64,000 nucleotides of DNA from Labilithrix sp. (GTDB lineage: Bacteria > Myxococcota_A > Polyangia > Polyangiales > Polyangiaceae). The position numbers were made by a program, and so were the translations under genes. This document shows positions 1-64,000 of the stretch, one piece after another (the stretch's first letter is position 1; the number at the start of each line of letters is the position of its first letter). The notes under the pieces are model-generated. The model did not search any database, was not told the DNA's origin, and saw nothing but the letters and a program-made list of their open reading frames with translations. The stretch covers positions 1-64,000 of the forward strand of contig JAHBWA010000005.1 of assembly GCA_019637195.1 (NCBI GenBank), read 5' to 3'.

Positions 1-3000
1 CGGCTCGGCGCGCAGCTCGAACCGGACGTCGAGGGCCGTGGCCGGCCAGAGGCGCGCGAACTCGTGGAGCCCCGCCGGATCGCGGCTCTCGAGCAGCGTC
101 GCCAGGGCCGCCGCGCGTACGAGGGGCGACGCGTCATCGAGGAGCGCCACGACGACCTTGAGCGCGGACTTCGTCGCCGCGCCCTCGAAGCGGGCGAGCG
201 ACGCGGCGAGCGCGACCCGGACGCGGACCGACGGATCGTTCCGGAGGAGGCCGCCGCGGAGGAGCGAGTCGCCGCTCCAGGTCATCGTCCCGAGCACGGC
301 GAGCCGCACCTCCTCGCTCGGGTCCTCCGCCAGCGACGCGAGCAGCGACGTATCCGGCGACGGCAGCGCGCCGAGCGCGCGGACGGCGGCGGCGCGGAGC
401 GCCGAGGAGCGAGACCGGACGAGCTCCGCGAGGAGCGGCGCCGTGGCCGGGCTCGCCATCTGCTCGAGCACGCGCACCGCGGGGACGAGCAGGTCGGGGA
501 CGTCGACCCCCATCATCCAGTCGACGAACGGCCAGGGATCGTCGCGGTGGATGTCGGCGAGCGTCGACTCCGTCAGGCGCTGCACCCGGAGCGGTCCGGC
601 CCCGAGCCGGCGCGCGAGCGCGAGCGCGACCTCGGGGTCTCTCCTCCCGGCCAGCGCCTCGAGCGCGCCGATCGCGACCTCGGCGCTGGGGTCGGAGACC
701 GCGCGCACGAGCGCCTTCCGCGCGACGGCGTCGTCACGGCGAGGCCCGAGCGCGCGGGCCGCCTGCAAGCGGACGTCCTCGGCCGGATCGGACGTCAGCG
801 CGTCGGCGAGGACGTCCGCGCGGAGGCCGCCGGCGGCGCCCCCGCCGCCCGAGATGCGCCCGAGCGCCCGGACGGCGAAGCGGCGCGCGGCGACGTCCAG
901 GCTCGTCCGCAGGAGCGACTCGTACTGCGCGACGAGCGCCGGGACGTCCGCGCGCGCCGGACCGGCTAGCGTGGGGTCGTCGAGGTGTACGGCCGTGAAG
1001 AACGTGGCGCGCACGGCCGGGTCCTGGTGCGCGAGGAACGCCATCACGCCCTCGAGCGCCCCTGGCGCCGCGATCCCGTCGAGGACGGCGGCGAGCGACG
1101 ACTCGGACCCGATGACGGCGGCGGCGACCAGGCGGGCCGCTCCGTCGGCCTCGCGCCCGAGCTCGGCGAGGCGTGGCTCGAGCGAGTCGCGCGCGACGCA
1201 GGCGAGCGAGACGAGCGCGCGGTTTCGCACGAACGCGTCGGGATCGCGCGTGCACCGCTCGAGCGTCGCGACGACGCGGGGCTCACCGGACGGCGCGCGC
1301 CCGAGCGCGTTGACGACGGCGGCGCGGACGCGCGCGTTGGGGTCCTCGGCCGCCGTGAGCAGCGCCTCGCGCGCCTCGGGGCCGGCGATCTTGGCGAGCG
1401 CGCCGGCGGCGCTCGCGCGGAGGACAGGACTCGCGTCGCGCAGGAAGCGGCCGAGCACCGGCACGCCGGAGGAGACGCCACACTTGCCGAGCGTCCACGC
1501 GACCCCCAGGCGGACGTCGAGCGACGACGCCTTCTCGAGCTCGTCGAGGCGGAGGAACAGCTGCTGGCGAGCGCCGCGCGAGAGCGAGTCGGCGATGCGG
1601 TCGCGCAGCGCCGGGGCGGCGCCGGCGAGGGCGCCGAGGAGCCCCTCGAACGCCTCGGTGCTCGCTGCGCTCCCGAGCGCGGCGACCGCCGCCATACGAA
1701 CGTCGAGCGACGCGTCGGTGAGGCGCGCGACGAGCGCCTGGACGGAGGCCTCGCCCGTCCTGTCCCCGAGCGCGGTGACCGCGCGGAGGCGCACCCCGTC
1801 GCTCGCGTCGACGCTCGCGCGGACGAGCAGCGACTCTGCGGCCCGAGCGCTCGCGGTGTCCTCTTCGAAGCGGGCGACGAGGATGACCATCTGCGTGCGG
1901 ACGATCACGCTCCCGGCGTCGTAGGCCGCCATCAGCCGATCCACGTGCTCGGCCAGCTCGCTCGGCGGGAAGCTGGTCAGCGCGTCGGCGGCGGCCTCGC
2001 GCACGGACTCCTCGGGGTCGACCAGGAGCTCGACGATCGCGCTGGCCGTGCCCGACGCCTTGAGGCGGCCGAGCGCCTCGACGAGCGCGGCGCGCACTGG
2101 CCAGGCTTCGTCGTTGAGGCGGCCGCGCAGCAGCGGCGCGACGCGCGCGACGCCGAGCTCACCGCACACGCGCGCGACGATCGCCCGGACCTCGAAGGAC
2201 TCGTGATGGACGTACGCGACGACGGAGTCGACCAACCCGACGCTGCCGAGCTCGGAGAGCGCGGCGTACGCGCGCTCGCGCGTGCCGCGCTCCGGGCTCG
2301 TGAGCCGGCCGATGACGCGATCGAGGTAGCCGACGCGCTCGAGCGCGAGCGCGGCGCGCCGGCGGACGTCGACGTTCGGGTCGCGGAGGGCCGACTCGAG
2401 GTGCGAGGTGTCCGGGGCGCGGATGGCCTCGAACGCCTCGAGCGCGCGGAGCCGCGTCGCGTAGTCGGGATCGGCGAGCGCGGCCACGAGCACGTCGATC
2501 GCCCGCTCGCCCTCGATCCGCGCGACCGCCGCCGCAGCGTGCGCGCGCACCTGCGGGGCCGGGTCCCTCAGGGTCGCCCGGATCAAGGGCTGGGTCGCGC
2601 GCGCGTCGGAGATCGCCCCGAGCGCCTCGGCGGCCGCCATGCGCAAGAGGTCGTCGCGATCGTGCAGCCGCGTCACGAGGTCCTCGGTCGCGCGCGCGTC
2701 GCCGATGCGACCGAGGATGCGCGCTGCCCAGACGCGCGCCGCCGCGCGGCTCGGGTCGGCGAGCAGCGCGAGGAGCGGCGCGACCGCGAGCGACTCGAAC
2801 GCGACGAGCGCCTCGGCGACGCTCCGCGAAGAGCCTTCGTCGAGCGCGACGAGCTCGCCGACGAGCAGCGGGATGGCCGTCGGGTCGCGCAGCTTGGCGA
2901 GCGCCGTCGTCGCCGCGCTCTTCACCGACATCGCGTCCTCGTACCGGTCGTTCATCGCCGCGACGAGCGCGGGTACGGCCGACGACGCCCCGGCGAGGCC

Positions 3001-3372
3001 GAGGAGCTCGGCCGCGTGCGCGCGCTCGCTCCACTTGCGCGCGGAGCGGAGCTTCTCGGTGTAGGGAGTCGACAGCTCGAGCTCCGCGAACAAGCGCGTG
3101 CCCAGCTCGCGCGAGGCCTCCTCCTCAGAGCGCAGGAGCTGCTCGACGGCTCGATCCAGCGTCGACGGATCGAAGCGCTCGCGGAGCGACCTCGCGATGA
3201 CGGCGGCGTCGCCCGCCGTGACGCTCGCCCGTGTCGCCTCGGCGACGCGCGCCAGCGCTGCGCGCGTCCGCCGGCGGCGGACGCTCTCGCGCGCGAGGAC
3301 GACGACCACGGGCACGATGGCGAACACCACCAGCGCCCCGGTCATCCAGGCGGCGAGGGACGTCGCGGTCAC
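1..3372 (-). CDS. HEAT-repeat membrane-anchored protein (3' end outside window)
   Basis: The minus-strand frame is open from a GTG at 3372 to the window edge, giving at least 1124 residues with no stop at the positions I checked. Near residues 6-27 there is one hydrophobic segment (ALVVFAIVPVVVVLARE), then a basic stretch, then a long run of short Ala/Leu/Arg/Glu-rich helical repeats typical of HEAT or PBS-lyase-like scaffolds. The N-terminal helix should anchor it in the inner membrane with the solenoid outside the bilayer; which side is unknown. The GTG overlaps the stop of the upstream receiver gene as GTGA, so it is the last visible gene of the glycosyltransferase-kinase-receiver operon and probably a scaffold for that pathway (inference). 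The plus-strand open frames over this stretch are Arg-rich antisense artefacts. Confidence 0.8.
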   Translation of the reverse strand, partial: MTATSLAAWMTGALVVFAIVPVVVVLARESVRRRRTRAALARVAEATRASVTAGDAAVIARSLRERFDPSTLDRAVEQLLRSEEEASRELGTRLFAELELSTPYTEKLRSARKWSERAHAAELLGLAGASSAVPALVAAMNDRYEDAMSVKSAATTALAKLRDPTAIPLLVGELVALDEGSSRSVAEALVAFESLAVAPLLALLADPSRAAARVWAARILGRIGDARATEDLVTRLHDRDDLLRMAAAEALGAISDARATQPLIRATLRDPAPQVRAHAAAAVARIEGERAIDVLVAALADPDYATRLRALEAFEAIRAPDTSHLESALRDPNVDVRRRAALALERVGYLDRVIGRLTSPERGTRERAYAALSELGSVGLVDSVVAYVHHESFEVRAIVARVCGELGVARVAPLLRGRLNDEAWPVRAALVEALGRLKASGTASAIVELLVDPEESVREAAADALTSFPPSELAEHVDRLMAAYDAGSVIVRTQMVILVARFEEDTASARAAESLLVRASVDASDGVRLRAVTALGDRTGEASVQALVARLTDASLDVRMAAVAALGSAASTEAFEGLLGALAGAAPALRDRIADSLSRGARQQLFLRLDELEKASSLDVRLGVAWTLGKCGVSSGVPVLGRFLRDASPVLRASAAGALAKIAGPEAREALLTAAEDPNARVRAAVVNALGRAPSGEPRVVATLERCTRDPDAFVRNRALVSLACVARDSLEPRLAELGREADGAARLVAAAVIGSESSLAAVLDGIAAPGALEGVMAFLAHQDPAVRATFFTAVHLDDPTLAGPARADVPALVAQYESLLRTSLDVAARRFAVRALGRISGGGGAAGGLRADVLADALTSDPAEDVRLQAARALGPRRDDAVARKALVRAVSDPSAEVAIGALEALAGRRDPEVALALARRLGAGPLRVQRLTESTLADIHRDDPWPFVDWMMGVDVPDLLVPAVRVLEQMASPATAPLLAELVRSRSSALRAAAVRALGALPSPDTSLLASLAEDPSEEVRLAVLGTMTWSGDSLLRGGLLRNDPSVRVRVALAASLARFEGAATKSALKVVVALLDDASPLVRAAALATLLESRDPAGLHEFARLWPATALDVRFELRAEP

Positions 3373-3746
3373 GGCGACTTGCCGAGCAAGGCCTCGATTT
3401 TCTGCACGAGCAGCGCAGGATCGATCGGTTTGTTGAGGAACTCGTCGGCGCCCGACTGCGAGGCCCAGAACCGGTCGGCGGCCTCGGTCTTGGCGGTGAG
3501 GATGATGACCGCGATCGCGGGATCGATCCGCTTGATGGCGCGGCAGGCCTGGTAGCCGTTCATCTCCGGCATCGTGACGTCGAGCACCACGAGATCCGGC
3601 CGGTCCCGCTCCACGACGCCGAGCGCGACCTCGCCGTTGTTCGCGATCGTCACGCGATGGCCGAGGCCCTTCAGCCGGAGCTCGAAGACCTCGAGCGCCT
3701 TGGGGTGATCATCGACGAGCAGGACGTGAGCGGCGGCGCGGGTCAT
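3369..3746 (-). CDS. Single-domain response regulator (CheY-like receiver)
   Basis: At 125 residues this is one receiver domain with no output domain. The acidic pair D12-D13 (VDD), the phospho-acceptor D56 (VVLDVTMPEMNGY), T84 and the conserved K106 (LNKP) are all present, so it should be phosphorylatable. The start codon overlaps the stop of the upstream kinase gene (ATGA), and its own stop overlaps the GTG start of the HEAT-repeat gene. It is most likely phosphorylated by that kinase and signals by protein-protein contact, plausibly to the glycosyltransferase or the HEAT scaffold (inference). The receiver assignment is very secure; the partner is not. Confidence 0.95.
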   Translation of the reverse strand: MTRAAAHVLLVDDHPKALEVFELRLKGLGHRVTIANNGEVALGVVERDRPDLVVLDVTMPEMNGYQACRAIKRIDPAIAVIILTAKTEAADRFWASQSGADEFLNKPIDPALLVQKIEALLGKSP

Positions 3747-5050
3747 TCGAAGTCTCGGAGCTCCCTCCGCCGCGGCGAGGACGGCGGGGACGAGCGGGGG
3801 CTTGCGGGGTCGTCCGGCGCTCCGTCGGCGGACGTGGGTGGGGAGACGGCGCGCGACTCGCCGCTCCGCGTGCGGAGGTTCACCGGGAAGACGAGCGCGA
3901 TCGACGCGCCGCCCCCGGGCGTCTCGTCGACGCGCACGCGGCCGTGGTGCATCTCCGCGACGTCGCGGACGATGGTGAGCCCGACGCCGGATCCGGGGGT
4001 GTCACGATCGCGCTCGAGGCGGACGCCGCGTTCGAAGACGCGCGCGCGGTGCTCCGGCGGGATCCCCGGTCCGGTGTCGACGACCACGAGCTCGACCTCT
4101 CGCCGCGCGGCGACGAGAGGAGACGCCGAGATCCGCTCGACCACGTCGACGGAGCCCCCGGCGGGGGTCAGCTTGAGCGCGTTGGCGATCAGGTTCACGA
4201 GCGCCTGCTTGATCTGCATCGCGTCACACCAGGCGCGGACCCCGATCGTCTCGGCGCGGAGCCGGATCCCCTTCGCCGCGGCGACGCCGCCGAACAGCGC
4301 GACCGTCCCGCGGGCGAGCTCGCCGACGTCGTGCTCGCGGCGCACGTCGACGCGCGGCACGAGCGACCGCGGGGGCTCGCTCGTCGCCGGCACCACCCGG
4401 CGCAGCGCCGCGACGTAGCGGTCGAGCAAGGCCGCGGCGTCGTGCGACGCCTCGACGATGTTGAGGACGTGGCGACGCTGCTCGTCGGTGATCGGCCCGG
4501 CGAACCCGTCGCGCATGTTGCTCGCGTAGCCGAGGATCACGCCGAAGAGGACGCGCGCGTCGTGCGAGAGCGAGGCCCCCTCGCCCTGGATGTCGGCGAG
4601 CATCCGCTCGAGCTCGCCGAGCTCGGCGCTCTCGGAGCGCGCCCGCCGCGCGGCGTCGGCGTTCGCGCGGATCTGCTCGGCCACGCGGGAGAAGGCCGTC
4701 ATGAAGACCTCCCGCCGCGCGCTCGCGAGCACGAGCATTCCGGGACCGAGCGGGGCGAGCTCCGCGGCCGTCGCCGCCGCGTCGACGACGTGGACGCGGG
4801 GGACGCCGCGGGTGCGCGGGTCTCGGTCGAGCGCCGACGCGATCGGGTGGAGCCGCCGCGGCGCTCCCCCCACCAGGAAGACGACGGCGTCGACGGCGCC
4901 GCGCTTGCTGAGCGCGCTCGCTTCGGTCCAGACGTCGGCGCTCGCGCCCGTCGCGACGACGGCGGCGAGCACGTGCTCGTACACCCCGGGGGGCGCTTCG
5001 CCGACGATGCCGACCGTGAAGGGTGCGTCGTTCACGCGCTCGGCTGTCAT
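3743..5050 (-). CDS. Soluble sensor histidine kinase
   Basis: The protein has 435 residues with no membrane segment. Residues 10-115 form an alpha/beta domain of pseudo-receiver appearance without an obvious phospho-acceptor; it could be a sensor. A helical linker leads to a HisKA-type dimerisation helix with LSHDARVLFG (H163). The HATPase domain has the N box (NLIANALKL, N286/N290), the G1 box (DTGPGI, D325) and the G2 box (GSGVGLTI, 353-360). The C-terminal 40 residues are low-complexity. I chose the ATG at 5050 because it overlaps the glycosyltransferase stop (ATGA); the open frame upstream only reads antisense-like sequence within that gene. Overlaps on both sides imply translational coupling with the glycosyltransferase and the receiver. 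Confidence 0.92.
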   Translation of the reverse strand: MTAERVNDAPFTVGIVGEAPPGVYEHVLAAVVATGASADVWTEASALSKRGAVDAVVFLVGGAPRRLHPIASALDRDPRTRGVPRVHVVDAAATAAELAPLGPGMLVLASARREVFMTAFSRVAEQIRANADAARRARSESAELGELERMLADIQGEGASLSHDARVLFGVILGYASNMRDGFAGPITDEQRRHVLNIVEASHDAAALLDRYVAALRRVVPATSEPPRSLVPRVDVRREHDVGELARGTVALFGGVAAAKGIRLRAETIGVRAWCDAMQIKQALVNLIANALKLTPAGGSVDVVERISASPLVAARREVELVVVDTGPGIPPEHRARVFERGVRLERDRDTPGSGVGLTIVRDVAEMHHGRVRVDETPGGGASIALVFPVNLRTRSGESRAVSPPTSADGAPDDPASPRSSPPSSPRRRELRDFE

Positions 5051-6555
5051 GTGGGCCTCGGGGCGAAGCCCTTGCGCGCGAACTTGTCCCACCCCTGCTT
5101 GCCCTTCATGAAGTCCCACAGCCCTTTGAGCTGCCAGGCGACGAGGTACTGCCGATAGCCGAAGTTCGAGACGAAGCCGGCGAAGAGCAAGACGACGACG
5201 TCGCGCAGCCGTGAGTAGCGGAAGAGCGAGAGCCCAGGGCCGCTCGGCCCCGCCTCCGAGTAGACGCAGAGGAGCACCGAGAGCGCGCTCAGGCAGAGGT
5301 GAATCGCCGCGGCGAGCGCGAGGAAGGTCAAGAGCGACTGGACCGACAGGACGCCGAGCGCCAGCGTGACGAGGAGCACGACGTAGCCGAAGCACTCGAT
5401 GACCGGGGCCAGCGCCTCGAACATGAGCTGGTACGGCAGCGAGAAGAGCCCGATCTGCCGGAACCGCGGGTTGAAGACCATCGCGCGGTGGTAGCTGAGC
5501 ACCTCGAGCAGCCCTCGATACCAGCGCGAGCGCTGCTTGCCGATGTCCTTGTAGTTCTCGGGCGCCTCGGTCCAGGCGGTGGGGAACGGGAGGATCTCGA
5601 TCTTGCCCGGGAGGCCCTTGTCGAGGAGGTAGCGGTGAAGCCGGACGACGATCTCCATGTCTTCGCAGACCGTGTGGACGCCCGCACCGCAATACTCGAT
5701 GCCGACCTTCGCCTGCATCGTCTTCGTCAGAAAACCGCCGATCGCCACGACCATGTCGCGGCGCATCAGCGCGAAGACGCCCGACAGGACGAGCAGCGAC
5801 CGGAGGGCCGCGAAGGCGACGCGGCCCTGCGCGAACGAGCGCATGTACTCGACGATCTGGAAGCGGGCGATCCAGGCCTTCGGGAGGCGCATCTCGACCA
5901 CGCGACCGTCCTCGACGACCGACCCGTTCGAGATCCCGACCTGGACGCCCACCGCCACGATCCCTTCGCGATCGTCGACGATCGGCCGAGCGGCGAGGAG
6001 GAGCGCGTCCGGCGTGAGGAGGCTGTCGGCGTCCATGCTCGTGACGAACTCGCCTTGCGAGACGTTGATCGCCGCGTTGAGGGCGTCGGCCTTGCCGCCG
6101 TTCTCCTTGTCGATCAAGACGAGCCGCCGGAGCCCGGGCGGCAGCGGACCGCGGACCTCGTAGAAGCCGCGGATGGCGGCGCAGGCGAGCTGCGGGTCGT
6201 AGTCGAGCTCGGTCCGCACGAAGTGGAACTGCCGGAGGAGCACGTCGACGGTCTTGTCCTTCGAGCCGTCGTTGCAGATCACGATCTCGAAGCTCGGGTA
6301 CTGGAGGCGGAGGAGGGAGTTGATGCTCTCGCAGATCGTGACCTCCTCGTTGTACGCCGGGACGAGGAGCGTCACCTGCGGGAGGAAGCGATCGCGGACG
6401 CGACCGAGCGCGGGTCGGACGTCCTCCACGGCGAGGTCCCGGCGGATCGCGCGCAGGCTCAGGAAGACGAAGCCGAGGTTCACGACGAAGAAGACGACGA
6501 TGTACGCGACGACGCAGGCATCGAGGATCGTAAGCAACGGAGCGACGATGAACAT
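5047..6555 (-). CDS. Processive family 2 glycosyltransferase (BcsA/PgaC-like)
   Basis: This 502-residue inner-membrane enzyme has one or two N-terminal membrane helices (about 5-35), a cytoplasmic GT-A domain and several C-terminal helices (about 375-460). It carries the family motifs: PAYNEE near the nucleotide site, DAD (SMDADS) for metal and UDP-sugar binding, CED as the catalytic base motif, and QRSRWYRG, the Q(Q/R)xRW signature of processive synthases such as poly-N-acetylglucosamine, cellulose or hyaluronan synthase. It should polymerise and export a beta-linked polysaccharide; the sugar cannot be read from sequence. It is first in a tightly coupled operon with a kinase, a receiver and a HEAT-repeat protein, which suggests post-translational control of polymer synthesis. 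A good sigma-70-like promoter lies just upstream. Confidence 0.93.
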   Translation of the reverse strand: MFIVAPLLTILDACVVAYIVVFFVVNLGFVFLSLRAIRRDLAVEDVRPALGRVRDRFLPQVTLLVPAYNEEVTICESINSLLRLQYPSFEIVICNDGSKDKTVDVLLRQFHFVRTELDYDPQLACAAIRGFYEVRGPLPPGLRRLVLIDKENGGKADALNAAINVSQGEFVTSMDADSLLTPDALLLAARPIVDDREGIVAVGVQVGISNGSVVEDGRVVEMRLPKAWIARFQIVEYMRSFAQGRVAFAALRSLLVLSGVFALMRRDMVVAIGGFLTKTMQAKVGIEYCGAGVHTVCEDMEIVVRLHRYLLDKGLPGKIEILPFPTAWTEAPENYKDIGKQRSRWYRGLLEVLSYHRAMVFNPRFRQIGLFSLPYQLMFEALAPVIECFGYVVLLVTLALGVLSVQSLLTFLALAAAIHLCLSALSVLLCVYSEAGPSGPGLSLFRYSRLRDVVVLLFAGFVSNFGYRQYLVAWQLKGLWDFMKGKQGWDKFARKGFAPRPT

Positions 6556-6580
6556 TGAAGTGCCGCCCCCAACTCGCCAG

Positions 6581-6608
6581 CTTATACGGGCGCGCGCGAG
6601 GCGACCAA
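6581..6608 (-). promoter_or_regulatory. Candidate promoter of the glycosyltransferase operon
   Basis: On the minus strand a -35-like TTGGTC (6608-6603) is followed after 16 bases by a -10-like TATAAG (6586-6581). The -10 lies 25 bases upstream of the glycosyltransferase ATG at 6555. The TATAAG stands out as AT-rich in a very GC-rich surrounding. The spacing and both hexamers fit a housekeeping-sigma promoter; this is a sequence match only. Confidence 0.55.
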
Positions 6609-6650
6609 CTCCCGCCCAGCCCTTAATTCCAGCGCGAGCACGCCGTTCGA

Positions 6651-7067
6651 GTGGGTGTGGAAGTCGCCGACACCGCCAAAACGAGCGCGGACGCGAAAGC
6701 TGACTATCACGATAAGGACACTTGCTCGTCCGCGGCCCGCTTCGAGCGCCTCGTTCGGGTCCTCGAAGACGCCGCCGAGGCCTTCCGCGCGGGCAGCACG
6801 CGCGAGCGCGAGCAGGCCTTCTCCGACGGGCTCGCCGCGGTGACGGACCTCTACCGAGCGCTCGACGGCGGGCGCTCCGACGTGACGGCCACGCACCTCG
6901 ACCGTGTCTATGACGCGACGCTCCGCGCGCTGAGCGACGCCTACGCCGGCGACCTCGCCCCGCTCACCGCGGCGACGGCGATGGCGCGCTGCATCCGCTC
7001 CGTGCTCGCGCCGGCGGCGGCCAAGAGCCCCGCCCTCGCCGACGACGTGGAGCGTCGCGCCGCCTGA
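6651..7067 (+). CDS. Small helical protein resembling flagellin chaperone FliS
   Basis: The protein has 138 residues and starts at a GTG; an in-frame TAA at 6624 limits any upstream extension. After about 25 variable residues it looks all-helical, and the pattern resembles FliS: a helix with LVRVLEDAAEAFRAG, then a helix ending LYRALDGG, then an LDRVYDATLRALSDAY segment like the FliS L..LYdyl..rL..A region, then a last helix. FliS holds unpolymerised flagellin in the cytoplasm. No flagellin, cap or other flagellar gene is visible, so a FliS fold with another client is just as possible. It is transcribed divergently from the glycosyltransferase operon. Coding is well supported; the family is tentative. 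Confidence 0.6.
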   Translation: MGVEVADTAKTSADAKADYHDKDTCSSAARFERLVRVLEDAAEAFRAGSTREREQAFSDGLAAVTDLYRALDGGRSDVTATHLDRVYDATLRALSDAYAGDLAPLTAATAMARCIRSVLAPAAAKSPALADDVERRAA

Positions 7068-7109
7068 CTCGGAGCGAGCCCGTACGGCTCCGCGCGCCCA
7101 CGGCGGAGC

Positions 7110-7889
7110 TCAGAGGTCGAACCAGACGCCGAGGCCAGCCGAGATCCCGAGGTGGAAGATCGACAGCGCGTCGGAGCGCTCCTGCCGGTCCGCCCCCTGG
7201 ACGAACGCCGTCTCGTGGGAGCCCGTCAGCGGGAGGTTCGCCACCGGCCCGGCGTGCAGCAGCACGTGGGGCAGCGGCGTCCACACGAGCTGCGGGTCGA
7301 GGTCGAGCGCGAAGATCGTGTCGGTCTCCGTCGCGGCCGACGTCACGCCGACGTTGTTCGTCTGCTCGCGCTCCCTGTGCACCGAGTAGAAGGCGAGGCC
7401 GGCGCGCGGCCAGAACGCGAGCTGGTCGGAGAGGCGCAGCACGTAGCCGACGCGCGGGGCGAACCCGAGGATCGTCGCCCCGGGCCGGACGTTCTCGCGC
7501 GTGGTCGCCTGACCGCCGCTCGGCCGGCGCTCCTCGGTGCGCGTGCCGTCGACGCCGAGCGCGACGACGAAGGCGCCTCCGAGCGTCAGGTGCGGGAACA
7601 CGAAGTAGTCCGCGGCGACGCGGGGGACCGTGTGGATCGCCCCGAGGCTCGGCTCGCGCCCGACGAAGAACGCGAGCGAGGCGCCGCTCTCGGTCACCTT
7701 CGTGGTCGTGTCCCCCTGCACGGAGGTGATCGACTGCGTCGTGTACCCGACGACCGGGACGAGGCGGTCCGCGGCGACGACGAGCTGCCCGCGCTCACCG
7801 AAGCGGCCGTCGCTCTCCGCCCGCGCGCTCCACGCGGCGAGGAGCAGCGTGGTCAGCGCCATCGCGCCCGGAGCCGTCCGACGGATCAT
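7110..7889 (-). CDS. Predicted outer-membrane beta-barrel protein
   Basis: With the ATG at 7889 the protein has 259 residues and a clear Sec signal peptide (MIRRTAPG..LTTLLLAAWSARAES, cleavage near residue 25). The mature part alternates short hydrophobic and polar strands (LVVAADRLVPVVGY, YFVFPHLTLGGAFVVAL, LGFAPRVGYVLRLS, LHLGISAGLGVWFDL-like end) and finishes with a C-terminal Leu after Asp, as in barrel proteins. No family is recognised. An ATG 15 bases upstream would add five residues before the signal peptide. It sits downstream of, and on the same strand as, the dimethylformamidase-like lipoprotein, about 80 bases away, and could share its transcript. Confidence 0.8.
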   Translation of the reverse strand: MIRRTAPGAMALTTLLLAAWSARAESDGRFGERGQLVVAADRLVPVVGYTTQSITSVQGDTTTKVTESGASLAFFVGREPSLGAIHTVPRVAADYFVFPHLTLGGAFVVALGVDGTRTEERRPSGGQATTRENVRPGATILGFAPRVGYVLRLSDQLAFWPRAGLAFYSVHREREQTNNVGVTSAATETDTIFALDLDPQLVWTPLPHVLLHAGPVANLPLTGSHETAFVQGADRQERSDALSIFHLGISAGLGVWFDL

Positions 7890-7966
7890 GGAAGGGGGCC
7901 CCACGTTACGTCCGTTCGACCGCGCGCCTCAACCCCGATGTGCCGCCAGGAGGCCGCGGGCGCCGC

Positions 7967-10756
7967 TCACTTGGCGAAGACGAAGTCGTCGACGAGCACC
8001 TCTCCCGGATCGGCCTCGACGCGGTAGGTGCCGGCCTCGACCTCGGCGCGGAGGGCCGCGAGCGGGAACGGCCGCGCGATCCGGCGGCGCTCCACCCACG
8101 AGGCGCCGTCGGGGCTCGTCTCCCAGACGATCTGATCCGCCGCGACGTCGTGGTGGAGCCGGAGGTGCGCGTGGGCCGCGGGATCGAAGGTGAGCGACTC
8201 GGTCGTCGTGGCTCCCGCCAGCTCAGACTGGAAGAAGATCTTCCCGGCGGACACGGCGAACCGCGCCCACCCGGGCGCCTGCGAGACGATCGCGAACGAG
8301 ACGCTCGCCTCGGTCGACGCGTGGGGCGCCTGATGGATCGCGATGCTGGCGACGCCCCCGGTCCAGTCGAGCTCGCGCGTGGTCGCGAAGCCCATGTGGT
8401 GGCCCCCGGAGACGCCCGCGCGCGGGCGCAGGTGCAGGCGGCCGCCGCCATGGAAGACCTCGAGCTCGGGATCGTAGCCGCCCTCGTGGAGCGACGCGGG
8501 CGTGAAGACCTCGGGATCCCGCTGGCGCTCGAACGACTCACGCACGCCGGTCACCTCGACGCGCAGATCGTCGAACACGGCCCTCCCCGGGGCCGACTCG
8601 GCCTGGAACGTCCCCGCCTCGAGCTCGACGTACGCTGCGTGCAGATCGACCGTCCGCGGCGTAGTCCGCCGCGTGGTCCAGGTGACGCCGTCCGCGCTGG
8701 TCTCGAAGAGGATCGCGTCGCTGACGCACGCGTGCCGGATCCGGAGGTGCCGGTGCTGGACGGCGTCGTACGGGAGGCTTCCGCTCGTGACCGCGCCGTC
8801 GTTCGCGCCGAGCACGAGGACGCCGCTCTCCACGGTCATGCGGTACCATCGGCTCGGATCGACCGCGACCGCGAAGGTCGTGGCCGCGGTCGAGGTCGCG
8901 CTCGTGGCCTCGACGAGCTCGACCCGCGAGGCGCTGCACGTCATCGGGAAGGTGCGCGCCGAGACGACGCCGCCGTGCCGGAGCCCCGCGACGCCGGCGC
9001 GCGGCGTGACGGTGAGGCGTCCGCCGGCGGCGGCGACCGTCACCGCGGGGTCGAACGCGCCGTAGCCCTCGTTGATCGTCCGCCGCGCCCAGCGCGACGG
9101 ATCGAGCGCGGCGCTGAACGCCTCCTCCAGGAGGAGCGGCGACCGGATCCGCGTCGGGCGCGGCGCGGCGAAGCGCTCGAGGACGTTCCGCGCGATGCGC
9201 TCGGCCGCCGGGCTCGCCACGCTGGGCTGCGTGACCCCCTTCGGGCGGAACGCGTCGAGCCCCCAAGCGATCTGGATCGAGCCCGCGGCGAACGTCTCCG
9301 CCCCGCTCGGCAGCGCGCGCACCGTCGCGTCGGAGGTCCCGCTGGTCGCGTGGGGCGTGGTCCACGGCGAGCGCATGATCCGGCGCACGCCCGGCAGCGG
9401 CGGCTCCTCCGCGCCGTCGACCTCGTAGCCGAGGAGCCCGGGGAGCGCCGCGCCGCGGGCGAGCCCGGTCCCGGCGAAGACCCAGCTCGACGGCTCGTCG
9501 ACGACGAGCGACGCGTCGATCGCGTAGTCCTGGAAGCGCACCCCGGCGAGCCCCTCCTCGCCGCGCGCGAGCAGCGGATCGCGGAAGCGCACCGTCGTCC
9601 GGTGCGCGTCGGCGCCCGCGCTCGTCGGATCGCTCGCGGCGTCCTTCGTGCAGGACATCGTCGCGTCGGCGACGCCGCTCTTCGACGGCTGGAAGCGGAC
9701 CTGCCAGTAGGCGACGTTGCCGGAGAAGAACGCGAGGCTCGTCGTGCCGTGATCGCGCGCGGCCTCGACGTGGTCGCGCATCCGCGTCGACCAGTACTCG
9801 TCGTGGCCCATCGAGACGAAGACGCGGTGCTTCTCGACGAGGAGCGGGTCACGGTGGACGTCGAGGTTGGTGACGTAGCTGACGTCGAACCCTTCCCGCT
9901 CGAGGAAGCGCACCATCGGGTACTCCCAGCCCATCGGACCGGTCTGCGCGGCGCCCTGGAGGTTCGTGATGAGCTCGCCCGCGCCCACGCCGGCGGCCGA
10001 CTCGGGGTTGAGGCCGAGCGCGTACGGCCGGAGGAAGGAGACCCGCGACGCGCGCGCCTCGCCGACGCTGTTGAAGTCGTAGAGCGATTTCCCTCCCCAG
10101 TTGTTGTAGGCCTGGAACGTGGTGACGCTCGACTGGACGAGGTACGTGGCCGCGCGAGCGTCGTCGCGCACGACGAAGGGGACGTAGCTCTGTTTGCCCG
10201 TGTCCTTCGTGGTGAGCTTCACGACGTACATCCCGGTCACCCAGGTCGTCGGGATCGTGAGCTCGTAGGGGTTCGCCCAGCTGCACTCGACGAGCCCGTC
10301 GGCGTCGGGGGCCGGCGTGACCTGCAGCTGGCCGTCGCGCTCCACCGCGGCCGCGAGGAGGCGCCCGCCCTTGCCGCCATACCAGCCGAGGCGGTAGACC
10401 TCGAGCGCGTAGCGCGGCGAGGCCGTGCTGACGAAGACGCGGAGCGTCTCGCCGGCGACCACGCTCGTGCGCGAGGCGTAGCCTTCGATCTCACGCTTGG
10501 TCGCCGGGCTGCCGAGCATCCACTCGCCCGTGCCGGGCAGTCGGTTCTCGCCGGAGACCGGGTTCGGCGCGCGGCCGGCCTCCGGGCCCGCGTCGACGCC
10601 GCCCGGCCCCGCGTCTCCGTCGGCCGTGCCCGCGTCGTCGTCTTGCGGCGGGCTCGCGCCTCCGCCACCCGCGTCGCGACCGCATGATGCAGCGGACAAG
10701 CAGGTCAAGAACCATGCGACGATCGCCGGCCTCCGCCACGCGGCAATGGAGTGCAT
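7967..10756 (-). CDS. Lipoprotein with N,N-dimethylformamidase beta-like domain and two LamG-like domains
   Basis: With the ATG at 10756 the protein has 929 residues. It has a lipoprotein signal (LSAASC, C25) and an Asp/Gly/Pro-rich linker to about residue 60. From about 70 to 500 it matches the pattern of the N,N-dimethylformamidase beta-subunit-like C-terminal domain: VYRLGWYGGKGGR, FQAYNNWGG, VSMGHDEYWSTRMRD, FFSGNVAYWQV, and IQIAWGLD near the end. Two repeated lectin/laminin-G-like segments follow (about 520-700 and 720-929), each with a VFDDL/VDDFVF ending. The domain occurs in many secreted proteins whose substrate is unknown, so deformylase activity should not be assumed. The start codon overlaps the start region of the divergent TPR-barrel gene. 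Confidence 0.85.
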   Translation of the reverse strand: MHSIAAWRRPAIVAWFLTCLSAASCGRDAGGGGASPPQDDDAGTADGDAGPGGVDAGPEAGRAPNPVSGENRLPGTGEWMLGSPATKREIEGYASRTSVVAGETLRVFVSTASPRYALEVYRLGWYGGKGGRLLAAAVERDGQLQVTPAPDADGLVECSWANPYELTIPTTWVTGMYVVKLTTKDTGKQSYVPFVVRDDARAATYLVQSSVTTFQAYNNWGGKSLYDFNSVGEARASRVSFLRPYALGLNPESAAGVGAGELITNLQGAAQTGPMGWEYPMVRFLEREGFDVSYVTNLDVHRDPLLVEKHRVFVSMGHDEYWSTRMRDHVEAARDHGTTSLAFFSGNVAYWQVRFQPSKSGVADATMSCTKDAASDPTSAGADAHRTTVRFRDPLLARGEEGLAGVRFQDYAIDASLVVDEPSSWVFAGTGLARGAALPGLLGYEVDGAEEPPLPGVRRIMRSPWTTPHATSGTSDATVRALPSGAETFAAGSIQIAWGLDAFRPKGVTQPSVASPAAERIARNVLERFAAPRPTRIRSPLLLEEAFSAALDPSRWARRTINEGYGAFDPAVTVAAAGGRLTVTPRAGVAGLRHGGVVSARTFPMTCSASRVELVEATSATSTAATTFAVAVDPSRWYRMTVESGVLVLGANDGAVTSGSLPYDAVQHRHLRIRHACVSDAILFETSADGVTWTTRRTTPRTVDLHAAYVELEAGTFQAESAPGRAVFDDLRVEVTGVRESFERQRDPEVFTPASLHEGGYDPELEVFHGGGRLHLRPRAGVSGGHHMGFATTRELDWTGGVASIAIHQAPHASTEASVSFAIVSQAPGWARFAVSAGKIFFQSELAGATTTESLTFDPAAHAHLRLHHDVAADQIVWETSPDGASWVERRRIARPFPLAALRAEVEAGTYRVEADPGEVLVDDFVFAK

Positions 10757-12125
10757 GAGGGCCAAGGTATCCGGGCGTCGTCGACGAAGCGAGGGGTGGC
10801 GGAGGCGGTCCGCCGGGCTCGCCGCCGGCTCGCTCCTCGTCGCGCTCACGAGCCAGGCGGCCGGCCAGACGGGGCTCTGCGCGGCGGTGGCTCCCGCCGA
10901 CACCGACGCCAGCGTGGACGCGATGCTCACGGCCGCCGACGCGCTCACCTCGCCGCTCGACCGGCCGCGCGCGCGCGGCCTCTACCTGGCCGTGCTGGCG
11001 CGCGATCCGGACGACGAGGAGGCCGCCGTCGGCCTCGCGCGCGCCGACGCCCAGGACGGGTGCCTCGCGCTGGCGGAGCGGGGCTATCGCGACGTGCTCG
11101 CGCGCTCCCCCGGCAACGTCGACGCCCGCGCCGGGCTCGCCGACGTGCTCGTCTGGGATGGGCGCTGGGGCGCGGCCGAGGTCGTGCTCGACGAAGGCAT
11201 CACCTACGCGCCGCTCTCGCCCGATCTCCTCTCGCGCCGCGCGCGCGTCGCGAGGCTCCGCGGGGAGCCCGCCGTCGCGCGGCGCTTCCTCGCCGAGGCC
11301 GCGCGCGTCGCGCCGCTCGATCCGGAGGTGCGGGAGGCAGAGGGCCGCGTGTTCCTCGGCCAGGCGCGCCTCGGTCAGCGCGTGCAGCTCTTTCCGCGCG
11401 CCTACGACGATCTCTACACGACCGACATGACGGCGGCGATCCGCTGGCGCCGGCTCCGCTTCGAGCTGGCCGGGCAGGTCGTCTCGCGCCACGGCGCGGC
11501 GCGCCCGAGCCGGAGCGGCGAGGTCCGGTCGACGGTGATCGACGGCCGTCCCAGCTTCGGCGCGTACCACCATTTCGAGAACGGCGGCTGGGCGGGGGGC
11601 TCCGTCGGCGTGAGCGCCCCCGCGCTCGCGTTGCCGCGCTGGTCCTTCGCCCTCTCGGGGTTCACGCCGCTCGGGCGCGTGCTCTCGGCGCACCTCACGA
11701 CGGCGCTCTGGCAGTACCGCGACGACCGCGACGTCGTCTTCGTCACCCCGGCGCTCACGGCCGCCGTCACCGACACGGTCGACGTGACCGCGCGCTACTG
11801 GCTCACCTCGGTGATCGCGCGCGGGGCGGACGGGTCGACCGAGGTGGAGCACGTGCACTCGGCCGGCGCGCGCGTAGGCTGGCGCGCGACGGAGCGGCTC
11901 ACGCTCGGCCTCGACTACACGTACGGTGTCCAGCTCGAGCGGAACCCGACGGCGACGGAGCTCCTCGATCTCCGGAGCCACATCGTGAGCGCGCTCGCGT
12001 TCGTGCTGCTCACGCCGTCCTTGGGCGTCGACGGCGCGCTCTCGGTCGAGCGCCGCTCCAGCGTCGCCGGCGGCCCCGCGGTCCTCGGCCCCGCCGCCGA
12101 GGCGGGCGTCTTCGCGCGCTGGTGA
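10755..12125 (+). CDS. YaiO-like protein: TPR repeats plus outer-membrane beta-barrel
   Basis: From the ATG at 10755 the protein has 456 residues; an ATG at 10746 would add three. A long arginine-rich signal peptide ends near SQAAGQ. Residues about 40-200 are TPR-like helix pairs (GYRDVLARSPGNVDARAGLA). The C-terminal 240 residues are amphipathic strands of a barrel (LTTALWQYRDDR, TERLTLGLDYTYGVQL) ending AEAGVFARW with an aromatic last residue. This TPR-barrel arrangement is the YaiO family plan and parallels PgaA, an exporter of polysaccharide, so with the nearby synthase it may be the outer-membrane partner (inference). It ends one base before the stop of the convergent lipoprotein gene. 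Its start overlaps the divergent lipoprotein gene's start. Confidence 0.85.
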   Translation: MRAKVSGRRRRSEGWRRRSAGLAAGSLLVALTSQAAGQTGLCAAVAPADTDASVDAMLTAADALTSPLDRPRARGLYLAVLARDPDDEEAAVGLARADAQDGCLALAERGYRDVLARSPGNVDARAGLADVLVWDGRWGAAEVVLDEGITYAPLSPDLLSRRARVARLRGEPAVARRFLAEAARVAPLDPEVREAEGRVFLGQARLGQRVQLFPRAYDDLYTTDMTAAIRWRRLRFELAGQVVSRHGAARPSRSGEVRSTVIDGRPSFGAYHHFENGGWAGGSVGVSAPALALPRWSFALSGFTPLGRVLSAHLTTALWQYRDDRDVVFVTPALTAAVTDTVDVTARYWLTSVIARGADGSTEVEHVHSAGARVGWRATERLTLGLDYTYGVQLERNPTATELLDLRSHIVSALAFVLLTPSLGVDGALSVERRSSVAGGPAVLGPAAEAGVFARW

Positions 12126-12126
12126 T

Positions 12127-13407
12127 CTACTCGACGATCTCGAGGTAGTGACCGGTGAAGCTCTTGATCCGGTCGCCCGCGCTGCCGAAGACCGCCGTCG
12201 AGACGAGCCACACGCCCGCGCCGACGGCCCTCTCGCGCCGCCGCGCCGGATCGACGACGGCGTCGAACGTGAAAGGGCCCGGCGCGACGTCACGGGCGAA
12301 GGCGAGCTCGACGCTCGTCGTCGTCCCCGGCTTGGTGAACGCGACGACCGCGGTGACCTTCTCCGTCGTGTCGCCGCGGTTGTCGAGCTTGAAGGTCGCG
12401 CGGAGCGGCTCCGACGCCTTCACGCGCGTCGGGAGCTCGGGCCGCGTCGCGCGGACGTCGACGTTGCCGATCGTCAGCGGCAACCCGGCGAAGGAGCCCA
12501 GCCGATCGCCGGCGGCGTCGAACATCGTCACCGTGACGAGCCAGGCGCCCGGCGAGATCCCCTCGGCCGCGCGCGCCGCCGCCGTCAGGCGAAGCGTGTA
12601 GGTCGACGCGCCGGGGACGACGAGCGCCGCGGGATCGTAGTGCTCGATCCCGGCCGTCCCGCCCGGCCGCGTGAACACGATGAGCGGCGTCACGCGGTTG
12701 GCCGTGTCGCCGGCGTTCCGGATCGAGAGCGGGACGACGAGATCGTCCCCGCGCCCGATCCGTCGCGGGACCGGCGCCGCGACGATCTCGACGTCGTCGC
12801 GCCCCCGCCGGAACGCGTTGCCGGAGAGCGCCCTCCCGACGGCCGCGCCGTCCTCGTCGAAGACGGCGAACGTGATCGCGTAGCGGCCCGGCGTCACGTC
12901 GAGCTCCGTCAGCTCCGCGGCGTCGAGCCTGAGCTCGATCACGCTCCCCCGCGGCGGCACGTACGCCGCGAGCTCGACCGTACGGGTCGCCGTCGACTTG
13001 GGCGGCGTGAAGCTCAGCGGGAGCGTCACCTTCCGCGTGCACGCCGCCGGGTTCTCGACGAACAGGCGCGCCGAGAACGTCGCGTCGCGCTCGATCTTCT
13101 CCGTGTACGTCGGGGCGTGCTCGAACGCGAGCGCGCGCCGCTCCCCCTTCGCGCAGAGCGGCACGCCCGGCGGCGCCGGCTCCCGCGCGAGCAGCGCCGC
13201 GCGTACGCCGTGGGTGATCGCCGCCGCGGGCACCGGCTCGGGCGCCGTCGGCGTCGCGGTCGACTCGGCGAACGCCGCCTCCCCGGCGCCAGCGTCACCG
13301 GCCGCGCGCGGGGGCTCGCTCGGGTAGACGCGCGGCGCGCGGGCACCACATCCGCACGTCACGGCCGCGGCGACGAGAAGGAGCGCGCGGGTTCGCGGGT
13401 CGCGCAT
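12127..13407 (-). CDS. Lipoprotein with three Ig-like/CARDB-type repeats
   Basis: From the ATG at 13407 the protein has 426 residues; an ATG at 13425 is also in frame. The N-terminus is a lipoprotein-type signal (LLLVAAAVTCGCG), followed by a Pro/Ala/Glu linker. Three related beta-sandwich segments follow (about 95-200, 200-310 and 310-426). Each has a pattern like PLSIRNAGDTANRVTPLIVF ... GAWLVTVTMFDAAGDRLGSFAG, which recalls CARDB or other Ig-like adhesion repeats. No catalytic motif is seen. It is probably a periplasmic or surface-anchored binding or spacer protein. It is divergent from the glycoside-hydrolase-like gene and convergent with the TPR-barrel gene. Confidence 0.8.
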   Translation of the reverse strand: MRDPRTRALLLVAAAVTCGCGARAPRVYPSEPPRAAGDAGAGEAAFAESTATPTAPEPVPAAAITHGVRAALLAREPAPPGVPLCAKGERRALAFEHAPTYTEKIERDATFSARLFVENPAACTRKVTLPLSFTPPKSTATRTVELAAYVPPRGSVIELRLDAAELTELDVTPGRYAITFAVFDEDGAAVGRALSGNAFRRGRDDVEIVAAPVPRRIGRGDDLVVPLSIRNAGDTANRVTPLIVFTRPGGTAGIEHYDPAALVVPGASTYTLRLTAAARAAEGISPGAWLVTVTMFDAAGDRLGSFAGLPLTIGNVDVRATRPELPTRVKASEPLRATFKLDNRGDTTEKVTAVVAFTKPGTTTSVELAFARDVAPGPFTFDAVVDPARRRERAVGAGVWLVSTAVFGSAGDRIKSFTGHYLEIVE

Positions 13408-13456
13408 GTCCCGCGAGCGTCGCACGCGTCGTACGGCGATGCCAAGAGCGCTCGGC

Positions 13457-13462
13457 TATACT
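13457..13462 (+). promoter_or_regulatory. Candidate -10 element of the glycoside-hydrolase-like gene
   Basis: TATACT lies 29 bases upstream of the ATG at 13492 in the short divergent intergenic region and is the only AT-rich hexamer there. No convincing -35 sequence is present at the expected spacing, so it may need an activator. Confidence 0.35.
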
Positions 13463-13491
13463 GTCGCGATCCCGCTCGCGCCTCGCCGTCG

Positions 13492-15579
13492 ATGAAGCTC
13501 CCCCACCTCGCCGCGCTCACGCTCTCCGTCCTGGGGACGATGGCGGTCGGCTGCGGGTCACGCGAGGCCGTCGAGGTCCCCCTCTACGCGCTGCCGTTCA
13601 AGGCCGCAGACGGCCGGCTCCACGTCTGGAACGGCGCGAGCTTCGACCCCTTGTTCGTCAAGGGCATGAACCTCGGCGTCGCCCTGCCCGGCACCCAGCC
13701 GGGCGATCTCGCGCCGACCGCGGACGACTACGACAGCTGGTTTTCGATGCTGTCGGAGATGGGGATCAACACCATTCGCGTCTACACGCTGCACTACCCG
13801 CGCTTCTATCAGCGCCTGCACGCGTTCAACGTCGCGCACCGCGACAAGCCGCTCTACGTCTTCCACGGCATCTGGCTCGACGAGGAGAACGAGTCGAAGG
13901 ACCTGCACGACATGCAATCGCACTACGACGACAACATCGTCGAGTCGATCGACTGCGTGCATGGCAAAAACTTCGTCTTCGAGCGCCTCGGGCGCGCGCA
14001 CGGCGAGTACGACGCGGACATCTCGCCGTGGGTGATCGGCTGGATCGTCGGACGCGAGGTCTTCCCCGACGAGGTCGAGACGACCAACGCGCGCCCCGGC
14101 GCGCGCTCGAGCTACCGGGGGGCCTACGTCTCGCTCCCCGAGGGCAGCGAGACGGCGGTGTGGTGGGCCGAGCGGATCGACCAGGTCGCGGCGTACGAGG
14201 GCTCGCGCTACGGCGTCTACCGGCCGATCAGCGTCTCGAGCTGGCCGACGCTCGATCCGATCCACCACCCGACCGAGGGGAGCGGCGCGTCCGAGGACCA
14301 GGAGGAGCTCGACCTCGCCAACCTCGACACGAGCCGCTTTCCGCCGGGCTACTTCGCGAGCTACCACGCGTACCCGTACTACCCGGACTGGATGAACGAG
14401 GACCCGCGCTACGTCGACGAGCGCGACGCCTGGGGTCCGAACAGCTACTTCGCCTACCTGAAGGCGCTCCGCGCGCACTACTTCCCGAAGCCGCTCGTCA
14501 TCGGGGAGGTCGGCGTCCCGTCGAGCTGGGGCAACGCGCACTTCTCGCACAGCGGGATGAGCCACGGCGGGGCGGACGAGGTCCAGCAAGGTATCGACGA
14601 CCTCCGCCTGTTCCACAACGCGTACGACTCCGGCACCGGCGGGGCGATCCTCTTCGCGTGGATCGACGAATGGTGGAAGCGCACCTGGATCGTCGACGAG
14701 CTGGCGCTGCCTCGCGAGCGCTACCGCCTCTGGCACAACGTCACGAGCCCGGAGCAGAACTTCGGGCTCCTCGCCTTCCAGCTCGCTCCGCCCGACTTCG
14801 GCGCGCTGCCCTCCACGAGCGGCGCGGGGCGCGTTCGCCAGGTGCGCGCCGCCGCCGACGCCGAGTTCTTTCACCTCGAGATCGCGCTCGCCTCGCCGTT
14901 CGCCGCCGACGAGTCGCTGACGATCGGCTACGACACGTACGCGGACGATCGTGGCGAGAGCGTCCTGCCGAACGGGAGGCGAACGACGCAGCGATCGGAG
15001 CTCGCGCTCACGATCACGCGCGCGGGAGCCGAGCTGCTCGTCACCGAGGCGTACGATCAGTTCCGCGTCTGGCACGACACGCAGGCCGCGTGGCACGACA
15101 ACCCCAACGGCGCTCTCCCAGCCGGGCGCCCGTACCGCTCCGTCCCGAGCGACGGCGGCAAATGGAACCTCGTCCGCTGGCTGAACAACAGCGAGCACGG
15201 CAGCGACGACGGCGTCTACTCGTTCCCCGAGACCATCCAGGACATCGGCAAGCTCCGCGTCCGCGACGCGTCCGAGCCGGAGACCGGCCAGTCGGCGGTC
15301 GTGCTCGACGGCGCGACCGTGAAGGTCCGCGTTCCATGGACGCTGCTCAACGTGACCGACCCCTCCGCCCTCCGCGTCCTCGACGACGATCCGACGACGC
15401 GGCCCCGCGAGACGGCGATCACCGACGGCTTCCGCGTCGCGGTGTCGCTCGGCGACGATCTCGTCGAGACCGAGCGCCTCCGCTGGGCCGGCTGGGAGAC
15501 GGCGCCGCCCTACGAGGTGCGACGGAAGCTCGGCTTCGCGATCTTCGTGGACGGGCTAAAGCAGATCCCGGACCAGTAG
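13492..15579 (+). CDS. Glycoside-hydrolase-like lipoprotein (TIM-barrel, clan-A type)
   Basis: The protein has 695 residues with a lipobox (MAVGC, C21). Residues about 40-430 read as a (beta/alpha)8 barrel of the cellulase/glucanosyltransferase type: GMNLGVALPG at the first strand, GINTIRVYTLHYP at the second, GWIVGREVF with E189 at the position of the acid/base, and PLVIGEVGVPSSW with E339 at the position of the nucleophile. A later ILFAWIDEWWKRTW segment completes the barrel. The last 250 residues look like a beta-sandwich accessory domain. It should cleave or remodel a beta-glycan at the cell surface. Next to a processive synthase it may edit that polymer (inference). The ATG is the only start that gives the signal peptide. 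Confidence 0.82.
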   Translation: MKLPHLAALTLSVLGTMAVGCGSREAVEVPLYALPFKAADGRLHVWNGASFDPLFVKGMNLGVALPGTQPGDLAPTADDYDSWFSMLSEMGINTIRVYTLHYPRFYQRLHAFNVAHRDKPLYVFHGIWLDEENESKDLHDMQSHYDDNIVESIDCVHGKNFVFERLGRAHGEYDADISPWVIGWIVGREVFPDEVETTNARPGARSSYRGAYVSLPEGSETAVWWAERIDQVAAYEGSRYGVYRPISVSSWPTLDPIHHPTEGSGASEDQEELDLANLDTSRFPPGYFASYHAYPYYPDWMNEDPRYVDERDAWGPNSYFAYLKALRAHYFPKPLVIGEVGVPSSWGNAHFSHSGMSHGGADEVQQGIDDLRLFHNAYDSGTGGAILFAWIDEWWKRTWIVDELALPRERYRLWHNVTSPEQNFGLLAFQLAPPDFGALPSTSGAGRVRQVRAAADAEFFHLEIALASPFAADESLTIGYDTYADDRGESVLPNGRRTTQRSELALTITRAGAELLVTEAYDQFRVWHDTQAAWHDNPNGALPAGRPYRSVPSDGGKWNLVRWLNNSEHGSDDGVYSFPETIQDIGKLRVRDASEPETGQSAVVLDGATVKVRVPWTLLNVTDPSALRVLDDDPTTRPRETAITDGFRVAVSLGDDLVETERLRWAGWETAPPYEVRRKLGFAIFVDGLKQIPDQ

Positions 15580-15726
15580 ACCGCGATTGGAGCGTCGCGC
15601 GCCGACGCCGACCAGGCTGCTCGGGTCCACAATGGGCGCTGACGCAGTTCCTGGGAGCGCTCGCGCGCAGACCGGGCGGCGCGGCACGTCACGCGAGCGA
15701 CCCAACGAGCCGCCAGGCGCAACGCC

Positions 15727-17223
15727 TCACTTCGGCGCCGGCTGGAAGAACGTCGGGAGGTTCGGCGGCATCGGCCAGGGCCACGCGGGCTGCGTCGGCG
15801 GGTTGGGCTGGTTCGGCGGGTTCGGCCCGGGCTGCGGTGGCCAGCCAGGGATCGTCGGCAGGCCCGGGATCTGCGGCCAGCCGGGCAGACCGTTCGGCTC
15901 GCCCTTCGCGCACTGGCCGTTCGAGGGGCGCGAGCCGTCGGCGCAGACCGTCGCGCAGACCTTGGTGACCGCGTCGATCACCTGATCGGCGCGGCAGTCC
16001 TCGTCCGTCCGCGGCAGGCTCGGCGTGTTGCCGCCCGGATCGGCGTCGGTCTTGATCTTGTATGCAAGATGCAAAAATCGCTCGACCATCGCCTGACTCA
16101 CCCAGGCGTAGCCCTGATCGCCCCAGCTCACGCCCCAGCTGTTGTGGAGGAGGAACTGGTAGCGGCCGTTGACCTTGCGGTACCCGGACATCGTCATCGC
16201 GTGCCCGCCGTCGGGGATGACCCAGTCGGGGACGACGAAGCTCTGCATGCGCCGGTTCGTGAAGGCGCTCGAGTCGATGTGGAACGCGGTCCAGAGATCG
16301 GCGCCGCTCGCGAGCACCGCCAGGATCTCCTCGATGTTCGGCGGGCGGACCTGGAGCTCCTCGAAGGCGGTGATCTTGTGGCCGCCGCTCGCGTCGGCCC
16401 GCTGGACCTTCGCCATCAGCGCCGGATCGGACGACGCCGTGTTCGGACGGACATTGTAGACGGGCCCGCACTCGTCGGTGGAGTCCTTCATCATCATGCA
16501 CGCCTCCCGTCCGCTGTACGGGAGGATCTCGTGCGTGGTGACGTTCCGGTTCATGTTGGAGGAGGCGGCGTCCTCCATCGTCGGAATCGCGTAGCGCGAC
16601 CACATGTGGTGCGGCGAGCTCGTGATGTTCTTCGTCGCGCGCCGGAGCGAGTTGTCGAACGTCGAGGAGAGGGCGAACGCGGTGCACGAGCCGACGCTCC
16701 CCTGATCCTTGACCGGTCCCTCGGTGCCGTTGAGCCGATGGTCCACCATGTCCGGGAGGGCCGAGTCGCCGACGACCTGGCTCGGCGCCGCACCCGGCAC
16801 CTGGACGCCGAGCGCCGCGAGCGGGTTCCACTTGAAGACGCCCGAGCGGATCGACAGAAGCTTCGCCGGCGTCATGTGCGTGGTGGAGATCGCGACGCGC
16901 CGGTACGGGACGCAGTCGAGGTGGATGAAGTTCCCGGGCGAGACCTCGATCGGGTGATCGCAGCGCCGCGGCTGCGCGGCGGCCGTCTGCAGGTACTGGA
17001 CGTTCACCCAGTCGCGCACGCTGAGCGCGGGCGGCATCGGCGGGACCTGCGTGGGCGGAGGCTGAGCGGCGCCGTTGTAGTAGACGTGGGCGGGCTGCGA
17101 GTACGCCGCCGGCGGGGGGATCGGCGCCTGCGCTTGCGGCGGTTGCGCCGCGGGGCCGCTCCGAGCGACGCAACCACCGACGACGAGGAGGGCCAGCGAG
17201 CCAAAGCGAAGCGCAGCGTGCAT
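15727..17223 (-). CDS. Papain-family (C1A) cysteine peptidase lipoprotein
   Basis: The protein has 498 residues with a lipobox (LLVVGGC, C18) and a Pro/Gln-rich spacer to about residue 65. The peptidase core has VKDQGSVGSCTAFAL with oxyanion Q174 and nucleophile C180, then GGHAMTMSGY with H341, then LLHNSWGVSWGDQG with N361, all in C1A order, so it should be active. The region 85-160 may be a propeptide. After about 430 comes a Pro/Trp/Asn-rich tail (PNPPNQPNPPTQPAWPWP) of about 50 residues, likely a wall- or surface-spanning spacer. It is downstream of ppk2 on the same strand with a gap of about 100 bases, and convergent with the glycoside-hydrolase-like gene. Confidence 0.92.
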   Translation of the reverse strand: MHAALRFGSLALLVVGGCVARSGPAAQPPQAQAPIPPPAAYSQPAHVYYNGAAQPPPTQVPPMPPALSVRDWVNVQYLQTAAAQPRRCDHPIEVSPGNFIHLDCVPYRRVAISTTHMTPAKLLSIRSGVFKWNPLAALGVQVPGAAPSQVVGDSALPDMVDHRLNGTEGPVKDQGSVGSCTAFALSSTFDNSLRRATKNITSSPHHMWSRYAIPTMEDAASSNMNRNVTTHEILPYSGREACMMMKDSTDECGPVYNVRPNTASSDPALMAKVQRADASGGHKITAFEELQVRPPNIEEILAVLASGADLWTAFHIDSSAFTNRRMQSFVVPDWVIPDGGHAMTMSGYRKVNGRYQFLLHNSWGVSWGDQGYAWVSQAMVERFLHLAYKIKTDADPGGNTPSLPRTDEDCRADQVIDAVTKVCATVCADGSRPSNGQCAKGEPNGLPGWPQIPGLPTIPGWPPQPGPNPPNQPNPPTQPAWPWPMPPNLPTFFQPAPK

Positions 17224-17327
17224 GGCTCAAGCGTCGCGTCTGGCGCCGCCCTGCGCAAGAGGACACCGACGAGCCGGAGTCCGCGAGGTGTCTGCCCTCG
17301 CCGACAGCGCCGCTCCGCGCGACGCGT

Positions 17328-18242
17328 CTACGTCAACTCGCGACGCGCCGCCTCCAGCGCAGCGAGCTCCTTCGCGCTCGGCTGCGGGACGCTCAAGTCG
17401 AGCGCGTCGAGCGCGTCGATGATCGCCTCTACGACGACCAGGCGCGAAAACCACTTGTTGTCCGCGGGCACGACGAACCAGGGCGCGTGTGGCGCCGCGG
17501 TGGCGCAGATCGCCTCCTCGTAGACCTGCTGGTACTGGTCCCAGAAGTCGCGCTCGCGGAGGTCGGCGGCGCTGAACTTCCAGTACTTGTCGCGATCCTC
17601 GAGCCGGGCGAGGAAGCGGCGTCGCTGCTCCTCGCGCGATAGGTGGAGGAAGAACTTCAGCACCACGATGCCCTGCCGCGACAGGTGGCGCTCGAAGTCG
17701 ACGATCGACTCGAAGCGATGCTGCCAGAGCTTCTTGCCGACGACCTCTGGCGGGAGACGCTGCGTCTGCAAGATCTCCGGGTGCACTCGGACCACGAGGA
17801 CCTCCTCGTAGTGGCTGCGATTGAAGATCCCGATGTGACCCCGGGCGGGGAGCGCGACGACGCAGCGCCACAAGAAGTCGTGCGCCAGCGACTCCGGTCC
17901 AGGCGCCTTGAAGCTCGTGACCTGGACGCCCTGGGGGTTCACCCCGGACATGACGTGCTTGATCGTGCCGTCCTTGCCCGCGGCGTCCATCGCCTGCAGC
18001 ACGCAGAGCAGCGCCCAGCGATCCTGCGCGTAGAGCTTCTGCTGCAGCCGAGTCAGCCGCTCGACGCCGTCGGCGAGGAGCGCGTTCGCCTGATCGTGAG
18101 CGACCAGGTGGCCCGCGACGTCCGCCGGATCGTGGTGCTTCAGCCGGAAGCCGCGACCGTCGGCGACCCGATAGCGATCGACGAGCTCGCGCGTCTGCTT
18201 GGACGAAAGGTGGAGCGATGCGGCGGCGGCTCTCGCGTTCAT
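17328..18242 (-). CDS. ppk2: Polyphosphate kinase 2 family (polyphosphate:nucleotide phosphotransferase)
   Basis: From the ATG at 18242 the protein has 304 residues, the usual length of single-domain PPK2. It has Walker A (QAMDAAGKDG, about 83-92) followed by the family signature TIKHVMSGVNPQGVQV, the segment GHIGIFNRSHYEEVLVVRVHP containing Walker B, and the lid and C-terminal helices (WKFSAADLRERDFWDQY). The sequence best fits the polyphosphate:AMP/ADP phosphotransferase-like subclass, which recharges nucleotides from polyphosphate in the cytosol. Subclass is judged by eye. A GC-rich perfect hairpin lies 21 bases upstream of the start. Confidence 0.95.
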   Translation of the reverse strand: MNARAAAASLHLSSKQTRELVDRYRVADGRGFRLKHHDPADVAGHLVAHDQANALLADGVERLTRLQQKLYAQDRWALLCVLQAMDAAGKDGTIKHVMSGVNPQGVQVTSFKAPGPESLAHDFLWRCVVALPARGHIGIFNRSHYEEVLVVRVHPEILQTQRLPPEVVGKKLWQHRFESIVDFERHLSRQGIVVLKFFLHLSREEQRRRFLARLEDRDKYWKFSAADLRERDFWDQYQQVYEEAICATAAPHAPWFVVPADNKWFSRLVVVEAIIDALDALDLSVPQPSAKELAALEAARRELT

Positions 18243-18591
18243 GTCGTTCTCCTGACGTCGTCGGCGCACGGCGTGGCCCCGCTCCCCGCCGTGCGCGGGA
18301 GCCTGCCGGCAAGAGCGATGCCCAGACGAGCCGCCGCGCGTCGGCCCGCAGGCTCACGAGCGTCACTTCACCGGCCGGCCCGAGCCCGGTCCGCGAGGTA
18401 CGTCGCGACGGCGGAGCCGCGGGAACGACCTCGCCACATTCGCCGCGCCCGCCACGGCCCCGCGCGCCGCTCGGCGCCGCCCCGCGCTCCGCTCGCACGC
18501 GTTCTCTCCTGGCACACGCGCTGCAGCCCGAGACGGCGATCGACCGCGAAGCTCGGCGCGCGCGCGGTTCGCGGCTCGAAAGGATCGGCTC
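18243..18591. other. Intergenic region between divergent ppk2 and the oxalate operon, with hairpin
   Basis: This 349-base region holds no convincing gene. A perfect 10-bp inverted repeat (GCGCACGGCG at 18264-18273 with CGCCGTGCGC at 18287-18296, 13-base loop) lies in what should be the ppk2 leader, where it could act as an attenuator or operator. The oxc start at 18592 is preceded by AAAGGA, a plausible ribosome binding site. No clear sigma-70 promoter was seen for either gene. Confidence 0.5.
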
Positions 18592-20298
18592 ATGTCCAGC
18601 ACGGCTCGTCCGCCGGAGATGACAGACGGCTTCCACCTGATCGTCGAGGCGCTCCAGCTGAACGGTCTGTCGACGATCTACGGGCTCGTCGGGATCCCCG
18701 TCACGGACGTGGCGCGCGCCGCTCAAGCTCGAGGGATGCGCTTCATCGGCTTTCGCCAGGAGCAGGCCGCCGGCCACGCCGCCGCGGCCGCCGGGTTCCT
18801 CACGCGCCGTCCAGGGATCTGCTTGACCGTCTCGGCCCCCGGCTTCCTGAACGGTCTGGTGGCGCTGGCGAACGCGACGACGAACTGCTTTCCGATGATC
18901 CAGATCAGCGGGTCGAGCGAGCGCGAGATCGTCGACCTCCAGCAGGGCGACTACGAGGAGCTCGACCAGCTTGCGGCGGCGCGCCCGTACGCGAAGGCGG
19001 CGTTCCGCGTCGACCGTCCCGAGGACATCGGCACCGGCGTCGCGCGCGCGATCCGGGCCGCCGTCTCGGGGAGACCCGGCGGCGTGTACCTGGACCTCCC
19101 CGCGAAGGTCCTCGGGGCGACGATCGACGCCGAGGTGGGGAGCGCCTCGCTCTTCCGGGCCGTAGACCCGGCGCCGTCGCAGATCCCGACGCCCGAGTCG
19201 ATCGAGCGCGCCCTCGACCTGCTCGCCGGCGCCGAGCGCCCGTTGATCGTGCTCGGCAAGGGCGCCGCCTACGCCCAGGCGGACGAGGAGATCCGCACGC
19301 TGATCGAGTCGACCGGCATCCCGTACCTCCCGATGTCGATGGCCAAGGGCCTCTTGCCGGACGATCACCCGCAGTCCGCCGCCGCTGCGCGATCGCTCGT
19401 GTTGAAGAACGCCGACGTCGCGTTGCTGCTCGGCGCGCGGCTGAACTGGCTGCTCGCGCACGGCCGCGCCCCCCGCTGGTCCGCCGAGTGTCGGTTCATC
19501 CAGGTGGACATCTCGCCGGAGGAGATCGACAGCAATCGGCCGATCGCCGCGCCCGTCGTCGGCGACGTCAAAGCCGCGACGACGCAGCTCCTCGCCGCGC
19601 TCCGCCCCGGCCGGATCGCGCCGCGGCGCGCCTGGCTGGACGCCGTCGACGCGAAGAAGGCCGAGAACGTCCAGCGCATGCAGGCGCGGCTGGCGGCGGA
19701 CGCGACCCCGATGAACTTCTACGGCGCCCTCGGCGCGATCCGCGACGTCCTCGCCGAGCAGGACGGGACGTTCGTGGTGAACGAGGGCGCCAACACCCTC
19801 GACTTCGGGCGCGACATCCTCCCGATGCGCGAGCCGCGCAGGCGCCTCGACTGCGGGACGTGGGGCGTGATGGGCGTCGGGATGGGCTACGCCATCGCCG
19901 CGGCGGTCGAGTCCGGCCGCTCCGTGGTCGCCGTCGAAGGGGACAGCGCGTTCGGCTTCAGCGGCATGGAGGTCGAGACGATCTGCAGGTACGAGCTGCC
20001 GATCGTGGTCGTCGTCTTCGACAACGGCGGCGTCTACAAGGGGGACGAGGTCAATCGCTTCTCCCGCGATCCCGCGCCCACCGCGCTCCTGCGCGCGAGC
20101 CGCTACGACAAGCTCATCGAGGCCTTCGGCGGCGCCGGCTACTACGCCGCCGATCCCGAGACCGTCGCGACGTCGCTGCGCGGGGCGCTCGCGGCGCGCA
20201 AGCCTGCGCTCATCCACTGCGTGATCGACCCGACCGCGGGGACGGAGAGCGGTCACCTGACGAACCTCAACCCCGAGAGCCGACTTCGCTCCGCCTAG
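18592..20298 (+). CDS. oxc: Oxalyl-CoA decarboxylase
   Basis: The 568-residue length fits the family. This thiamine-diphosphate enzyme converts oxalyl-CoA to formyl-CoA and CO2. Visible features are the catalytic glutamate region GFRQEQAAGHAAAA (E57), the sequence SAPGFLNGLVALANAT, SGSSEREIVDLQQGDYEELDQ typical of Oxc rather than acetolactate synthase, and the TPP-binding segment EGDSAFGFSGMEVETICRY followed by the FDNGG loop. It is first in an operon with a formyl-CoA transferase family gene (43 bases on) and an acyl-CoA synthetase (12 bases on), together an oxalate degradation module. Start chosen for its ribosome binding site and the usual N-terminus. Confidence 0.95.
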   Translation: MSSTARPPEMTDGFHLIVEALQLNGLSTIYGLVGIPVTDVARAAQARGMRFIGFRQEQAAGHAAAAAGFLTRRPGICLTVSAPGFLNGLVALANATTNCFPMIQISGSSEREIVDLQQGDYEELDQLAAARPYAKAAFRVDRPEDIGTGVARAIRAAVSGRPGGVYLDLPAKVLGATIDAEVGSASLFRAVDPAPSQIPTPESIERALDLLAGAERPLIVLGKGAAYAQADEEIRTLIESTGIPYLPMSMAKGLLPDDHPQSAAAARSLVLKNADVALLLGARLNWLLAHGRAPRWSAECRFIQVDISPEEIDSNRPIAAPVVGDVKAATTQLLAALRPGRIAPRRAWLDAVDAKKAENVQRMQARLAADATPMNFYGALGAIRDVLAEQDGTFVVNEGANTLDFGRDILPMREPRRRLDCGTWGVMGVGMGYAIAAAVESGRSVVAVEGDSAFGFSGMEVETICRYELPIVVVVFDNGGVYKGDEVNRFSRDPAPTALLRASRYDKLIEAFGGAGYYAADPETVATSLRGALAARKPALIHCVIDPTAGTESGHLTNLNPESRLRSA

Positions 20299-20341
20299 CC
20301 GCGTCGTCGTCTCGCCGGCCCGAGAACCCACCGAGGGATTC

Positions 20342-21526
20342 ATGGCAACTCGATCGCACCCCGAAGAAGGCCACCTCGACCCGAACAAGCCCCACGCGCT
20401 CGAGGGCATCACCGTCATCGACTTCACGCGCGTGCTGGCGGGACCGACCTGCACACGAATGCTCGCGGACGCGGGCGCGCGCGTGATCAAGGTCGAGCGT
20501 CCGAAGACCGGCGACGACACCCGCGCGATGGGGCCGTTCGCCGACGACGGGACGTCGGAGTACTACCGCTTCGCCAACCTCGGCAAGGAGAGCATCGCGC
20601 TCGACCTGAAGGACCCCGGCGACCTCGCCCTCGTTCGATCGATGATCGCGAGGGCGGACGTCGTGGTCGAGAACTTCCGCCCGGGCGTGATGGAGAAGCT
20701 CGGCCTCTCCCCCGCGGCGCTGGTCGAAGAGCTCCCGCGGCTCATCGTGTGCTCGATCTCCGGCTTCGGACAGTACGGCCCGCTCCACCGTGACGCGGCC
20801 TACGACACCGTCATCCAGGCCATCTCGGGGATCATGGACGCGACCGGGTGGCCCGACGGACCTCCCACCCGCGTCGGCACGTCCATCTCGGACATCGCGG
20901 CCGGCATCTTCGGCTACTGCGGGATCGTGACCGCGCTCGTCGCGCGCGAGCGCACCGGCAAGGGCACGACGGTCGACGTGGCCATGCTCGACAGCACCTT
21001 CGCCCTGCTCGAGCACGGCCTGATGGACGCGCTCGGGCCGCGGGTCCGACCGACTCGCCTCGGCAACCGCCATCCCTTCATGTACCCGTTCGACACCTTC
21101 CAGTGCAGCGATCGCCCGCTCGCGATCTGCGTCGGCAACGACCACCTCTTCGGCGCGCTGAGCGCCGCGCTCGGGCTCCCCGATCTCCCGAAGGATCCGC
21201 GGTTCGCGACCAACATGGCTCGCAGCGACCATCACGAGCCGCTCAAGACCGCGCTGGAAGCGGCGCTCCAAATGGACACCGCGGCGACCTGGCGGAGCCG
21301 CCTGGAGGCCGCCGGCGTGCCGGTGAGCATGGTCCTCAACGTCGACGACACGCGCAACCTCGAGCAGATCAGGATCCGCGGGATGGTCAAGAACGTCGGC
21401 GGGTACGACGTGCCCGGGACGCCGCTCAAGTTCGGCGCGTACAACTCCGTCGGCACGACGATCCCCTCCCCGACCCTCGACGACCGCGGCGCGGCGCTGC
21501 GCGCCGAGTTCGCCCCGCGGAAGTAG
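20342..21526 (+). CDS. frc: Class III CoA-transferase, formyl-CoA:oxalate CoA-transferase-like
   Basis: This 394-residue CaiB/BaiF (family III) CoA-transferase has the N-terminal LEGITVIDFTRVLAGPTCTRMLADAG nucleotide-fold motif, the DDTRAMGPF segment, and RVGTSISDIAAGIFGY with D184 at the position of the catalytic aspartate that forms the aspartyl-CoA mixed anhydride. In the oxalate pathway it moves CoA from formyl-CoA to oxalate, regenerating oxalyl-CoA for Oxc. Related enzymes use other acids or succinyl-CoA, so the specificity rests mostly on its place between oxc and an acyl-CoA synthetase. Cytosolic. Confidence 0.85.
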   Translation: MATRSHPEEGHLDPNKPHALEGITVIDFTRVLAGPTCTRMLADAGARVIKVERPKTGDDTRAMGPFADDGTSEYYRFANLGKESIALDLKDPGDLALVRSMIARADVVVENFRPGVMEKLGLSPAALVEELPRLIVCSISGFGQYGPLHRDAAYDTVIQAISGIMDATGWPDGPPTRVGTSISDIAAGIFGYCGIVTALVARERTGKGTTVDVAMLDSTFALLEHGLMDALGPRVRPTRLGNRHPFMYPFDTFQCSDRPLAICVGNDHLFGALSAALGLPDLPKDPRFATNMARSDHHEPLKTALEAALQMDTAATWRSRLEAAGVPVSMVLNVDDTRNLEQIRIRGMVKNVGGYDVPGTPLKFGAYNSVGTTIPSPTLDDRGAALRAEFAPRK

Positions 21527-21538
21527 GCGCGCCGAGCC

Positions 21539-23188
21539 ATGGGCTTCCGAACGCTCCCCGAGATGCTTCACGACGCGGCCCGCGACGGTCCGGAGAGGAT
21601 CGCGCTCGGGAGCGCGGGGGCCGCGCCGTCGCTGACCTACGCGGAGGTCGACGCCCTCGTCGACGAGCTCGCCGGCGAGGTGCGGCGCGGCGGCGTCGAC
21701 GCGCGCGACACGGTCGCGATCGCGTCGGACAACTGCGTCGAGCTCGTGCTCGCGCTCTTCGCGGTCAGCGCCGCCGGCGCGGTCGCGGCGCCGATCGATC
21801 CGGCGCTCCAGCCACGGGAGATCGCCGCGCGGCTCGACGCCGTGGGCGCGAAGGCGATGATCGTCCCCGAGCACCTCTACGAACGTTTCGCGACCGCACG
21901 GCTGCCGTCGCCGATCTGGAGGCTCTCGCTCGAGCGCTCTCCCGATCGGCTCCGCCCGGCGCTCGTCGCGCCGAACCTCACCGAGGACGCCGCGCATGCC
22001 CCGCGCGCGAGCGGCGTCACGCCGAGCCTGCGCGATGGCGCCGCGCAGGCACCGCGCGCGGGTGACGTCGCGCTCCTGTTGTTCACGACCGGCACCACCC
22101 AAGGGCCCAAGGTCGTCCCGCTCACGCACGCGAACCTCAGCGCCTCGGTCGGCGGCAGCTGCGCGACGTACCGGCTCACGCCGGAGGACGCGACGCTGCT
22201 CGTCATGCCGCTCTTCCACGGGCACGGCCTCATCGGCGCGCTCCTGGCGACGCTGGCGAGCGGCGGCGCCGCCCACGTGCCGCCGCGAGGGCGCTTCTCC
22301 GCGGGCGGCTTCTGGCGTCAGATGATCGACGCCCGCGCCACCTGGTACACGGCCGTGCCGACGGTTCACCAGATCCTCCTCGCGCGCGCCGCGACCGACT
22401 ACCCGAAGGCGCGACCACCGCAGCTCCGCTTCGTCCGCAGCTGCAGCGCGCCGATCGCCGCGTCCGTGGCGCGCGCCGTCGAGTCGGCGTTCGGCGCCCC
22501 CCTCGTCCCCGCGTACGGAATGACGGAGACGGCGCATCAGGCGACCTCGAACCCGCTCCCCGTCGCGGGCGTTCGCAAGGCGGCGTCGGTCGGCGTGCCC
22601 ACCGGGCTCGAGGTCCAGATCGTCGAGCAGGGCGGGCGCGGCGTGGAGCGCGGCGTCGTCGGGGAGGTCCGCGTTCGTGGACCGGCCGTCACGAGCGGCT
22701 ACCTGCACGCGCCGGAGGCGAACGCGACGAGCTTCGTCGACGGCTGGTTTTGCACAGGCGACCTCGGCTACGAGGACGAGGACGGGTACCTGTTCCTGCA
22801 AGGCCGCATCAAGGAGCTCGTCAACCGCGGCGGCGAGAAGATCTCGCCGTCTGCCGTCGACGCCGTGCTCGCGGAGAACCCGAAGGTCGCCGAGGCGATG
22901 TCGTTCGGCGTGCCCGACGACGAGTATGGCGAGGAGATCGTCGCCGCGATCGTCCTCCAGCCCGGCGAGCGCGCGAGCGCGAGCGAGCTGGCGCGCTACG
23001 CCCTGTCGCGGCTCAGCGCGTTCGAGGCCCCGAAGCGCTTCTACTTCCTCGACGCCCTCCCGCGCACCGCGAAGGGCGCCGGCGATCGCCGGAAGCTCAC
23101 CGCGATGTTCACCGCCGCGCAGGCGGCCGAAGCGACGGGGCCGAAACGCACCTCTACGACGGCGGACACGGGTAGGGCGAGGCGATGA
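21539..23188 (+). CDS. AMP-dependent acyl-CoA synthetase, probable oxalate-CoA ligase, with altered A10 motif
   Basis: The protein has 549 residues. It has the adenylate-forming core motifs: LLLFTTGTTQGPKVVPLTH (A3, unusual Thr-Thr-Gly), YGMTETAH (A5), GWFCTGDLGYEDEDGYLFLQGR (A7/A8) and KELVNRGGEKISP. The overall pattern is closest to AAE3/Pcs60-type oxalyl-CoA synthetases, which fits the operon. The A10 motif reads PRTAKGAGDRRK: the lysine normally after the glycine is Ala514 and a lysine sits two residues earlier (K512). The C-terminal 25 residues are low-complexity. Starting 12 bases after frc, it would activate oxalate with ATP and CoA to prime the cycle, if active. Confidence 0.8.
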   Translation: MGFRTLPEMLHDAARDGPERIALGSAGAAPSLTYAEVDALVDELAGEVRRGGVDARDTVAIASDNCVELVLALFAVSAAGAVAAPIDPALQPREIAARLDAVGAKAMIVPEHLYERFATARLPSPIWRLSLERSPDRLRPALVAPNLTEDAAHAPRASGVTPSLRDGAAQAPRAGDVALLLFTTGTTQGPKVVPLTHANLSASVGGSCATYRLTPEDATLLVMPLFHGHGLIGALLATLASGGAAHVPPRGRFSAGGFWRQMIDARATWYTAVPTVHQILLARAATDYPKARPPQLRFVRSCSAPIAASVARAVESAFGAPLVPAYGMTETAHQATSNPLPVAGVRKAASVGVPTGLEVQIVEQGGRGVERGVVGEVRVRGPAVTSGYLHAPEANATSFVDGWFCTGDLGYEDEDGYLFLQGRIKELVNRGGEKISPSAVDAVLAENPKVAEAMSFGVPDDEYGEEIVAAIVLQPGERASASELARYALSRLSAFEAPKRFYFLDALPRTAKGAGDRRKLTAMFTAAQAAEATGPKRTSTTADTGRARR

Positions 23189-23394
23189 CCGACGGACATC
23201 GGCGCGCCGGCGTTGCCTCGCGGGAGCTCGAGCCGGCGCTGCGCTCCGCGGCGAGCACCCTCGCGCCCGACTCGGTCGCCTCGTCGTGAGCGCGCCGGCC
23301 GCCGCCTCCCCGTGACGCGGCGAACCAGACAGTCGGGAGACTCCTGCACGCGCATCGTCTTGTGCTTTGCCCCGCTCCGAGGAAGAATCCGAGC

Positions 23395-23955
23395 ATGCAA
23401 GGGGACGGCTGGCAGCCCGGTGGAGGATGGCGGGGGCACCCAGCGGCGGGCGCGCACGCTCCGCAGCCGATGCAGCAGCCGCACGGCATGATGCCCCCGC
23501 CCGGGCTCGCCCCGCAGGGCCCCACCGTCGCGCGCGTGCCGCTGATGCCGGGCGAGCGCGTCCTCTACTTCAAGAAGCCCGACCTCGGCATGGCCCGGGT
23601 CTGGTACGTGATCGGCGGGGTCGTGCTGCTGCTGTTGCTCGTGGGCATCTACCTGCTCTACGTCGCCGCGACCTTCGAGGAGAGCGCGAGCCACTACTGG
23701 GTGATCACGAACCAGCGGCTCTTCACGGTGAACGCACGCGGCAAGGTGCTCGAGCAGATCGGCGTCCACGAGATCTCCGACATCATTCATCGCGTCGGAG
23801 GCGGCAAGAACCAGCTCGTCGTCCACACGCCGCGATCGTTCATCACGTTTCGCCAGGAAGAGCAGCACCCGATTCAGCACCTCAAGGCGCTCTTGCAGAA
23901 CCTGCGCGATCCGCGGTTTCTCCAGCAGGCTCCCGCCGTGCCCTACGAGCCGTGA
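23395..23955 (+). CDS. Membrane protein with bacterial PH-like domain
   Basis: From the ATG at 23395 the protein has 186 residues. The first 60 are Gly/Pro/Gln/Met-rich and probably cytoplasmic. One or two closely spaced membrane helices follow (WYVIGGVVLLLLLVGIYLLY). After that comes SHYWVITNQRLFTVNARGK ... EISDIIHRVG, the signature of small bacterial PH (bPH/YdbT-type) domains. Function is unknown; such proteins sit at the inner membrane. It lies about 200 bases after the oxalate operon and is probably a separate unit. Confidence 0.8.
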   Translation: MQGDGWQPGGGWRGHPAAGAHAPQPMQQPHGMMPPPGLAPQGPTVARVPLMPGERVLYFKKPDLGMARVWYVIGGVVLLLLLVGIYLLYVAATFEESASHYWVITNQRLFTVNARGKVLEQIGVHEISDIIHRVGGGKNQLVVHTPRSFITFRQEEQHPIQHLKALLQNLRDPRFLQQAPAVPYEP

Positions 23956-24182
23956 GCCTCGCGTAACTTCGCGCGATTCCGACGAGCGCGCGGGGCGTCT
24001 CCCGGGCGAGGGCGCCGCGGGGACGCGTGCACGTGCGCACGCCGTCGGGACGAAACCTTCTCGAAGAGCTGAAGCGACCGGGCGAGCGTCCGTTGATGGT
24101 GGGACAGGCCGGACAACCGGCCGCACACAGAGAGGTCGCTAGCGCCTCGCTCCCCCACGCCATCCGACGGGTCCCCACCACC

Positions 24183-25658
24183 ATGAAGAAGCGCTCCCAC
24201 GTCTGCGTCCGCACGCTCACCCTCGTCTCGCTCGTCGCCGCCGGCTCGGCGGCCGCAGGCTGCTCGAGCGGGCCGGAGGACGACATGGTCTCCTCCGAGG
24301 TCGGCGTCATCAGCCGCTCCGGGAGCGCGCTCATCGGCGAGGTCAAGTCGATCGACGGCGTCTACGGCGCGGACTGCGCCGGCCACACGGAGAACGAAGC
24401 CTGGAGCGTGAGGAGCGCCGACGGCGCGAGCCTGACGAACCCGGCGCTCCGCGTCCGGCGCAACGACGCGAGCTGCACGCTGAAGCTGACTCACCTGCGC
24501 ACCGCGGACGGGACCTTCACCGCGGCCCCGGCGATCGCGCTCTCGGGCACGTACCCGGCGCTGTCGGCGTTCAACGACGACGCCCAGACGGCCGTCGATT
24601 TCTACGGCAGCGCCAAGCTCGGCGATCCCTCGTTCGCGAGCGACTTCTCGATCGATCTCGTCTTCGCCGATCCGGCGAACGACGGCGAGCCGGCCTGGAA
24701 GTTCCCGGACGGCTACGAGCACGGCTTCACCGTCACCGAGGGCAACGTCCCGGCGCCGGATTTCGGCTTCACGCTGAGCGACCACACGCTGCTCACCGAC
24801 GAGGACGACGTCGTCACCACGTCGTCGGGGCACATCCAGCTCACGCGCAACGATCACGGCGCGCAGACCTACGCCGTCGTCCACGGGCTCCTCTCGCATG
24901 GGATGTCACCCGCCGACCTCGCGAGCGCGATCCAATCGGCCCCACACAGCGGCGCCCTCGCGTCGCCGTACCGCATCCCCGCGGAGGCGCTCGAGCTCGC
25001 GGGAGTCGACATCACGGACGGCGTCGCGAGGTCGATCGTCCTGCGCAACACCGACCAGGGCATCTCGTCGTATCAGGTGATCCGCCTACGGTTCGCGCCG
25101 CGTCCCTCGTGGACGGCCAGCGATTGGGGTGCGTGCTCCGCCGAGTGCGGCGGTGGCATCCAGACGCGCACGCTCTCGTGCCGGCTGAGCGGCGCCGCGC
25201 TCGACCCGAGCTACTGCACCGCCTCGCCCCCCGCGACGAGCCGGGCATGCAACGAGGATCCCTGCGCCACCGGCACGGACGTCGGCGCATTCAGCACCGC
25301 CGGCACGTGCGGCGTCCTGGGTGTGCTCGGGCCGGGCTTCATCGTGCAGGCGAGCGCGACCGAGGCCCTCCCTGTCGGGACGACGATCGACGTCATCGGC
25401 GCCGGCGTGGCGAACATCGGTGTCTTCAGCGTCACTGGAGTCACCGCGACGGTGACCGTCCTCTCGCCGACCGCGCGTCGGATCGTGCTCACGTCGGCGT
25501 TGCCCGCGGGCGCACAGATGGCCCTGCGGACCACGCTCTCCATCACCGTCGCGTTCTCGCTCAGCGGCACGGTGACCCTGCCCGACGGCCACACCGCCAC
25601 GGGCGCCAAGACCGCGGGCAGCGTCACCTCTACGCTCGTCATGTGCTCTGCGACCTGA
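24183..25658 (+). CDS. Lipoprotein with a thrombospondin type 1 repeat
   Basis: From the ATG at 24183 the protein has 491 residues. The N-terminus is basic, then hydrophobic with a lipobox (AAGC near residue 28). Residues about 45-305 form an unrecognised domain. Around 310-355 is a thrombospondin type 1 repeat: WTASDWGACSAECGGGIQTR followed by a cysteine pattern ending RACNEDPC, with the WxxW-like start and the CSxxCGGG motif intact and six cysteines. The last 135 residues look beta-rich (IVQASATEALPVGTTIDVIG) and hold two more cysteines. It is a surface adhesion or binding protein by inference. A strong hairpin follows 17 bases after the stop. Confidence 0.85.
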   Translation: MKKRSHVCVRTLTLVSLVAAGSAAAGCSSGPEDDMVSSEVGVISRSGSALIGEVKSIDGVYGADCAGHTENEAWSVRSADGASLTNPALRVRRNDASCTLKLTHLRTADGTFTAAPAIALSGTYPALSAFNDDAQTAVDFYGSAKLGDPSFASDFSIDLVFADPANDGEPAWKFPDGYEHGFTVTEGNVPAPDFGFTLSDHTLLTDEDDVVTTSSGHIQLTRNDHGAQTYAVVHGLLSHGMSPADLASAIQSAPHSGALASPYRIPAEALELAGVDITDGVARSIVLRNTDQGISSYQVIRLRFAPRPSWTASDWGACSAECGGGIQTRTLSCRLSGAALDPSYCTASPPATSRACNEDPCATGTDVGAFSTAGTCGVLGVLGPGFIVQASATEALPVGTTIDVIGAGVANIGVFSVTGVTATVTVLSPTARRIVLTSALPAGAQMALRTTLSITVAFSLSGTVTLPDGHTATGAKTAGSVTSTLVMCSAT

Positions 25659-25675
25659 ACCTCCCGCGCGCGGCA

Positions 25676-25696
25676 GCCCCGACCGAACGTCGGGGC
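25676..25696. terminator. Terminator-like hairpin
   Basis: A perfect 8-bp stem (GCCCCGAC at 25676-25683 with GTCGGGGC at 25689-25696) closes a five-base loop, starting 17 bases after the stop of the thrombospondin-repeat gene and before the cytochrome gene. There is no T-tract, which is common for terminators in GC-rich bacteria, so the call is moderate. Confidence 0.5.
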
Positions 25697-25750
25697 AGCG
25701 GCCGCGAGGCGCGTTGACCGATCGCGGAGCGAAGCCCACGTTCAGCGCGC

Positions 25751-27976
25751 ATGAAGCGGTCCGCGCACGTCGCCGCGGCGCTCGGCCTCTTGGCGGGCGC
25801 CGGGGGGCTCGCCGTGCTGGCCGCGCGGCAGATCGAGCCGAGCCCCGGCGCCACCACGCAACCTCGCGCCGCGGCGGTCGAGGCGACCGCAGCCACCTTC
25901 GTCGGCGCCGACCGATGTGCAGACTGCCACGCGGACGAGACCCGCGCGTGGCGCGGCTCCGACCACGCGAACGCGATGGCGCGAGCCGAGGGCGCGTCGG
26001 TCGCCGGCGATTTCGAAGACCGCTCGTTCGCCTACGCCGGAACGACCACCACCTTCCGACGGCGCGGAGAGCGCCGGGAGGTGACGACGGACGGCGCCGA
26101 CGGCGGGCTCGCGACCTTCCCCGTCGACTTCACGCTCGGCGCGCGACCGCTCCAGCAGTACCTCGTGCCGTTCGGGGGAGGCCGATGGCAAGCGCTGCCC
26201 GTCGCTTGGGACACGCGCTCGAGAGAGGACGGAGGCCGGCGCTGGTTCTCCGTCTACGCGAACGACACGACGACCTCCCGCGACGCCCTGCACTGGACGG
26301 GCCCGTCGCAGAACTGGAACGCAGCGTGCGCCGAGTGCCACGTAACGAGCTTCCAGAAGAACTACCGCGCGGCGAACAGGACGTACGAGACCGCCTACTC
26401 CGAGCTCGGCGTGAGCTGCGAGGCGTGCCACGGCCCCGGCTCGCGGCACCTCGCCTGGGCCGCTCGGTCCGACCGGACGCGTGACGAGGCGGCGGGCTTC
26501 GCGGTGCGCCTCGGCGGCGACACCTTCGCGTGGAGCTTCGACGGCAAGGCGATCGCGTCGCGCGTCGAGCCGCTCCGCGCGGGGGCGGCCCAGGTCGAGA
26601 CCTGCGCGCGCTGTCACTCCCGGCGTACTCCGATCTGGAGCGAGCTCGATCCCCGCGCGCCGCTCGCCGACTCCCATCGCGCGGCGCTCCTCGAAGAGGG
26701 GCTCTACTTCCCCGACGGGCAGATCGAGGAGGAGGTCTACGAGTATGCCTCGTTCCTCCAGAGCAAGATGCACGGGCGCGGCGTCGTCTGCACGAACTGC
26801 CACGATCCCCACTCGGGCGCGACGCGCCAGGACGGCAACGGGCTCTGCCACTCGTGCCACGCGCCGGCGGCGTTCGACACCCCGGCGCACACGAAGCACC
26901 GCGCGGGCTCGCCGGGCTCGCGCTGCGTGGAGTGCCACATGCCCGCGCGGATCTACATGCGCGTGGACGCGCGGCGCGATCACTCGCTCCGCGTCCCGCG
27001 CCCGGACCTCGCCGTGGAGCTCGGCGTCCCCGACGCCTGCACCGCCGCGTGCCACTCGGGCAAGGGCGCGGCGTGGTCGGCGCGCGCCGCGCGGCAGCTG
27101 TACGGAGCGCCCCGCCGTCCTCGCCACTGGGGGACGGCCATCGCCGCAGGCCGCCGCTTCGCCGCCGACGCGCAGGCGTCGCTCGTCGACGTCGTCCGCG
27201 ACGCGTCGACCCCGGCGATCGCCCGGGCGACCGCGCTGGAGCTCCTCGCGCGCTACCCGGCGCCCGCCACGATCGCCGAGGCCGAGCGAGGCGCGCGCGA
27301 TCCCGACCCGCTCGTCCGTCGCGCGGCGATCCCTTTGCTCGAAGGCGCACCCGAGGCGACGCGCCGCCGGGCGCTCGATCCGCTCCTCGTGGACGCGCGG
27401 CGCACGGTGCGACTGGCGGCCGTGAGCGCGCTCGCCGGAGAGCGCGGCGCCCCGACCGGCGCGCCGATGGCCCGAGCGATCGAGGAGGCGCGCGCGTCGT
27501 TCGCGGAAAGCGCGGACCGCGCCGACGCCCGCGTCGACCTCGCGAACCTCGAGCGCCGGCTCGGACGACGGGACGCCGCCGAGCGCGAGCTCCGCGCGGC
27601 CCTCGAGCTTCAGCCCACCTTCGTGCCCGCGTACGTGAACCTCGCCGACCTGCTGCGTGAAGCGGGTCGCGACGACGAGGGCCGGGCGCTGCTCGAGCGC
27701 GGGCTCGCCCTGGCTCCCGACTCCGCTGCGCTCCACCGCGCCCTCGGACTCGCGCTCGTCCGGGGCCGGCGCACGCGCGAGGCGCTCGATCACCTCGCCA
27801 AGAGCAGCGCGCTCGCGCCCGAGGACCCCGCGGGCGCGTACGTCTGGGCCGTAGCGCTGCACGACACGGGCGATCGCGCCGGAGCGCTCCGGCTCCTCAC
27901 GGACGCGGCCCGCCGCTTCCCCGCGCACGAGCCGACGCGGGCGGCGCTCGCGGCCTACGCCGGCGAGCGGCGTTGA
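25751..27976 (+). CDS. Octaheme c-type cytochrome fused to HEAT- and TPR-like repeats
   Basis: The protein has 741 residues with an N-terminal signal anchor (residues 5-25). There are seven CxxCH heme sites (first Cys at about 56, 193, 223, 285, 347, 366 and 392) and an eighth site, CTAACH at 430-435, with three residues between the cysteines. The arrangement recalls cytochrome c554/octaheme-like proteins. After 445 come short helical repeats (HEAT-like, about 470-560), then TPRs (AERELRAALELQPTFVPAYV, LDHLAKSSALAPEDPAGAYV) to the end. It should be a periplasmic multiheme electron carrier or reductase with a protein-binding tail. No partner reductase gene is adjacent. Confidence 0.9.
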   Translation: MKRSAHVAAALGLLAGAGGLAVLAARQIEPSPGATTQPRAAAVEATAATFVGADRCADCHADETRAWRGSDHANAMARAEGASVAGDFEDRSFAYAGTTTTFRRRGERREVTTDGADGGLATFPVDFTLGARPLQQYLVPFGGGRWQALPVAWDTRSREDGGRRWFSVYANDTTTSRDALHWTGPSQNWNAACAECHVTSFQKNYRAANRTYETAYSELGVSCEACHGPGSRHLAWAARSDRTRDEAAGFAVRLGGDTFAWSFDGKAIASRVEPLRAGAAQVETCARCHSRRTPIWSELDPRAPLADSHRAALLEEGLYFPDGQIEEEVYEYASFLQSKMHGRGVVCTNCHDPHSGATRQDGNGLCHSCHAPAAFDTPAHTKHRAGSPGSRCVECHMPARIYMRVDARRDHSLRVPRPDLAVELGVPDACTAACHSGKGAAWSARAARQLYGAPRRPRHWGTAIAAGRRFAADAQASLVDVVRDASTPAIARATALELLARYPAPATIAEAERGARDPDPLVRRAAIPLLEGAPEATRRRALDPLLVDARRTVRLAAVSALAGERGAPTGAPMARAIEEARASFAESADRADARVDLANLERRLGRRDAAERELRAALELQPTFVPAYVNLADLLREAGRDDEGRALLERGLALAPDSAALHRALGLALVRGRRTREALDHLAKSSALAPEDPAGAYVWAVALHDTGDRAGALRLLTDAARRFPAHEPTRAALAAYAGERR

Positions 27977-28045
27977 CGCGCGGCGGCGGCTCGCGGCCTC
28001 GGCCGGCGAGCGACGTCGAGGCGCGAGCGCGCCGCGCGGACGGCG

Positions 28046-29665
28046 TCACTCGCTCTGCCGCTTGGCGATGGCGTCACGAACCTGCTCGAGCACGCTGTCG
28101 ACGTTGAGGCTCGCGCGCGCCTGCATCGGCGGGAACGCGACGAAGGACTCCCCGAGCTTCTTCACCTCCTCCTGCACGAAGACGAAGCGCCACATCTCGC
28201 GCCCCATGAAGTCGGACAGCGAAGGAGGCGCCTTGCTCGGGTCCGTGCGCTCGAACGGATCGAGCCGCAGGTTGCCGATGATCGGCCAGGTGACCTTGGT
28301 GGTGCCGCCGAGCCAGCCCCCGGGCTGGTCGATGAAGCGGTACTTCCAGTCGCCGATGCGCACGGCGCCGAGCTTGTCCTCGGCGAAGAACCAGACCTTG
28401 TCGCGCTTCGTCGGTCCCGTGCCCATCAGGAGGTCGGTCTGGTCGAAGCCGTCGAGGTGGACCCTGTACTCCTTGTCCCCGACGCGCTTGCCGCGCGACA
28501 GCTCCTCGACGATGTCGGGGTTGCCGGCGACGGAGGCGAACGTCGGCAGCCAGTCGAGGCCGGACATGAGCGAGTTCTCGACCTTGTTCGCCGGCACCTT
28601 GCCGGGCCACCGGACGATCATGGGGACGCGCATGCCTCCTTCGAGGACGGTCCCCTTCGCGCCCGCGAAGGGCGTCATTCCGCCGTCCGGCCACGTGAAG
28701 ACCTCGGCGCCGTTGTCCGTCGTGAAGACGACGATGGTGTCGTCGGCGACGCCCAGCGTCGTGAGCTCGGCGGTCACCTTCCCGACGATGTCGTCGAGCT
28801 GCGCCATGCCGGCCTCGTACGTGTACCAGGAGTTCTCGGAGGTCTGCTTCTTCGCGTACTCGTCCGAGAGGTGCGTGAAGACGTGCATGCGCGTCGGGTT
28901 GAGGTAGACGAAGAACGGCTTATCCTGCTCCTTCGACCGCTTCATGAAAGAGATCGCGCTGCCGAGGAACTCGTCGTCGACCGTCTTCATGCGCTCGGGC
29001 GGCAAGGGCCCGGCGTCCTCGATGCGCTGCTTGCCGACCTTGCCCCAGCGCGGCTCCTCGGTCGTGTCGTCCGTGTCCGTCGCCCAGCTGCGGATGACGT
29101 TGCGCGGGCCGATCGTGGCCTTCATGTCCTCCGGGTAGCTGTGCCAGTACGGATCCTCCATCGCGTTCAGGTGGTAGAGGTAGCCGAAGAACTCGTCGAA
29201 GCCGTGCACGGTGGGGAGGTACTTGTTGAGATCGCCGAGGTGGTTCTTCCCGAACTGGCCGGTCGCGTAGCCCATCGACTTGAGCACGCTCGCGACCGTC
29301 ACCGCCTGGTCCGGGAGGCCGATGTCGGCGCCCGCCTGCCCGATGGTCGTGAGGCCCGTCCGCAGCGGGAGCTCTCCCGTCATGAAGTTCGCTCGCCCCG
29401 CGGTGCAGCTCGGCTCCGCGTAGTAGTCCGTGAACCTCATCCCCTGCGCGGCGAGGGCGTCGATGTTCGGGGTGCGGCTCGCCATCATCCCTTGGTGGTA
29501 GGCGCCCACGTTGAACCAGCCGACGTCGTCGGCCATGATGAAGACGATGTTCGGCTTGTGCTCGACCGTCACGGGCTGACCCTCGTTCTGCGGCGAGCCG
29601 TTGCAAGAGGCGAGGATGGCCGTCACGAGCGCGAGGGCGCCGAGGCCGGTCCGGAGAGGATTCAT
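28046..29665 (-). CDS. Sulfatase (formylglycine-dependent) lipoprotein
   Basis: From the ATG at 29665 the protein has 539 residues and a lipobox (ILASC, C21). It has the metal-binding DD of FIMADDVGW (46-47), the formylglycine site PSCTAGRANFMTG (C87, of the C-x-A-x-R rather than C-x-P-x-R form), GKNHLGD, and DNGAEVFTW with GAKGTVLEGGMRVPMIVRWPG, all typical of arylsulfatase-family enzymes. It should hydrolyse a sulfate ester outside the cytoplasm after maturation by a formylglycine-generating enzyme, which is not in this window. The longer open frame upstream is Arg-rich and unlikely. It lies downstream of the AraC regulator on the same strand. Confidence 0.93.
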   Translation of the reverse strand: MNPLRTGLGALALVTAILASCNGSPQNEGQPVTVEHKPNIVFIMADDVGWFNVGAYHQGMMASRTPNIDALAAQGMRFTDYYAEPSCTAGRANFMTGELPLRTGLTTIGQAGADIGLPDQAVTVASVLKSMGYATGQFGKNHLGDLNKYLPTVHGFDEFFGYLYHLNAMEDPYWHSYPEDMKATIGPRNVIRSWATDTDDTTEEPRWGKVGKQRIEDAGPLPPERMKTVDDEFLGSAISFMKRSKEQDKPFFVYLNPTRMHVFTHLSDEYAKKQTSENSWYTYEAGMAQLDDIVGKVTAELTTLGVADDTIVVFTTDNGAEVFTWPDGGMTPFAGAKGTVLEGGMRVPMIVRWPGKVPANKVENSLMSGLDWLPTFASVAGNPDIVEELSRGKRVGDKEYRVHLDGFDQTDLLMGTGPTKRDKVWFFAEDKLGAVRIGDWKYRFIDQPGGWLGGTTKVTWPIIGNLRLDPFERTDPSKAPPSLSDFMGREMWRFVFVQEEVKKLGESFVAFPPMQARASLNVDSVLEQVRDAIAKRQSE

Positions 29666-29812
29666 GGGTTCGCTCCTTCCGGGCGCCCTCGTGCAACGCG
29701 CGAGCCGCGTCCGGCGGCGCCGGCGAGCGCGTCCACGCCGGCGCGGCGAGCCGCGTCGAGGCTCGACGAGACCGCGACTCATCCGGACCGTCTCAGCCTC
29801 GGAGCGAGCGAA

Positions 29813-30649
29813 TCACGCGCCGTGCGTTCGGTCGTCGCGCGACCGCGCCGGGGACCGGCGGACCTCGGACGGCGTCACGCCGAGCACGCGCCGCATGCAG
29901 CGGGCCATGTGGCTCTGGTGGGAGAACCCCGCCTCGAGCGCGACCTCGCTGGCGGGGAGCTCGCCGCGGGAGAGCAGGACACGCGCGCGCTCGACGCGGC
30001 GCTGGACGACGTACGCGTGAACCGAGACGCCCACCGAGCGCTTGAAGAGGACGCGGAGATGCGAGGCGCTCACGCCCGCGACGCGCGCCAGACGGAGGAG
30101 CGAGACGTCGCCGTCGAGGTGGGCCTCGACGTACTCCTTCACGCGCGCGAGCTGTCGCGGCGAGAGCCCGACGCTCGGCGGTGACAGGACGCGATGCGGC
30201 GCGAGCAGGTGGACCGCGAGCGCCATCCCGAGGCTCTGGCGGTAGAGGAGGCCGTTCGGCTCGCCTGCGCGGAGCTCCGCGGCGAGCGCCCAGGCGATGT
30301 GCTCGATCGGGGCGTCCTCGACGTGGCAGCGCTGCGCGACGGTAGCGCGATCCGGATCGAGCCCCATCTCGGCGGCCGCGACGCGCACGAGCGTGGCGGG
30401 CAGGCGCAGATCGACGTGGTCGCTCGCGTCGTCCTCGAACCACTCGTCCGTCGAGCCGGCGGGCATCACCGTGACCAGGCCGCGCGTACGTACGCAGCGG
30501 ATGTCGTGCGCGCAGGAGACCCGCACCGGCGCGCCCGCGTGCACGCTCACCACGTGGTCGGCGCTCGCCCTGTGACGATGCGCGCCGCGCGCGGTCTTGC
30601 GGATGTCGATCCCGAGACCGACGCGAGCGATGTCTTCACGAGCGTCCAT
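29813..30649 (-). CDS. AraC-family transcriptional regulator
   Basis: With the ATG at 30649 the protein has 278 residues. Residues 1-165 are a cupin-like AraC ligand domain (HRHRASADHVVSVHAG ... VMPAGSTDEWF). The C-terminal 100 residues contain the two helix-turn-helix motifs: SLLRLARVAGVSASHLRVLFKRSVGVS and EVALEAGFSHQSHMARCMRRVLGVTPSEVRR. It is upstream of the sulfatase and divergent from the broken imine-reductase-like gene, 126 bases away, either of which could be its target. Confidence 0.93.
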   Translation of the reverse strand: MDAREDIARVGLGIDIRKTARGAHRHRASADHVVSVHAGAPVRVSCAHDIRCVRTRGLVTVMPAGSTDEWFEDDASDHVDLRLPATLVRVAAAEMGLDPDRATVAQRCHVEDAPIEHIAWALAAELRAGEPNGLLYRQSLGMALAVHLLAPHRVLSPPSVGLSPRQLARVKEYVEAHLDGDVSLLRLARVAGVSASHLRVLFKRSVGVSVHAYVVQRRVERARVLLSRGELPASEVALEAGFSHQSHMARCMRRVLGVTPSEVRRSPARSRDDRTHGA

Positions 30650-30775
30650 GCTGCCCTCCGACTGGCCCCAACGAGGGTGCCATCGATTTCCTTCCGATGC
30701 CCGTCGTCGGTTCCTGCTCTCGATACATCGGATCGTGCGCGACCGCAGCGGATGGCGGGCGCTACTCGATCGTTC

Positions 30776-31216
30776 ATGAAAAAGCGGATCACGGTCCTCG
30801 GCACGGGGCGCATGGGGGCGGTGCTCGCGCTCGCGTTCCAGGCGCACGGGCACACGGTCACGGTGTGGAATCGTACGGCCGCCAAAGCGGCGCCGCTCGC
30901 GGCGAAGGGGATCCACGTCGCCCCGTCGGTCGACGACGCGGTCGCCGGCGCGGACATCGTCGTCGGCAACTTGCTCGACTACGCGGCGAAGCTCGCGGTG
31001 CTCTCCCCGGCACGCTCCACGTCGGCGCGGAGATCGGCCACGCGAGCGCGCTCGACGCCGCGGTCCTCGTCGTCCTGTGGGCGTCGCTGTTCGGAGCGTG
31101 GCACGCAGCGGCGGATGGTCGTCGTGCTGGACGCGATGCACAGCGATGCCTTCACCAAGATGCAGGCCCAGGGCTTCACGAGCCAGCTGGAGAAGCTCGA
31201 CGCGCGGTACGCGTGA
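30776..31216 (+). pseudogene. Remnant of an NADP-dependent 6PGDH-like/imine-reductase-type oxidoreductase
   Basis: The ATG at 30776 opens a normal Rossmann start (KKRITVLGTGRMGAVLALAF, VTVWNRTAAKA, GADIVVGNLLDYAA). The frame then turns into Ser/Arg-rich nonsense after about residue 78. In the adjacent frame (about 31015-31105) the expected C-terminal dimerisation-domain helix appears (GHASALDAAVLVVLWASLFG), but about 90 residues that normally lie between are missing. The last 30 residues return to the first frame (LDAMHSDAFTKMQAQGF). An internal deletion plus frame changes therefore destroyed the gene. The surviving start is divergent from the AraC regulator. Confidence 0.75.
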
Positions 31217-31466
31217 CGGCGGCGCGGCCGGCCCGCAGAGCACCACTGTCTCGCCACGGTAGGTCAGCGAGAGCTCGTTGGTGAGCGATCCGACGGTTGC
31301 AGATCCACCGCGGGCGGAAATCGATCGAGCGCTCGGTTTGCCCAACCGAGGGACGCACTCTATCCGACTCGGGTCCAAGGATAAGCCCTCGGGGTGATGG
31401 CGGTCGGCTCCCTCCGATGATGCGCTCGACCGTGCTCGCGAAGCAGCGCGAGCACGGGAGGGTGCC

Positions 31467-32675
31467 ATGGCGGAGATCGAGCGAGAGATCCAGGCGACGG
31501 GAGCAGCGAACGTACTCGTCTACATGAAGGACTCGACGGACGAACAGCGTATGTCCGCTGCCGCCTCGCGCTTCGTCGGCGCGCCGAATTCCATCTCCGC
31601 CGCGCTCACCCGATCGCGTGTCGCGACCAGGGGCAAGCCGAAGACAGGGCGAATCTACGAGCACCTCGGCGTCATGCTGGGGACCGTGGACGCGGAGAGC
31701 CTCGCCGCGCTGAAGAAGGACCCGGCGGTGAGACGCGTCGCTCGCGCCCCGCAGATCTCGCTGATCCGTCCGGTGGCGGCGCGAGCGGCCAAGCTCACGG
31801 CCTCACTCACGTGGGGGATCCGCAAGCTGAAGGCTCACCGTCTCTGGGAGGGAGGCCACAAGGGCGGAGGCGTGAAGATCGGGCACCTCGACACGGGCGT
31901 GGACGGCAAGCACGCGTGCCTTCGAACCGCGATCGCCGACTTCGTCACGCTGGACGCGCTCGGCGCGGTGCAGAAGCTCAGGCCAGGAGAGAAGGCCTTC
32001 GACACGGACGGTCACGGGACCCACACCGCGGCGACCATCGCGGGTCGCCCCGTCGGCGGGCGGAGCGTGGGCGTCGCGCCCGAGGCGGAGCTCTTCTCCG
32101 CCGCCGTCATCGAAGGCGGCGACGTCATCGCTCGTATCCTCGGCGGGCTCAACTGGGCTGTCGGACGAGGTTGCACGGTCGTCAACGCCTCGCTCGGGCT
32201 TCGAGGGTGGCACGACGAGTTCCTGCCTCTCACGCGCATCCTCCGCGTGCGGGGAGTCTTGCCCGTCTTCGCTGTCGGCAATGAAGGGCCAGGGACCAGT
32301 CGCTCACCCGGCAACTACGAGGAGGCGCTCTCCGTCGGTGCTTGCGATGCGGGCGGTCTGGTCGCGGACTTCTCTTCGAGCCAGGAGTTCCTGACGCCGC
32401 AGCGGCGCCACGTCCCGGACCTCGTGGCTCCTGGCGCCGGCGTGATCTCGGCCAGGCCGGGGGGCGGCTACCAGTCGATGGACGGCACGTCCATGGCGAC
32501 GCCGCACATCGCGGGGCTCGCAGCTCTGCTGTGGAGCGCAGAGCCGTCTGCGACCGTCTCGGACATCGAGCAAGCGATCCTCGCGTCCGCGAGCGTTCTC
32601 ACTTCGGATGGGGTCGAGCGGCAGGGCCGCGGAGTCCCCGACGGCGTCCGGGCACTGGCTCATCTGCGGGCGTAG
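31467..32675 (+). CDS. Subtilisin-family (S8) serine peptidase with I9-like propeptide
   Basis: The protein has 402 residues and no signal peptide, so it may act inside the cell or leave by another route. Residues about 12-100 look like an I9-type propeptide (ANVLVYMKDST ... SLAALKKDPAVRRVARA). The catalytic domain has D142 (GHLDTGVDG), H183 (GHGTHTAATIAG), the oxyanion N272 (FAVGNEGPG) and S342 (DGTSMATPHIAG), so the triad is complete. GGGAGGG-type purine-rich sequence precedes the ATG as ribosome binding site. A small gene with its own propeptide-like fold follows 27 bases later. Confidence 0.95.
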   Translation: MAEIEREIQATGAANVLVYMKDSTDEQRMSAAASRFVGAPNSISAALTRSRVATRGKPKTGRIYEHLGVMLGTVDAESLAALKKDPAVRRVARAPQISLIRPVAARAAKLTASLTWGIRKLKAHRLWEGGHKGGGVKIGHLDTGVDGKHACLRTAIADFVTLDALGAVQKLRPGEKAFDTDGHGTHTAATIAGRPVGGRSVGVAPEAELFSAAVIEGGDVIARILGGLNWAVGRGCTVVNASLGLRGWHDEFLPLTRILRVRGVLPVFAVGNEGPGTSRSPGNYEEALSVGACDAGGLVADFSSSQEFLTPQRRHVPDLVAPGAGVISARPGGGYQSMDGTSMATPHIAGLAALLWSAEPSATVSDIEQAILASASVLTSDGVERQGRGVPDGVRALAHLRA

Positions 32676-32702
32676 GCGCGGAAGGCGTGTTAAGTTTCGT
32701 TG

Positions 32703-33053
32703 GTGGCGCGCTTCAAGATTGACCCCGTGCTCAAGGCGACCCTCGAGGCGTCGAAGGCCAGCAATCAGCCCGTCGAGGCGGTGGTCGTGCTCGCGCCCTC
32801 CGACACCTCGTCGGGGGTCGACTCTCCGGCGGAGACGACGCGCAAGGGGAAGGCCCTCCTCGCGCGCGTCGAGCACGCGGTGGGCCGCGCTCCGGATTCC
32901 GTCAACGTCTTCGAGAACCTCCAGTCGGTCGCGGTCCGAGCCGATGCCCGGTTCATCGAGATGTTGCTCGAGCAGCCGGAGGTCGATTCGGCGATGGCCA
33001 ACCGCGCCGTCGCGAGCGCCCCGGATTCATCTCGCGGGCGCCCGCGTCGCTGA
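32703..33053 (+). CDS. Small propeptide/I9-inhibitor-like protein
   Basis: From the GTG at 32703 the protein has 116 residues; a TTG at 32700 is an alternative. The pattern VEAVVVLAP ... GKALLARVEHAVGRAP ... VFENLQSVAVRADARFIEMLLEQPEVDSAMANR is the beta-alpha-beta-beta-alpha-beta layout of I9 inhibitors/propeptides and resembles residues 12-100 of the adjacent subtilase. It is most likely a free inhibitor or folding chaperone of that protease. There is no signal peptide. The Arg-rich last 12 residues are probably disordered. The family call rests on pattern and position, not on a profile match. Confidence 0.65.
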   Translation: MARFKIDPVLKATLEASKASNQPVEAVVVLAPSDTSSGVDSPAETTRKGKALLARVEHAVGRAPDSVNVFENLQSVAVRADARFIEMLLEQPEVDSAMANRAVASAPDSSRGRPRR

Positions 33054-33067
33054 CCCTCCCTTCGCCG

Positions 33068-33772
33068 TCAGAGCGCCGCGGCGCCGAAGTACGCGGCGAC
33101 GACGAGCGCCGCTGCACCGACGCGCTTCGGGCGTGGCCTGAACGAACTACGCTCCAACCACACCAAGACCGCGCCACCGGCGAGCGCGAGCGGGTGATGA
33201 TCGCTCAGCGCGCAGGCAACCATGAGGGCCGAGCACGCGAGCGTGCACGGCCCACCGACGAGCAATCCGTAGCGGAGAGCGCTGAGGTCCGCCCGCCAGC
33301 CCAGAGGCACGAGCGGTAGCGTGCGATGGCATGCGACGACGAGCCGCGCGCGCCAGGGGGTCACGAACCAGATCGCGGCAAGCGCGAAGCTCGTCGCGAC
33401 GGCGACCCCGGAGCGCGCGACAGGAGCGAACCGCAGCGCCAGAACCACGAGTGCCACCCCGAGCCAGGGGACGAAGTAGCCGAGCACGAAGAGCGCGACC
33501 GAGCGATGACGCCGGTGAGCCATGCTTCGGAACGCGGTGACGCGCACGAACCCGACGATGGTCGGAAGCATCATCGCGGTCGTCATCAGCATGAACTGCG
33601 TGACATCTCCCGCCAACGATGGTCGTCGATCGTGTGGCTGGACGCTGCGCACGACGAAATGCGCGAGCATGCCGAGCCACGCGGCGGCGCACATCACGAG
33701 TGTCCACCACTCGGGGTGATTCCAGAGAAGCCGCCGCAGATACGAGCCTGCCCCGCCGCTCGAGGGATTCAC
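33068..33772 (-). CDS. DUF2182 integral membrane protein
   Basis: The protein has 234 residues with about six membrane helices. FMLMTTAMMLPTIVGFVRVTAFRSMAHRRHRSVALFVLGY is the central DUF2182 signature (MAxMMLPT followed by a basic loop), and a Cys/His-containing GPCTLACSALMVACALSDHH segment is near the C-terminus. DUF2182 proteins are described as predicted metal-binding membrane proteins. Its GTG start overlaps the stop of the tyrosinase gene (GTGA), so the two are translationally coupled. A role in copper supply to the tyrosinase is the natural inference. It converges with the small inhibitor-like gene. Confidence 0.85.
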   Translation of the reverse strand: MNPSSGGAGSYLRRLLWNHPEWWTLVMCAAAWLGMLAHFVVRSVQPHDRRPSLAGDVTQFMLMTTAMMLPTIVGFVRVTAFRSMAHRRHRSVALFVLGYFVPWLGVALVVLALRFAPVARSGVAVATSFALAAIWFVTPWRARLVVACHRTLPLVPLGWRADLSALRYGLLVGGPCTLACSALMVACALSDHHPLALAGGAVLVWLERSSFRPRPKRVGAAALVVAAYFGAAAL

Positions 33773-35160
33773 TGGTAGTAGAGGCTGACGCGCCCGACCG
33801 TCACCGGCGCGCCGCCGAACTGCCCACTCGGCACGAACGAGACGCGGAGCTTGGATGGATCCCAGCCACTCTCGTTGGCGAGGCGACGGACGAGCCGCGT
33901 CACGTCGAGGACGTGATTGAGGCCCGACCCGGCGTGCTGCGCGGACGCACGGGACGCCTCCATGAGGCCAAACATCGAGAGGCGCCCGGCGAAGAGCTCG
34001 GGGTGCTTCGCAGGATCGTCGCTCTCGGGAACGTTCAGGTACACGTCGTACGAAGGGGCCCGGCTCGACGCCGTCATGTTCTCGATGTTCAAGAAGACTC
34101 GCCTCGGTGCGGCCGCGGCTGCGGGCGGCTGCACGGGCACCACCACCCGCGTCGCTCGCGCGTCGAGCACGGTCGACGCTGGAGTCGCGCCCACCAGCCG
34201 CGGAGCCACCTTGGGGACCGGAGCCTTCTTCATGGCTGCAGCGAGCGCCGGCAGCGGATCGCTCGTGTCGTCATAGGCATATCCCAGCGCTTCGATGCTG
34301 ACGACGTCCTTGGCCCGCATCTCCACGGGCATCCTGTCCACGTCGAAGAAGCCGAACGACACGCCCTCGAGCCAACGATCGTCGGCCGTGTTCTCGTTCG
34401 TCGCCCCGCGCTCGAGCCTGCGCCACACCTCCCACACGCGATCGATGTTCGCGTGATGGAGCCAGAAGATCGGGTCGAGCGCGGCGGTGTGAAAGCTGCC
34501 CATCCAGCCGCTCTCGCCGCCGACGGCGCCGTGCATGCTTCCGTGCGGGACGCGCTCCAAGACGCCATGCGCAGCGAAGGCGCCCGCGTGGCTGAAGGCC
34601 GTGATCGCCCCCGCGAACGAGCTGCCGCCGGAGGCGGGGTCGTGCTCGAAGACGGTCTCATCGAGGCAGTCCCCGAGGTCGACGTCGCGCGCGTCCGCGA
34701 ACGGTTCGCCCGCGTTGCAAGCAGGATCGCGATCGGGCAAGTACAGCGGGTTGTCGGCGCTCGCGGGCACCCGGAAGGCCGCCGGCAAGAGCCTCGAAGG
34801 CGCGCCCGCGCTGTAGTTCCAGTACGGCAGCGCCCAGTCGTCGGGGCCGCCGAGCTTCTTGACCTCCGCCGCGACGATCCGCTCGAACTGGTGGAGGTAC
34901 ATCCGATGCCACGGGAGGAAGTACCAGGACGCATGCTGGCACTGTGTCCAGTACCTCGCCTGCTCGTCCTCGGACGGAAGCTCCTCGCCGTCCTCTGCCA
35001 GTGGATCCCATGCTCGAACGTACTCATGGATGGCTGCCTGGAACCGCCAGCTCGTTGGATCGACGATCGGCCGCCTTCGCATCTCTGCGACGGCGCGGCC
35101 GTACCAGTAGAGCGTCTCGTCTCCGCTCGCCAGCCCCCAGACACTCTTCCGCACGCGCAT
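33769..35160 (-). CDS. Tyrosinase/polyphenol oxidase with C-terminal shielding-type domain
   Basis: This 463-residue type-3 copper enzyme has CuA ligands H45 (AAIHEYV), H76 and H85 (CQHASWYFLPWHRMYL), where C74 two residues before H76 can form the Cys-His thioether seen in some eukaryotic tyrosinases. CuB ligands are H206 and H210 (PHGSMHGAVGG) and one of H235/H236 (DPIFWLHHANIDRVW). After a Pro/Ala linker (about 310-335) comes a beta-sandwich domain (SYDVYLNVPESDD ... AGRLSMFGLM ... LRVSFVP ... VTVGRVSLYYQ) like the C-terminal domain of plant polyphenol oxidases, which shields the site until cleaved. There is no signal peptide. It oxidises phenols to quinones. Confidence 0.93.
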   Translation of the reverse strand: MRVRKSVWGLASGDETLYWYGRAVAEMRRRPIVDPTSWRFQAAIHEYVRAWDPLAEDGEELPSEDEQARYWTQCQHASWYFLPWHRMYLHQFERIVAAEVKKLGGPDDWALPYWNYSAGAPSRLLPAAFRVPASADNPLYLPDRDPACNAGEPFADARDVDLGDCLDETVFEHDPASGGSSFAGAITAFSHAGAFAAHGVLERVPHGSMHGAVGGESGWMGSFHTAALDPIFWLHHANIDRVWEVWRRLERGATNENTADDRWLEGVSFGFFDVDRMPVEMRAKDVVSIEALGYAYDDTSDPLPALAAAMKKAPVPKVAPRLVGATPASTVLDARATRVVVPVQPPAAAAAPRRVFLNIENMTASSRAPSYDVYLNVPESDDPAKHPELFAGRLSMFGLMEASRASAQHAGSGLNHVLDVTRLVRRLANESGWDPSKLRVSFVPSGQFGGAPVTVGRVSLYYQ

Positions 35161-35315
35161 GTTCGACCTCCCCTCGAAGTTGTCACCCGAGTAGACGCCG
35201 CGAGCGCGCGCGCGAACATCACCCCAAAGGGTTAGCCTTCAATCGCCGCGGATAGTGCGCTTCGTCGCTCGCACATTCCGTCGTCTCCGCCGAGGAGATC
35301 GAGACCAGCTACGCC

Positions 35316-36129
35316 GTGTCTGAAGACGTCGACTATCCGTTCGCCGACTTCGCGAACGAACAGGAGCAGCCGCTCTACCGTGGGGGCCTGCACGTCGCCG
35401 GCGACTTCTGCTCCGAGGAAGACGAAGACTGGAACCCCTACAACGTCATCGTCGACGGGGACCTCGTCGTCGACGGGACGGTCGACTGGCACGACTACGG
35501 CTCCGGCTGCTTCGTGCTCGTGACCGACGACCTGCGGCGCAAGAATCTGCTGTCGCAGGGGTGCCCGACCATCGTGGTCCGCGGCGATCTCGTGGTCGAA
35601 AAGACATCCAGGGCCACCACGGCGACTACCTCAAGGTGAGCGGGAAGACGATGACGAAGATCATCGTCAACACGCTCTACTTCAGCGGGACGGAGACTGC
35701 GGGATCGAGCAGCGCGTGGTCTCCCAGGCCCTCCGCGCGGGCCGGCGGGTGCTCCAGCCCGGCGTCCGCCCGAGCCACCTCGCGGCCCTCGACGCCGTCG
35801 AGGCCTTGATCGCGAAGGGCGAGGTCGTCGCGGAGCTCGATCTGACCGAGAAGAAGCTCCGCGGGTTCCCTGCGCGCGTCCTCGAGCTCCGCGGCCTGAG
35901 GCGCCTCGTCCTCCGCGGGAACGATCTCGGCGCGCTCTTGCCCCGGAGATCGCTCGGCTCACGGACCTGGAAGAGCTGCTGCTCGCACTACGACGAGCTC
36001 TACGCGCTGTACGGGAACGTCGACGCGATGGGGCACCTTCGCGGCGCTGCTGGAATCGCCGGAGGTCGGATTCTCGGTGAGACCCGATCGACGACACGAA
36101 GGTGCGCATTCTCCTCGGGCGGCTCGTGA
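35316..36129 (+). pseudogene. Broken gene for a polymer-forming-like/leucine-rich-repeat protein
   Basis: Coding pieces in different frames join into one protein. First, 35316-35600 gives YNVIVDGDLVVDGTVDW ... CPTIVVRGDLVVE, repeated beta strands like bactofilin-type or polymer-forming proteins. The same protein continues in another frame with IQGHHGDYLKVSGKT ... IVNTLYFSGTE (about 35600-35700). A further frame has the repeats ELDLTEKKLRGFPARVLELRGL (about 35830-35920), then APEIARLTDLEELLL in yet another frame (about 35940-35990). The first break falls at a run of four A. At least three frame changes and a ragged end make this a pseudogene. The ATG region at 35316 has no clear ribosome binding site, so the true start may be further upstream. 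Confidence 0.7.
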
Positions 36130-36187
36130 GCACGACGCATACCGCTGAGCCGCGCCCGCGCTCGCGTGCTCGCCGTCGACCGCGAGA

Positions 36188-36286
36188 AAAGTGTTTACGT
36201 TTACAAGAGCCTGGGTGCGCCGCTCACGCGCGCGTGGCAGAGCGATCTGCGCGCGCCTCGCTCGCGCGCGTAGACGTAAACACTTT
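36188..36286. repeat. AT-rich inverted repeat upstream of a propeller lipoprotein gene
   Basis: AAAGTGTTTACGT (36188-36200) is repeated as its exact reverse complement ACGTAAACACTTT at 36274-36286, and the match extends to 15 of 16 bases. The 73 bases between are extremely GC-rich. The arms are AT-rich against the local background, lie 46 bases upstream of the ATG at 36332 and just downstream of a degenerate gene. They could be paired operators or the ends of a very short non-autonomous element. No transposase is present. Confidence 0.7.
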
Positions 36287-36331
36287 GTCATCCGTTCGGC
36301 CTCTGCCGGACGCGCTGGCCGGGATCAGGCT

Positions 36332-37468
36332 ATGCCCATGCGACTCGCACTCCGCCTCTTCACCTTCGCCGCGCTCGCCTCCCTCTCGACGATCGCCGCC
36401 GCATGCAACAAGGCAGTCGACGGCGAGACCAGCGCTCCAGGCCCCGTCGACGGCCAGGGCGACGGGGGCGCCGGCGGCGACGGTGACGGTGAGCCCGGAG
36501 GCGACACCGATGCCTCGAGCGTCGCGCCGCTCGGGCCGGTCGAGGTCGTGTTCGTCCGGAGCCTCGGCGACGAACGCGACGCGCACGACGTCCTCGTCGT
36601 CCTGGACCTCGGCAGCGGGGACGAGCGCGTCATCGCGGACACGGCCCAGGACGGGCGGGGCTGGGGCATCGACGGCTTCTCGATCTCGCCCGATCGCAGG
36701 CGCATCGTCCTCGCCTCGCTCTACGGCCCGACCGCCGAAGACACGGCGACGGGCCACGCCACGCAGCGCATCTGGACGCTCGACGTCGAGGGCAAGAGCT
36801 TGAAGCGCATCACCCCGGTGTTCACGAGTCACGCCGGGGACATGAGCTGGTGGATCGACGTACGAGACCCCGTCTTCACGTCGGACGGCAAGAACGTCAT
36901 CTACGACTACGGCGAGACGGAGATCGGGGGCAAAGGGTTCGTCCGGCCGTGGATCGTGCCGGCCGACGGCAGCGGGCTGCCGCGCCTCTTCTTGCAGGAC
37001 GAGGTCCCGTGCTCGGTCGTGAGCGACGCCTCGGCGAACCCCGTCACGGGGGAGGTCGTGCTGGAGTACGCCGTCTGCAACGGCCAGATGCCCGAGGGGC
37101 TCCACGCGCACGCGCCGACCGGCGCGAGGACCGGCGTCCTCGTCGACGCGGTGCGGATCTGGGGTCCGTCGCGCTGGGCGCCCGACGGGCGAGCGTTCGT
37201 CTTCCCCGGGAGCGCGAACCACGACGATCCGCTGTCGCTCTACATGATGACGCCCGCGGACGGACAGCTCTACACGCTCGTGACAGGCACCGAGCAGAAG
37301 AGCATCCTTTCGGCGGCCGTCTCGCCGGACGCCAGCCGCATCGTGTACTGCGCCGGGCCTCGGGCGTCCGGGAGCGCCAGGGACCTGCGCGTGCTCGACC
37401 TCACGAAGGACCCCGTCACCGACGCGCCGCTGACGGCCGACGGCAGGAGCTGCGCTCCGGCGTTTTAG
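36332..37468 (+). CDS. Lipoprotein with TolB/PD40-like beta-propeller repeats
   Basis: From the ATG at 36332 the protein has 378 residues; an ATG at 36338 is also possible. Lipobox IAAAC near residue 24 is followed by a Gly/Asp-rich linker. From about 70 the sequence has propeller repeats of the TolB/PD40 kind: GIDGFSISPDRRRIVLAS, VRDPVFTSDGKNVIYDYG, GPSRWAPDGRAFVFPGS and SAAVSPDASRIVYCAG, at least four blades, with a final Cys pair. It is probably a periplasmic or outer-membrane-attached binding protein. The AT-rich inverted repeat lies directly upstream. Confidence 0.85.
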   Translation: MPMRLALRLFTFAALASLSTIAAACNKAVDGETSAPGPVDGQGDGGAGGDGDGEPGGDTDASSVAPLGPVEVVFVRSLGDERDAHDVLVVLDLGSGDERVIADTAQDGRGWGIDGFSISPDRRRIVLASLYGPTAEDTATGHATQRIWTLDVEGKSLKRITPVFTSHAGDMSWWIDVRDPVFTSDGKNVIYDYGETEIGGKGFVRPWIVPADGSGLPRLFLQDEVPCSVVSDASANPVTGEVVLEYAVCNGQMPEGLHAHAPTGARTGVLVDAVRIWGPSRWAPDGRAFVFPGSANHDDPLSLYMMTPADGQLYTLVTGTEQKSILSAAVSPDASRIVYCAGPRASGSARDLRVLDLTKDPVTDAPLTADGRSCAPAF

Positions 37469-37560
37469 GCACGCACGCGCCCGATCGGCGAAGCGCGGGG
37501 GTCGGCGCCGAGCCATCGCGAGCGCGAGCTCACGACCGGCGGATCGGGTAGAACGGACCC

Positions 37561-38030
37561 ATGGAAGTTCGCGAGCTGTCCGCGCAGCGCGACGCCGACG
37601 TGATCGCGCGGTACCTCGGGTTGCTGTACGCGGAGCTCTTCGGTCCGAGCGCGGTGCTCTCGGAGGCGCACCTTCGCGCCGCGCTCGGGCAATGGGAGCG
37701 CGACGGGCGCACCCCCACTGGGCATTTCAGCTCGTGGACACGTCCGGGCGAACGGCGGCGTTCTTCGCGCTTGCCGAGTCGTTCGCCTTCTTCGCCCACG
37801 GCAGCTACGGCATCCTCAACGAGCTGTGGGTGAACCCGGAGGTGCGCTCGCGGGGCGTCGGCAAGGACGTCATCGACTTCTGCGTTCGCTTCGCGACGGC
37901 GCAGCGCTGGACACGCATCGACGTCTCGGCGCCGCCCAACGCGGAGTGGGATCGAACCTTCGCGTTCTACCAGAAGCGTGGCTTCACGTTCACCGGGCGC
38001 AAGCTGAAGATCCCGATCCCGGAGGCCTGA
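37561..38030 (+). pseudogene. Frameshifted GNAT-family acetyltransferase
   Basis: The ATG at 37561 starts EVRELSAQRDADVIARYLGLLYAE, an ordinary GNAT N-terminus. The frame is lost at a run of five C (37712-37716), and the protein continues one frame over as HWAFQLVDTSGRTAAFFALAE, NELWVNPEVRSRGVGKDVIDF (acetyl-CoA loop RxxGxG) and FYQKRGFTFTGRK. A one-base change in the C run restores a 156-residue protein of normal GNAT length. Either it is a fresh pseudogene or a homopolymer sequencing error. It follows the propeller lipoprotein by about 90 bases. Confidence 0.8.
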
Positions 38031-38424
38031 GCGGCCGACACGGCAGCGAACAACCTGAAGCCGATCGACTACGCGGGGTACGGCGCGCTGGCAAACGTCT
38101 CGGTCTCCGACGGAGAGAACCAGGTCCCGCTTCCGATCACGCTGGCGATCGGCGAGGTGAGCTTCGGCGAGAACGCCACGATCCCGCCCGCGTACGCGGT
38201 GACCGAGAAGGTGCTGCAGCTCACCGCCGGCGACCAGATCATCCTCCGGCTCCCGAACGACACCCAGCCTGGTCCGGCCGTCGCCTACCCGCTCCCCGCG
38301 ATCGCTGACGCCAAGGTGCGCCTCGGTCGACCGCTACGCCGGCGACGACGTCGCCGCTCGGAACAGCGTCGCCGTGCTCGACGACACGCGGTCGGCGGTT
38401 CGCTCCTTCACGACCTCGCCGTGA
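38031..38424 (+). pseudogene. 5'-truncated, frameshifted fragment of an unknown secreted-type protein
   Basis: Directly after the GNAT stop the frame reads, without any start codon, NNLKPIDYAGYGALANVSVS, ITLAIGEVSFGENATIPPAY and QLTAGDQIILRLPND, a well-formed beta-rich protein. After about 38325 it continues in another frame as SVDRYAGDDVAARNSVAVLD to a TGA at 38424. The fragment lacks a 5' end and is frameshifted, so it is the tail of a lost gene. The family is not recognised. Confidence 0.6.
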
Positions 38425-38550
38425 CACCTCCGAGCGCTGCTCGGGGCCTCGGCAGGATCGCGAGACGCCGACCAGCGCGCGGACCGCGGCGCCGCGCGGC
38501 ACCGGAGGCGGGCTCGCATCCGACGCGTCCTGCGTCGCGCCGTGGAAGAC

Positions 38551-38880
38551 TCAGCTGAGCTCGCCCCAATCGCGCGCGATGCGCCACGCACCCGGCTTGA
38601 AATTCCACGTGATGATCGATGCCGGGTCGAAGGTCTCGTCGAGCGCCGTCATCGACACGATCTCGCTCTCGAGCAGCGGGATGTTGAGCGGCTTGCGCCG
38701 GCCCTCGAGGTCCCAGAGCTGGTAGTGGTCGACGGGCTCGATCGCCCCACGCAGCGGTCCGAAATCGAGCGGCGCGCAGACTCGGACCACCTCGCGACCG
38801 AGCTTCTTGCTGTGGAACCGGACCGACAGGCGGCGCTTGGCGGCGATCGCATCGAGGAAGACGGCGTGAGCGGCGTGCAT
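38551..38880 (-). CDS. Small conserved-looking protein of unknown function
   Basis: The protein has 109 residues and no signal peptide or membrane segment. The order FLDAIAAKRRLSVRFHSKK, APLDFGP, DHYQLWDLEG, IPLLESEIVSMTALDETFDP and WRIARDWG recalls the WYL-type small beta domain (ligand-sensing, SH3-like) found alone or in regulators. Codon use matches its neighbours. It is divergent from the LuxR-type regulator. Confidence 0.7.
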   Translation of the reverse strand: MHAAHAVFLDAIAAKRRLSVRFHSKKLGREVVRVCAPLDFGPLRGAIEPVDHYQLWDLEGRRKPLNIPLLESEIVSMTALDETFDPASIITWNFKPGAWRIARDWGELS

Positions 38881-39098
38881 GCACCTCCTCTACCATCAAC
38901 GGCGACGCCCGACCTCACGGCCAGCGTCTCCCTGCCTGGCGGAAGCCGAGCCGTGGCCAGCTGACAAGCGGCCGGCGACCGCCGCATCCGGCACTCTCGG
39001 AGAGAGCGACGGGTAGCCACGAGCGCGTCCGGGCCCGCGGGCTCCGGACGCTCGCCGGTGCCCGCTCCGGCGGCGACGGCACATGGTAGTCTGCGCTC

Positions 39099-39932
39099 GT
39101 GCTGCGGAACTCACGCCGCTCCCACGAGGTCGACGCCGCCCTGGCGGACTTCTACGCGCCGGGCCTCGCGGCAGACTCGTTCGTAGAACGCGCGTTTTCC
39201 CTCACCTCGCGCGTCGTTCCCAGCGCGCTGAACAGCCACGGAATCATCGACGCGGAGACCGGCGTGCTCAGCGCCAACTTCGATTGCGCGCTGCCTGGCC
39301 TCGCAGACGCCTTCGGGGCGTTCGGCCGGCACATGGCCAAGTACGCGCCGTTCCGGTTCGACCCTGCGGTCAACGGCGGCAAGCCTTTCAGCCCGCGCGA
39401 CTTCTACAGCGGCCCCGCGCTTCGAGACCTCGACATCTACCAAGAGGTCTACCGTCCGATGCGCCTCGTCGATCACTGTTTCGTGCACGTGCCCACGGGC
39501 GACGGCGCGACCGTGTTCGTCGGGCTCCTCCGCGACGGCCAGCCGTTCACTCCCAAGGAGAAGGAGCTGCTCACGCTCGTCCAACCACACCTGGCGCACG
39601 GACGCCGGATGGCGTTCGCGATCACCGCCGCCGGCGCGATCGTGTCGCCGGAGCTGTTCTCTGGCGCGGGCTTCACGCCCCGCGAGAGCGACGTGCTCTA
39701 CTGGCTCACGCAGGGCAAGTCGAACGACGAGATCGCGAAGCTCCTCCGACTGCGCGCAGACTCGGTGAGCCGCCACCTCCAGAACATCTACGACAAGCTC
39801 GGCGTCGAGCACCGGGTCGCGGCGACGATCCACGCGCTCGACCTCGCACGGAGGCTCCACGCGGAAGCGCGCGCCGGGCAAGGGGCGGTCACACTCACGG
39901 TCTCCACGCGGCGAGCGACGCGCAGACGGTGA
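39099..39932 (+). CDS. LuxR-family transcriptional regulator
   Basis: The protein has 277 residues from a GTG. Residues 1-200 form an unclassified sensor-like domain (SHGIIDAETGVLSANFD, YQEVYRPMRLVDHCFV). The C-terminal helix-turn-helix is clear: GFTPRESDVLYWLTQGKSNDEIAKLL, then SVSRHLQNIYDKLGVEHRVAAT, at about residues 190-245, the usual LuxR/GerE form. The last 30 residues are basic and low-complexity. Its target is unknown. A TAGTCT near 39087 could be part of a -10 sequence but lies very close to the start. Confidence 0.9.
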   Translation: MLRNSRRSHEVDAALADFYAPGLAADSFVERAFSLTSRVVPSALNSHGIIDAETGVLSANFDCALPGLADAFGAFGRHMAKYAPFRFDPAVNGGKPFSPRDFYSGPALRDLDIYQEVYRPMRLVDHCFVHVPTGDGATVFVGLLRDGQPFTPKEKELLTLVQPHLAHGRRMAFAITAAGAIVSPELFSGAGFTPRESDVLYWLTQGKSNDEIAKLLRLRADSVSRHLQNIYDKLGVEHRVAATIHALDLARRLHAEARAGQGAVTLTVSTRRATRRR

Positions 39933-40081
39933 CCGTCGGCAGGGCGCGTCTCGCGGCTCTCTCCGGCAGGCAGCCATCGCGCCCTCCCGCCGCATCGACT
40001 GACAACAGGCGATCAGGTTAGGTGCGAGCGTCCGTGGCGCTGCGTTGCGACGTCCGAGCGGAGTCGATACGAAGGGTCACC

Positions 40082-40462
40082 ATGATCGACCACACCGGAA
40101 TCACCGCGGCGCATCCCGCCAAGTCCCGCACGTTCTACGAGAAGGCGCTCGCGCCGCTAGGCTATCGCGTGATGATGGACATCCCGAAGGAGCACACGGG
40201 CGGCCGCGTCGTCTTCGGGATGGGAGTGCCGCCGTCGCCCGACTTCTGGGTATCGGAGGGAGCTCCGACGGACAAGCTCCACATCGCCTTCCGCGCCGAG
40301 ACGCGCGCCCAGGTCGATGCGTTCCACAAGGAAGCGATCGCCGCCGGCGGGACGGACAACGGCCCACCTGGGCCGCGCCCACACTACCACGAGCGCTACT
40401 ACGGTGCGTTCGTGCGCGATCCGGACGGGCACAACATCGAAGCCGTCTGCCACGCCCCCTGA
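40082..40462 (+). CDS. VOC (glyoxalase/dioxygenase superfamily) protein
   Basis: This 126-residue single-domain protein of two beta-alpha-beta-beta-beta modules starts MIDHTGITAAHPAKSRTFYEKALAPLGY and ends FVRDPDGHNIEAVCH, the hallmark ends of the family, with metal ligand candidates H4, H67 or H-rich HYHERYYG, and E122. Substrate cannot be told. The ATG at 40082 gives the canonical N-terminus; the open frame extends 60 bases upstream without support. Confidence 0.9.
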   Translation: MIDHTGITAAHPAKSRTFYEKALAPLGYRVMMDIPKEHTGGRVVFGMGVPPSPDFWVSEGAPTDKLHIAFRAETRAQVDAFHKEAIAAGGTDNGPPGPRPHYHERYYGAFVRDPDGHNIEAVCHAP

Positions 40463-40526
40463 CGCTCGCCCCGAGCGCGACCGCGAAGCCTGCTGGGCCG
40501 AAGCATGCTGGAGAGTCCGCCGCGAC

Positions 40527-40620
40527 GACGTCGCTGCGTCGAGCGTCGCAGATCGCGGGGGCGGAGGCGTACGCCTTAAACTAGGCCTAGGTCCGTCGCG
40601 CTCCCCGTGAGCTAATGGCG
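40527..40620 (+). promoter_or_regulatory. Shared upstream element, copy A (EGF-repeat gene)
   Basis: This 94-base stretch matches the reverse complement of 47765-47858 at 84 positions without gaps; the core 40570-40620 differs at only one of 51 bases. It holds the palindrome CTAGGCCTAG (40581-40590), 67 bases upstream of the EGF-gene ATG, and GAGCTAAT (40609-40616). Similarity fades but continues through the leader: the ribosome binding site GGGGAG (40643-40648) and ATG (40658) here correspond to GGGGCC and ACG in copy B. It is probably a common promoter/operator. Confidence 0.75.
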
Positions 40621-40657
40621 CTGAATTGTCGGCGCACGACACGGGGAGACACTCCGA

Positions 40658-43600
40658 ATGAACGGCTCCAATCCGGTACGCCCTGCGACGAGCCCCTCCG
40701 CTCCGCAGGGCGGCCGAGCGCGGTGGGGGTGCTTCGCGCTGCTCGTCGGCGCGCTCTTCGTCCTCGGATGTACACAGTCGACGAGCGGTGACGAGGGCTC
40801 GGCGGACTCCGGCGCGGCCGAGGACGCCTCCGGCGCTCGCCCCGACGCGAGCGTGGGCCCCACGGACGGCGGCGGCGCCACCGAGTGCGCGATCGGCAAC
40901 GGCGGCTGCGATCCGCTCGCGACCTGCACGAAGACAGCCACCGGCCGGACCTGCACGTGCCCGACCGGCTACACGACGGCCGACGACGGCGTCACGTGCG
41001 ACGAGATCGACGAGTGCCTCGTGAACAACGGCGGATGCTCCGCGGCAGCGACGTGCGAAAACACGCCGGGTTCGCGCACGTGCGTCTGCGGTCGCGGATA
41101 CACGACGACCGACCATGGCATCACGTGCACCGACGTCGACGAGTGCCTGGTCGCCAACGGCGGATGCTCGGTGAACGCGACGTGCAAAAACACGCCAGGA
41201 TCGCGCACCTGCACCTGCCTGAACGGCTACGCGTCGACCGACGACGGCGTCACGTGCACCGACGTCGACGAGTGTCTCGTCGCCAACGGCGGATGCGCGG
41301 CCAACGCGACGTGCGATAACACGCTGGGGGCTCGCACCTGCACCTGTCCGAACGGCTATGCCACGGCCGACCAGGGGATCACCTGCGACGACATCGACGA
41401 GTGCCTCGCCGACAACGGCGGGTGCGCGCCGAACGCAAACTGCACCAACACGCCGGGAGCGCGCACGTGCGCCTGCCCGAACGGATTCACGACCAACGAC
41501 GAGGGCGTCACCTGCACGGACGTGGACGAGTGTCTCGTCGACAACGGCGGGTGCGCGCCGAACGCGACCTGCACCAACACGCCGGGGTCTCGTGCGTGCG
41601 CCTGCCCGAACGGGTATACGACGACCGACGAGGGCGTCACCTGCACGGACATCGACGAGTGCCTCGTCAACAACGGCGGATGCTCCGCGGCAGCGACGTG
41701 CGAAAACACGCCGGGGTCGCGCACGTGCGCGTGCGCTGCCGGCTACACGACGACCGACGCCGGCCTGACCTGCAACGACGTCAACGAGTGCCTCACCGAC
41801 AACGGCGGCTGCGACGCCCGCGCGACCTGCACCAACACCTTGGGCAGTCGCATCTGCACGTGTGCCGCCGGCTGGGCATCGACCGACGGCGGCGCGACGT
41901 GCGACGACGTCGACGAGTGCCTCACGGGCAACGGCGGCTGCGACGCCCACGCGACCTGCACGAACACCATCGGGAGCCGCGCGTGCGCGTGCGACTCCGG
42001 CTGGCGGGGGCCTGGCACGTCGTGTGTGGACGTCGACGAGTGCCTCACGGGTAACGGCGGCTGCCACGTCAACGCGACCTGCACGAACACGCCCGGGGCG
42101 CACGACTGCACGTGCAACGCCGGCTACGAGGGCAGCGGAATCGCGTGCACCGACGTCGACGACTGCTCGCCGAACCCCTGCAACAACGGCGGAACGTGCA
42201 CGGACCGCCTCCTCGGCTTCACGTGCGCGTGCAGGCCCGACTACTACGACGCGACCTGCTCGACCTACGACCCGCCACCGGGGCCGGTCATCGGCTTCAC
42301 CTACTCGGAGCACGGACGCGTGGGCCTCCACTGGAAGCCACCGGCGGATCCCGACTGGCGCAACGTGCGGATCGTCCGAAAGACCGCCTCGGCTCCCGCG
42401 AGTCCGACGGACGGAACGGTCGTCTACGAGGGCAGGGAGCGATTCGTGTTCGACGCGACGGCCATCGTCGCGACGGCGTACCACTATGCCGCGTACACCT
42501 ACGATGACCGCGGATCGGTCTCGACGCCGGCGCGCATCTCGTTCACGCCGAGCTGGATCCTCCGCCGATTCACGGCCAGCGCCGACGTCGCCCGCGATCC
42601 GCAGTTCCCCTACTTCACCGTGCACGCGTGGGGAGCCGGCGGCGGCGGCCGCGGCGCCAACGGCGGCGGCGGCGGCTACGCGACCAGCTACGGACAGATC
42701 CTTCCGGGTGAGACTTGGCGCGCGATGGTGGGCCGCGGCGGCGACTATCGGGGTACCGGCGGCTACAACGGGACCGAAGACATCGGGCGCGGCGGTCTGG
42801 ACCGCGATATCTACATCCCCAGTGGCGGTCAGATGTCGGGCTTCTTCCGAAAGCCCGGCTCCGGCGTGCCCACGGCCATCTCGGAATGGAGCGTCATCGC
42901 CGGAGGAGGCGGCGCGTCGGGCAGCCTCGACGCCGGGATGCCGGGCGGCGGCGGCGGCTCTCCGGGTTCTGGGGTCCGGCCAGGCCTGCCGGGCGCCAAT
43001 GGCTTGGGCGGCGCCAGCAGCGTCACGCAGACCGCGATTGCCCCCGGCCTCGCGTTCGCCGACGGCGGCCACGGCGCGACCACCGCCACCTGCTCCGCCA
43101 CTTGCGGCGGTCCGGGCGGAGGTGGTTACGGCGGCGGCGGCGCTGGCAGGACGGTCTCCGCTCGGGGGAACTCCTGGGCCGGCGGCGGCGGCGGCGGCAA
43201 CTACGCGAGGAACGCCAACGGGCTCACGAGCCGCACGACGAACGCCGGCGCCTACTATGCGGCGGAGGAGGACTCGCCGTTCTACCCGACCGACGGCTCG
43301 GACCCCGCGCGCGGCGGTCCCGCGAACACCGGGGGACGCAATGGCCACGTCGTCGTCGTCCTCACGCGCTGTCCGGGCAACATGGGCGGACCGACGTGCA
43401 GCGACGTGACCGCAGGCAGCGCTCCCGTGACGGAGCTTCGAGCGTCGACCGGCGCGATCGTCCTCGGCTGGAAGCTGCCTCCCGACGCCGTCGACGCGAT
43501 CCGGATCTTCCGTTCGACGACCGCCTATGCGACGACGCCCGACGACGAAACGGTCCTCGTCGACGTGCCGGGGACGGAGACGTCCTTCGCCGACCCGATC

Positions 43601-44605
43601 GCGGTGCCCGGCGTCTACTACTACAGTCTCTTCACGCGCAACGCCGCCGGCGTGTACTCGTCGGTGGCGAACGTCACGGGCGAGATGTGCACCGTCTGCC
43701 GTATGACGGCGAGCAACGCCATCGTCGTTCCTGATGGGATGGCGAGCATGACCGTGAAGGCGTGGGGCGCCGGCGGCGGCGGCGGCTACGACCGTGACAT
43801 GGGCTATCGGAGCAGCGCCGGCGGCGGCGGCGGCTTCAGCTCGAGCACGACCGCGGTGAGCCCGGGCGAGACGTTCCGCGCGATCGTCGGCGGCGCAGGC
43901 TCGCTCGCGTTCGTTGGGGCCCCCGGAGAGGGATACAACGGCGTCGACGACATCGGACGCGGAGGCATCTCGGCCTGCCGCGACGGCGCGACCGGAGGCC
44001 AGATGTCGGGGGTCGTAAGGGTCCCGCTCTCGAGCGCGCCCCTCCCTCTCGCGATCGGCGACTGGCTCGCGATCGCCGGCGGTGGCGGCGGCGGTCACGG
44101 CTCGACCCGATCGACGGGCGCTGCGGGAGCCGGCGGCGGGATCGCCGGTCAGGCCGGTCAGCCCGTTCAGGGATACACTGCGATTGGTGGGACGGGCGGG
44201 CAGGGCGGCGTCGGCGGCACGGCCGGCAGCGATCCAAACCAAGACGGCACCGCCACCGCTGGCTCCAGCTGGAGCGACGGCGGACGGGGCGGCCGTGTCG
44301 ACTCCCGTTGGTACGGCTTCGGCGGGCCCGAGTGCGGCGGAGCCGGAGGCGGTGGCTACGGCGGCGGCGGCGGCAGCGCCCGACACGCCGACTTTGCCGC
44401 CGGCGGTGGCGGCGGCGGCGGTTACGCGCCGAACGGCGGCACGACGAGCGTAGGCAACTTCCAGGTCCCTGCGAACACGGCGGACCCCGACTACCCCGCG
44501 GGCTGGCACCCCGGCTACGGCGGCAACGCGGTCACTTGGGTCAACTGGGTCCCCACCAACATCGGCCTTGGGGGGAACGGCTACGTCGTCGTGCGGTTCC
44601 AGTGA
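40658..44605 (+). CDS. Giant lipoprotein: 11 EGF-like repeats, then two fibronectin-like plus ALK-type glycine-rich units
   Basis: The protein has 1315 residues with a lipobox (LFVLGC, C38). Residues about 76-534 are eleven EGF-like repeats; numbers 2-10 carry the calcium-binding D-[VI]-[DN]-E-C start and six cysteines each, with a repeat of about 41 residues. Next come a fibronectin-like segment (VGLHWKPPADPDWRNVRIVR) and a glycine-rich domain with AWGAGGGG, GETWRAMVG, VIAGGGGA, GYGGGGAG and AGGGGGGNY. The same pair is then repeated (IVLGWKLPPDAVDAIRIFR; AWGAGGGGG, GETFRAIVG, AIAGGGGGG, GYGGGGG, AGGGGGGGY). The glycine-rich part matches the ALK/LTK receptor glycine-rich domain pattern. It is a surface-anchored adhesin or structural protein by inference. 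It overlaps the next gene by TGATG. Confidence 0.9.
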   Translation: MNGSNPVRPATSPSAPQGGRARWGCFALLVGALFVLGCTQSTSGDEGSADSGAAEDASGARPDASVGPTDGGGATECAIGNGGCDPLATCTKTATGRTCTCPTGYTTADDGVTCDEIDECLVNNGGCSAAATCENTPGSRTCVCGRGYTTTDHGITCTDVDECLVANGGCSVNATCKNTPGSRTCTCLNGYASTDDGVTCTDVDECLVANGGCAANATCDNTLGARTCTCPNGYATADQGITCDDIDECLADNGGCAPNANCTNTPGARTCACPNGFTTNDEGVTCTDVDECLVDNGGCAPNATCTNTPGSRACACPNGYTTTDEGVTCTDIDECLVNNGGCSAAATCENTPGSRTCACAAGYTTTDAGLTCNDVNECLTDNGGCDARATCTNTLGSRICTCAAGWASTDGGATCDDVDECLTGNGGCDAHATCTNTIGSRACACDSGWRGPGTSCVDVDECLTGNGGCHVNATCTNTPGAHDCTCNAGYEGSGIACTDVDDCSPNPCNNGGTCTDRLLGFTCACRPDYYDATCSTYDPPPGPVIGFTYSEHGRVGLHWKPPADPDWRNVRIVRKTASAPASPTDGTVVYEGRERFVFDATAIVATAYHYAAYTYDDRGSVSTPARISFTPSWILRRFTASADVARDPQFPYFTVHAWGAGGGGRGANGGGGGYATSYGQILPGETWRAMVGRGGDYRGTGGYNGTEDIGRGGLDRDIYIPSGGQMSGFFRKPGSGVPTAISEWSVIAGGGGASGSLDAGMPGGGGGSPGSGVRPGLPGANGLGGASSVTQTAIAPGLAFADGGHGATTATCSATCGGPGGGGYGGGGAGRTVSARGNSWAGGGGGGNYARNANGLTSRTTNAGAYYAAEEDSPFYPTDGSDPARGGPANTGGRNGHVVVVLTRCPGNMGGPTCSDVTAGSAPVTELRASTGAIVLGWKLPPDAVDAIRIFRSTTAYATTPDDETVLVDVPGTETSFADPIAVPGVYYYSLFTRNAAGVYSSVANVTGEMCTVCRMTASNAIVVPDGMASMTVKAWGAGGGGGYDRDMGYRSSAGGGGGFSSSTTAVSPGETFRAIVGGAGSLAFVGAPGEGYNGVDDIGRGGISACRDGATGGQMSGVVRVPLSSAPLPLAIGDWLAIAGGGGGGHGSTRSTGAAGAGGGIAGQAGQPVQGYTAIGGTGGQGGVGGTAGSDPNQDGTATAGSSWSDGGRGGRVDSRWYGFGGPECGGAGGGGYGGGGGSARHADFAAGGGGGGGYAPNGGTTSVGNFQVPANTADPDYPAGWHPGYGGNAVTWVNWVPTNIGLGGNGYVVVRFQ
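40884..42260 (+). repeat. Tandem EGF-coding repeats
   Basis: About eleven tandem units of roughly 123 bases, each coding one EGF-like domain, lie inside the large lipoprotein gene. Units 2 and 7 share near-identical stretches (for example the code for NNGGCSAAATCENTPGSRTC), and units 5 and 6 are also very similar, which points to recent unequal recombination. Copy number is likely to vary between strains and to be fragile in assembly. Confidence 0.9.
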
Positions 44606-45276
44606 TGCGAAGGCCAGCGCGAGCACGAGCGTGGATCCTGTCGGCGGCGCTCGTCGCGTGCTCGAAAGAAGCGAAGCAAGAAGGAGCGAGCCCTCCGTCG
44701 GAGGCGAGCAGCGCTCTCGCCGGCGACGCGATGACCGCGCCCTCCGCGGCCGCCTTCGCCCCCGAGCCACCCGCCGCGAACGCGGACCTCGTGCGGCGCT
44801 TCCCCGACGAGGAGCGGCTCGACAATCCGAAGGAGCGGCTCGTCCACGGCCCGGCGATCGTCCGGCTCGATCCTGCGTCGACGCGGACGAGCGCGTTCTT
44901 GCCGTCGTCCACCGAGGTCGTGCTCGTCGCGCGCGCGAAGGTGGACGAGCGATCGTGGGTGCTCGTCAGCTATGGCAGCCCCTTCGACAGGACAGCCCGC
45001 CTGAACGGCTGGGTGCCCCACGAAACGCTCTCCGGCGAGCCTCCTCGCGATGCAGCCGACGGCGGCAGCCCCAAGACACCGAAGCCCGCCGCGCGCTGCG
45101 CCAAGGGAGAGGTGCTCGTCTGGGGAGAGGTCGCCACGTGCGAGCGCGCCTGCTCCGACGATTCAGGATGCAGAGGCGGAGAACGCTGCTTCGGCGTCGC
45201 TCCGGAGCTCGTGGGCGGCGGTCTCGGGAGGTTCGCGTCTTTCTGCGTCGGGCCGAAGAGCGGACCCGCAAAGTGA
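44605..45276 (+). CDS. Lipoprotein with SH3-like segment, coupled to the EGF-repeat gene
   Basis: The protein has 223 residues starting at the ATG within the TGATG overlap with the EGF-repeat gene. Lipobox ALVAC (C19). After an Ala/Pro linker, residues about 75-145 (TEVVLVARAKVDERSWVLVSYG ... RLNGWVPHETL) look like a bacterial SH3 domain. The C-terminal 60 residues hold six cysteines (CAKGEVLVWGEVATCERAC, CRGGERCFG), a small disulfide-rich knot. Tight coupling suggests it is made with, and may bind, the EGF/glycine-rich protein. It converges with an RCC1-type gene 12 bases away. Confidence 0.85.
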   Translation: MRRPARARAWILSAALVACSKEAKQEGASPPSEASSALAGDAMTAPSAAAFAPEPPAANADLVRRFPDEERLDNPKERLVHGPAIVRLDPASTRTSAFLPSSTEVVLVARAKVDERSWVLVSYGSPFDRTARLNGWVPHETLSGEPPRDAADGGSPKTPKPAARCAKGEVLVWGEVATCERACSDDSGCRGGERCFGVAPELVGGGLGRFASFCVGPKSGPAK

Positions 45277-45288
45277 CGCGCGTGCTCG

Positions 45289-47658
45289 TCACCAGCGGAC
45301 GAGCACCGGCGACGACGACATCGCCTCCCTGAACGTCGCATCGCCGAGCTGCCCGTCCTCGTTCCAGCCCCAACAGCGGACGGTGTTGTCGCTCCGCTGC
45401 GCGCAGACGTGATTCGCACCGGCGGCGACCGACGTGACGTTCGAGAGCCCGCCGATGGCGACGGGGACTTCGGAGGTCCAGATGGCGGGATCCCCGAGCA
45501 GACCAGCGGAGCTCAGTCCCCAGCAGCGAACGGAGCCATCGGCGAGGCGCGCGCAGGTGTACTGCTCACCGGCGACCACGGAGGTGGCCGCGGGAAGTCC
45601 TTCGAGCGCCCGCGGGGTCATCGGCATGTCCCACCACCCCGTGCCGGTCTGCCCGTGCTCACTGCTTCCCCAGCACGACGTGACGCCGTCGCTCGTGACG
45701 GCGCAGGTGTGGACGCCGCCCGCGGCGACCGAGACGACGTCGCTGAGGTCGAGGACGGCGACGGGCAAGGACCATTCGCCCCACGTCCCGATCCCGAGCT
45801 GCGCGAAGCCGTTTGCGCCCCAGCAGCGGAGCGACCCGTCGCTCGCGACGATCGCGCACGTGTGGCTGCCGCCAGCCGCGACCGCGGTGACCGCCGGGAG
45901 GCCTTGAACGGCTACGGGCGAGCTCGACGGGATCGTCGTGCCGCTTCCGAGCTGACCGCTGCTGTTGTCGCCCCAACATTGGACGGCGCCGTTCGCGACG
46001 GCGCAGGTGTAGTTGCCGCTCGCCGCGATCGCGGTCACGCCCGTGAGCCCGGGGACCGGAACGGGAGAGCGGCGCGCGATCGTCGATCCGTCACCGAGCT
46101 GCCCCGCGGCGTTGGCTCCCCAGCAGTGGACGGCGCCGCCGTTCACGACCGCGCAGCTATGGGAGTTGCCCGCAGCGATCGCGACGACGCCACCGAGACC
46201 GGGGACGGTGACGAGAGAGCGGCGTTCGGCCGTCGACCCGTCGCCGAGCTGGCCGCTGCTGTTTCCGCCCCAGCAGCGGACGGTGCCGTCGAGCATGCGC
46301 GCGCACGTGTGGCGATAGCCGGCAGCGAGCTCGACCGCGCCCGCGCAGTCCGTCGAGTTCGGAGTGGTCGTCGTCTCACCGGGGACGGCGCACGCCTCGC
46401 ATCGTCGATTCGTCAGCGTGGTCCCGGCAGCGCTCATCTGCTCGCCCGGCACGCAGGTGCTCCAGGGCGTGCAGCTCGCGACGTTCTCGGTCGTGCTGAA
46501 GCTCTCCACGCACGTCACGCACGTCCGATTCGTCGTCGGGCTGCCGGTGTCCGCCACGACGGCGCTGCCTGGAGCGCAGACCGTCCAGGGCGCGCACGCG
46601 GTCTTGGTGTCGCCGTCGTGATCCCAGGTGCCGCTCGCGCACGTCTCCTTCGGCGTCGCGCCGCCCGGGCAGTACGCCCCCGGGTCGCAGGCCAGGCAGA
46701 CCGGCGGTGAGCTCGGCGTCGCCGCGGCCGTCTGCTCCGTCCCGGCGGCGCAAGCTCCGGCGGGCAGACACTGCAGCTGGTTCGGCGACGACGCGTACGT
46801 CCCTCCCCCGCACGGGGTGCACCGCCGATCGGCGATCGGGCTCGGCTGCTCGTCGACGAAGTTGCCCGGAGCGCAGTCGCTCCAGGGCGCGCACGCCGGC
46901 GCGTTCGACGTCGACGCGAAGGTGCCGGTCGCGCAGTCGGTGCACGTCCTGTCGACGGCCGTGCCGCCGTCTTCCGCGACGGCCTGACCTGCGACGCACA
47001 CGGTCTTCGGGACGCAGGCCGTCGCCGGCGAGCCGTCGTCGTCCCAGGTCCCGGCGGCGCAGCTCGCCTTCGGAGCAGCGCCGCCCGCGCAGTGAGTGCC
47101 GGGTGGACACGGAACGCAGACCGCGGGCACGAGCGGCGTCGCGGCGGCCGCTTGCTCGGTGCCCGCGGGGCACGCGCCGGCGGGCAAGCAGCTCGATTGA
47201 TTCGCCGACGGCGCGAACGTCCCGGCGGCGCAGCGCGCGCACTGCCGATCGGCGGAGGCCGAGGGCGCGGCCGTGACGAAGGTCCCGGCGGCGCAGTGGC
47301 GCCAGGTGGTGCAACCGGTGGCGTTCGAGGTCGCGCTGAAGGTGCCGCTCGGACACCCGACGCACCTCCTGTCCGCCTTGGCCGAGGGCACCTCCGCGGC
47401 GTACGTCCCTGGCTCGCACTCCGTCCATGCCGCGCAATCCGTCGTCGGATCGCCGTCGTGGTCCCACGTCCCGTCGGCGCACACGGGGACCGGAGCGCCG
47501 CTGTCCGCCGGCTCGCCGCCTCCCGCGTCGGTCGTCCCCGCACCGGCGCCCTCGCTGTCCGGCGCGTTCGAGGGATCGCCGCCGCATGCTCCGAGCGAGA
47601 GGACGAGCGTGGCGGCGACGACCTTGGCGGAAGCTGTCGTGATCCGAGGCAACTTCAT
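45289..47658 (-). CDS. Lipoprotein with Cys-rich ephrin-receptor/TNFR-like repeats and a seven-bladed RCC1 propeller (paralogue A)
   Basis: The protein has 789 residues; lipobox LSLGAC (C25). Residues about 60-450 are Cys-rich repeats of the GCC2/GCC3 (ephrin-receptor/TNFR-like) kind (CPSGTFSATSNATGC, CAAGTFVTAAPSASADRQC), punctuated by an acidic GTWDHDGDP/GTWDDDGSP element three times. Residues about 455-789 are seven RCC1 blades, each with HTCA...(R)CWG...GQLGDG, so each blade carries two cysteines likely to form a disulfide. It is probably a secreted ligand-binding or adhesion protein. The ATG at 47658 is preferred because the upstream site aligned with the EGF-gene start is ACG here. It is divergent from paralogue B. 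Confidence 0.92.
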   Translation of the reverse strand: MKLPRITTASAKVVAATLVLSLGACGGDPSNAPDSEGAGAGTTDAGGGEPADSGAPVPVCADGTWDHDGDPTTDCAAWTECEPGTYAAEVPSAKADRRCVGCPSGTFSATSNATGCTTWRHCAAGTFVTAAPSASADRQCARCAAGTFAPSANQSSCLPAGACPAGTEQAAAATPLVPAVCVPCPPGTHCAGGAAPKASCAAGTWDDDGSPATACVPKTVCVAGQAVAEDGGTAVDRTCTDCATGTFASTSNAPACAPWSDCAPGNFVDEQPSPIADRRCTPCGGGTYASSPNQLQCLPAGACAAGTEQTAAATPSSPPVCLACDPGAYCPGGATPKETCASGTWDHDGDTKTACAPWTVCAPGSAVVADTGSPTTNRTCVTCVESFSTTENVASCTPWSTCVPGEQMSAAGTTLTNRRCEACAVPGETTTTPNSTDCAGAVELAAGYRHTCARMLDGTVRCWGGNSSGQLGDGSTAERRSLVTVPGLGGVVAIAAGNSHSCAVVNGGAVHCWGANAAGQLGDGSTIARRSPVPVPGLTGVTAIAASGNYTCAVANGAVQCWGDNSSGQLGSGTTIPSSSPVAVQGLPAVTAVAAGGSHTCAIVASDGSLRCWGANGFAQLGIGTWGEWSLPVAVLDLSDVVSVAAGGVHTCAVTSDGVTSCWGSSEHGQTGTGWWDMPMTPRALEGLPAATSVVAGEQYTCARLADGSVRCWGLSSAGLLGDPAIWTSEVPVAIGGLSNVTSVAAGANHVCAQRSDNTVRCWGWNEDGQLGDATFREAMSSSPVLVRW

Positions 47659-47764
47659 CGTGTGCGTCTCTGTCGGGCGGTCCGGAGGGGTCCGTCGCAG
47701 GCCGAGCCGGGCTCACCCCGTTCGTTCGGAGCGTCGGCCCCGGATGTCGTGCGCAGACGTTCCT

Positions 47765-47858
47765 CGCCATTAGCTCACGGGGAGCGAGACGGACCTAGGC
47801 CTAGTTTAAGGCGTACTCCTCGGCCCTGCCGATCTGCGACGCTCCGGATAGCGACGTC
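47765..47858 (-). promoter_or_regulatory. Shared upstream element, copy B (between the two RCC1 genes)
   Basis: This is the inverted copy of 40527-40620 (84 of 94 bases identical, core 47765-47815). The palindrome CTAGGCCTAG at 47795-47804 lies 136 bases upstream of paralogue A (minus) and 86 bases upstream of paralogue B (plus), so one operator could serve both divergent genes. Relative to copy A, the aligned leader has lost the ribosome binding site (GGGGCC) and the start codon (ACG at 47725-47723). Confidence 0.75.
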
Positions 47859-47890
47859 TGCGGGCGTCGCGATGCGACGAGGATGCGATC

Positions 47891-50188
47891 ATGAAGGAAC
47901 GGGGCACGCGCGTTGGGTCGACGGCGACGGCGGTCTTTCTCGTCCTCGCGGGGGCGCGCGCTCTCGAAGGGTGCAGCGCGGAGCACGGGAGCCTCCCTGC
48001 CGACGCGAGCCTCCTCGACGAGGCGAGCCTCCCGAACGGCGACGGCGGAGCGCCGCCTCCCGACGCGGGCGGCGCGGGCTGCGCCGCCGGGACGTGGGAT
48101 CACGACGGAGACCCGAACACGGCCTGCGTCGCGTGGTCGACGTGCGGGGCAGGGACCTACGTGAGCGGCGTCCCCTCGGGCAGCTCCGACCGGACCTGCT
48201 CCGGGTGCCCGAGCGGTACCTTCAGCGCGACCACCAACGCTCCCGCGTGCGCCGTCTGGAGCACCTGCCCCGCCGGCAGCTTCGTGACGACGGCCGGAAC
48301 GGCCTCCGCCGATCGGCGTTGTGCCCCGTGCGCGGACGGCACGTACGCGTGGTCTGCGAATCAGTCGCGCTGCCTGCCGCCGGGCGAATGCGCAGCAGGC
48401 ACCGAACAGATCGCCGCTGCGGCCCCGCCCCTGCCCGCCGTCTGCGCTCCGTGTCCGATCGGGACCCATTGCGCCGGCGGGACCTCGCCGCGAGAGGAGT
48501 GCCCCGGCGGGACATGGGATCACGACGGCTCGCCAGCGACGGCGTGCGTCGCCAGGACGGCGTGCGTCGCGGGACAATCGGTCGCCGCCGAGGGCGGTGC
48601 TGCGGCGGATCGGGCTTGCACGCCGTGCGTGAGCGGCAGCTTCAGCGCGACCGCGAACGCCCCGCGGTGCGCGCGATGGCGGACCTGCGAAGCCGGCACC
48701 TTCGTCAGCACCGCCGGGAGCACGACCACCGACCAGCAATGCTCCGCCTGTCCGGACGGCCGGTACTCGTCGTCGTCGAATCAATCCACTTGCCAGGCTC
48801 CCGGCGCGTGCGCGCCCGGCACCGAGCAGATCGCCGCGAGCACGCCGACGTCGCCGGCGGTCTGCGCCCCTTGCGGAGCGGGGAGCCATTGCCCCGGCGG
48901 CGCGTCGCCGAGGCGAGCTTGCGCGACGGGCACCTGGGATCACGACGGCCGGGCCGACACCGCGTGCGTCGCTTGGTCGAGCTGCGCCGCCGGGAGCCAG
49001 GTCGCGACGAGTGGCAACGCGACGACGGACCGGACGTGCTCGGCATGTTCGAACGGCTTCAGCTCGACGTCGAACGCTGCGAGCTGCGCCGCGTGGACGA
49101 CGTGCGCGCCGAGCACGTACGTGACCGCCGACCCAACGCTCGTCGCGGATCGGCAGTGCGCGCCGTGCCCCGCCGGAGTCACGTCCACATCGCCGAACTC
49201 GACGGGCTGCTGGGGGGCCGTCGAGGTCGCCGGCGGCTACAACCACACCTGCGCGCGTTTGATCGATGGCTCCGTCTTCTGTTGGGGAGACGACACCTAC
49301 GGGCAGCTCGGCGACAGGCTCTCGGGGATCACTGCGCTCGCCGCCGGTGGCCATCACAACTGCGCGATCATGGCCGACACGACCGTTCGCTGCTGGGGAA
49401 GCAACGTGTGGGGTCAGCTCGGCGACGGAACGACGACCGGCGGCGCGGCTCCGGTCGGCGTCGCCGGCCTCACCGGCGTGGTCGCCGTCGCCGCGGGCGA
49501 CGGCCACACCTGCGCGAGCCTGAACGACGGTTCCCTTCGCTGCTGGGGACGAAACAACACCGGCGCCCTCGGCGATGGATCGACCACGAACCGTTCACTT
49601 CCGGTCGCCGTCCCTGGGGTGTTGGGCGTCACCAGCGTCGCCGTGGGCTCGGGTCATACGTGCGTGAGCCTGAACGATGGCACCGTTCGGTGTTGGGGCA
49701 GCAACGGCAGCGGCCAGCTCGGGAACGGGACGCTCTCCGGCGTCGTGGCGATCACGGCCGGTAGCTCGCACACGTGCGCGCTTCTCCAGGACGCTACGGT
49801 CCGCTGCTGGGGAGACAACGCGCTCGCGCAGCACGGAAGTGGTGCGGCATCGGAGGGAGGTCCGTCGCCGTCCGTCGTCCAGGGGCTCACGGGGGTGGTC
49901 TCACTCGCGGCGGGGGCCAATCACACCTGCGCTCGCGTCGCGGGCGGCTCGGCCTATTGCTGGGGCTACAACACGTCGTACCAGCTCGGCACCACCAGCT
50001 ATTCGTCGGGTCCGGCGGCCAAGGTGGCGTCACTGTCGGGCGTCGACGCCGTCGGCGGAGGCCTGGAGCACTCCTGCGCGGTGCTCGCGGATCGCTCGAT
50101 TCGCTGCTGGGGAGCAAACACCCGTGGCCAGCTCGGCAATCCGACGGCGGGTAGCTTCAGCGCCGCTCCACGTCTCGTCCTTTGGTAG
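47891..50188 (+). CDS. Lipoprotein with Cys-rich ephrin-receptor/TNFR-like repeats and a seven-bladed RCC1 propeller (paralogue B)
   Basis: The protein has 765 residues with a lipoprotein signal (ARALEGC, Cys near residue 28). It has the same layout as paralogue A: Cys-rich repeats (CPSGTFSATTNAPAC, CPDGRYSSSSNQSTC) with GTWDHDGDP, GTWDHDGSP and GTWDHDGRA elements, then seven RCC1 blades with HTCA...CWG cysteines. Two inter-blade linkers are about 15-17 residues shorter than the others, after blade 1 (GQLGDRLSGITAL) and after blade 4 (GQLGNGTLSGVVAI), which look like in-frame deletions of the outer loop. Divergent from paralogue A with 232 bases between starts. Confidence 0.92.
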   Translation: MKERGTRVGSTATAVFLVLAGARALEGCSAEHGSLPADASLLDEASLPNGDGGAPPPDAGGAGCAAGTWDHDGDPNTACVAWSTCGAGTYVSGVPSGSSDRTCSGCPSGTFSATTNAPACAVWSTCPAGSFVTTAGTASADRRCAPCADGTYAWSANQSRCLPPGECAAGTEQIAAAAPPLPAVCAPCPIGTHCAGGTSPREECPGGTWDHDGSPATACVARTACVAGQSVAAEGGAAADRACTPCVSGSFSATANAPRCARWRTCEAGTFVSTAGSTTTDQQCSACPDGRYSSSSNQSTCQAPGACAPGTEQIAASTPTSPAVCAPCGAGSHCPGGASPRRACATGTWDHDGRADTACVAWSSCAAGSQVATSGNATTDRTCSACSNGFSSTSNAASCAAWTTCAPSTYVTADPTLVADRQCAPCPAGVTSTSPNSTGCWGAVEVAGGYNHTCARLIDGSVFCWGDDTYGQLGDRLSGITALAAGGHHNCAIMADTTVRCWGSNVWGQLGDGTTTGGAAPVGVAGLTGVVAVAAGDGHTCASLNDGSLRCWGRNNTGALGDGSTTNRSLPVAVPGVLGVTSVAVGSGHTCVSLNDGTVRCWGSNGSGQLGNGTLSGVVAITAGSSHTCALLQDATVRCWGDNALAQHGSGAASEGGPSPSVVQGLTGVVSLAAGANHTCARVAGGSAYCWGYNTSYQLGTTSYSSGPAAKVASLSGVDAVGGGLEHSCAVLADRSIRCWGANTRGQLGNPTAGSFSAAPRLVLW

Positions 50189-50269
50189 GGAGCAGACGAT
50201 CCGAAGCTCACGCTCGATTGGCCCCGGCCTCCGCCCTGCTCTCGGTTCGCGAACGAGGGAGTTGTACAG

Positions 50270-50338
50270 ATGAAGTTTCGTATCGTTGCGCTGCTCTTGG
50301 CAGTCGATTGTGACCCGCGGAAGATCCGTCGCGCTTGA
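50270..50338 (+). CDS. Tiny lipoprotein-like peptide or signal-peptide remnant
   Basis: The ATG at 50270 opens 22 codons: MKFRIVALLLAVDC, then a short basic tail and TGA. The first 14 residues look exactly like a lipoprotein signal with a lipobox cysteine. It is either a very small lipoprotein or, more likely, the 5' remnant of a lost lipoprotein gene in a stretch that also holds a broken lipoprotein gene. There is no strong ribosome binding site. Confidence 0.35.
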   Translation: MKFRIVALLLAVDCDPRKIRRA

Positions 50339-50429
50339 TAGAACCCGCGCCACGACTACCTCACCGACAGCCGCAAACCATGAATCGGTGGACGACCTCG
50401 GCGGTCGGCTCATAGCCTCGGACACCGAA

Positions 50430-50996
50430 ATGAGCCGAATACCAAAGTGCACCTTGCGCTCGTGGGCGGTTCTGCCCCTGCTCATGGTGCTCACTGCGAG
50501 CTGCAAGAAGGGACCTCCAGACGATCGTGATCCCGACGCCGCTTCAGCCACCCGGCATCCTGCGAATGACGGTGAAGAACGTGATGGGGACGAAGCCCGC
50601 GTGGCGTGAGGTCTCGATCTCGGAGATCGCCCTGCGGGACGAATGGGACGAGGTCCACGTCCCGTTCGGGCACGGAGTAGGGCCCTCCCATGGAATGGAT
50701 CGATCGAGGTGAGCGGCGTCACGTTCCGCCAGAGAGAGACGAAGCACCTCGAATCGAGCCTCGATGCTCCGGTGATGAATGGCGTCGTCGAGGTTCAGTG
50801 GCCGGGCGCGACGACGTTCAAGACCATCCTCGGCGATTCCTCACAGGCCGCGAGGGCACCAATGACGGCGACGCTCATCCAGCTTGGCGGTGCGTGGCTC
50901 GTCGAACGAAGGCTGACTCTCAGCGGCGAAGGCTTGTTCGGAGAAGGCGCCGACGCCGTGCTCTGCGACCTCTCGGCGAAGAACTGCACCGAGTAG
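50430..50996 (+). pseudogene. Frameshifted lipoprotein gene
   Basis: The ATG at 50430 starts a lipoprotein signal (SWAVLPLLMVLTASC). The frame fails after about 50540. A second frame gives ILRMTVKNVMGTKPAWREVS, EIALRDEWDEVHVPFGHG (to about 50690). The original frame then resumes with SIEVSGVTFRQRETKHLESSLD, VVEVQWPGATTFKTILGD and WLVERRLTLSGEG, ending CDLSAKNCTE. Two compensating shifts separate three clearly coding pieces of one protein of about 185 residues. The family is unknown. The intergenic stretch 50189-50429 before it holds only the tiny peptide. Confidence 0.7.
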
Positions 50997-51012
50997 GATG
51001 AGGCCACGCTGA

Positions 51013-51026
51013 TCTGGCTAGCCAGA
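51013..51026. other. Perfect 14-base palindrome
   Basis: TCTGGCTAGCCAGA is its own reverse complement and lies 17 bases after the broken lipoprotein gene, between convergent genes. It has no loop and no T-tract, so it is a weak terminator candidate and could equally be a binding site. Confidence 0.4.
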
Positions 51027-51124
51027 GCCCTCCTGCGGCCCCGGTCTTCGAAGTGTGCAACGACTCGCCTGGACGAGGTCCGGGCGATCGCTGGCAGGAC
51101 GAACCGCTCAGGCTCGACCGACGA

Positions 51125-52972
51125 CTACTTCGAGGCGGGAAGGAGCGAGCGGGCCATCCGATCGCCGAGCTGGTTCATGGCGGCCCGGTAGGCGACCGGG
51201 GGAGCAGGCGACGGCGCGTCGGGAATGGGCGGACAGATCGAAGCGGCCACCGCGTTGTCGCCGAGGAGCCGCGCGAGCTGCAAGGGCCGGATCCCCGGAT
51301 AGGCCTTCGCCCGAAGCTGAACGTCCGGTGAGGCCGGGTCGCAGAGCGGTGAATCGTCGAGCCTCTCGGGGAAGCAGCTGCACTCCGGCTGCCCCGCCTG
51401 GCATGTTCGCGGCGTCTCGAGCGCGAACGTGCACGCATACTGCAAGTCGCTCTTGTTGGTGTTCCACTCACGCCCGTGCACGGGGTCGGCGTCATCGGCG
51501 GCGCTGGGCGGAGGGAGATCCGGGCGCGGCTCGATCGACTGCACCATGTGCGGATCGATCCCGGCGAAGTCATACGCCTCAGGGTCCTGCCCGAGCAGCG
51601 CTGTCCAGTCCGCCGGCATCATGTTCGGATGCACGAGCTCCGGCGGTGCGCCCGCGATGACGGTCACCACGACGAGCCTCTGCGAGCGCGGCCCGGACGG
51701 CAGATGGCAGAGCTCGTCGGTCGGCAGCTCCGGTAGCGCAGCGGCGTAGATCGGGTTGTCACACGTGTGCGCCGCGACGTAACGGCCTTCGGCGTCGTGG
51801 TCGGTGAAGCGGTCCGGGACCTTCGCCGAGAGCAGCCCGTGAACGTAGCGCTTGAGCGGGAACTGCGGATCGACACCGAACCGGCGCCTCATCTGGAAGA
51901 AGCGCACGTTGAGCTCATCGTCCGCCGGTCCGTAGTACGCACCCGCGACGCAGATCGGGTCGCTGGTGACGACGTCGCACGGGACGCCTTGCGGCGCCGT
52001 CCCGAGATCGCACATCTCCTTGAAGCCACATGAAGTGCAAGCGTCCGAGAGCGGCTGCGTCGCGCAAGCCGAGGTGCCGCGCGCCGCGGTGGTGCCTTGT
52101 TCGGCCCCTCCTCGGAACGTCGTCGATCCCGGGAAGTTCTTGTTCGTGAACGCCCACCCGTTCCCGTGCGCGGCGAGCGGATCGGCGCCCGAGTCGTCCT
52201 CGTCAGTGAGGACGATGAGGCTCAGCAGGGAGTCCGGCCTCAAGAAGTCATGCCGTTGCTTGAGCACGGTCCCGTCCGTCCCCACGAGCGCGAGCTCGGG
52301 GCTAGCCCCGGGGCCGACGATCGTTCGATACGGATCGGGCTCGACGAGGAAGCGGTACCAGGACTCGAGCTGCGCCTCGAGCCCACAACCGCTGGTGCCG
52401 ACGCCACTGACGAGCGCCGCGATGTCGTCCTCGAGCACCTGAGGATCGACGATCCCGCCGGGGCCGAACGCCAGGAACCCGGACGCCGCGTTCGCGACGG
52501 TGCCCCCCGACGCGGTGCGCGTCACGAGGTGCGCGCGGTCGTCGTTCTGCGGGTTGCTCTCCGGACAGACATCGCCGCCGCGACCGCCGAGCGACGACGT
52601 GAGCACACCGACGTGGAGATCCGTGACCGGAGCGTACTCGAGCGAGCCGGTCGCACAGGCGCCGGCCTCGCTCCGCCCGAGGACACGGCCGGCGTCATCC
52701 ACGCAGTTGGGCGTGACGAGGCGCCGAACGAGATCCGGGATCGAACGTCGAAGGAGCTCCTGCTTGTCGCCCATCGACGCCGAGTTGTCGATCATCAGGA
52801 GCAGGTCGACCTTGCCCGAGTGAGCGAGCGTCCCGGTCGGGACGACGATCCCGGAAGCGGACGTCTCCGACGTCGTGTCCACGTTGACGGGCCCGCCGAG
52901 CGGCACCACCTCGCCCTTGCACGCGGCGAGCGAGATCACCGCCGCAACACCGAGAGTCGACAGTCTACGCAT
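51125..52972 (-). CDS. Lipoprotein with von Willebrand factor A domain
   Basis: From the ATG at 52972 the protein has 615 residues; lipobox SLAAC (C18). The vWA domain begins VDLLLMIDNSASMGDKQ, with an intact MIDAS DxSxS (D62). The central part has TDLHVGVLTSSLGGRGGD and LLSLIVLTDEDDSG typical of myxobacterial vWA lipoproteins. Many cysteines lie in pairs in the C-terminal half (CTSCGFKEMCD, CQAGQPECSC), suggesting disulfides. It probably binds metal-dependent ligands at the surface. It is last in a minus-strand run after the ECF sigma factor and its partner, 57 bases downstream. Confidence 0.9.
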   Translation of the reverse strand: MRRLSTLGVAAVISLAACKGEVVPLGGPVNVDTTSETSASGIVVPTGTLAHSGKVDLLLMIDNSASMGDKQELLRRSIPDLVRRLVTPNCVDDAGRVLGRSEAGACATGSLEYAPVTDLHVGVLTSSLGGRGGDVCPESNPQNDDRAHLVTRTASGGTVANAASGFLAFGPGGIVDPQVLEDDIAALVSGVGTSGCGLEAQLESWYRFLVEPDPYRTIVGPGASPELALVGTDGTVLKQRHDFLRPDSLLSLIVLTDEDDSGADPLAAHGNGWAFTNKNFPGSTTFRGGAEQGTTAARGTSACATQPLSDACTSCGFKEMCDLGTAPQGVPCDVVTSDPICVAGAYYGPADDELNVRFFQMRRRFGVDPQFPLKRYVHGLLSAKVPDRFTDHDAEGRYVAAHTCDNPIYAAALPELPTDELCHLPSGPRSQRLVVVTVIAGAPPELVHPNMMPADWTALLGQDPEAYDFAGIDPHMVQSIEPRPDLPPPSAADDADPVHGREWNTNKSDLQYACTFALETPRTCQAGQPECSCFPERLDDSPLCDPASPDVQLRAKAYPGIRPLQLARLLGDNAVAASICPPIPDAPSPAPPVAYRAAMNQLGDRMARSLLPASK

Positions 52973-53029
52973 GCTGACCTCCAACGAGCACCAATGGCCG
53001 TATCGAGGAGGCCTCATTTCGAATTCGCT

Positions 53030-53887
53030 TCATCGAGAGGTCGCGTCCGACCGCGCGCGACGCACGAGCACCCGCACGCGACGCTCGTAGGGAGTGCGCG
53101 GATGCTCGCGGAGGAACCGCTCACCGAGGTCGAGCGCACCCGCGCTATCGGAGCGCGCGAGGAGCAACTCGATCCGAGCGAGCTTGGCCTCGAGGACCAG
53201 GCTTCCGTTCGGAAAGCGCCCTTCGTAGCGATCGAGCGACTCCTCCGCGCCGGCGCCATCGCCCCGCGCGATCGCCGCGCGCGCCTGATCGATGAGCGCG
53301 AGCTCCTCCGAGACAGCCGCGCTGGGAGAGATCTCGCGTGGCGACGTCCCGCGAGACGAAGGCACGGTCGCTCGGTCGGGAGCTACGGATGGGAGGTCCG
53401 CGACGCCGACGACGGCCCCCTCTCCTTCGGGTATCGCGCTCGGCGCGGGGGCGGAGTCGACGCTCGGCCGCAGCTCTTCTCCGCCGACGGACGAACGAGC
53501 CGCCGCGACGACGGGAGCGCTCGATGGAGAGGACGTGGGGCCCGCGCCCCAACCGCCCGCAGAGGTGGGCCCTCGGCTCGCGTCGAATCCGAGCACGGCG
53601 CCCGTGATCGCGACCGCCGAGAGAAGGACGACGCCGAAGACCTTCGCCGCCGCGGCCCCACCGGCGGCGCTGCCAGCAACGGTGGCTGCGCTCGAAGTGG
53701 CCCCCGCGGTCTGCGCCGTCGACGAACTAGCGAGACCGACCGCTCCGGCGGTCGCTGCGACGCCGAGCACCGCGAGCGCGCGAGCCGCGCCGTCGTCCGG
53801 CTCACGATCGATCGCCGCCGACCGGAGGAGGGCGAGCTCGAAGCCGTCGGTGCCGATGTCGTCACGAAGTCTCGAGGGGTCGCTCAT
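53030..53887 (-). CDS. Membrane protein with TPR-like C-terminus, probable anti-sigma partner
   Basis: The protein has 285 residues. Residues 1-40 are charged (MSDPSRLRDDIGTDGFELAL). A membrane helix lies at about 84-102 (VFGVVLLSAVAITGAVLGF) and an earlier Ala/Gly-rich hydrophobic patch at 37-80. A Ser/Pro-rich stretch leads to TPR-like helices (ELALIDQARAAIARGDGAGA, LERFLREHPRTPYERRVRVL). Its start overlaps the sigma gene's stop (ATGA). Position and topology fit an anti-sigma factor, but there is no zinc-finger HxxxCxxC motif, so the role is inferred. Confidence 0.8.
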   Translation of the reverse strand: MSDPSRLRDDIGTDGFELALLRSAAIDREPDDGAARALAVLGVAATAGAVGLASSSTAQTAGATSSAATVAGSAAGGAAAAKVFGVVLLSAVAITGAVLGFDASRGPTSAGGWGAGPTSSPSSAPVVAAARSSVGGEELRPSVDSAPAPSAIPEGEGAVVGVADLPSVAPDRATVPSSRGTSPREISPSAAVSEELALIDQARAAIARGDGAGAEESLDRYEGRFPNGSLVLEAKLARIELLLARSDSAGALDLGERFLREHPRTPYERRVRVLVRRARSDATSR

Positions 53888-54489
53888 GCGTTCCTCCGTG
53901 TCGAGTCGTCTCGCGCTCGGAGCCGACTCGCCACCTTCTTGAACTCCTCACGCGCGCGGCGCAGGCGGGTGCTCACGGTACCGGGAGGGATCTCGAGCAG
54001 CTCGGCGATCCGCGAGGTGGTCATCTCCTCGAGCTCGAAGAGCACGAACACCGCCGCGAGGTCGATGTCGAGCGCGGTGATCGCCTCGTCGAGCAGCCGG
54101 CGGGCTTGTCGCTGCTCGAGCACCGCGTCGGGCCCGGGCGCCTCGTCGGGAGGCTCGTGCAGGTCTCCGTCGGGGAGCGCGAGCCGTGAACGCCGCTGCG
54201 ACCTTCGCATCTCCGAGGCCACTCGCAGCGCCGTCTGGAAGAGGAACGCCCGCTCGACGCCGACGGCGACCTCGTGGAGGCGTCGAGCGAGGACGCCGAG
54301 GACGCGCTGCACGCCGTCGTCGGCGTCGGCCTCGGGGACGCCGAGCCGCCGAAGCGAACGCCACAGGAAGCCGTAGTCCTCGGTCACGATGCGCCGGAGC
54401 CGCGCCGTGTCGACCGCGCGCGCAGCTTCGGCAGAGCCAACGGGCTCTCTGCCTTCGAGCGGAGGGTTCTCGAACACATCGACGGTCAT
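53884..54489 (-). CDS. ECF-type RNA polymerase sigma factor
   Basis: From the ATG at 54489 the protein has 201 residues. Region 2 reads YGFLWRSLRRLGVPEADADDGVQRVLGVLARR ... RAFLFQTALRVASEMRRS, and region 4 reads LDIDLAAVFVLFELEEMTTSRIAELLEIPPGTVSTRLRRAREEF. The spacing is normal for ECF sigma factors. The coupled downstream gene is its likely anti-sigma partner and the vWA lipoprotein a likely target. A longer frame upstream is Arg-rich and unlikely. Confidence 0.93.
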   Translation of the reverse strand: MTVDVFENPPLEGREPVGSAEAARAVDTARLRRIVTEDYGFLWRSLRRLGVPEADADDGVQRVLGVLARRLHEVAVGVERAFLFQTALRVASEMRRSQRRSRLALPDGDLHEPPDEAPGPDAVLEQRQARRLLDEAITALDIDLAAVFVLFELEEMTTSRIAELLEIPPGTVSTRLRRAREEFKKVASRLRARDDSTRRNA

Positions 54490-54539
54490 CGCAGAATGGT
54501 GCCGGCTTTCCTCCCACGAATGGCCGCGCGGCCACGTCC

Positions 54540-55481
54540 TCATTTGGGAAAGCGATACCCCACCGAGAGAGAGAGCTCGACCGTAGCGACGGGCACCCGA
54601 TAGACGACGTCGCTCGGCCGCACGAAGAAGGTGTGCCGCAAGAGCGGAACGGCCGCGCGCGCGTCCGCCTCCACGAACAGCGCGTCCGTGACGTCGACCC
54701 CCGCTCTTCCGCCGCCGGAGATCGCGAGCCACAGGAGCGACCGCGACTCGGCGTTCTCGAGCGCCTGACCAGCGCCGCGAAGGACGCCGACGTCGAGGCG
54801 CGCGCACGGAGAGACGCGGAGAACGCCGGTTCGCGCGCTCACGGGGCAGCCGTCCGCGTGCAGCGAGAGGCGCTCGACGCGAGACGTACCGCTCGCGCTG
54901 GAGACCTCCGCGCCCCGCGCCCCGCTCACGCCGGCACGCAGCGACCGGCCGTCGAAGTCGACGCCCCCGAAGAGCGCGAGCTCGGGCGAGAGCCCGGCGG
55001 CGAGGGCGCTCGTTCCCCCGAACGCGAGACCGAGCAGCGCCTCGGCTCGCTTCGCGACGCGGGATGGGGCCTCCGCGGCGACGTCCGCGGGAGCGCGCTC
55101 GGCAGCGAGGGCCGGCGATGACGCCGCGGACGCGCTGGGCGCGGGCGCGGTTTCGTCCTCACCCGCGTCGTCCGCCGCCAGCGCGACGGCCAGCGCGAGC
55201 GCCTGAACCGTCTCTGCGCAGGTCGCGGCGTGGACGTCCCGCACGAGGCCGTCGAGGAAGAGCCGCCCATCGTATCCTTCCACCGCGGATCGCTCGATCG
55301 TGATCCGAACGTCGGGAGGAGCCGTCCCGGAGGTTCGCTTCTCGACCTCCGCAGCAAACACCCGTGGCCCCGGACATTCGGGCGGCGCCGCATAGGCGCG
55401 CGCGACATCCTCGGCACGAGCGGTGCCCGCCGAACCCGCGACGACGACGCAGACGCTCGCCGCGAGCGTTCTCGAAAACAC
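54540..55481 (-). CDS. Secreted, probably outer-membrane, protein of unknown function
   Basis: The most plausible start is the GTG at 55481, which gives a clean signal peptide (FSRTLAASVCVVVAGSAGTARA) and 313 residues; the frame stays open upstream to 55826. Residues 25-120 (ECPGPRVFAAEVEKRTSG, VRITIERSAVEGYDGRLFLD, TCAETVQALALAVALA) form a small domain with a cysteine pair. After an Ala/Pro spacer, the last 180 residues alternate in barrel-like strands and end LSVGYRFPK. It lies 50 bases upstream of the sigma gene on the same strand, so it may be part of that operon. Confidence 0.75.
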   Translation of the reverse strand: MFSRTLAASVCVVVAGSAGTARAEDVARAYAAPPECPGPRVFAAEVEKRTSGTAPPDVRITIERSAVEGYDGRLFLDGLVRDVHAATCAETVQALALAVALAADDAGEDETAPAPSASAASSPALAAERAPADVAAEAPSRVAKRAEALLGLAFGGTSALAAGLSPELALFGGVDFDGRSLRAGVSGARGAEVSSASGTSRVERLSLHADGCPVSARTGVLRVSPCARLDVGVLRGAGQALENAESRSLLWLAISGGGRAGVDVTDALFVEADARAAVPLLRHTFFVRPSDVVYRVPVATVELSLSVGYRFPK

Positions 55482-56083
55482 GCCCCGCGCACGACATGCT
55501 GCTCGAGCCGATGCCGCATCCTCGTGCTCAGGTGCCAGCACCACGCCACCGTATGGCTCAAACCGGCGGGCGAACAAGTGCAGCGTACCCTCGAAGTGAG
55601 ACACGCCGCGCCCGCGCTTCGCGCTCGAACCGCCCCGGGATCTCCAAAGATATCGCCAAGAGTTGGGATGAGCGGCTGGACTTTGCGTCCCCGAGAGGAA
55701 GCGGACGACGTGCCGCTCCTCCGGCCGGCGGCTCCCTTCGAGGTCGTCGCCCGCTGCTCGTCCGCCGTGGCGCGTGTCATGGTCACCGCAAAGCATGCTG
55801 CCGTCGTGCACGACGTTCACGCGCACGACGGCCGGCCATCACGCGAGGCGATCGCGCGCTCGAGCGCTCGACGTCGGCCCACCTTCTAGCGCCGCGCGCT
55901 TCGTCGCCGCAGGCGCGGCCCGCGACGTCGTGAACGCCTCTGTCGGCCTGACCCGATCCGTAAGTCTTCGAACGGACGATGGTTTCGTGCAGAAGCCCTC
56001 GTCTCTCGACAAAAAAGCTCGGGGCCATGTCGATCCGGTCCACGCTCGTTCGTCACCTGATCGCCCCACCAAGAGGAGCCAGC
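55482..56083. other. Intergenic region without a convincing gene
   Basis: These 602 bases separate the divergent secreted-protein gene and YCII gene. An open frame at 55668-55889 (plus, 73 codons) lacks domain-like sequence. The minus-strand frame of the secreted protein continues to 55826 and could belong to it if the start is misjudged. AAGAGGAG (56071-56078) is the ribosome binding site of the YCII gene. No tRNA or strong hairpin was seen. Confidence 0.4.
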
Positions 56084-56467
56084 ATGAAGTACCTCAGTTT
56101 CGTTCGCAGCTCGGAGAAGTACCGCGAAGCCCAGCCGCCCGCCGCCATGATGGAGGCCATGGGAAAGCTCATCGAGAAGCTCCGCAAGGAGGGCGCCCTC
56201 GTCGATACGGGCGGCCTGGCGCCGAGCAGGGACGGCTTCCGCATGCGCCTGGCGAACGGGAAGCTCACCACGACGGACGGCCCCTTCGTAGAGACCAAGG
56301 AGGTCATCGGCGGCTGGGCCATCCTGAAGGCTGACTCCAAGAGCGAGATCCTTCGGCTCGCGACGGAGTTCATGGAACTGCACCGGACGTACTGGCCCGA
56401 GTTCGAGGGAGAGTGCGAGATCCGGCCGATTGACTTTCTGACGAGCGACGAACGCGACGCGCGGTAG
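56084..56467 (+). CDS. YCII-related (DGPF-domain) protein
   Basis: The protein has 127 residues. MKYLSFVRSSEKY at the start and TTTDGPFVETKEVIGGWAIL in the middle are the signature of DGPF/YCII-like proteins, a ferredoxin-like fold often encoded beside ECF sigma factors. Catalytic function is unknown. AAGAGGAG sits 5 bases before the ATG, a strong ribosome binding site. It ends before a DUF4336-like remnant on the other strand. Confidence 0.93.
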   Translation: MKYLSFVRSSEKYREAQPPAAMMEAMGKLIEKLRKEGALVDTGGLAPSRDGFRMRLANGKLTTTDGPFVETKEVIGGWAILKADSKSEILRLATEFMELHRTYWPEFEGECEIRPIDFLTSDERDAR

Positions 56468-56479
56468 CGACCCCATCCA

Positions 56480-56738
56480 GCTTGGCGTGTCTTCAGGCGT
56501 CGTCCGGCGAGCAGCACGCGTACGAGGACGTTCCGGCGAGCGCGGCTCCGGCCGCGCGTCGAGCGTCCGCCGGTGAGAGGCGCTGGGCTGTGGAGGAGCA
56601 AGCTGCCGTCGTCGAGGCGCACGACCGTCGTACGCACACGCTGCCGTATCCCGCTGAACCACACGGGGCGATCGAAGGTCCAGAGCCTGCCATCGACAAC
56701 CAGCTCATCGCGCAGCCCCTCTCGTGGACTTCGAGCCG
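56480..56738 (-). pseudogene. Remnant of a DUF4336 (metallo-beta-lactamase-like) gene
   Basis: Immediately after the GST stop, the minus strand codes GLRDELVVDGRLWTFDRPVW, then FSGIRQRVRTTVVRLDDGSL and LLHSPAPLT. This fits the N-terminus of DUF4336 proteins (TxVVRLxDGxLxLHSP). The next part (ADARRAA) is in another frame and the rest, including all metal-binding histidines, is missing. There is no start codon in the coding frame before the homologous part. It is a decayed 5' fragment. Confidence 0.5.
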
Positions 56739-56740
56739 CA

Positions 56741-57397
56741 TCAGCGGAGCCACGGTGCTTCTCCGATCAGCCCCCGCTGCCTTCGCCACGACGCATGCGC
56801 GAGCGGCGTTTCGATCTCGAGCGCGCGTGCAACGGACGGGAGCGCGGCGAGGCGTTCAGCATAGGGTTCGACGGGGGTCAGGTCGAGCCGGAATGTCCTT
56901 GCGACGATGAACGCCCAAGCGAAGTACGCGTCGGCAACCGTGAAGGACTCCCCCGCGTAAAACGGGCGACCATCAACGGCGCGCGCGACGTGGGCGAAGA
57001 CCGCCGGAGCGCTCTGCCTGGCGTATGTTCGCGCTTCCGTCGGTGATCCTTGCGCGCCGAGCACGAAGAGCAGTCGCTTGTGGACCTCGGTCGCCGCGAA
57101 GCTGAGGCCCTCGAGGACCTTGTAGCGCTCTCGGTCCGACGCCCCCATGAGGTCGCCCTCGGGCTTCTTGGCCGCGAGGTACTGGACGATGGCGGAGACC
57201 TCGACGAGCGTGTCGCGATCGTCCAAGAGGAGCAAGGGCACCTGCCCGCGTGGGTTCGCGGTCGGGTAGTCGCCTTCCCCGTCGGCGAAACGCCTCGCGT
57301 AGAGGTCGACCTCGCGGTACGTGAGCTCGACGCCCGCTGCGTCAGCGACGATCCGCACGGCCATCGAACACGCGTAGGGGGCGAAGTAGAGCTCCAT
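56741..57397 (-). CDS. Glutathione S-transferase, beta-class-like
   Basis: The protein has 218 residues. The thioredoxin-like domain starts MELYFAPYACSMAVRIVADAAG with C10 in the place of the bacterial beta-class cysteine, followed by NPRGQVPLLLLDDRDTLVEVSAIVQYLAAK, where the cis-Pro and the Glu-Val-Ser-like glutathione site are visible. The helical C-terminal domain (FYAGESFTVADAYFAWAFI, N-capping S/T-x-x-D) is complete. It detoxifies electrophiles or reduces disulfides with glutathione in the cytosol. It is divergent from a GlxA-type regulator, the probable controller. Confidence 0.93.
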   Translation of the reverse strand: MELYFAPYACSMAVRIVADAAGVELTYREVDLYARRFADGEGDYPTANPRGQVPLLLLDDRDTLVEVSAIVQYLAAKKPEGDLMGASDRERYKVLEGLSFAATEVHKRLLFVLGAQGSPTEARTYARQSAPAVFAHVARAVDGRPFYAGESFTVADAYFAWAFIVARTFRLDLTPVEPYAERLAALPSVARALEIETPLAHASWRRQRGLIGEAPWLR

Positions 57398-57557
57398 CGT
57401 CGGTCTCCTTGTCGGCTCTCGAATGGGGCCGCGGCGGTGCGGCCGGCGAACACCGGTGCGAGCCGGACCGGCCGCGACTCCGGGTGCTCCAGCGCATCGC
57501 GCCTGCTGGCAGCATCCTCCCCTCGCGACACCTTGGCCAGTGGCTGATAAGACACAT

Positions 57558-57568
57558 ATCGGACCGAT
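57558..57568. promoter_or_regulatory. Candidate operator between GST and GlxA-type regulator genes
   Basis: ATCGGACCGAT is an 11-base inverted repeat with a single central base, inside the most AT-rich part of the 213-base intergenic region and 42 bases before the regulator's ATG. It is next to GATAAGACACATATC, itself a GATA/TATC inverted pair. It is a plausible autoregulatory site; no experimental support. Confidence 0.35.
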
Positions 57569-57610
57569 TTTGCCATGCCGCGATGCCGGCTTGGTGGCAC
57601 GCTCTCCGCG

Positions 57611-58570
57611 ATGCGCGTCGCCATTCTCGTTGCGGACGGTTTCACGGACTCGGGGCTCGCCGTCGCGCTCGATGTGTTCCGAACGGCCAACGCGCTCGCG
57701 CGCCGAGCGGGAAGAGCCGTGCCTTTTCAGGTGAGCGTTCTCGCGCCGACGAAGCGCGTCCGGGCCGCCTCTGGCTTGGTCGTGGGGCCAACCTCGCCGC
57801 TCTCGTCGGCGTCGCATGCCGACCTGGTGCTCGTGCCCGGTTACTGGGTAGAGACGCCCGAGGAGATGTGTGGCGTCGTCGAGCGCCCCGACGTGAAGAA
57901 GCTCGTGCGGGCGATCGTCGCTGCCTACGGCCGGGGGAAGACCGTCGGCTCATCCTGCGCCGGCGCCTTTCTCCTCGCCGAAGCCGGCATCCTCGACGGA
58001 CGCGCCGCGACGACCACCTGGTGGCTTGCTCCGCAGCTCCAGCAGCGCTGTCCAAGAGCAAAGGTCGAAGCCGAGAGCGCGCTCGTGGTCGACGAACGGC
58101 TCCTCACGGCGGGCGCCCTCTTCGCGCAGGCCGACCTCGCGCTCCACATCTGCGCGCGCGTGTGCGGCCCGACGCTCTCACGCCACGTCGCGCGGCTGCT
58201 CCTCTTGAACACTCACGCGTCGCAGGCCGCGTTCATGGCCGTCCAGCAGCTCGCCGCGAACGACGAGACCGTGCGGCGCGCCGAGGCATGGGCGCGCGCG
58301 CGGCTGGCCGCCTCGTTCAGCGTGATCGACATGGCGCGCGCGGCGGGCACGAGCCCGCGCACCCTCGCGCGCCGCCTCGCGGGGGCCGTCGGCGCGACCC
58401 CCATCGGCTTCGTCCAGCGGCTCCGGGTCGAGCAGGCCGTGCACTTGCTCGAGACGACCTCGTTGTCGTTGGACGAGGTGAGCTCACGGGTGGGCTATCG
58501 CGACCCGAACGCGCTTCGCCGCGTCATGCGCAAGCACATCAGCACGTCGCCCCGCGAGCTTCGCCGGTGA
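57611..58570 (+). CDS. GlxA-family transcriptional regulator (DJ-1/PfpI domain plus AraC helix-turn-helix)
   Basis: From the ATG at 57611 the protein has 319 residues. The N-terminal DJ-1/PfpI-like domain runs MRVAILVADGFTDSGLAVAL ... VLVPGYWVETPEEM ... TVGSSCAGAFLLAEAG, with a nucleophile-elbow cysteine (SSCAGA). The C-terminal AraC domain has SVIDMARAAGTSPRTLARRLAGAVGATP and SLDEVSSRVGYRDPNALRRVMRKH. It probably senses an amine, aldehyde or electrophile and controls the divergent GST gene. A short damaged copy of its 5' end lies at about 63128-63216. Confidence 0.93.
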   Translation: MRVAILVADGFTDSGLAVALDVFRTANALARRAGRAVPFQVSVLAPTKRVRAASGLVVGPTSPLSSASHADLVLVPGYWVETPEEMCGVVERPDVKKLVRAIVAAYGRGKTVGSSCAGAFLLAEAGILDGRAATTTWWLAPQLQQRCPRAKVEAESALVVDERLLTAGALFAQADLALHICARVCGPTLSRHVARLLLLNTHASQAAFMAVQQLAANDETVRRAEAWARARLAASFSVIDMARAAGTSPRTLARRLAGAVGATPIGFVQRLRVEQAVHLLETTSLSLDEVSSRVGYRDPNALRRVMRKHISTSPRELRR

Positions 58571-58576
58571 CGCTGG

Positions 58577-59439
58577 CACCTCCCCGAACCGGGCGGTACG
58601 ACCTACGCGGTGTCGGTCGCCTGCCACGGAGGTCGACGATACTCATCCGGTCCGCCATCGATCGGAACGAACATCCGCGGAGCTCGCCGTCATACCCGAC
58701 GTCCCCCTTGGGGAGGACGAAGAAGAGCCCGAGGCTCCGCGAGCCGAAGGTGTCACCGTCGAGAGCGACCGCCGCTCACCGCAGGGCCCGACGAAGCCGC
58801 GGTCGGCGGGATGGATGACGATCGAGAGACGCCCGTCGTCCGCGACCGACCGCACGACGAGTTGCTTCCGGGCGAGGTCGTACTCGAGATCGACGCCCTC
58901 GCCCTCGAACCGTGCGACGTCCTGCCAGCTCCGGTCGGCGCGCCCGGTCGAGCTCCTCGAACGCGCCGGGACAAACGTCGTCGGCCATCCCGCTCGTCGG
59001 GAGACGACGCCATTCTCTAGCATCCAGGAGCCGATTCACCGCGACCCGGTCCCGCTCTCGTGCGTCGCGACGAGCCGCGGGCGACACCTTCGATCCGCGA
59101 TCCATCTCGCGCGTCGGGTCGAGCATGAACGTCGCGGGAGCGACGTCGTCGCCTTGCTCGACATGCTCGACGTGCTCGCTCTTGCTCGTCGCGGCTGCGC
59201 CGTCGTGAGTCGCGCTCGTCGGGTCCGTCGGTGGGTGGACGACGAGCGAGACTCCAGCGCCGAGCGCGAGCACCGCTACGACCGCAAGCAGCGACGCCGG
59301 CGCGCGGAAGGATCTGAGGCCGCCGCTCCGCGTTCGCCACGAGGGACGCGGTTGCCGCTCGTCATGCGGCCTCATGCCGTCGAGACCGAGCTCGCGCTCG
59401 AGCGCGCGCCTCGCCGCCCGCTCCTCGGGGTCAGGTCAT
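58577..59439 (-). pseudogene. Multiply frameshifted gene of a membrane-anchored protein
   Basis: Coding pieces in order on the minus strand are: a possible true start at 59439 (Met-Thr, then a shift) into DPEERAARRALERELGLDG; a membrane helix (SLLAVVAVLALGAGVSLVVH) with FMLDPTREMDRGSKVS and GMADDVCPGAFEELDRA in the frame of the ATG at 59375; then, in another frame, SWQDVARFEGEGVDLEYDLA, RKQLVVRSVADDGRLSIVIH, ADRGFVGPCGERRSL; then, in a third, VALDGDTFGSRSLGLFFVLP and GDVGYDGELRGC. Three breaks indicate a pseudogene. The 3' end runs into the end of the GlxA gene. The family is unknown. Confidence 0.65.
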
Positions 59440-59599
59440 TTCCGTCGGAGCACATCGAGCCGTTCGCGCCGAACGCCGCCGAGCTGACACGTATTCCGCG
59501 CGCGAGTCGACCGAACGTCGCGCTCGGAGCTTCGACGCGACGCCCCCCGTCAGGCGGCGCGCCTTGGCGCCGGTCGCGCGTTGACGGACGGCGCGACGC

Positions 59600-59863
59600 T
59601 TGCGACTCTCTCCCGCGGAGCTGCACTTCTTCGATGCGACGGGGAGCGCGCGCGGCTATCAGGTCGTCGCGGTGAAGACGAACGGTGAGCATCTTCCTCT
59701 CGGGCTCTCACTGCAGAACGTGCTTCTCAACACCGCCGGACACGGCAAGGCCGTCGACGAGAGCTGGCGGAGCCACAACCAGCGTGAGGCCACGTTCGTT
59801 TCGTCTCGCTTGAACGCGATGCTCGAACGAACGCGCAGAGGACATCGCTTCTACCGTGCGTGA
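59600..59863 (+). CDS. Short hypothetical protein or fragment
   Basis: An open frame of 87 codons from a TTG reads LSPAELHFFDATGSARGYQV, VAVKTNGEHLPLGLSLQN and GKAVDESWRSHNQREATFVS. It is less Arg-rich than the antisense frames around it and has plausible composition, but there is no ATG, no known domain and no clear ribosome binding site. It may be a relic, as decayed genes are common nearby. Confidence 0.35.
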   Translation: MRLSPAELHFFDATGSARGYQVVAVKTNGEHLPLGLSLQNVLLNTAGHGKAVDESWRSHNQREATFVSSRLNAMLERTRRGHRFYRA

Positions 59864-59954
59864 GGAGGGATGTTCGTCTCACGGGAGACGCTCCCGGTCG
59901 GACCATCTCGTAGCCAAGTGGAACCCGCGAACGCACCTGCGGGATGAGCCCCGA

Positions 59955-61286
59955 TCAGCGCTCGGGAAGGCTCTGCTCGAGCAGACTCCGTGCCCGCGTC
60001 CAGTCGTCGAGCATGCACGCGCCGTACTTCGCGAGGTCATTGGCCGTCGCGGCGTCACAGTAGCGCCGGTGGAGTCGGAGCGCCTCTTCGATGAGCGGCT
60101 TCATCTGGGCTCGGCTCTTCGTCTGCTTGAACGCCGTCGCGTACCAGTACGAGGCGCCGTAGCAGCTCGCGAGCCAACCGACCTCGTCCTTGCTGCCGCC
60201 GTCGCATGCACGGGCGACGCGCTTCGCCAAGGAGTCTTCCTTCGGCTCGAGCTCGCTTCCCCACCGGAGGTACTCGGTGAGCATCGAGCACGCGTCGAGG
60301 CTACCGAGATCGCAGCCTCGGAGGTAGAGCGTCCTGGCCTTCCCTTCGTCGCCGCCGCCACGCCCGGCCGTCGGGTCGTAGAGGAAGGCGAGGAGGGAGC
60401 ACGCGTGCCCGACGCCGCCGTCGCACGCGAGGCGGTAGTAGCGCTCGGCTCGCTGCGGATCGGCGTCCTGAACGTTGGCGCCGACCATGACGCACGCCTC
60501 GAGATCGCCGCGATCGCAGCGGAGCGCGACCTCTCCGTCGTACGGGCGCGCCTTCCAGCTCGATGACCACGTACCCGCGCCGTGGGGTGCCGTGGCCGCG
60601 GAGGACCGCGAGAGCGGCCTCAGCGCGACCTTCACGAGCGCGGTGCACGCCTCATCGCTCCCCGTCCGACACGCGGCGGGGTCGCCGTCGCTCTTCGAGA
60701 CGAGCCCGTCGCGGTGCGACCCTGCGCGCGCGCCAAGCGAGAAGATGTCGACCGACGACGCGACGTCGCGACGCGTCCGCTCGACGAGCACGAACGCGCC
60801 GCGCTGGTAGCTCGTGACGACGTGCGTCGCGCCCGCGCAGTCACCCTGCAGGTCCGTCGCCGAGATGGGCAGGGCAGGCGCCGACGCGCGGCGGCGCGTG
60901 ACGACGGCGAGGTCGAAGACCCGCTCTTCCGAAGCGCCGGCCTCGAGCCTCGCTGTCAGTGAAGGAGCCGAGAAGGGCAGCGTGGCGCCGATCTGCTCGC
61001 GCGTCGCGAGGCGCACGACGTCTTCCTTCGGCGCGACGGCCTCGACCCGGTAGGCTCCGGGGGCCGTACAGCTCGGCAGGACACGGACAGGTCCGGGAGG
61101 CTGATAAGAGACGAGGGCGAGGGACCTCGTCACGGTGGCCTCGAGATCGGCGCGGGCCGACGTCGGCCAGTCGACGGCGTAGAGCACGCCGTCGGCCTCG
61201 CCGACGGCGTCGGCCGCGCGAGGCGGAGGGCTCGACCCTGCGTGTCCACAGGCTGTGAGCAGCAGCGTAACCATCACGAGGCGCAT
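59955..61286 (-). CDS. Lipoprotein with SEL1-like repeats
   Basis: The protein has 443 residues; lipobox LLLTAC (C13). Residues about 25-230 are an unrecognised domain with a Cys pair (LQGDCAGATHVVTSY). The last 200 residues hold SEL1-like repeats with cysteines: LRCDRGDLEACVMVGANVQD, YRLACDGGVGHACSLLAFLY, YLRGCDLGSLDACSMLTEYL and ARACDGG ... WLASCYG. SEL1 repeats bind other proteins; cysteine-bearing forms are typical of secreted proteins. Its signal peptide starts at the ATG at 61286. Confidence 0.9.
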   Translation of the reverse strand: MRLVMVTLLLTACGHAGSSPPPRAADAVGEADGVLYAVDWPTSARADLEATVTRSLALVSYQPPGPVRVLPSCTAPGAYRVEAVAPKEDVVRLATREQIGATLPFSAPSLTARLEAGASEERVFDLAVVTRRRASAPALPISATDLQGDCAGATHVVTSYQRGAFVLVERTRRDVASSVDIFSLGARAGSHRDGLVSKSDGDPAACRTGSDEACTALVKVALRPLSRSSAATAPHGAGTWSSSWKARPYDGEVALRCDRGDLEACVMVGANVQDADPQRAERYYRLACDGGVGHACSLLAFLYDPTAGRGGGDEGKARTLYLRGCDLGSLDACSMLTEYLRWGSELEPKEDSLAKRVARACDGGSKDEVGWLASCYGASYWYATAFKQTKSRAQMKPLIEEALRLHRRYCDAATANDLAKYGACMLDDWTRARSLLEQSLPER

Positions 61287-61633
61287 CGGTTTTTTGGACG
61301 CTACCGTAGACGGATCGATTCAAGCGAGCGAATCGGTGAGCTCAATGATTCAAAGCGAGTGGCTCGGTCGGCGCGCTCGGAAGAGAGAGCGGCCTGCCAA
61401 TGACGCTCCGCCGCGGCGTCCAGCGCTGCGCCTTCGATGATCGCTTCGCGGTCCGGCGACGCCGCACGAAGCCGGTACGAGATCCGAGACGGCGGCCGAC
61501 AAGTACGAGCCCCCCTCGCAGGACCCTCGAGCGCTTTCGGGGGGATTCCCGCGCGGACGAACTTGGAGCTGCGGTGATCGAGCTTGCAGCAGCCGCGTAG
61601 CACGCGGCCAGCTTGTCTGCTACGCACCGCCAC
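61287..61633. other. Intergenic region, no gene recognised
   Basis: These 347 bases between divergent genes contain only short open frames with Arg-rich or low-complexity translations. A GGTTTTTTGG tract (61288-61297) lies just upstream of the SEL1 lipoprotein start. No hairpin, tRNA-like fold or recognisable remnant was seen. Confidence 0.4.
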
Positions 61634-61999
61634 ATGGCTGATCAGCCACATTTTCCGCCTCCTTCGCCTCCGCAGCGTGAGACAGCGTCTCCTTATCGTC
61701 GTCCGTCGGCTCCGGCTCCTTCGAACGATCACGGCCTTCGGCGACGCAGCGCCACTCCTATCGAGGTCGCTCCTCCCGAGGCAGAGGCGGAGAGCGAGGG
61801 ACCTGTCTCTCGTCGGCTGGGCTGCGTAGTCCCCGTCGCCGTGATCGGCGTCGCCCTTTCGATAGGCGGGGCCAGCATCGTCTACGACTGGTGGGTCGAT
61901 CGAGGCGTCATTTCATCCTCGCTCCTTCTTCTCTGCGTCTTTGGAGGCCCCGGCTTGTTGCTCTTCGCGAGGAAGGTCTACCGCGACCCCAATTTCTAG
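61634..61999 (+). CDS. Small membrane protein of unknown function
   Basis: From the ATG at 61634 the protein has 121 residues. The first 65 are Pro/Arg/Ser-rich and probably cytoplasmic. Two membrane helices follow (CVVPVAVIGVALSIGGASIVY and SSSLLLLCVFGGPGLLLFA) with a short YDWWVDRG loop between and a KVYRDPNF tail. A TTG 21 bases upstream is also in frame. No family is recognised. It converges with the next lipoprotein gene, 22 bases away. Confidence 0.7.
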   Translation: MADQPHFPPPSPPQRETASPYRRPSAPAPSNDHGLRRRSATPIEVAPPEAEAESEGPVSRRLGCVVPVAVIGVALSIGGASIVYDWWVDRGVISSSLLLLCVFGGPGLLLFARKVYRDPNF

Positions 62000-62021
62000 G
62001 AGCCAGGTCCTGATCGCGACG

Positions 62022-62441
62022 CTACTGTTTGACGAGCACCGAGAGCCCCTCGATCGAGGCCCCGTTTCCGTTCTCCATACGCGTGCCGACGCGCAGAGCG
62101 TCGGCCCCGCCCGGCGGCGCCGTGATCGAACAGCCCGAGTTGTAGTGCGTGGACTTGCACCCGGAGCCGGAACCACCCTCGAACTCGAAGCCCTGGCACG
62201 ACATCTTGGCGACGACGGCGCCGTCTTTCAGGAGCTCGGCGTCGAGCATCACGTGGTTCCGCCCGAAATAGGAGTAGCTCTCGGCGCGGACGGCGAGCCG
62301 CACCTTGGCGCCCGGCGGGAGCGCCAGCGGGGTCTCCTTCACCGTCCCGACGTGCTCGTAGCCGAGCGTGGCGACCGTCTTTCCGCAGGCGAAGAGCACG
62401 AAGACACTCGCCGCGATCACGTAGCCACGCCGCATGCTCAT
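62022..62441 (-). CDS. Small lipoprotein of unknown function
   Basis: From the ATG at 62441 the protein has 139 residues; an ATG at 62435 is also possible. The signal ends in a lipobox (VFVLFAC). The mature part is beta-rich (LPPGAKVRLAVRAESYSYFG, VMLDAELLKDGAVVAKMSC) with a small disulfide-rich loop (CQGFEFEGGSGSGCK) and a conserved-looking C-terminus (RMENGNGASIEGLSVLVK). It is downstream of the next secreted protein on the same strand. Confidence 0.8.
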   Translation of the reverse strand: MSMRRGYVIAASVFVLFACGKTVATLGYEHVGTVKETPLALPPGAKVRLAVRAESYSYFGRNHVMLDAELLKDGAVVAKMSCQGFEFEGGSGSGCKSTHYNSGCSITAPPGGADALRVGTRMENGNGASIEGLSVLVKQ

Positions 62442-62515
62442 CCGATCTCTTCGTGGTTTGTCCTCGAGCATCGATCACCCTCTGCGAGTGGAAGTGACGG
62501 AGAGCACCCGCGCGC

Positions 62516-63106
62516 TCACTCCCCGGGAATCGGAGCGCGATCGAGGTCGTGATTCGCTTCGAGCGGGCGACTGTGTCCGCGAAGCTCACGGAACCAGTCG
62601 TAGCGATGAGCGGCGTCGCCTTCGTCACCGAACCCGTAGAGGATCTTCTTCCCGCGGAGGGGCTCGCTCAAATAGAGGCAGAGATCGAACGGCGGCTCTT
62701 CATCGCAGCGCTTGATCTCGAACGAGAAGCGAATGGTCTTCTCGTCCTGTAAGGTCACGAGCTCGAGCGAGCTCTTCTGGCGCTCGAGATCGAACACCTC
62801 GGTGCTCCACCGGTAGTACGAGCCAGAGATCTGTATTCCAATCCCGCCCGGTAAAAATACCCAAAAGACCGCGTCGTCCTTCGGCGACGACGGCAGCCGG
62901 TCGAACCATCCGCGATTGAGCACTGCGCGGCCGGCGGCGCTCGCCACCGCGAGGGACGCGGGGCCCGTTCCCATCGCGCCTCCCCTCTCGCCCACCCGCG
63001 CCGGAGGCACGCTGCGAGAGCGGGAGAGACGCGTCACGGCGACGAGCGTCACGGCGACGAGCCCGAGCGCGACCACGGCCAGCAACTGCGAACGAAGGCT
63101 CTTCAC
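62516..63106 (-). CDS. Membrane-anchored protein of unknown function
   Basis: The best start is the GTG at 63106 (KSLRSQLLAVVALGLVAVTL, a signal anchor), giving 196 residues. The frame runs on to 63223, but that part is antisense to a decayed GlxA fragment. The mature part contains DAVFWVFLPGGIGIQISGSY, STEVFDLERQKSSLELVTLQ, RFSFEIKRCDEEPPFDLCLY and GFGDEGDAAHRYDWFRELRG. No family is recognised. It lies 74 bases upstream of the small lipoprotein gene and may share its transcript. Confidence 0.75.
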   Translation of the reverse strand: MKSLRSQLLAVVALGLVAVTLVAVTRLSRSRSVPPARVGERGGAMGTGPASLAVASAAGRAVLNRGWFDRLPSSPKDDAVFWVFLPGGIGIQISGSYYRWSTEVFDLERQKSSLELVTLQDEKTIRFSFEIKRCDEEPPFDLCLYLSEPLRGKKILYGFGDEGDAAHRYDWFRELRGHSRPLEANHDLDRAPIPGE

Positions 63107-63127
63107 GCGTCCAGCATACGACAGACG

Positions 63128-63216
63128 CCGCGCGAACCTCGTCGCAGACGGCGTTACGGACCCGGGGCTCGCCGCCGCGCTCGACGTGTCCCGGACAGCG
63201 AACGTGCTCGCCCTCT
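63128..63216 (+). pseudogene. Decayed 5' fragment of a GlxA-type regulator gene
   Basis: About 89 bases resemble the first codons of the GlxA-type gene at 57611-57700: this fragment codes NLVADGVTDPGLAAALDVSR then TANVLA, against ILVADGFTDSGLAVALDVFR then TANALA there. There is no start codon and similarity ends abruptly. It is a relic of a duplicated or related regulator. Confidence 0.7.
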
Positions 63217-63717
63217 CGGACATAGCTCGATTCGTGGAGGATCTCGTCGATGACGGCCCTGGCCTTCGAGTCGAGCGCGTGCGCGCGATGGTGCAGCTCG
63301 ATCCGAGACCGTCATGTGGAGCCGCGCCGCGCCACGGGTCCCCGCGTGGTGGCGAGCACGAAGTAGCCGTTCTCGGCCCGAGCCTGCTTCAGCAAGGGGT
63401 CGAGGGCGCGTGCCCGGAGGCCTCCGGCTCGACGAGCGATTGCTCTACGGGCAGGGCGACCTCGCGGAACAGGTGAGCGCGCGCAGTGGCTCGGAGTATT
63501 CCGTAGGCCTACACGGACAGCAACGGGGAGCATGATCCGGACGTGCATCCGCCGGGTAACCCGCCGGCGCCTCCGCCCCGCGAGAGCGGGGGGGCCTGAC
63601 CCCGCAGGCCGCGCATCCCGGCGTCGCCGATCGATCACTCTGCTCGAGCGATCCCAGGTCCCGACGATGAGCTCAGGTCGCCGGGGCCCGCCGCGCCCCC
63701 CTCGGGCTCGGGGGCGT
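63217..63717. other. Mostly non-coding stretch with hairpin and possible gene debris
   Basis: No intact gene is seen in these 501 bases. On the minus strand at about 63330-63400 a short coding-like run (LDPLLKQARAENGYFVLATT) ends at a stop at 63314 and could be debris. A stable hairpin CCCCGC-GAGA-GCGGGG (63576-63591) with a GNRA tetraloop lies about 130 bases downstream of the minus-strand gene at the window edge and may be its terminator. Confidence 0.4.
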
Positions 63718-64000
63718 TCAGCGCTTGAACGCGATCGCGCCGGTGACGGACTTCGGCGAGCCGCCGGCCCCGTTGAAGACGTGCGCGACGAGCGCGACGC
63801 GCTCCGCGCCCGGGCCGGCGACGAAGCCCTGCACGACGCCCGCGCAGCTCCCTCCACATGCAGCGCCTGCGCTGGCGATCTGGAGGTTCGCGTAGAACGC
63901 TCCCTTGATGACGCCCGTGGCGAGCTCGGCCTCGCTCGCCGAGACGTCGGCCGTCCCGCCCGTGGTCGCGAGCGTGTAAGTAGCATCGCCGGGTATGTCG
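63718..64000 (-). CDS. C-terminal part of a secreted beta-rich protein (5' end outside window)
   Basis: The minus-strand frame is open from the window edge to a TGA at 63718-63720, giving the last 93 residues: YTLATTGGTADVSASEAELA, GVIKGAFYANLQIASAGAAC, a C-x4-C pair, then GFVAGPGAERVALVAHVFNG and GAIAFKR at the end. The ending resembles secreted barrel-like domains of the transferrin-binding-protein-like/FecR-associated type (GFFxGxxAxRxGLxY ... GAxAFxR), judged by eye. Codon use is normal for the region. The rest of the gene is needed to name it. Confidence 0.65.
   Translation of the reverse strand, partial: DIPGDATYTLATTGGTADVSASEAELATGVIKGAFYANLQIASAGAACGGSCAGVVQGFVAGPGAERVALVAHVFNGAGGSPKSVTGAIAFKR

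Follow-up and report, generated by a model that had tools for sequence, protein, structure and literature searches.

To our knowledge, the fold of the ALK ectodomain has mostly been discussed as a peculiarity of animal receptors, with a few look-alikes in phages. For these receptors, ALK and LTK, the PDB includes complexes with ALKAL ligands. On the phage side, the fiber of Pam3 has been solved and its glycine-rich domain (GRD) compared with C. elegans ALK, and the distal glycine-rich loops of the GRD of gp24 were proposed to bind the host receptor (PMC9608196). A study from 2010 described a GRD that occurs in the BspA proteins of Trichomonas and also in Flavobacteria, C. difficile, B. cereus and phages, and in which certain residues other than glycine are conserved; it is not known to have drawn a link to ALK (PMC2843621). 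As for myxobacteria, their kin-recognition receptor TraA carries a PA14 domain, TIGR04201 repeats and MYXO-CTERM (PMC3325183).

The protein compared here with these systems is encoded in a stretch of 64,000 nucleotides (the window) comprising positions 1 to 64,000 of contig JAHBWA010000005.1 of Labilithrix sp., from a genome of 10.1 Mb in 381 contigs (GCA_019637195.1). The gene (40658–44605, + strand) codes for 1315 amino acids, arranged as a signal peptide, eleven EGF-like repeats and the series FN3-GRD-FN3-GRD, with NGYVVVRFQ at the C-terminal end. The signal peptide, as read from the sequence, has a lipobox-like VLGC with the cysteine at position 38 (LVGC in its 83%-identical ortholog, see below). 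The EGF array (residues ~76–535; 40883–42262, +) matched the Pfam families EGF_3 (6e-81) and EGF_CA (4.9e-62 over 10 stretches). Ten of the eleven repeats follow the pattern "C..NGG[CT]", with start points between residues 77 and 462 and a DNA period of mostly 129 bp, and the eleventh is a classical EGF (about residues 503–535). They are mostly of the calcium-binding type D-[VI]-[DN]-[ED]-C, with nine D[VI][DN][ED]C motifs along the array, and agree with the calcium-binding EGF consensus (six cysteines plus D-x-[DN]-[EQ]-C), arginine mostly replacing the usual aromatic residue after Gly-Ser. The first FN3-like domain (residues 537–631; 42266–42550, +) was modeled by AlphaFold2 with a pLDDT of ~80, and the model has the FN3 sandwich, with VIA Z values of 10–11 against the FN3 domains of fibronectin, titin and tenascin; the Pfam search of the window protein was silent on FN3. 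The second FN3-like domain (residues 906–1009; 43373–43684, +) was assigned by alignment only, as part of the second copy of the FN3-GRD unit. GRD1 (residues 632–905; 42551–43372, +; 28% glycine) contains in this order the blocks AWGAGGGG, VIAGGGG, GYGGGG and AGGGGGGNY, and GRD2 (residues 1010–1315, i.e., up to the C terminus; 43685–44602, +; 30% glycine) the blocks AWGAGGGGG, AIAGGGGGG, GYGGGGG and AGGGGGGGY. The first-pass annotation of the window had read this gene as eleven EGF repeats joined to two units of FN3 plus a glycine-rich part with the block order of ALK. The open reading frame, the Pfam EGF matches and the fold of the first FN3 copy bear out the layout, and the named blocks are found in the sequence of both GRDs.

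We modeled GRD2 with AlphaFold2 from nine sequences, with templates off. The model had a mean pLDDT of 53.5 and a pTM of 0.65, the strands of the sandwich being mostly at 80–89. In the glycine loops, where structure prediction was to serve as a check of the suggested polyglycine-II packing, pLDDT was mostly 28–43. The top structure in the VIA alignments was the Pam3 phage fiber (Z 12.9, rmsd 2.9, 166 residues aligned), and it was followed by ALK (Z 11.7, rmsd 4.3, 201 aligned), LTK (Z 11.1, rmsd 4.1, 196 aligned), SCD-2 (Z 10.3, rmsd 3.8, 173 aligned) and the Bxb1 tail tip (Z 10.2); the next unrelated row had a Z of only 3.2. The TM-scores obtained with Foldseek were modest (0.3–0.4), which is what one expects of a model whose loops are loose. 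A TNF-like core, and with it the TNF-like-plus-glycine fold of the solved ALK and LTK structures, is supported for GRD2 by this model. The resemblance to ALK and LTK that had been noticed from the order of the blocks is therefore real at the level of the fold (Z 11.7 and 11.1, against 3.2 for the next unrelated row).

By sequence, the link to ALK passes through other bacterial GRDs. With the Pfam profile ALK_LTK_GRD (PF12810, cut-off 24.5 bits), GRD1 scored 10.6 bits (E 0.55) and GRD2 gave no match, both below the cut-off, while two other proteins of the same genome scored 50–52 bits. Neither GRD matched Gly_rich_2 (PF21722) at E ≤ 10, direct searches of Pfam, NCBIfam and PHROGs with these domains yielded at most weak matches, and phmmer with GRD2 found no match in the PDB. 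We then used a profile made of eighteen GRDs from other proteins of related genomes (two of them from the window's genome), nearly all of which match PF12810. GRD2 scored 54.2 bits and GRD1 24.9 bits with this profile. As controls, 300 shuffles of each GRD were made in each of four ways (full shuffling, dipeptide Markov, 25-aa blocks, and permutation of the non-glycine residues with all glycines fixed), and not one of the 300 of any kind reached the observed score. With the glycines fixed, the best of 300 was 4.4 bits for GRD1 (24.9 observed) and -4.8 for GRD2 (54.2 observed). The closest control was the reordering of blocks (maximum of 33.9 vs. 54.2 for GRD2 and 20.5 vs. 24.9 for GRD1), indicating that the blocks as such account for some of the score and that their order adds to it, clearly in GRD2 and narrowly in GRD1. 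Chance glycine composition as the source of the likeness to ALK is ruled out by these shuffles.

When a profile of eleven GRDs from the relatives, with those of the window excluded, was run against all PDB chains, it matched nine distinct sequences (E-values from 4e-17 to 7e-12), which belonged without exception to ALK, LTK or C. elegans SCD-2; there were zero matches to other glycine-rich chains or to solved phage fibers. In hhalign the GRDs of the window protein and its ortholog aligned to this eleven-GRD family with a probability of 98.8%, over the N-terminal half. Two other profiles did not get as far: with one built from the window GRDs, those of the ortholog and a single partial relative, ALK chains were absent from the PDB matches, and another with nine rows found only LTK at an E of 0.34. 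The sequence link needs the profile of the relatives. Judged from these profile comparisons, the window GRDs are kin to the ALK/LTK domain by way of intermediate bacterial relatives. The match to the ALK_LTK profile that the first pass had anticipated did not appear in its direct form, the window GRDs falling below the PF12810 cut-off, although the profiles of the relatives do connect them to ALK and LTK.

We consider that the product is a secreted, lipid-anchored adhesin or receptor of the cell surface with an EGF/FN3 stalk and ALK-type tips, and give this reading a probability of roughly 0.5. The lipidated N-terminus would anchor the protein, the eleven EGF repeats would form a rod, presumably stiffened by calcium, and this rod would present the two FN3-GRD units, with ligand binding probably falling to the GRDs; the small lipoprotein encoded downstream probably aids the display or may act together with the large one. 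We infer that the protein is exposed at the surface, that it binds a ligand and calcium, and that it may act jointly with the partner; ligand binding by the GRDs, specifically, is proposed because the solved relatives, i.e., Pam3 gp24 and ALK/LTK with ALKAL, bind partners. It counts against this reading that the loops expected to bind the ligand by analogy with Pam3 are modeled at low confidence. Another reading takes the GRDs to be captured tips of phage tail fibers that now serve the cell. The best structural match is a phage fiber (Z 12.9), matches with E ≤ 0.001 number 227 among predicted structures from viruses, and the nearest outside row in the GRD tree is a contig of a viral collection. 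However, this viral neighbor is weakly supported and joined by long branches (93/81), tblastn of GRD2 gave zero matches in 50,697 phage records, and the profile of bacterial GRDs finds ALK and LTK, but zero solved phage fibers, by sequence. We regard phage capture as unlikely.

The window protein is one of many GRD proteins in its phylum. Of 284 genomes sampled across Myxococcota, 44 had matches to PF12810, with up to nine per genome among the matches listed (family f44). Among 145 close relatives there were 15 such genomes, 14 control genomes had zero matches, and a profile that includes window-like GRDs had a match in 19 of 116 relatives. Most of the PF12810 proteins examined are lipoprotein-like, with a single C-terminal GRD behind a cysteine-rich array. 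The array consists of Stig1 repeats at L056, L058, L064 and L085, and of other cysteine-rich repeats at L057, L060 and L067; the protein of L075 combines TNFR repeats with Gly_rich_2, the sister domain of the GRD, and those of L134, L137 and L138 have cysteine-rich repeats and several beta-type domains before the GRD. In a few the GRD lies elsewhere in the chain (near the N-terminus at L001 and L066). At L137 (788–16529) four lipoprotein-like genes of ~1200 aa stand in tandem, each with a C-terminal PF12810 match (best 162 bits). The GRD of L067 (1441–3546, −) starts, by eye, with an ALK-like "FTTCGA..GPT"; of the bacterial layouts examined, it may come nearest to the animal ALK domain. The window protein shares with these Cys-rich-array proteins (Stig1-GRD, TNFR-Gly_rich_2, Cys-rich/beta-domain-GRD) the lipoprotein-like N-terminus, the disulfide-rich array and the C-terminal GRD; it differs in its EGF repeats, its FN3 domains and its two GRDs, the others examined having one. 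Besides the ortholog, no EGF-FN3-GRD chain was found among the Myxococcota GRD proteins examined. The first-pass suggestion of something not yet described in bacteria was too strong as far as the domain is concerned, given how often PF12810 is matched in the phylum (44 of 284 genomes) and the bacterial and phage GRDs already in print (PMC9608196 and PMC2843621). Neither the class of myxobacterial GRD lipoproteins nor the EGF-FN3-GRD layout was found described in the open-licence literature that we searched.

Compared to ALK and LTK (PF12810; PDB 7NWZ, 7NX0, 7LIR), the likeness lies in the predicted GRD2 fold (Z 10–12 over 173–202 residues), the order of the blocks and the closing strand. As for the differences, the window protein is a bacterial lipoprotein in which eleven EGF repeats precede two GRDs, each of these standing behind an FN3 domain; it ends with the GRD, no transmembrane segment or kinase following, and had no kinase match in Pfam. 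With the phage tips Pam3 gp24 (7YPX), Bxb1 tail tip (9D93) and S16 gp38 (6F45), GRD2 has in common the TNF-like sandwich and the glycine-rich loops (PMC9608196). Unlike them, it belongs to a cellular lipoprotein, and neither a helical trimerization stem nor a fiber chaperone was seen beside it. The BspA-GRD proteins of Trichomonas vaginalis and the GRD proteins of Clostridium phages, likened here by description only, have leucine-rich repeats rather than EGF and FN3 (PMC2843621). A rival reading is that of a structural matrix or filament protein, in which the GRDs of neighboring molecules would pack to give the surface a stiff layer. Cross-linking would be possible with two GRDs in each chain, and the EGF rod is long, but the relatives of similar plan usually have a single C-terminal GRD, and the solved ones are tips or ectodomains that bind partners, not filaments (PMC9608196; ALK/LTK complexes). 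This role seems improbable to us.

A full ortholog of the 1315-aa protein was found in only one other genome of the 145 searched, that of Myxococcales bacterium 68-20 from the same genus, so that its function is not a core one, which also counts against the adhesin or receptor reading. The two are 83% identical, with a dN/dS of 0.46 over the whole length and 0.33 for the EGF repeats, and the gene is under selection. In the tree, the GRDs of both orthologs, four in all, grouped together (100/99), and long branches join the outside rows to this group. Since each GRD copy pairs with its ortholog, the simplest account is a duplication of the FN3-GRD unit within the gene that predates the split of the two species. 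Another rival is a role as kin-recognition ligand or receptor in the manner of TraA, with polymorphic tips on a cysteine-rich stalk and self-binding between sister cells. TraA also presents a recognition domain on a stalk of cysteine-rich repeats (PMC3325183), and the GRD proteins that some relatives have in several tandem copies would be in keeping with polymorphism. However, the PA14 domain, the TIGR04201 repeats and the MYXO-CTERM of TraA were not found in the window protein (PA14 and MYXO-CTERM by Pfam and NCBIfam), and its GRDs are about as conserved as the EGF part (83–85 vs. 83% identity, from two orthologs only). Kin recognition appears quite improbable. The stiff filament or kin-recognition ligand put forward in the first pass finds no support.

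The adhesin or receptor that we favor would have a partner in the small lipoprotein encoded downstream (44605–45276, +; 223 aa), an open reading frame with a lipobox LVAC, a possible SH3-like fold and a tail with six cysteines. The junction of both genes (CCAGTGATGCG) contains a TGATG overlap, as the first-pass annotation had stated, that is identical in the pair of orthologs, and this conservation suggests translational coupling of the partner to the GRD gene. In one other genome, the 87% identical ortholog of the partner adjoins the 84% identical ortholog (C-terminal half) of the large protein. Matches to the partner, mostly diverged, were found in 20 of 145 genomes. Most of the relatives examined lie in a common neighborhood with products resembling, by eye, those of alaS, radA and sucC, and so does a second copy in the window's own genome (L045). 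With the exception of the ortholog, there was no GRD gene beside them at the loci examined. We rejected the partner as a dedicated companion of GRD proteins across myxobacteria, most of its relatives being in this housekeeping-like neighborhood without a GRD gene, and the copy beside the GRD gene in the window seems to be a recruited paralog. The Pfam scores of the family were below threshold (WAP in 6 of 13 members, best E 0.012; SH3_3 in 3 of 13, best E 0.061), and the profile search for SH3 chains with the partner found none. As to the coupled pair proposed in the first pass, the overlap speaks for it, but the partner is conserved together with the large protein in one other genome only and has its relatives elsewhere. 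The lipid anchor could instead hold the protein inside the periplasm, as a lipoprotein for the upkeep of the cell envelope with no role outside the cell; the conserved, housekeeping-like surroundings of the partner's relatives fit this, but arrays of EGF, FN3 and GRD modules would otherwise point to an extracellular protein, and a rod of eleven EGF repeats with four further domains would be long for the periplasm. We consider this reading improbable.

A leader element of ~180 bp is found upstream of the GRD gene (40526–40706, +) and again, on the other strand, upstream of a gene for a lipoprotein with TNFR and RCC1 repeats (47858–47677, −). The part that precedes the GRD open reading frame (131 bp, 40527–40657) occurs precisely twice in the 10-Mb genome, and both leader copies are kept in Myxococcales bacterium 68-20. 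The core (GTACGCCTTAAACTAGGCCTAGGTCCGT.GCGCTCCCCGTGA.CTAATG) is almost invariant across copies and species, the leader had no match in Rfam, and it is probably a shared promoter or regulatory leader, to judge from this conservation. The leader reaches 49 bp into the GRD gene and so covers the first 16 codons (40658–40706), which match the untranslated leader of the other gene, where ACG stands at the position of the predicted ATG start. This other gene (RCC1-A; 45289–47658, −; Pfam TNFR_c6 and RCC1) and the one at 47891–50188 (+) are divergent and code for lipoproteins in which TNFR cysteine-rich repeats are joined to RCC1 repeats, a eukaryote-like combination. The leader copies form an inverted repeat flanking the block of GRD gene, partner and RCC1-A (40526–47858 in the window; 4934–12340 in L036). 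In Myxococcales bacterium 68-20 this block is reversed relative to RCC1-B, a difference that could reflect an inversion between the leader repeats. A LuxR gene also differs from 68-20 in position and orientation, i.e., the history of rearrangement is not simple.

The ALK-type fold is thus a recurrent, mostly C-terminal domain of lipoprotein-like proteins of myxobacteria, and the similar proteins of Myxococcota are most likely sticky or sensing tips on stalks. A broader view, which we hold as doubtful, is that stalked surface lipoproteins form a large, as yet undescribed class in Myxococcota, with ligand-binding tips homologous to the corresponding region of ALK/LTK, the ALK ectodomain descending from a bacterial recognition domain or sharing an ancestor with it. 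If this were true, the ancestral job of the ALK ectodomain would become testable in bacteria. The GRDs of myxobacteria would offer simple bacterial systems for the study of the ligands of this fold, and a richer sample from which to approach the origin of the ligand-binding domain of ALK.
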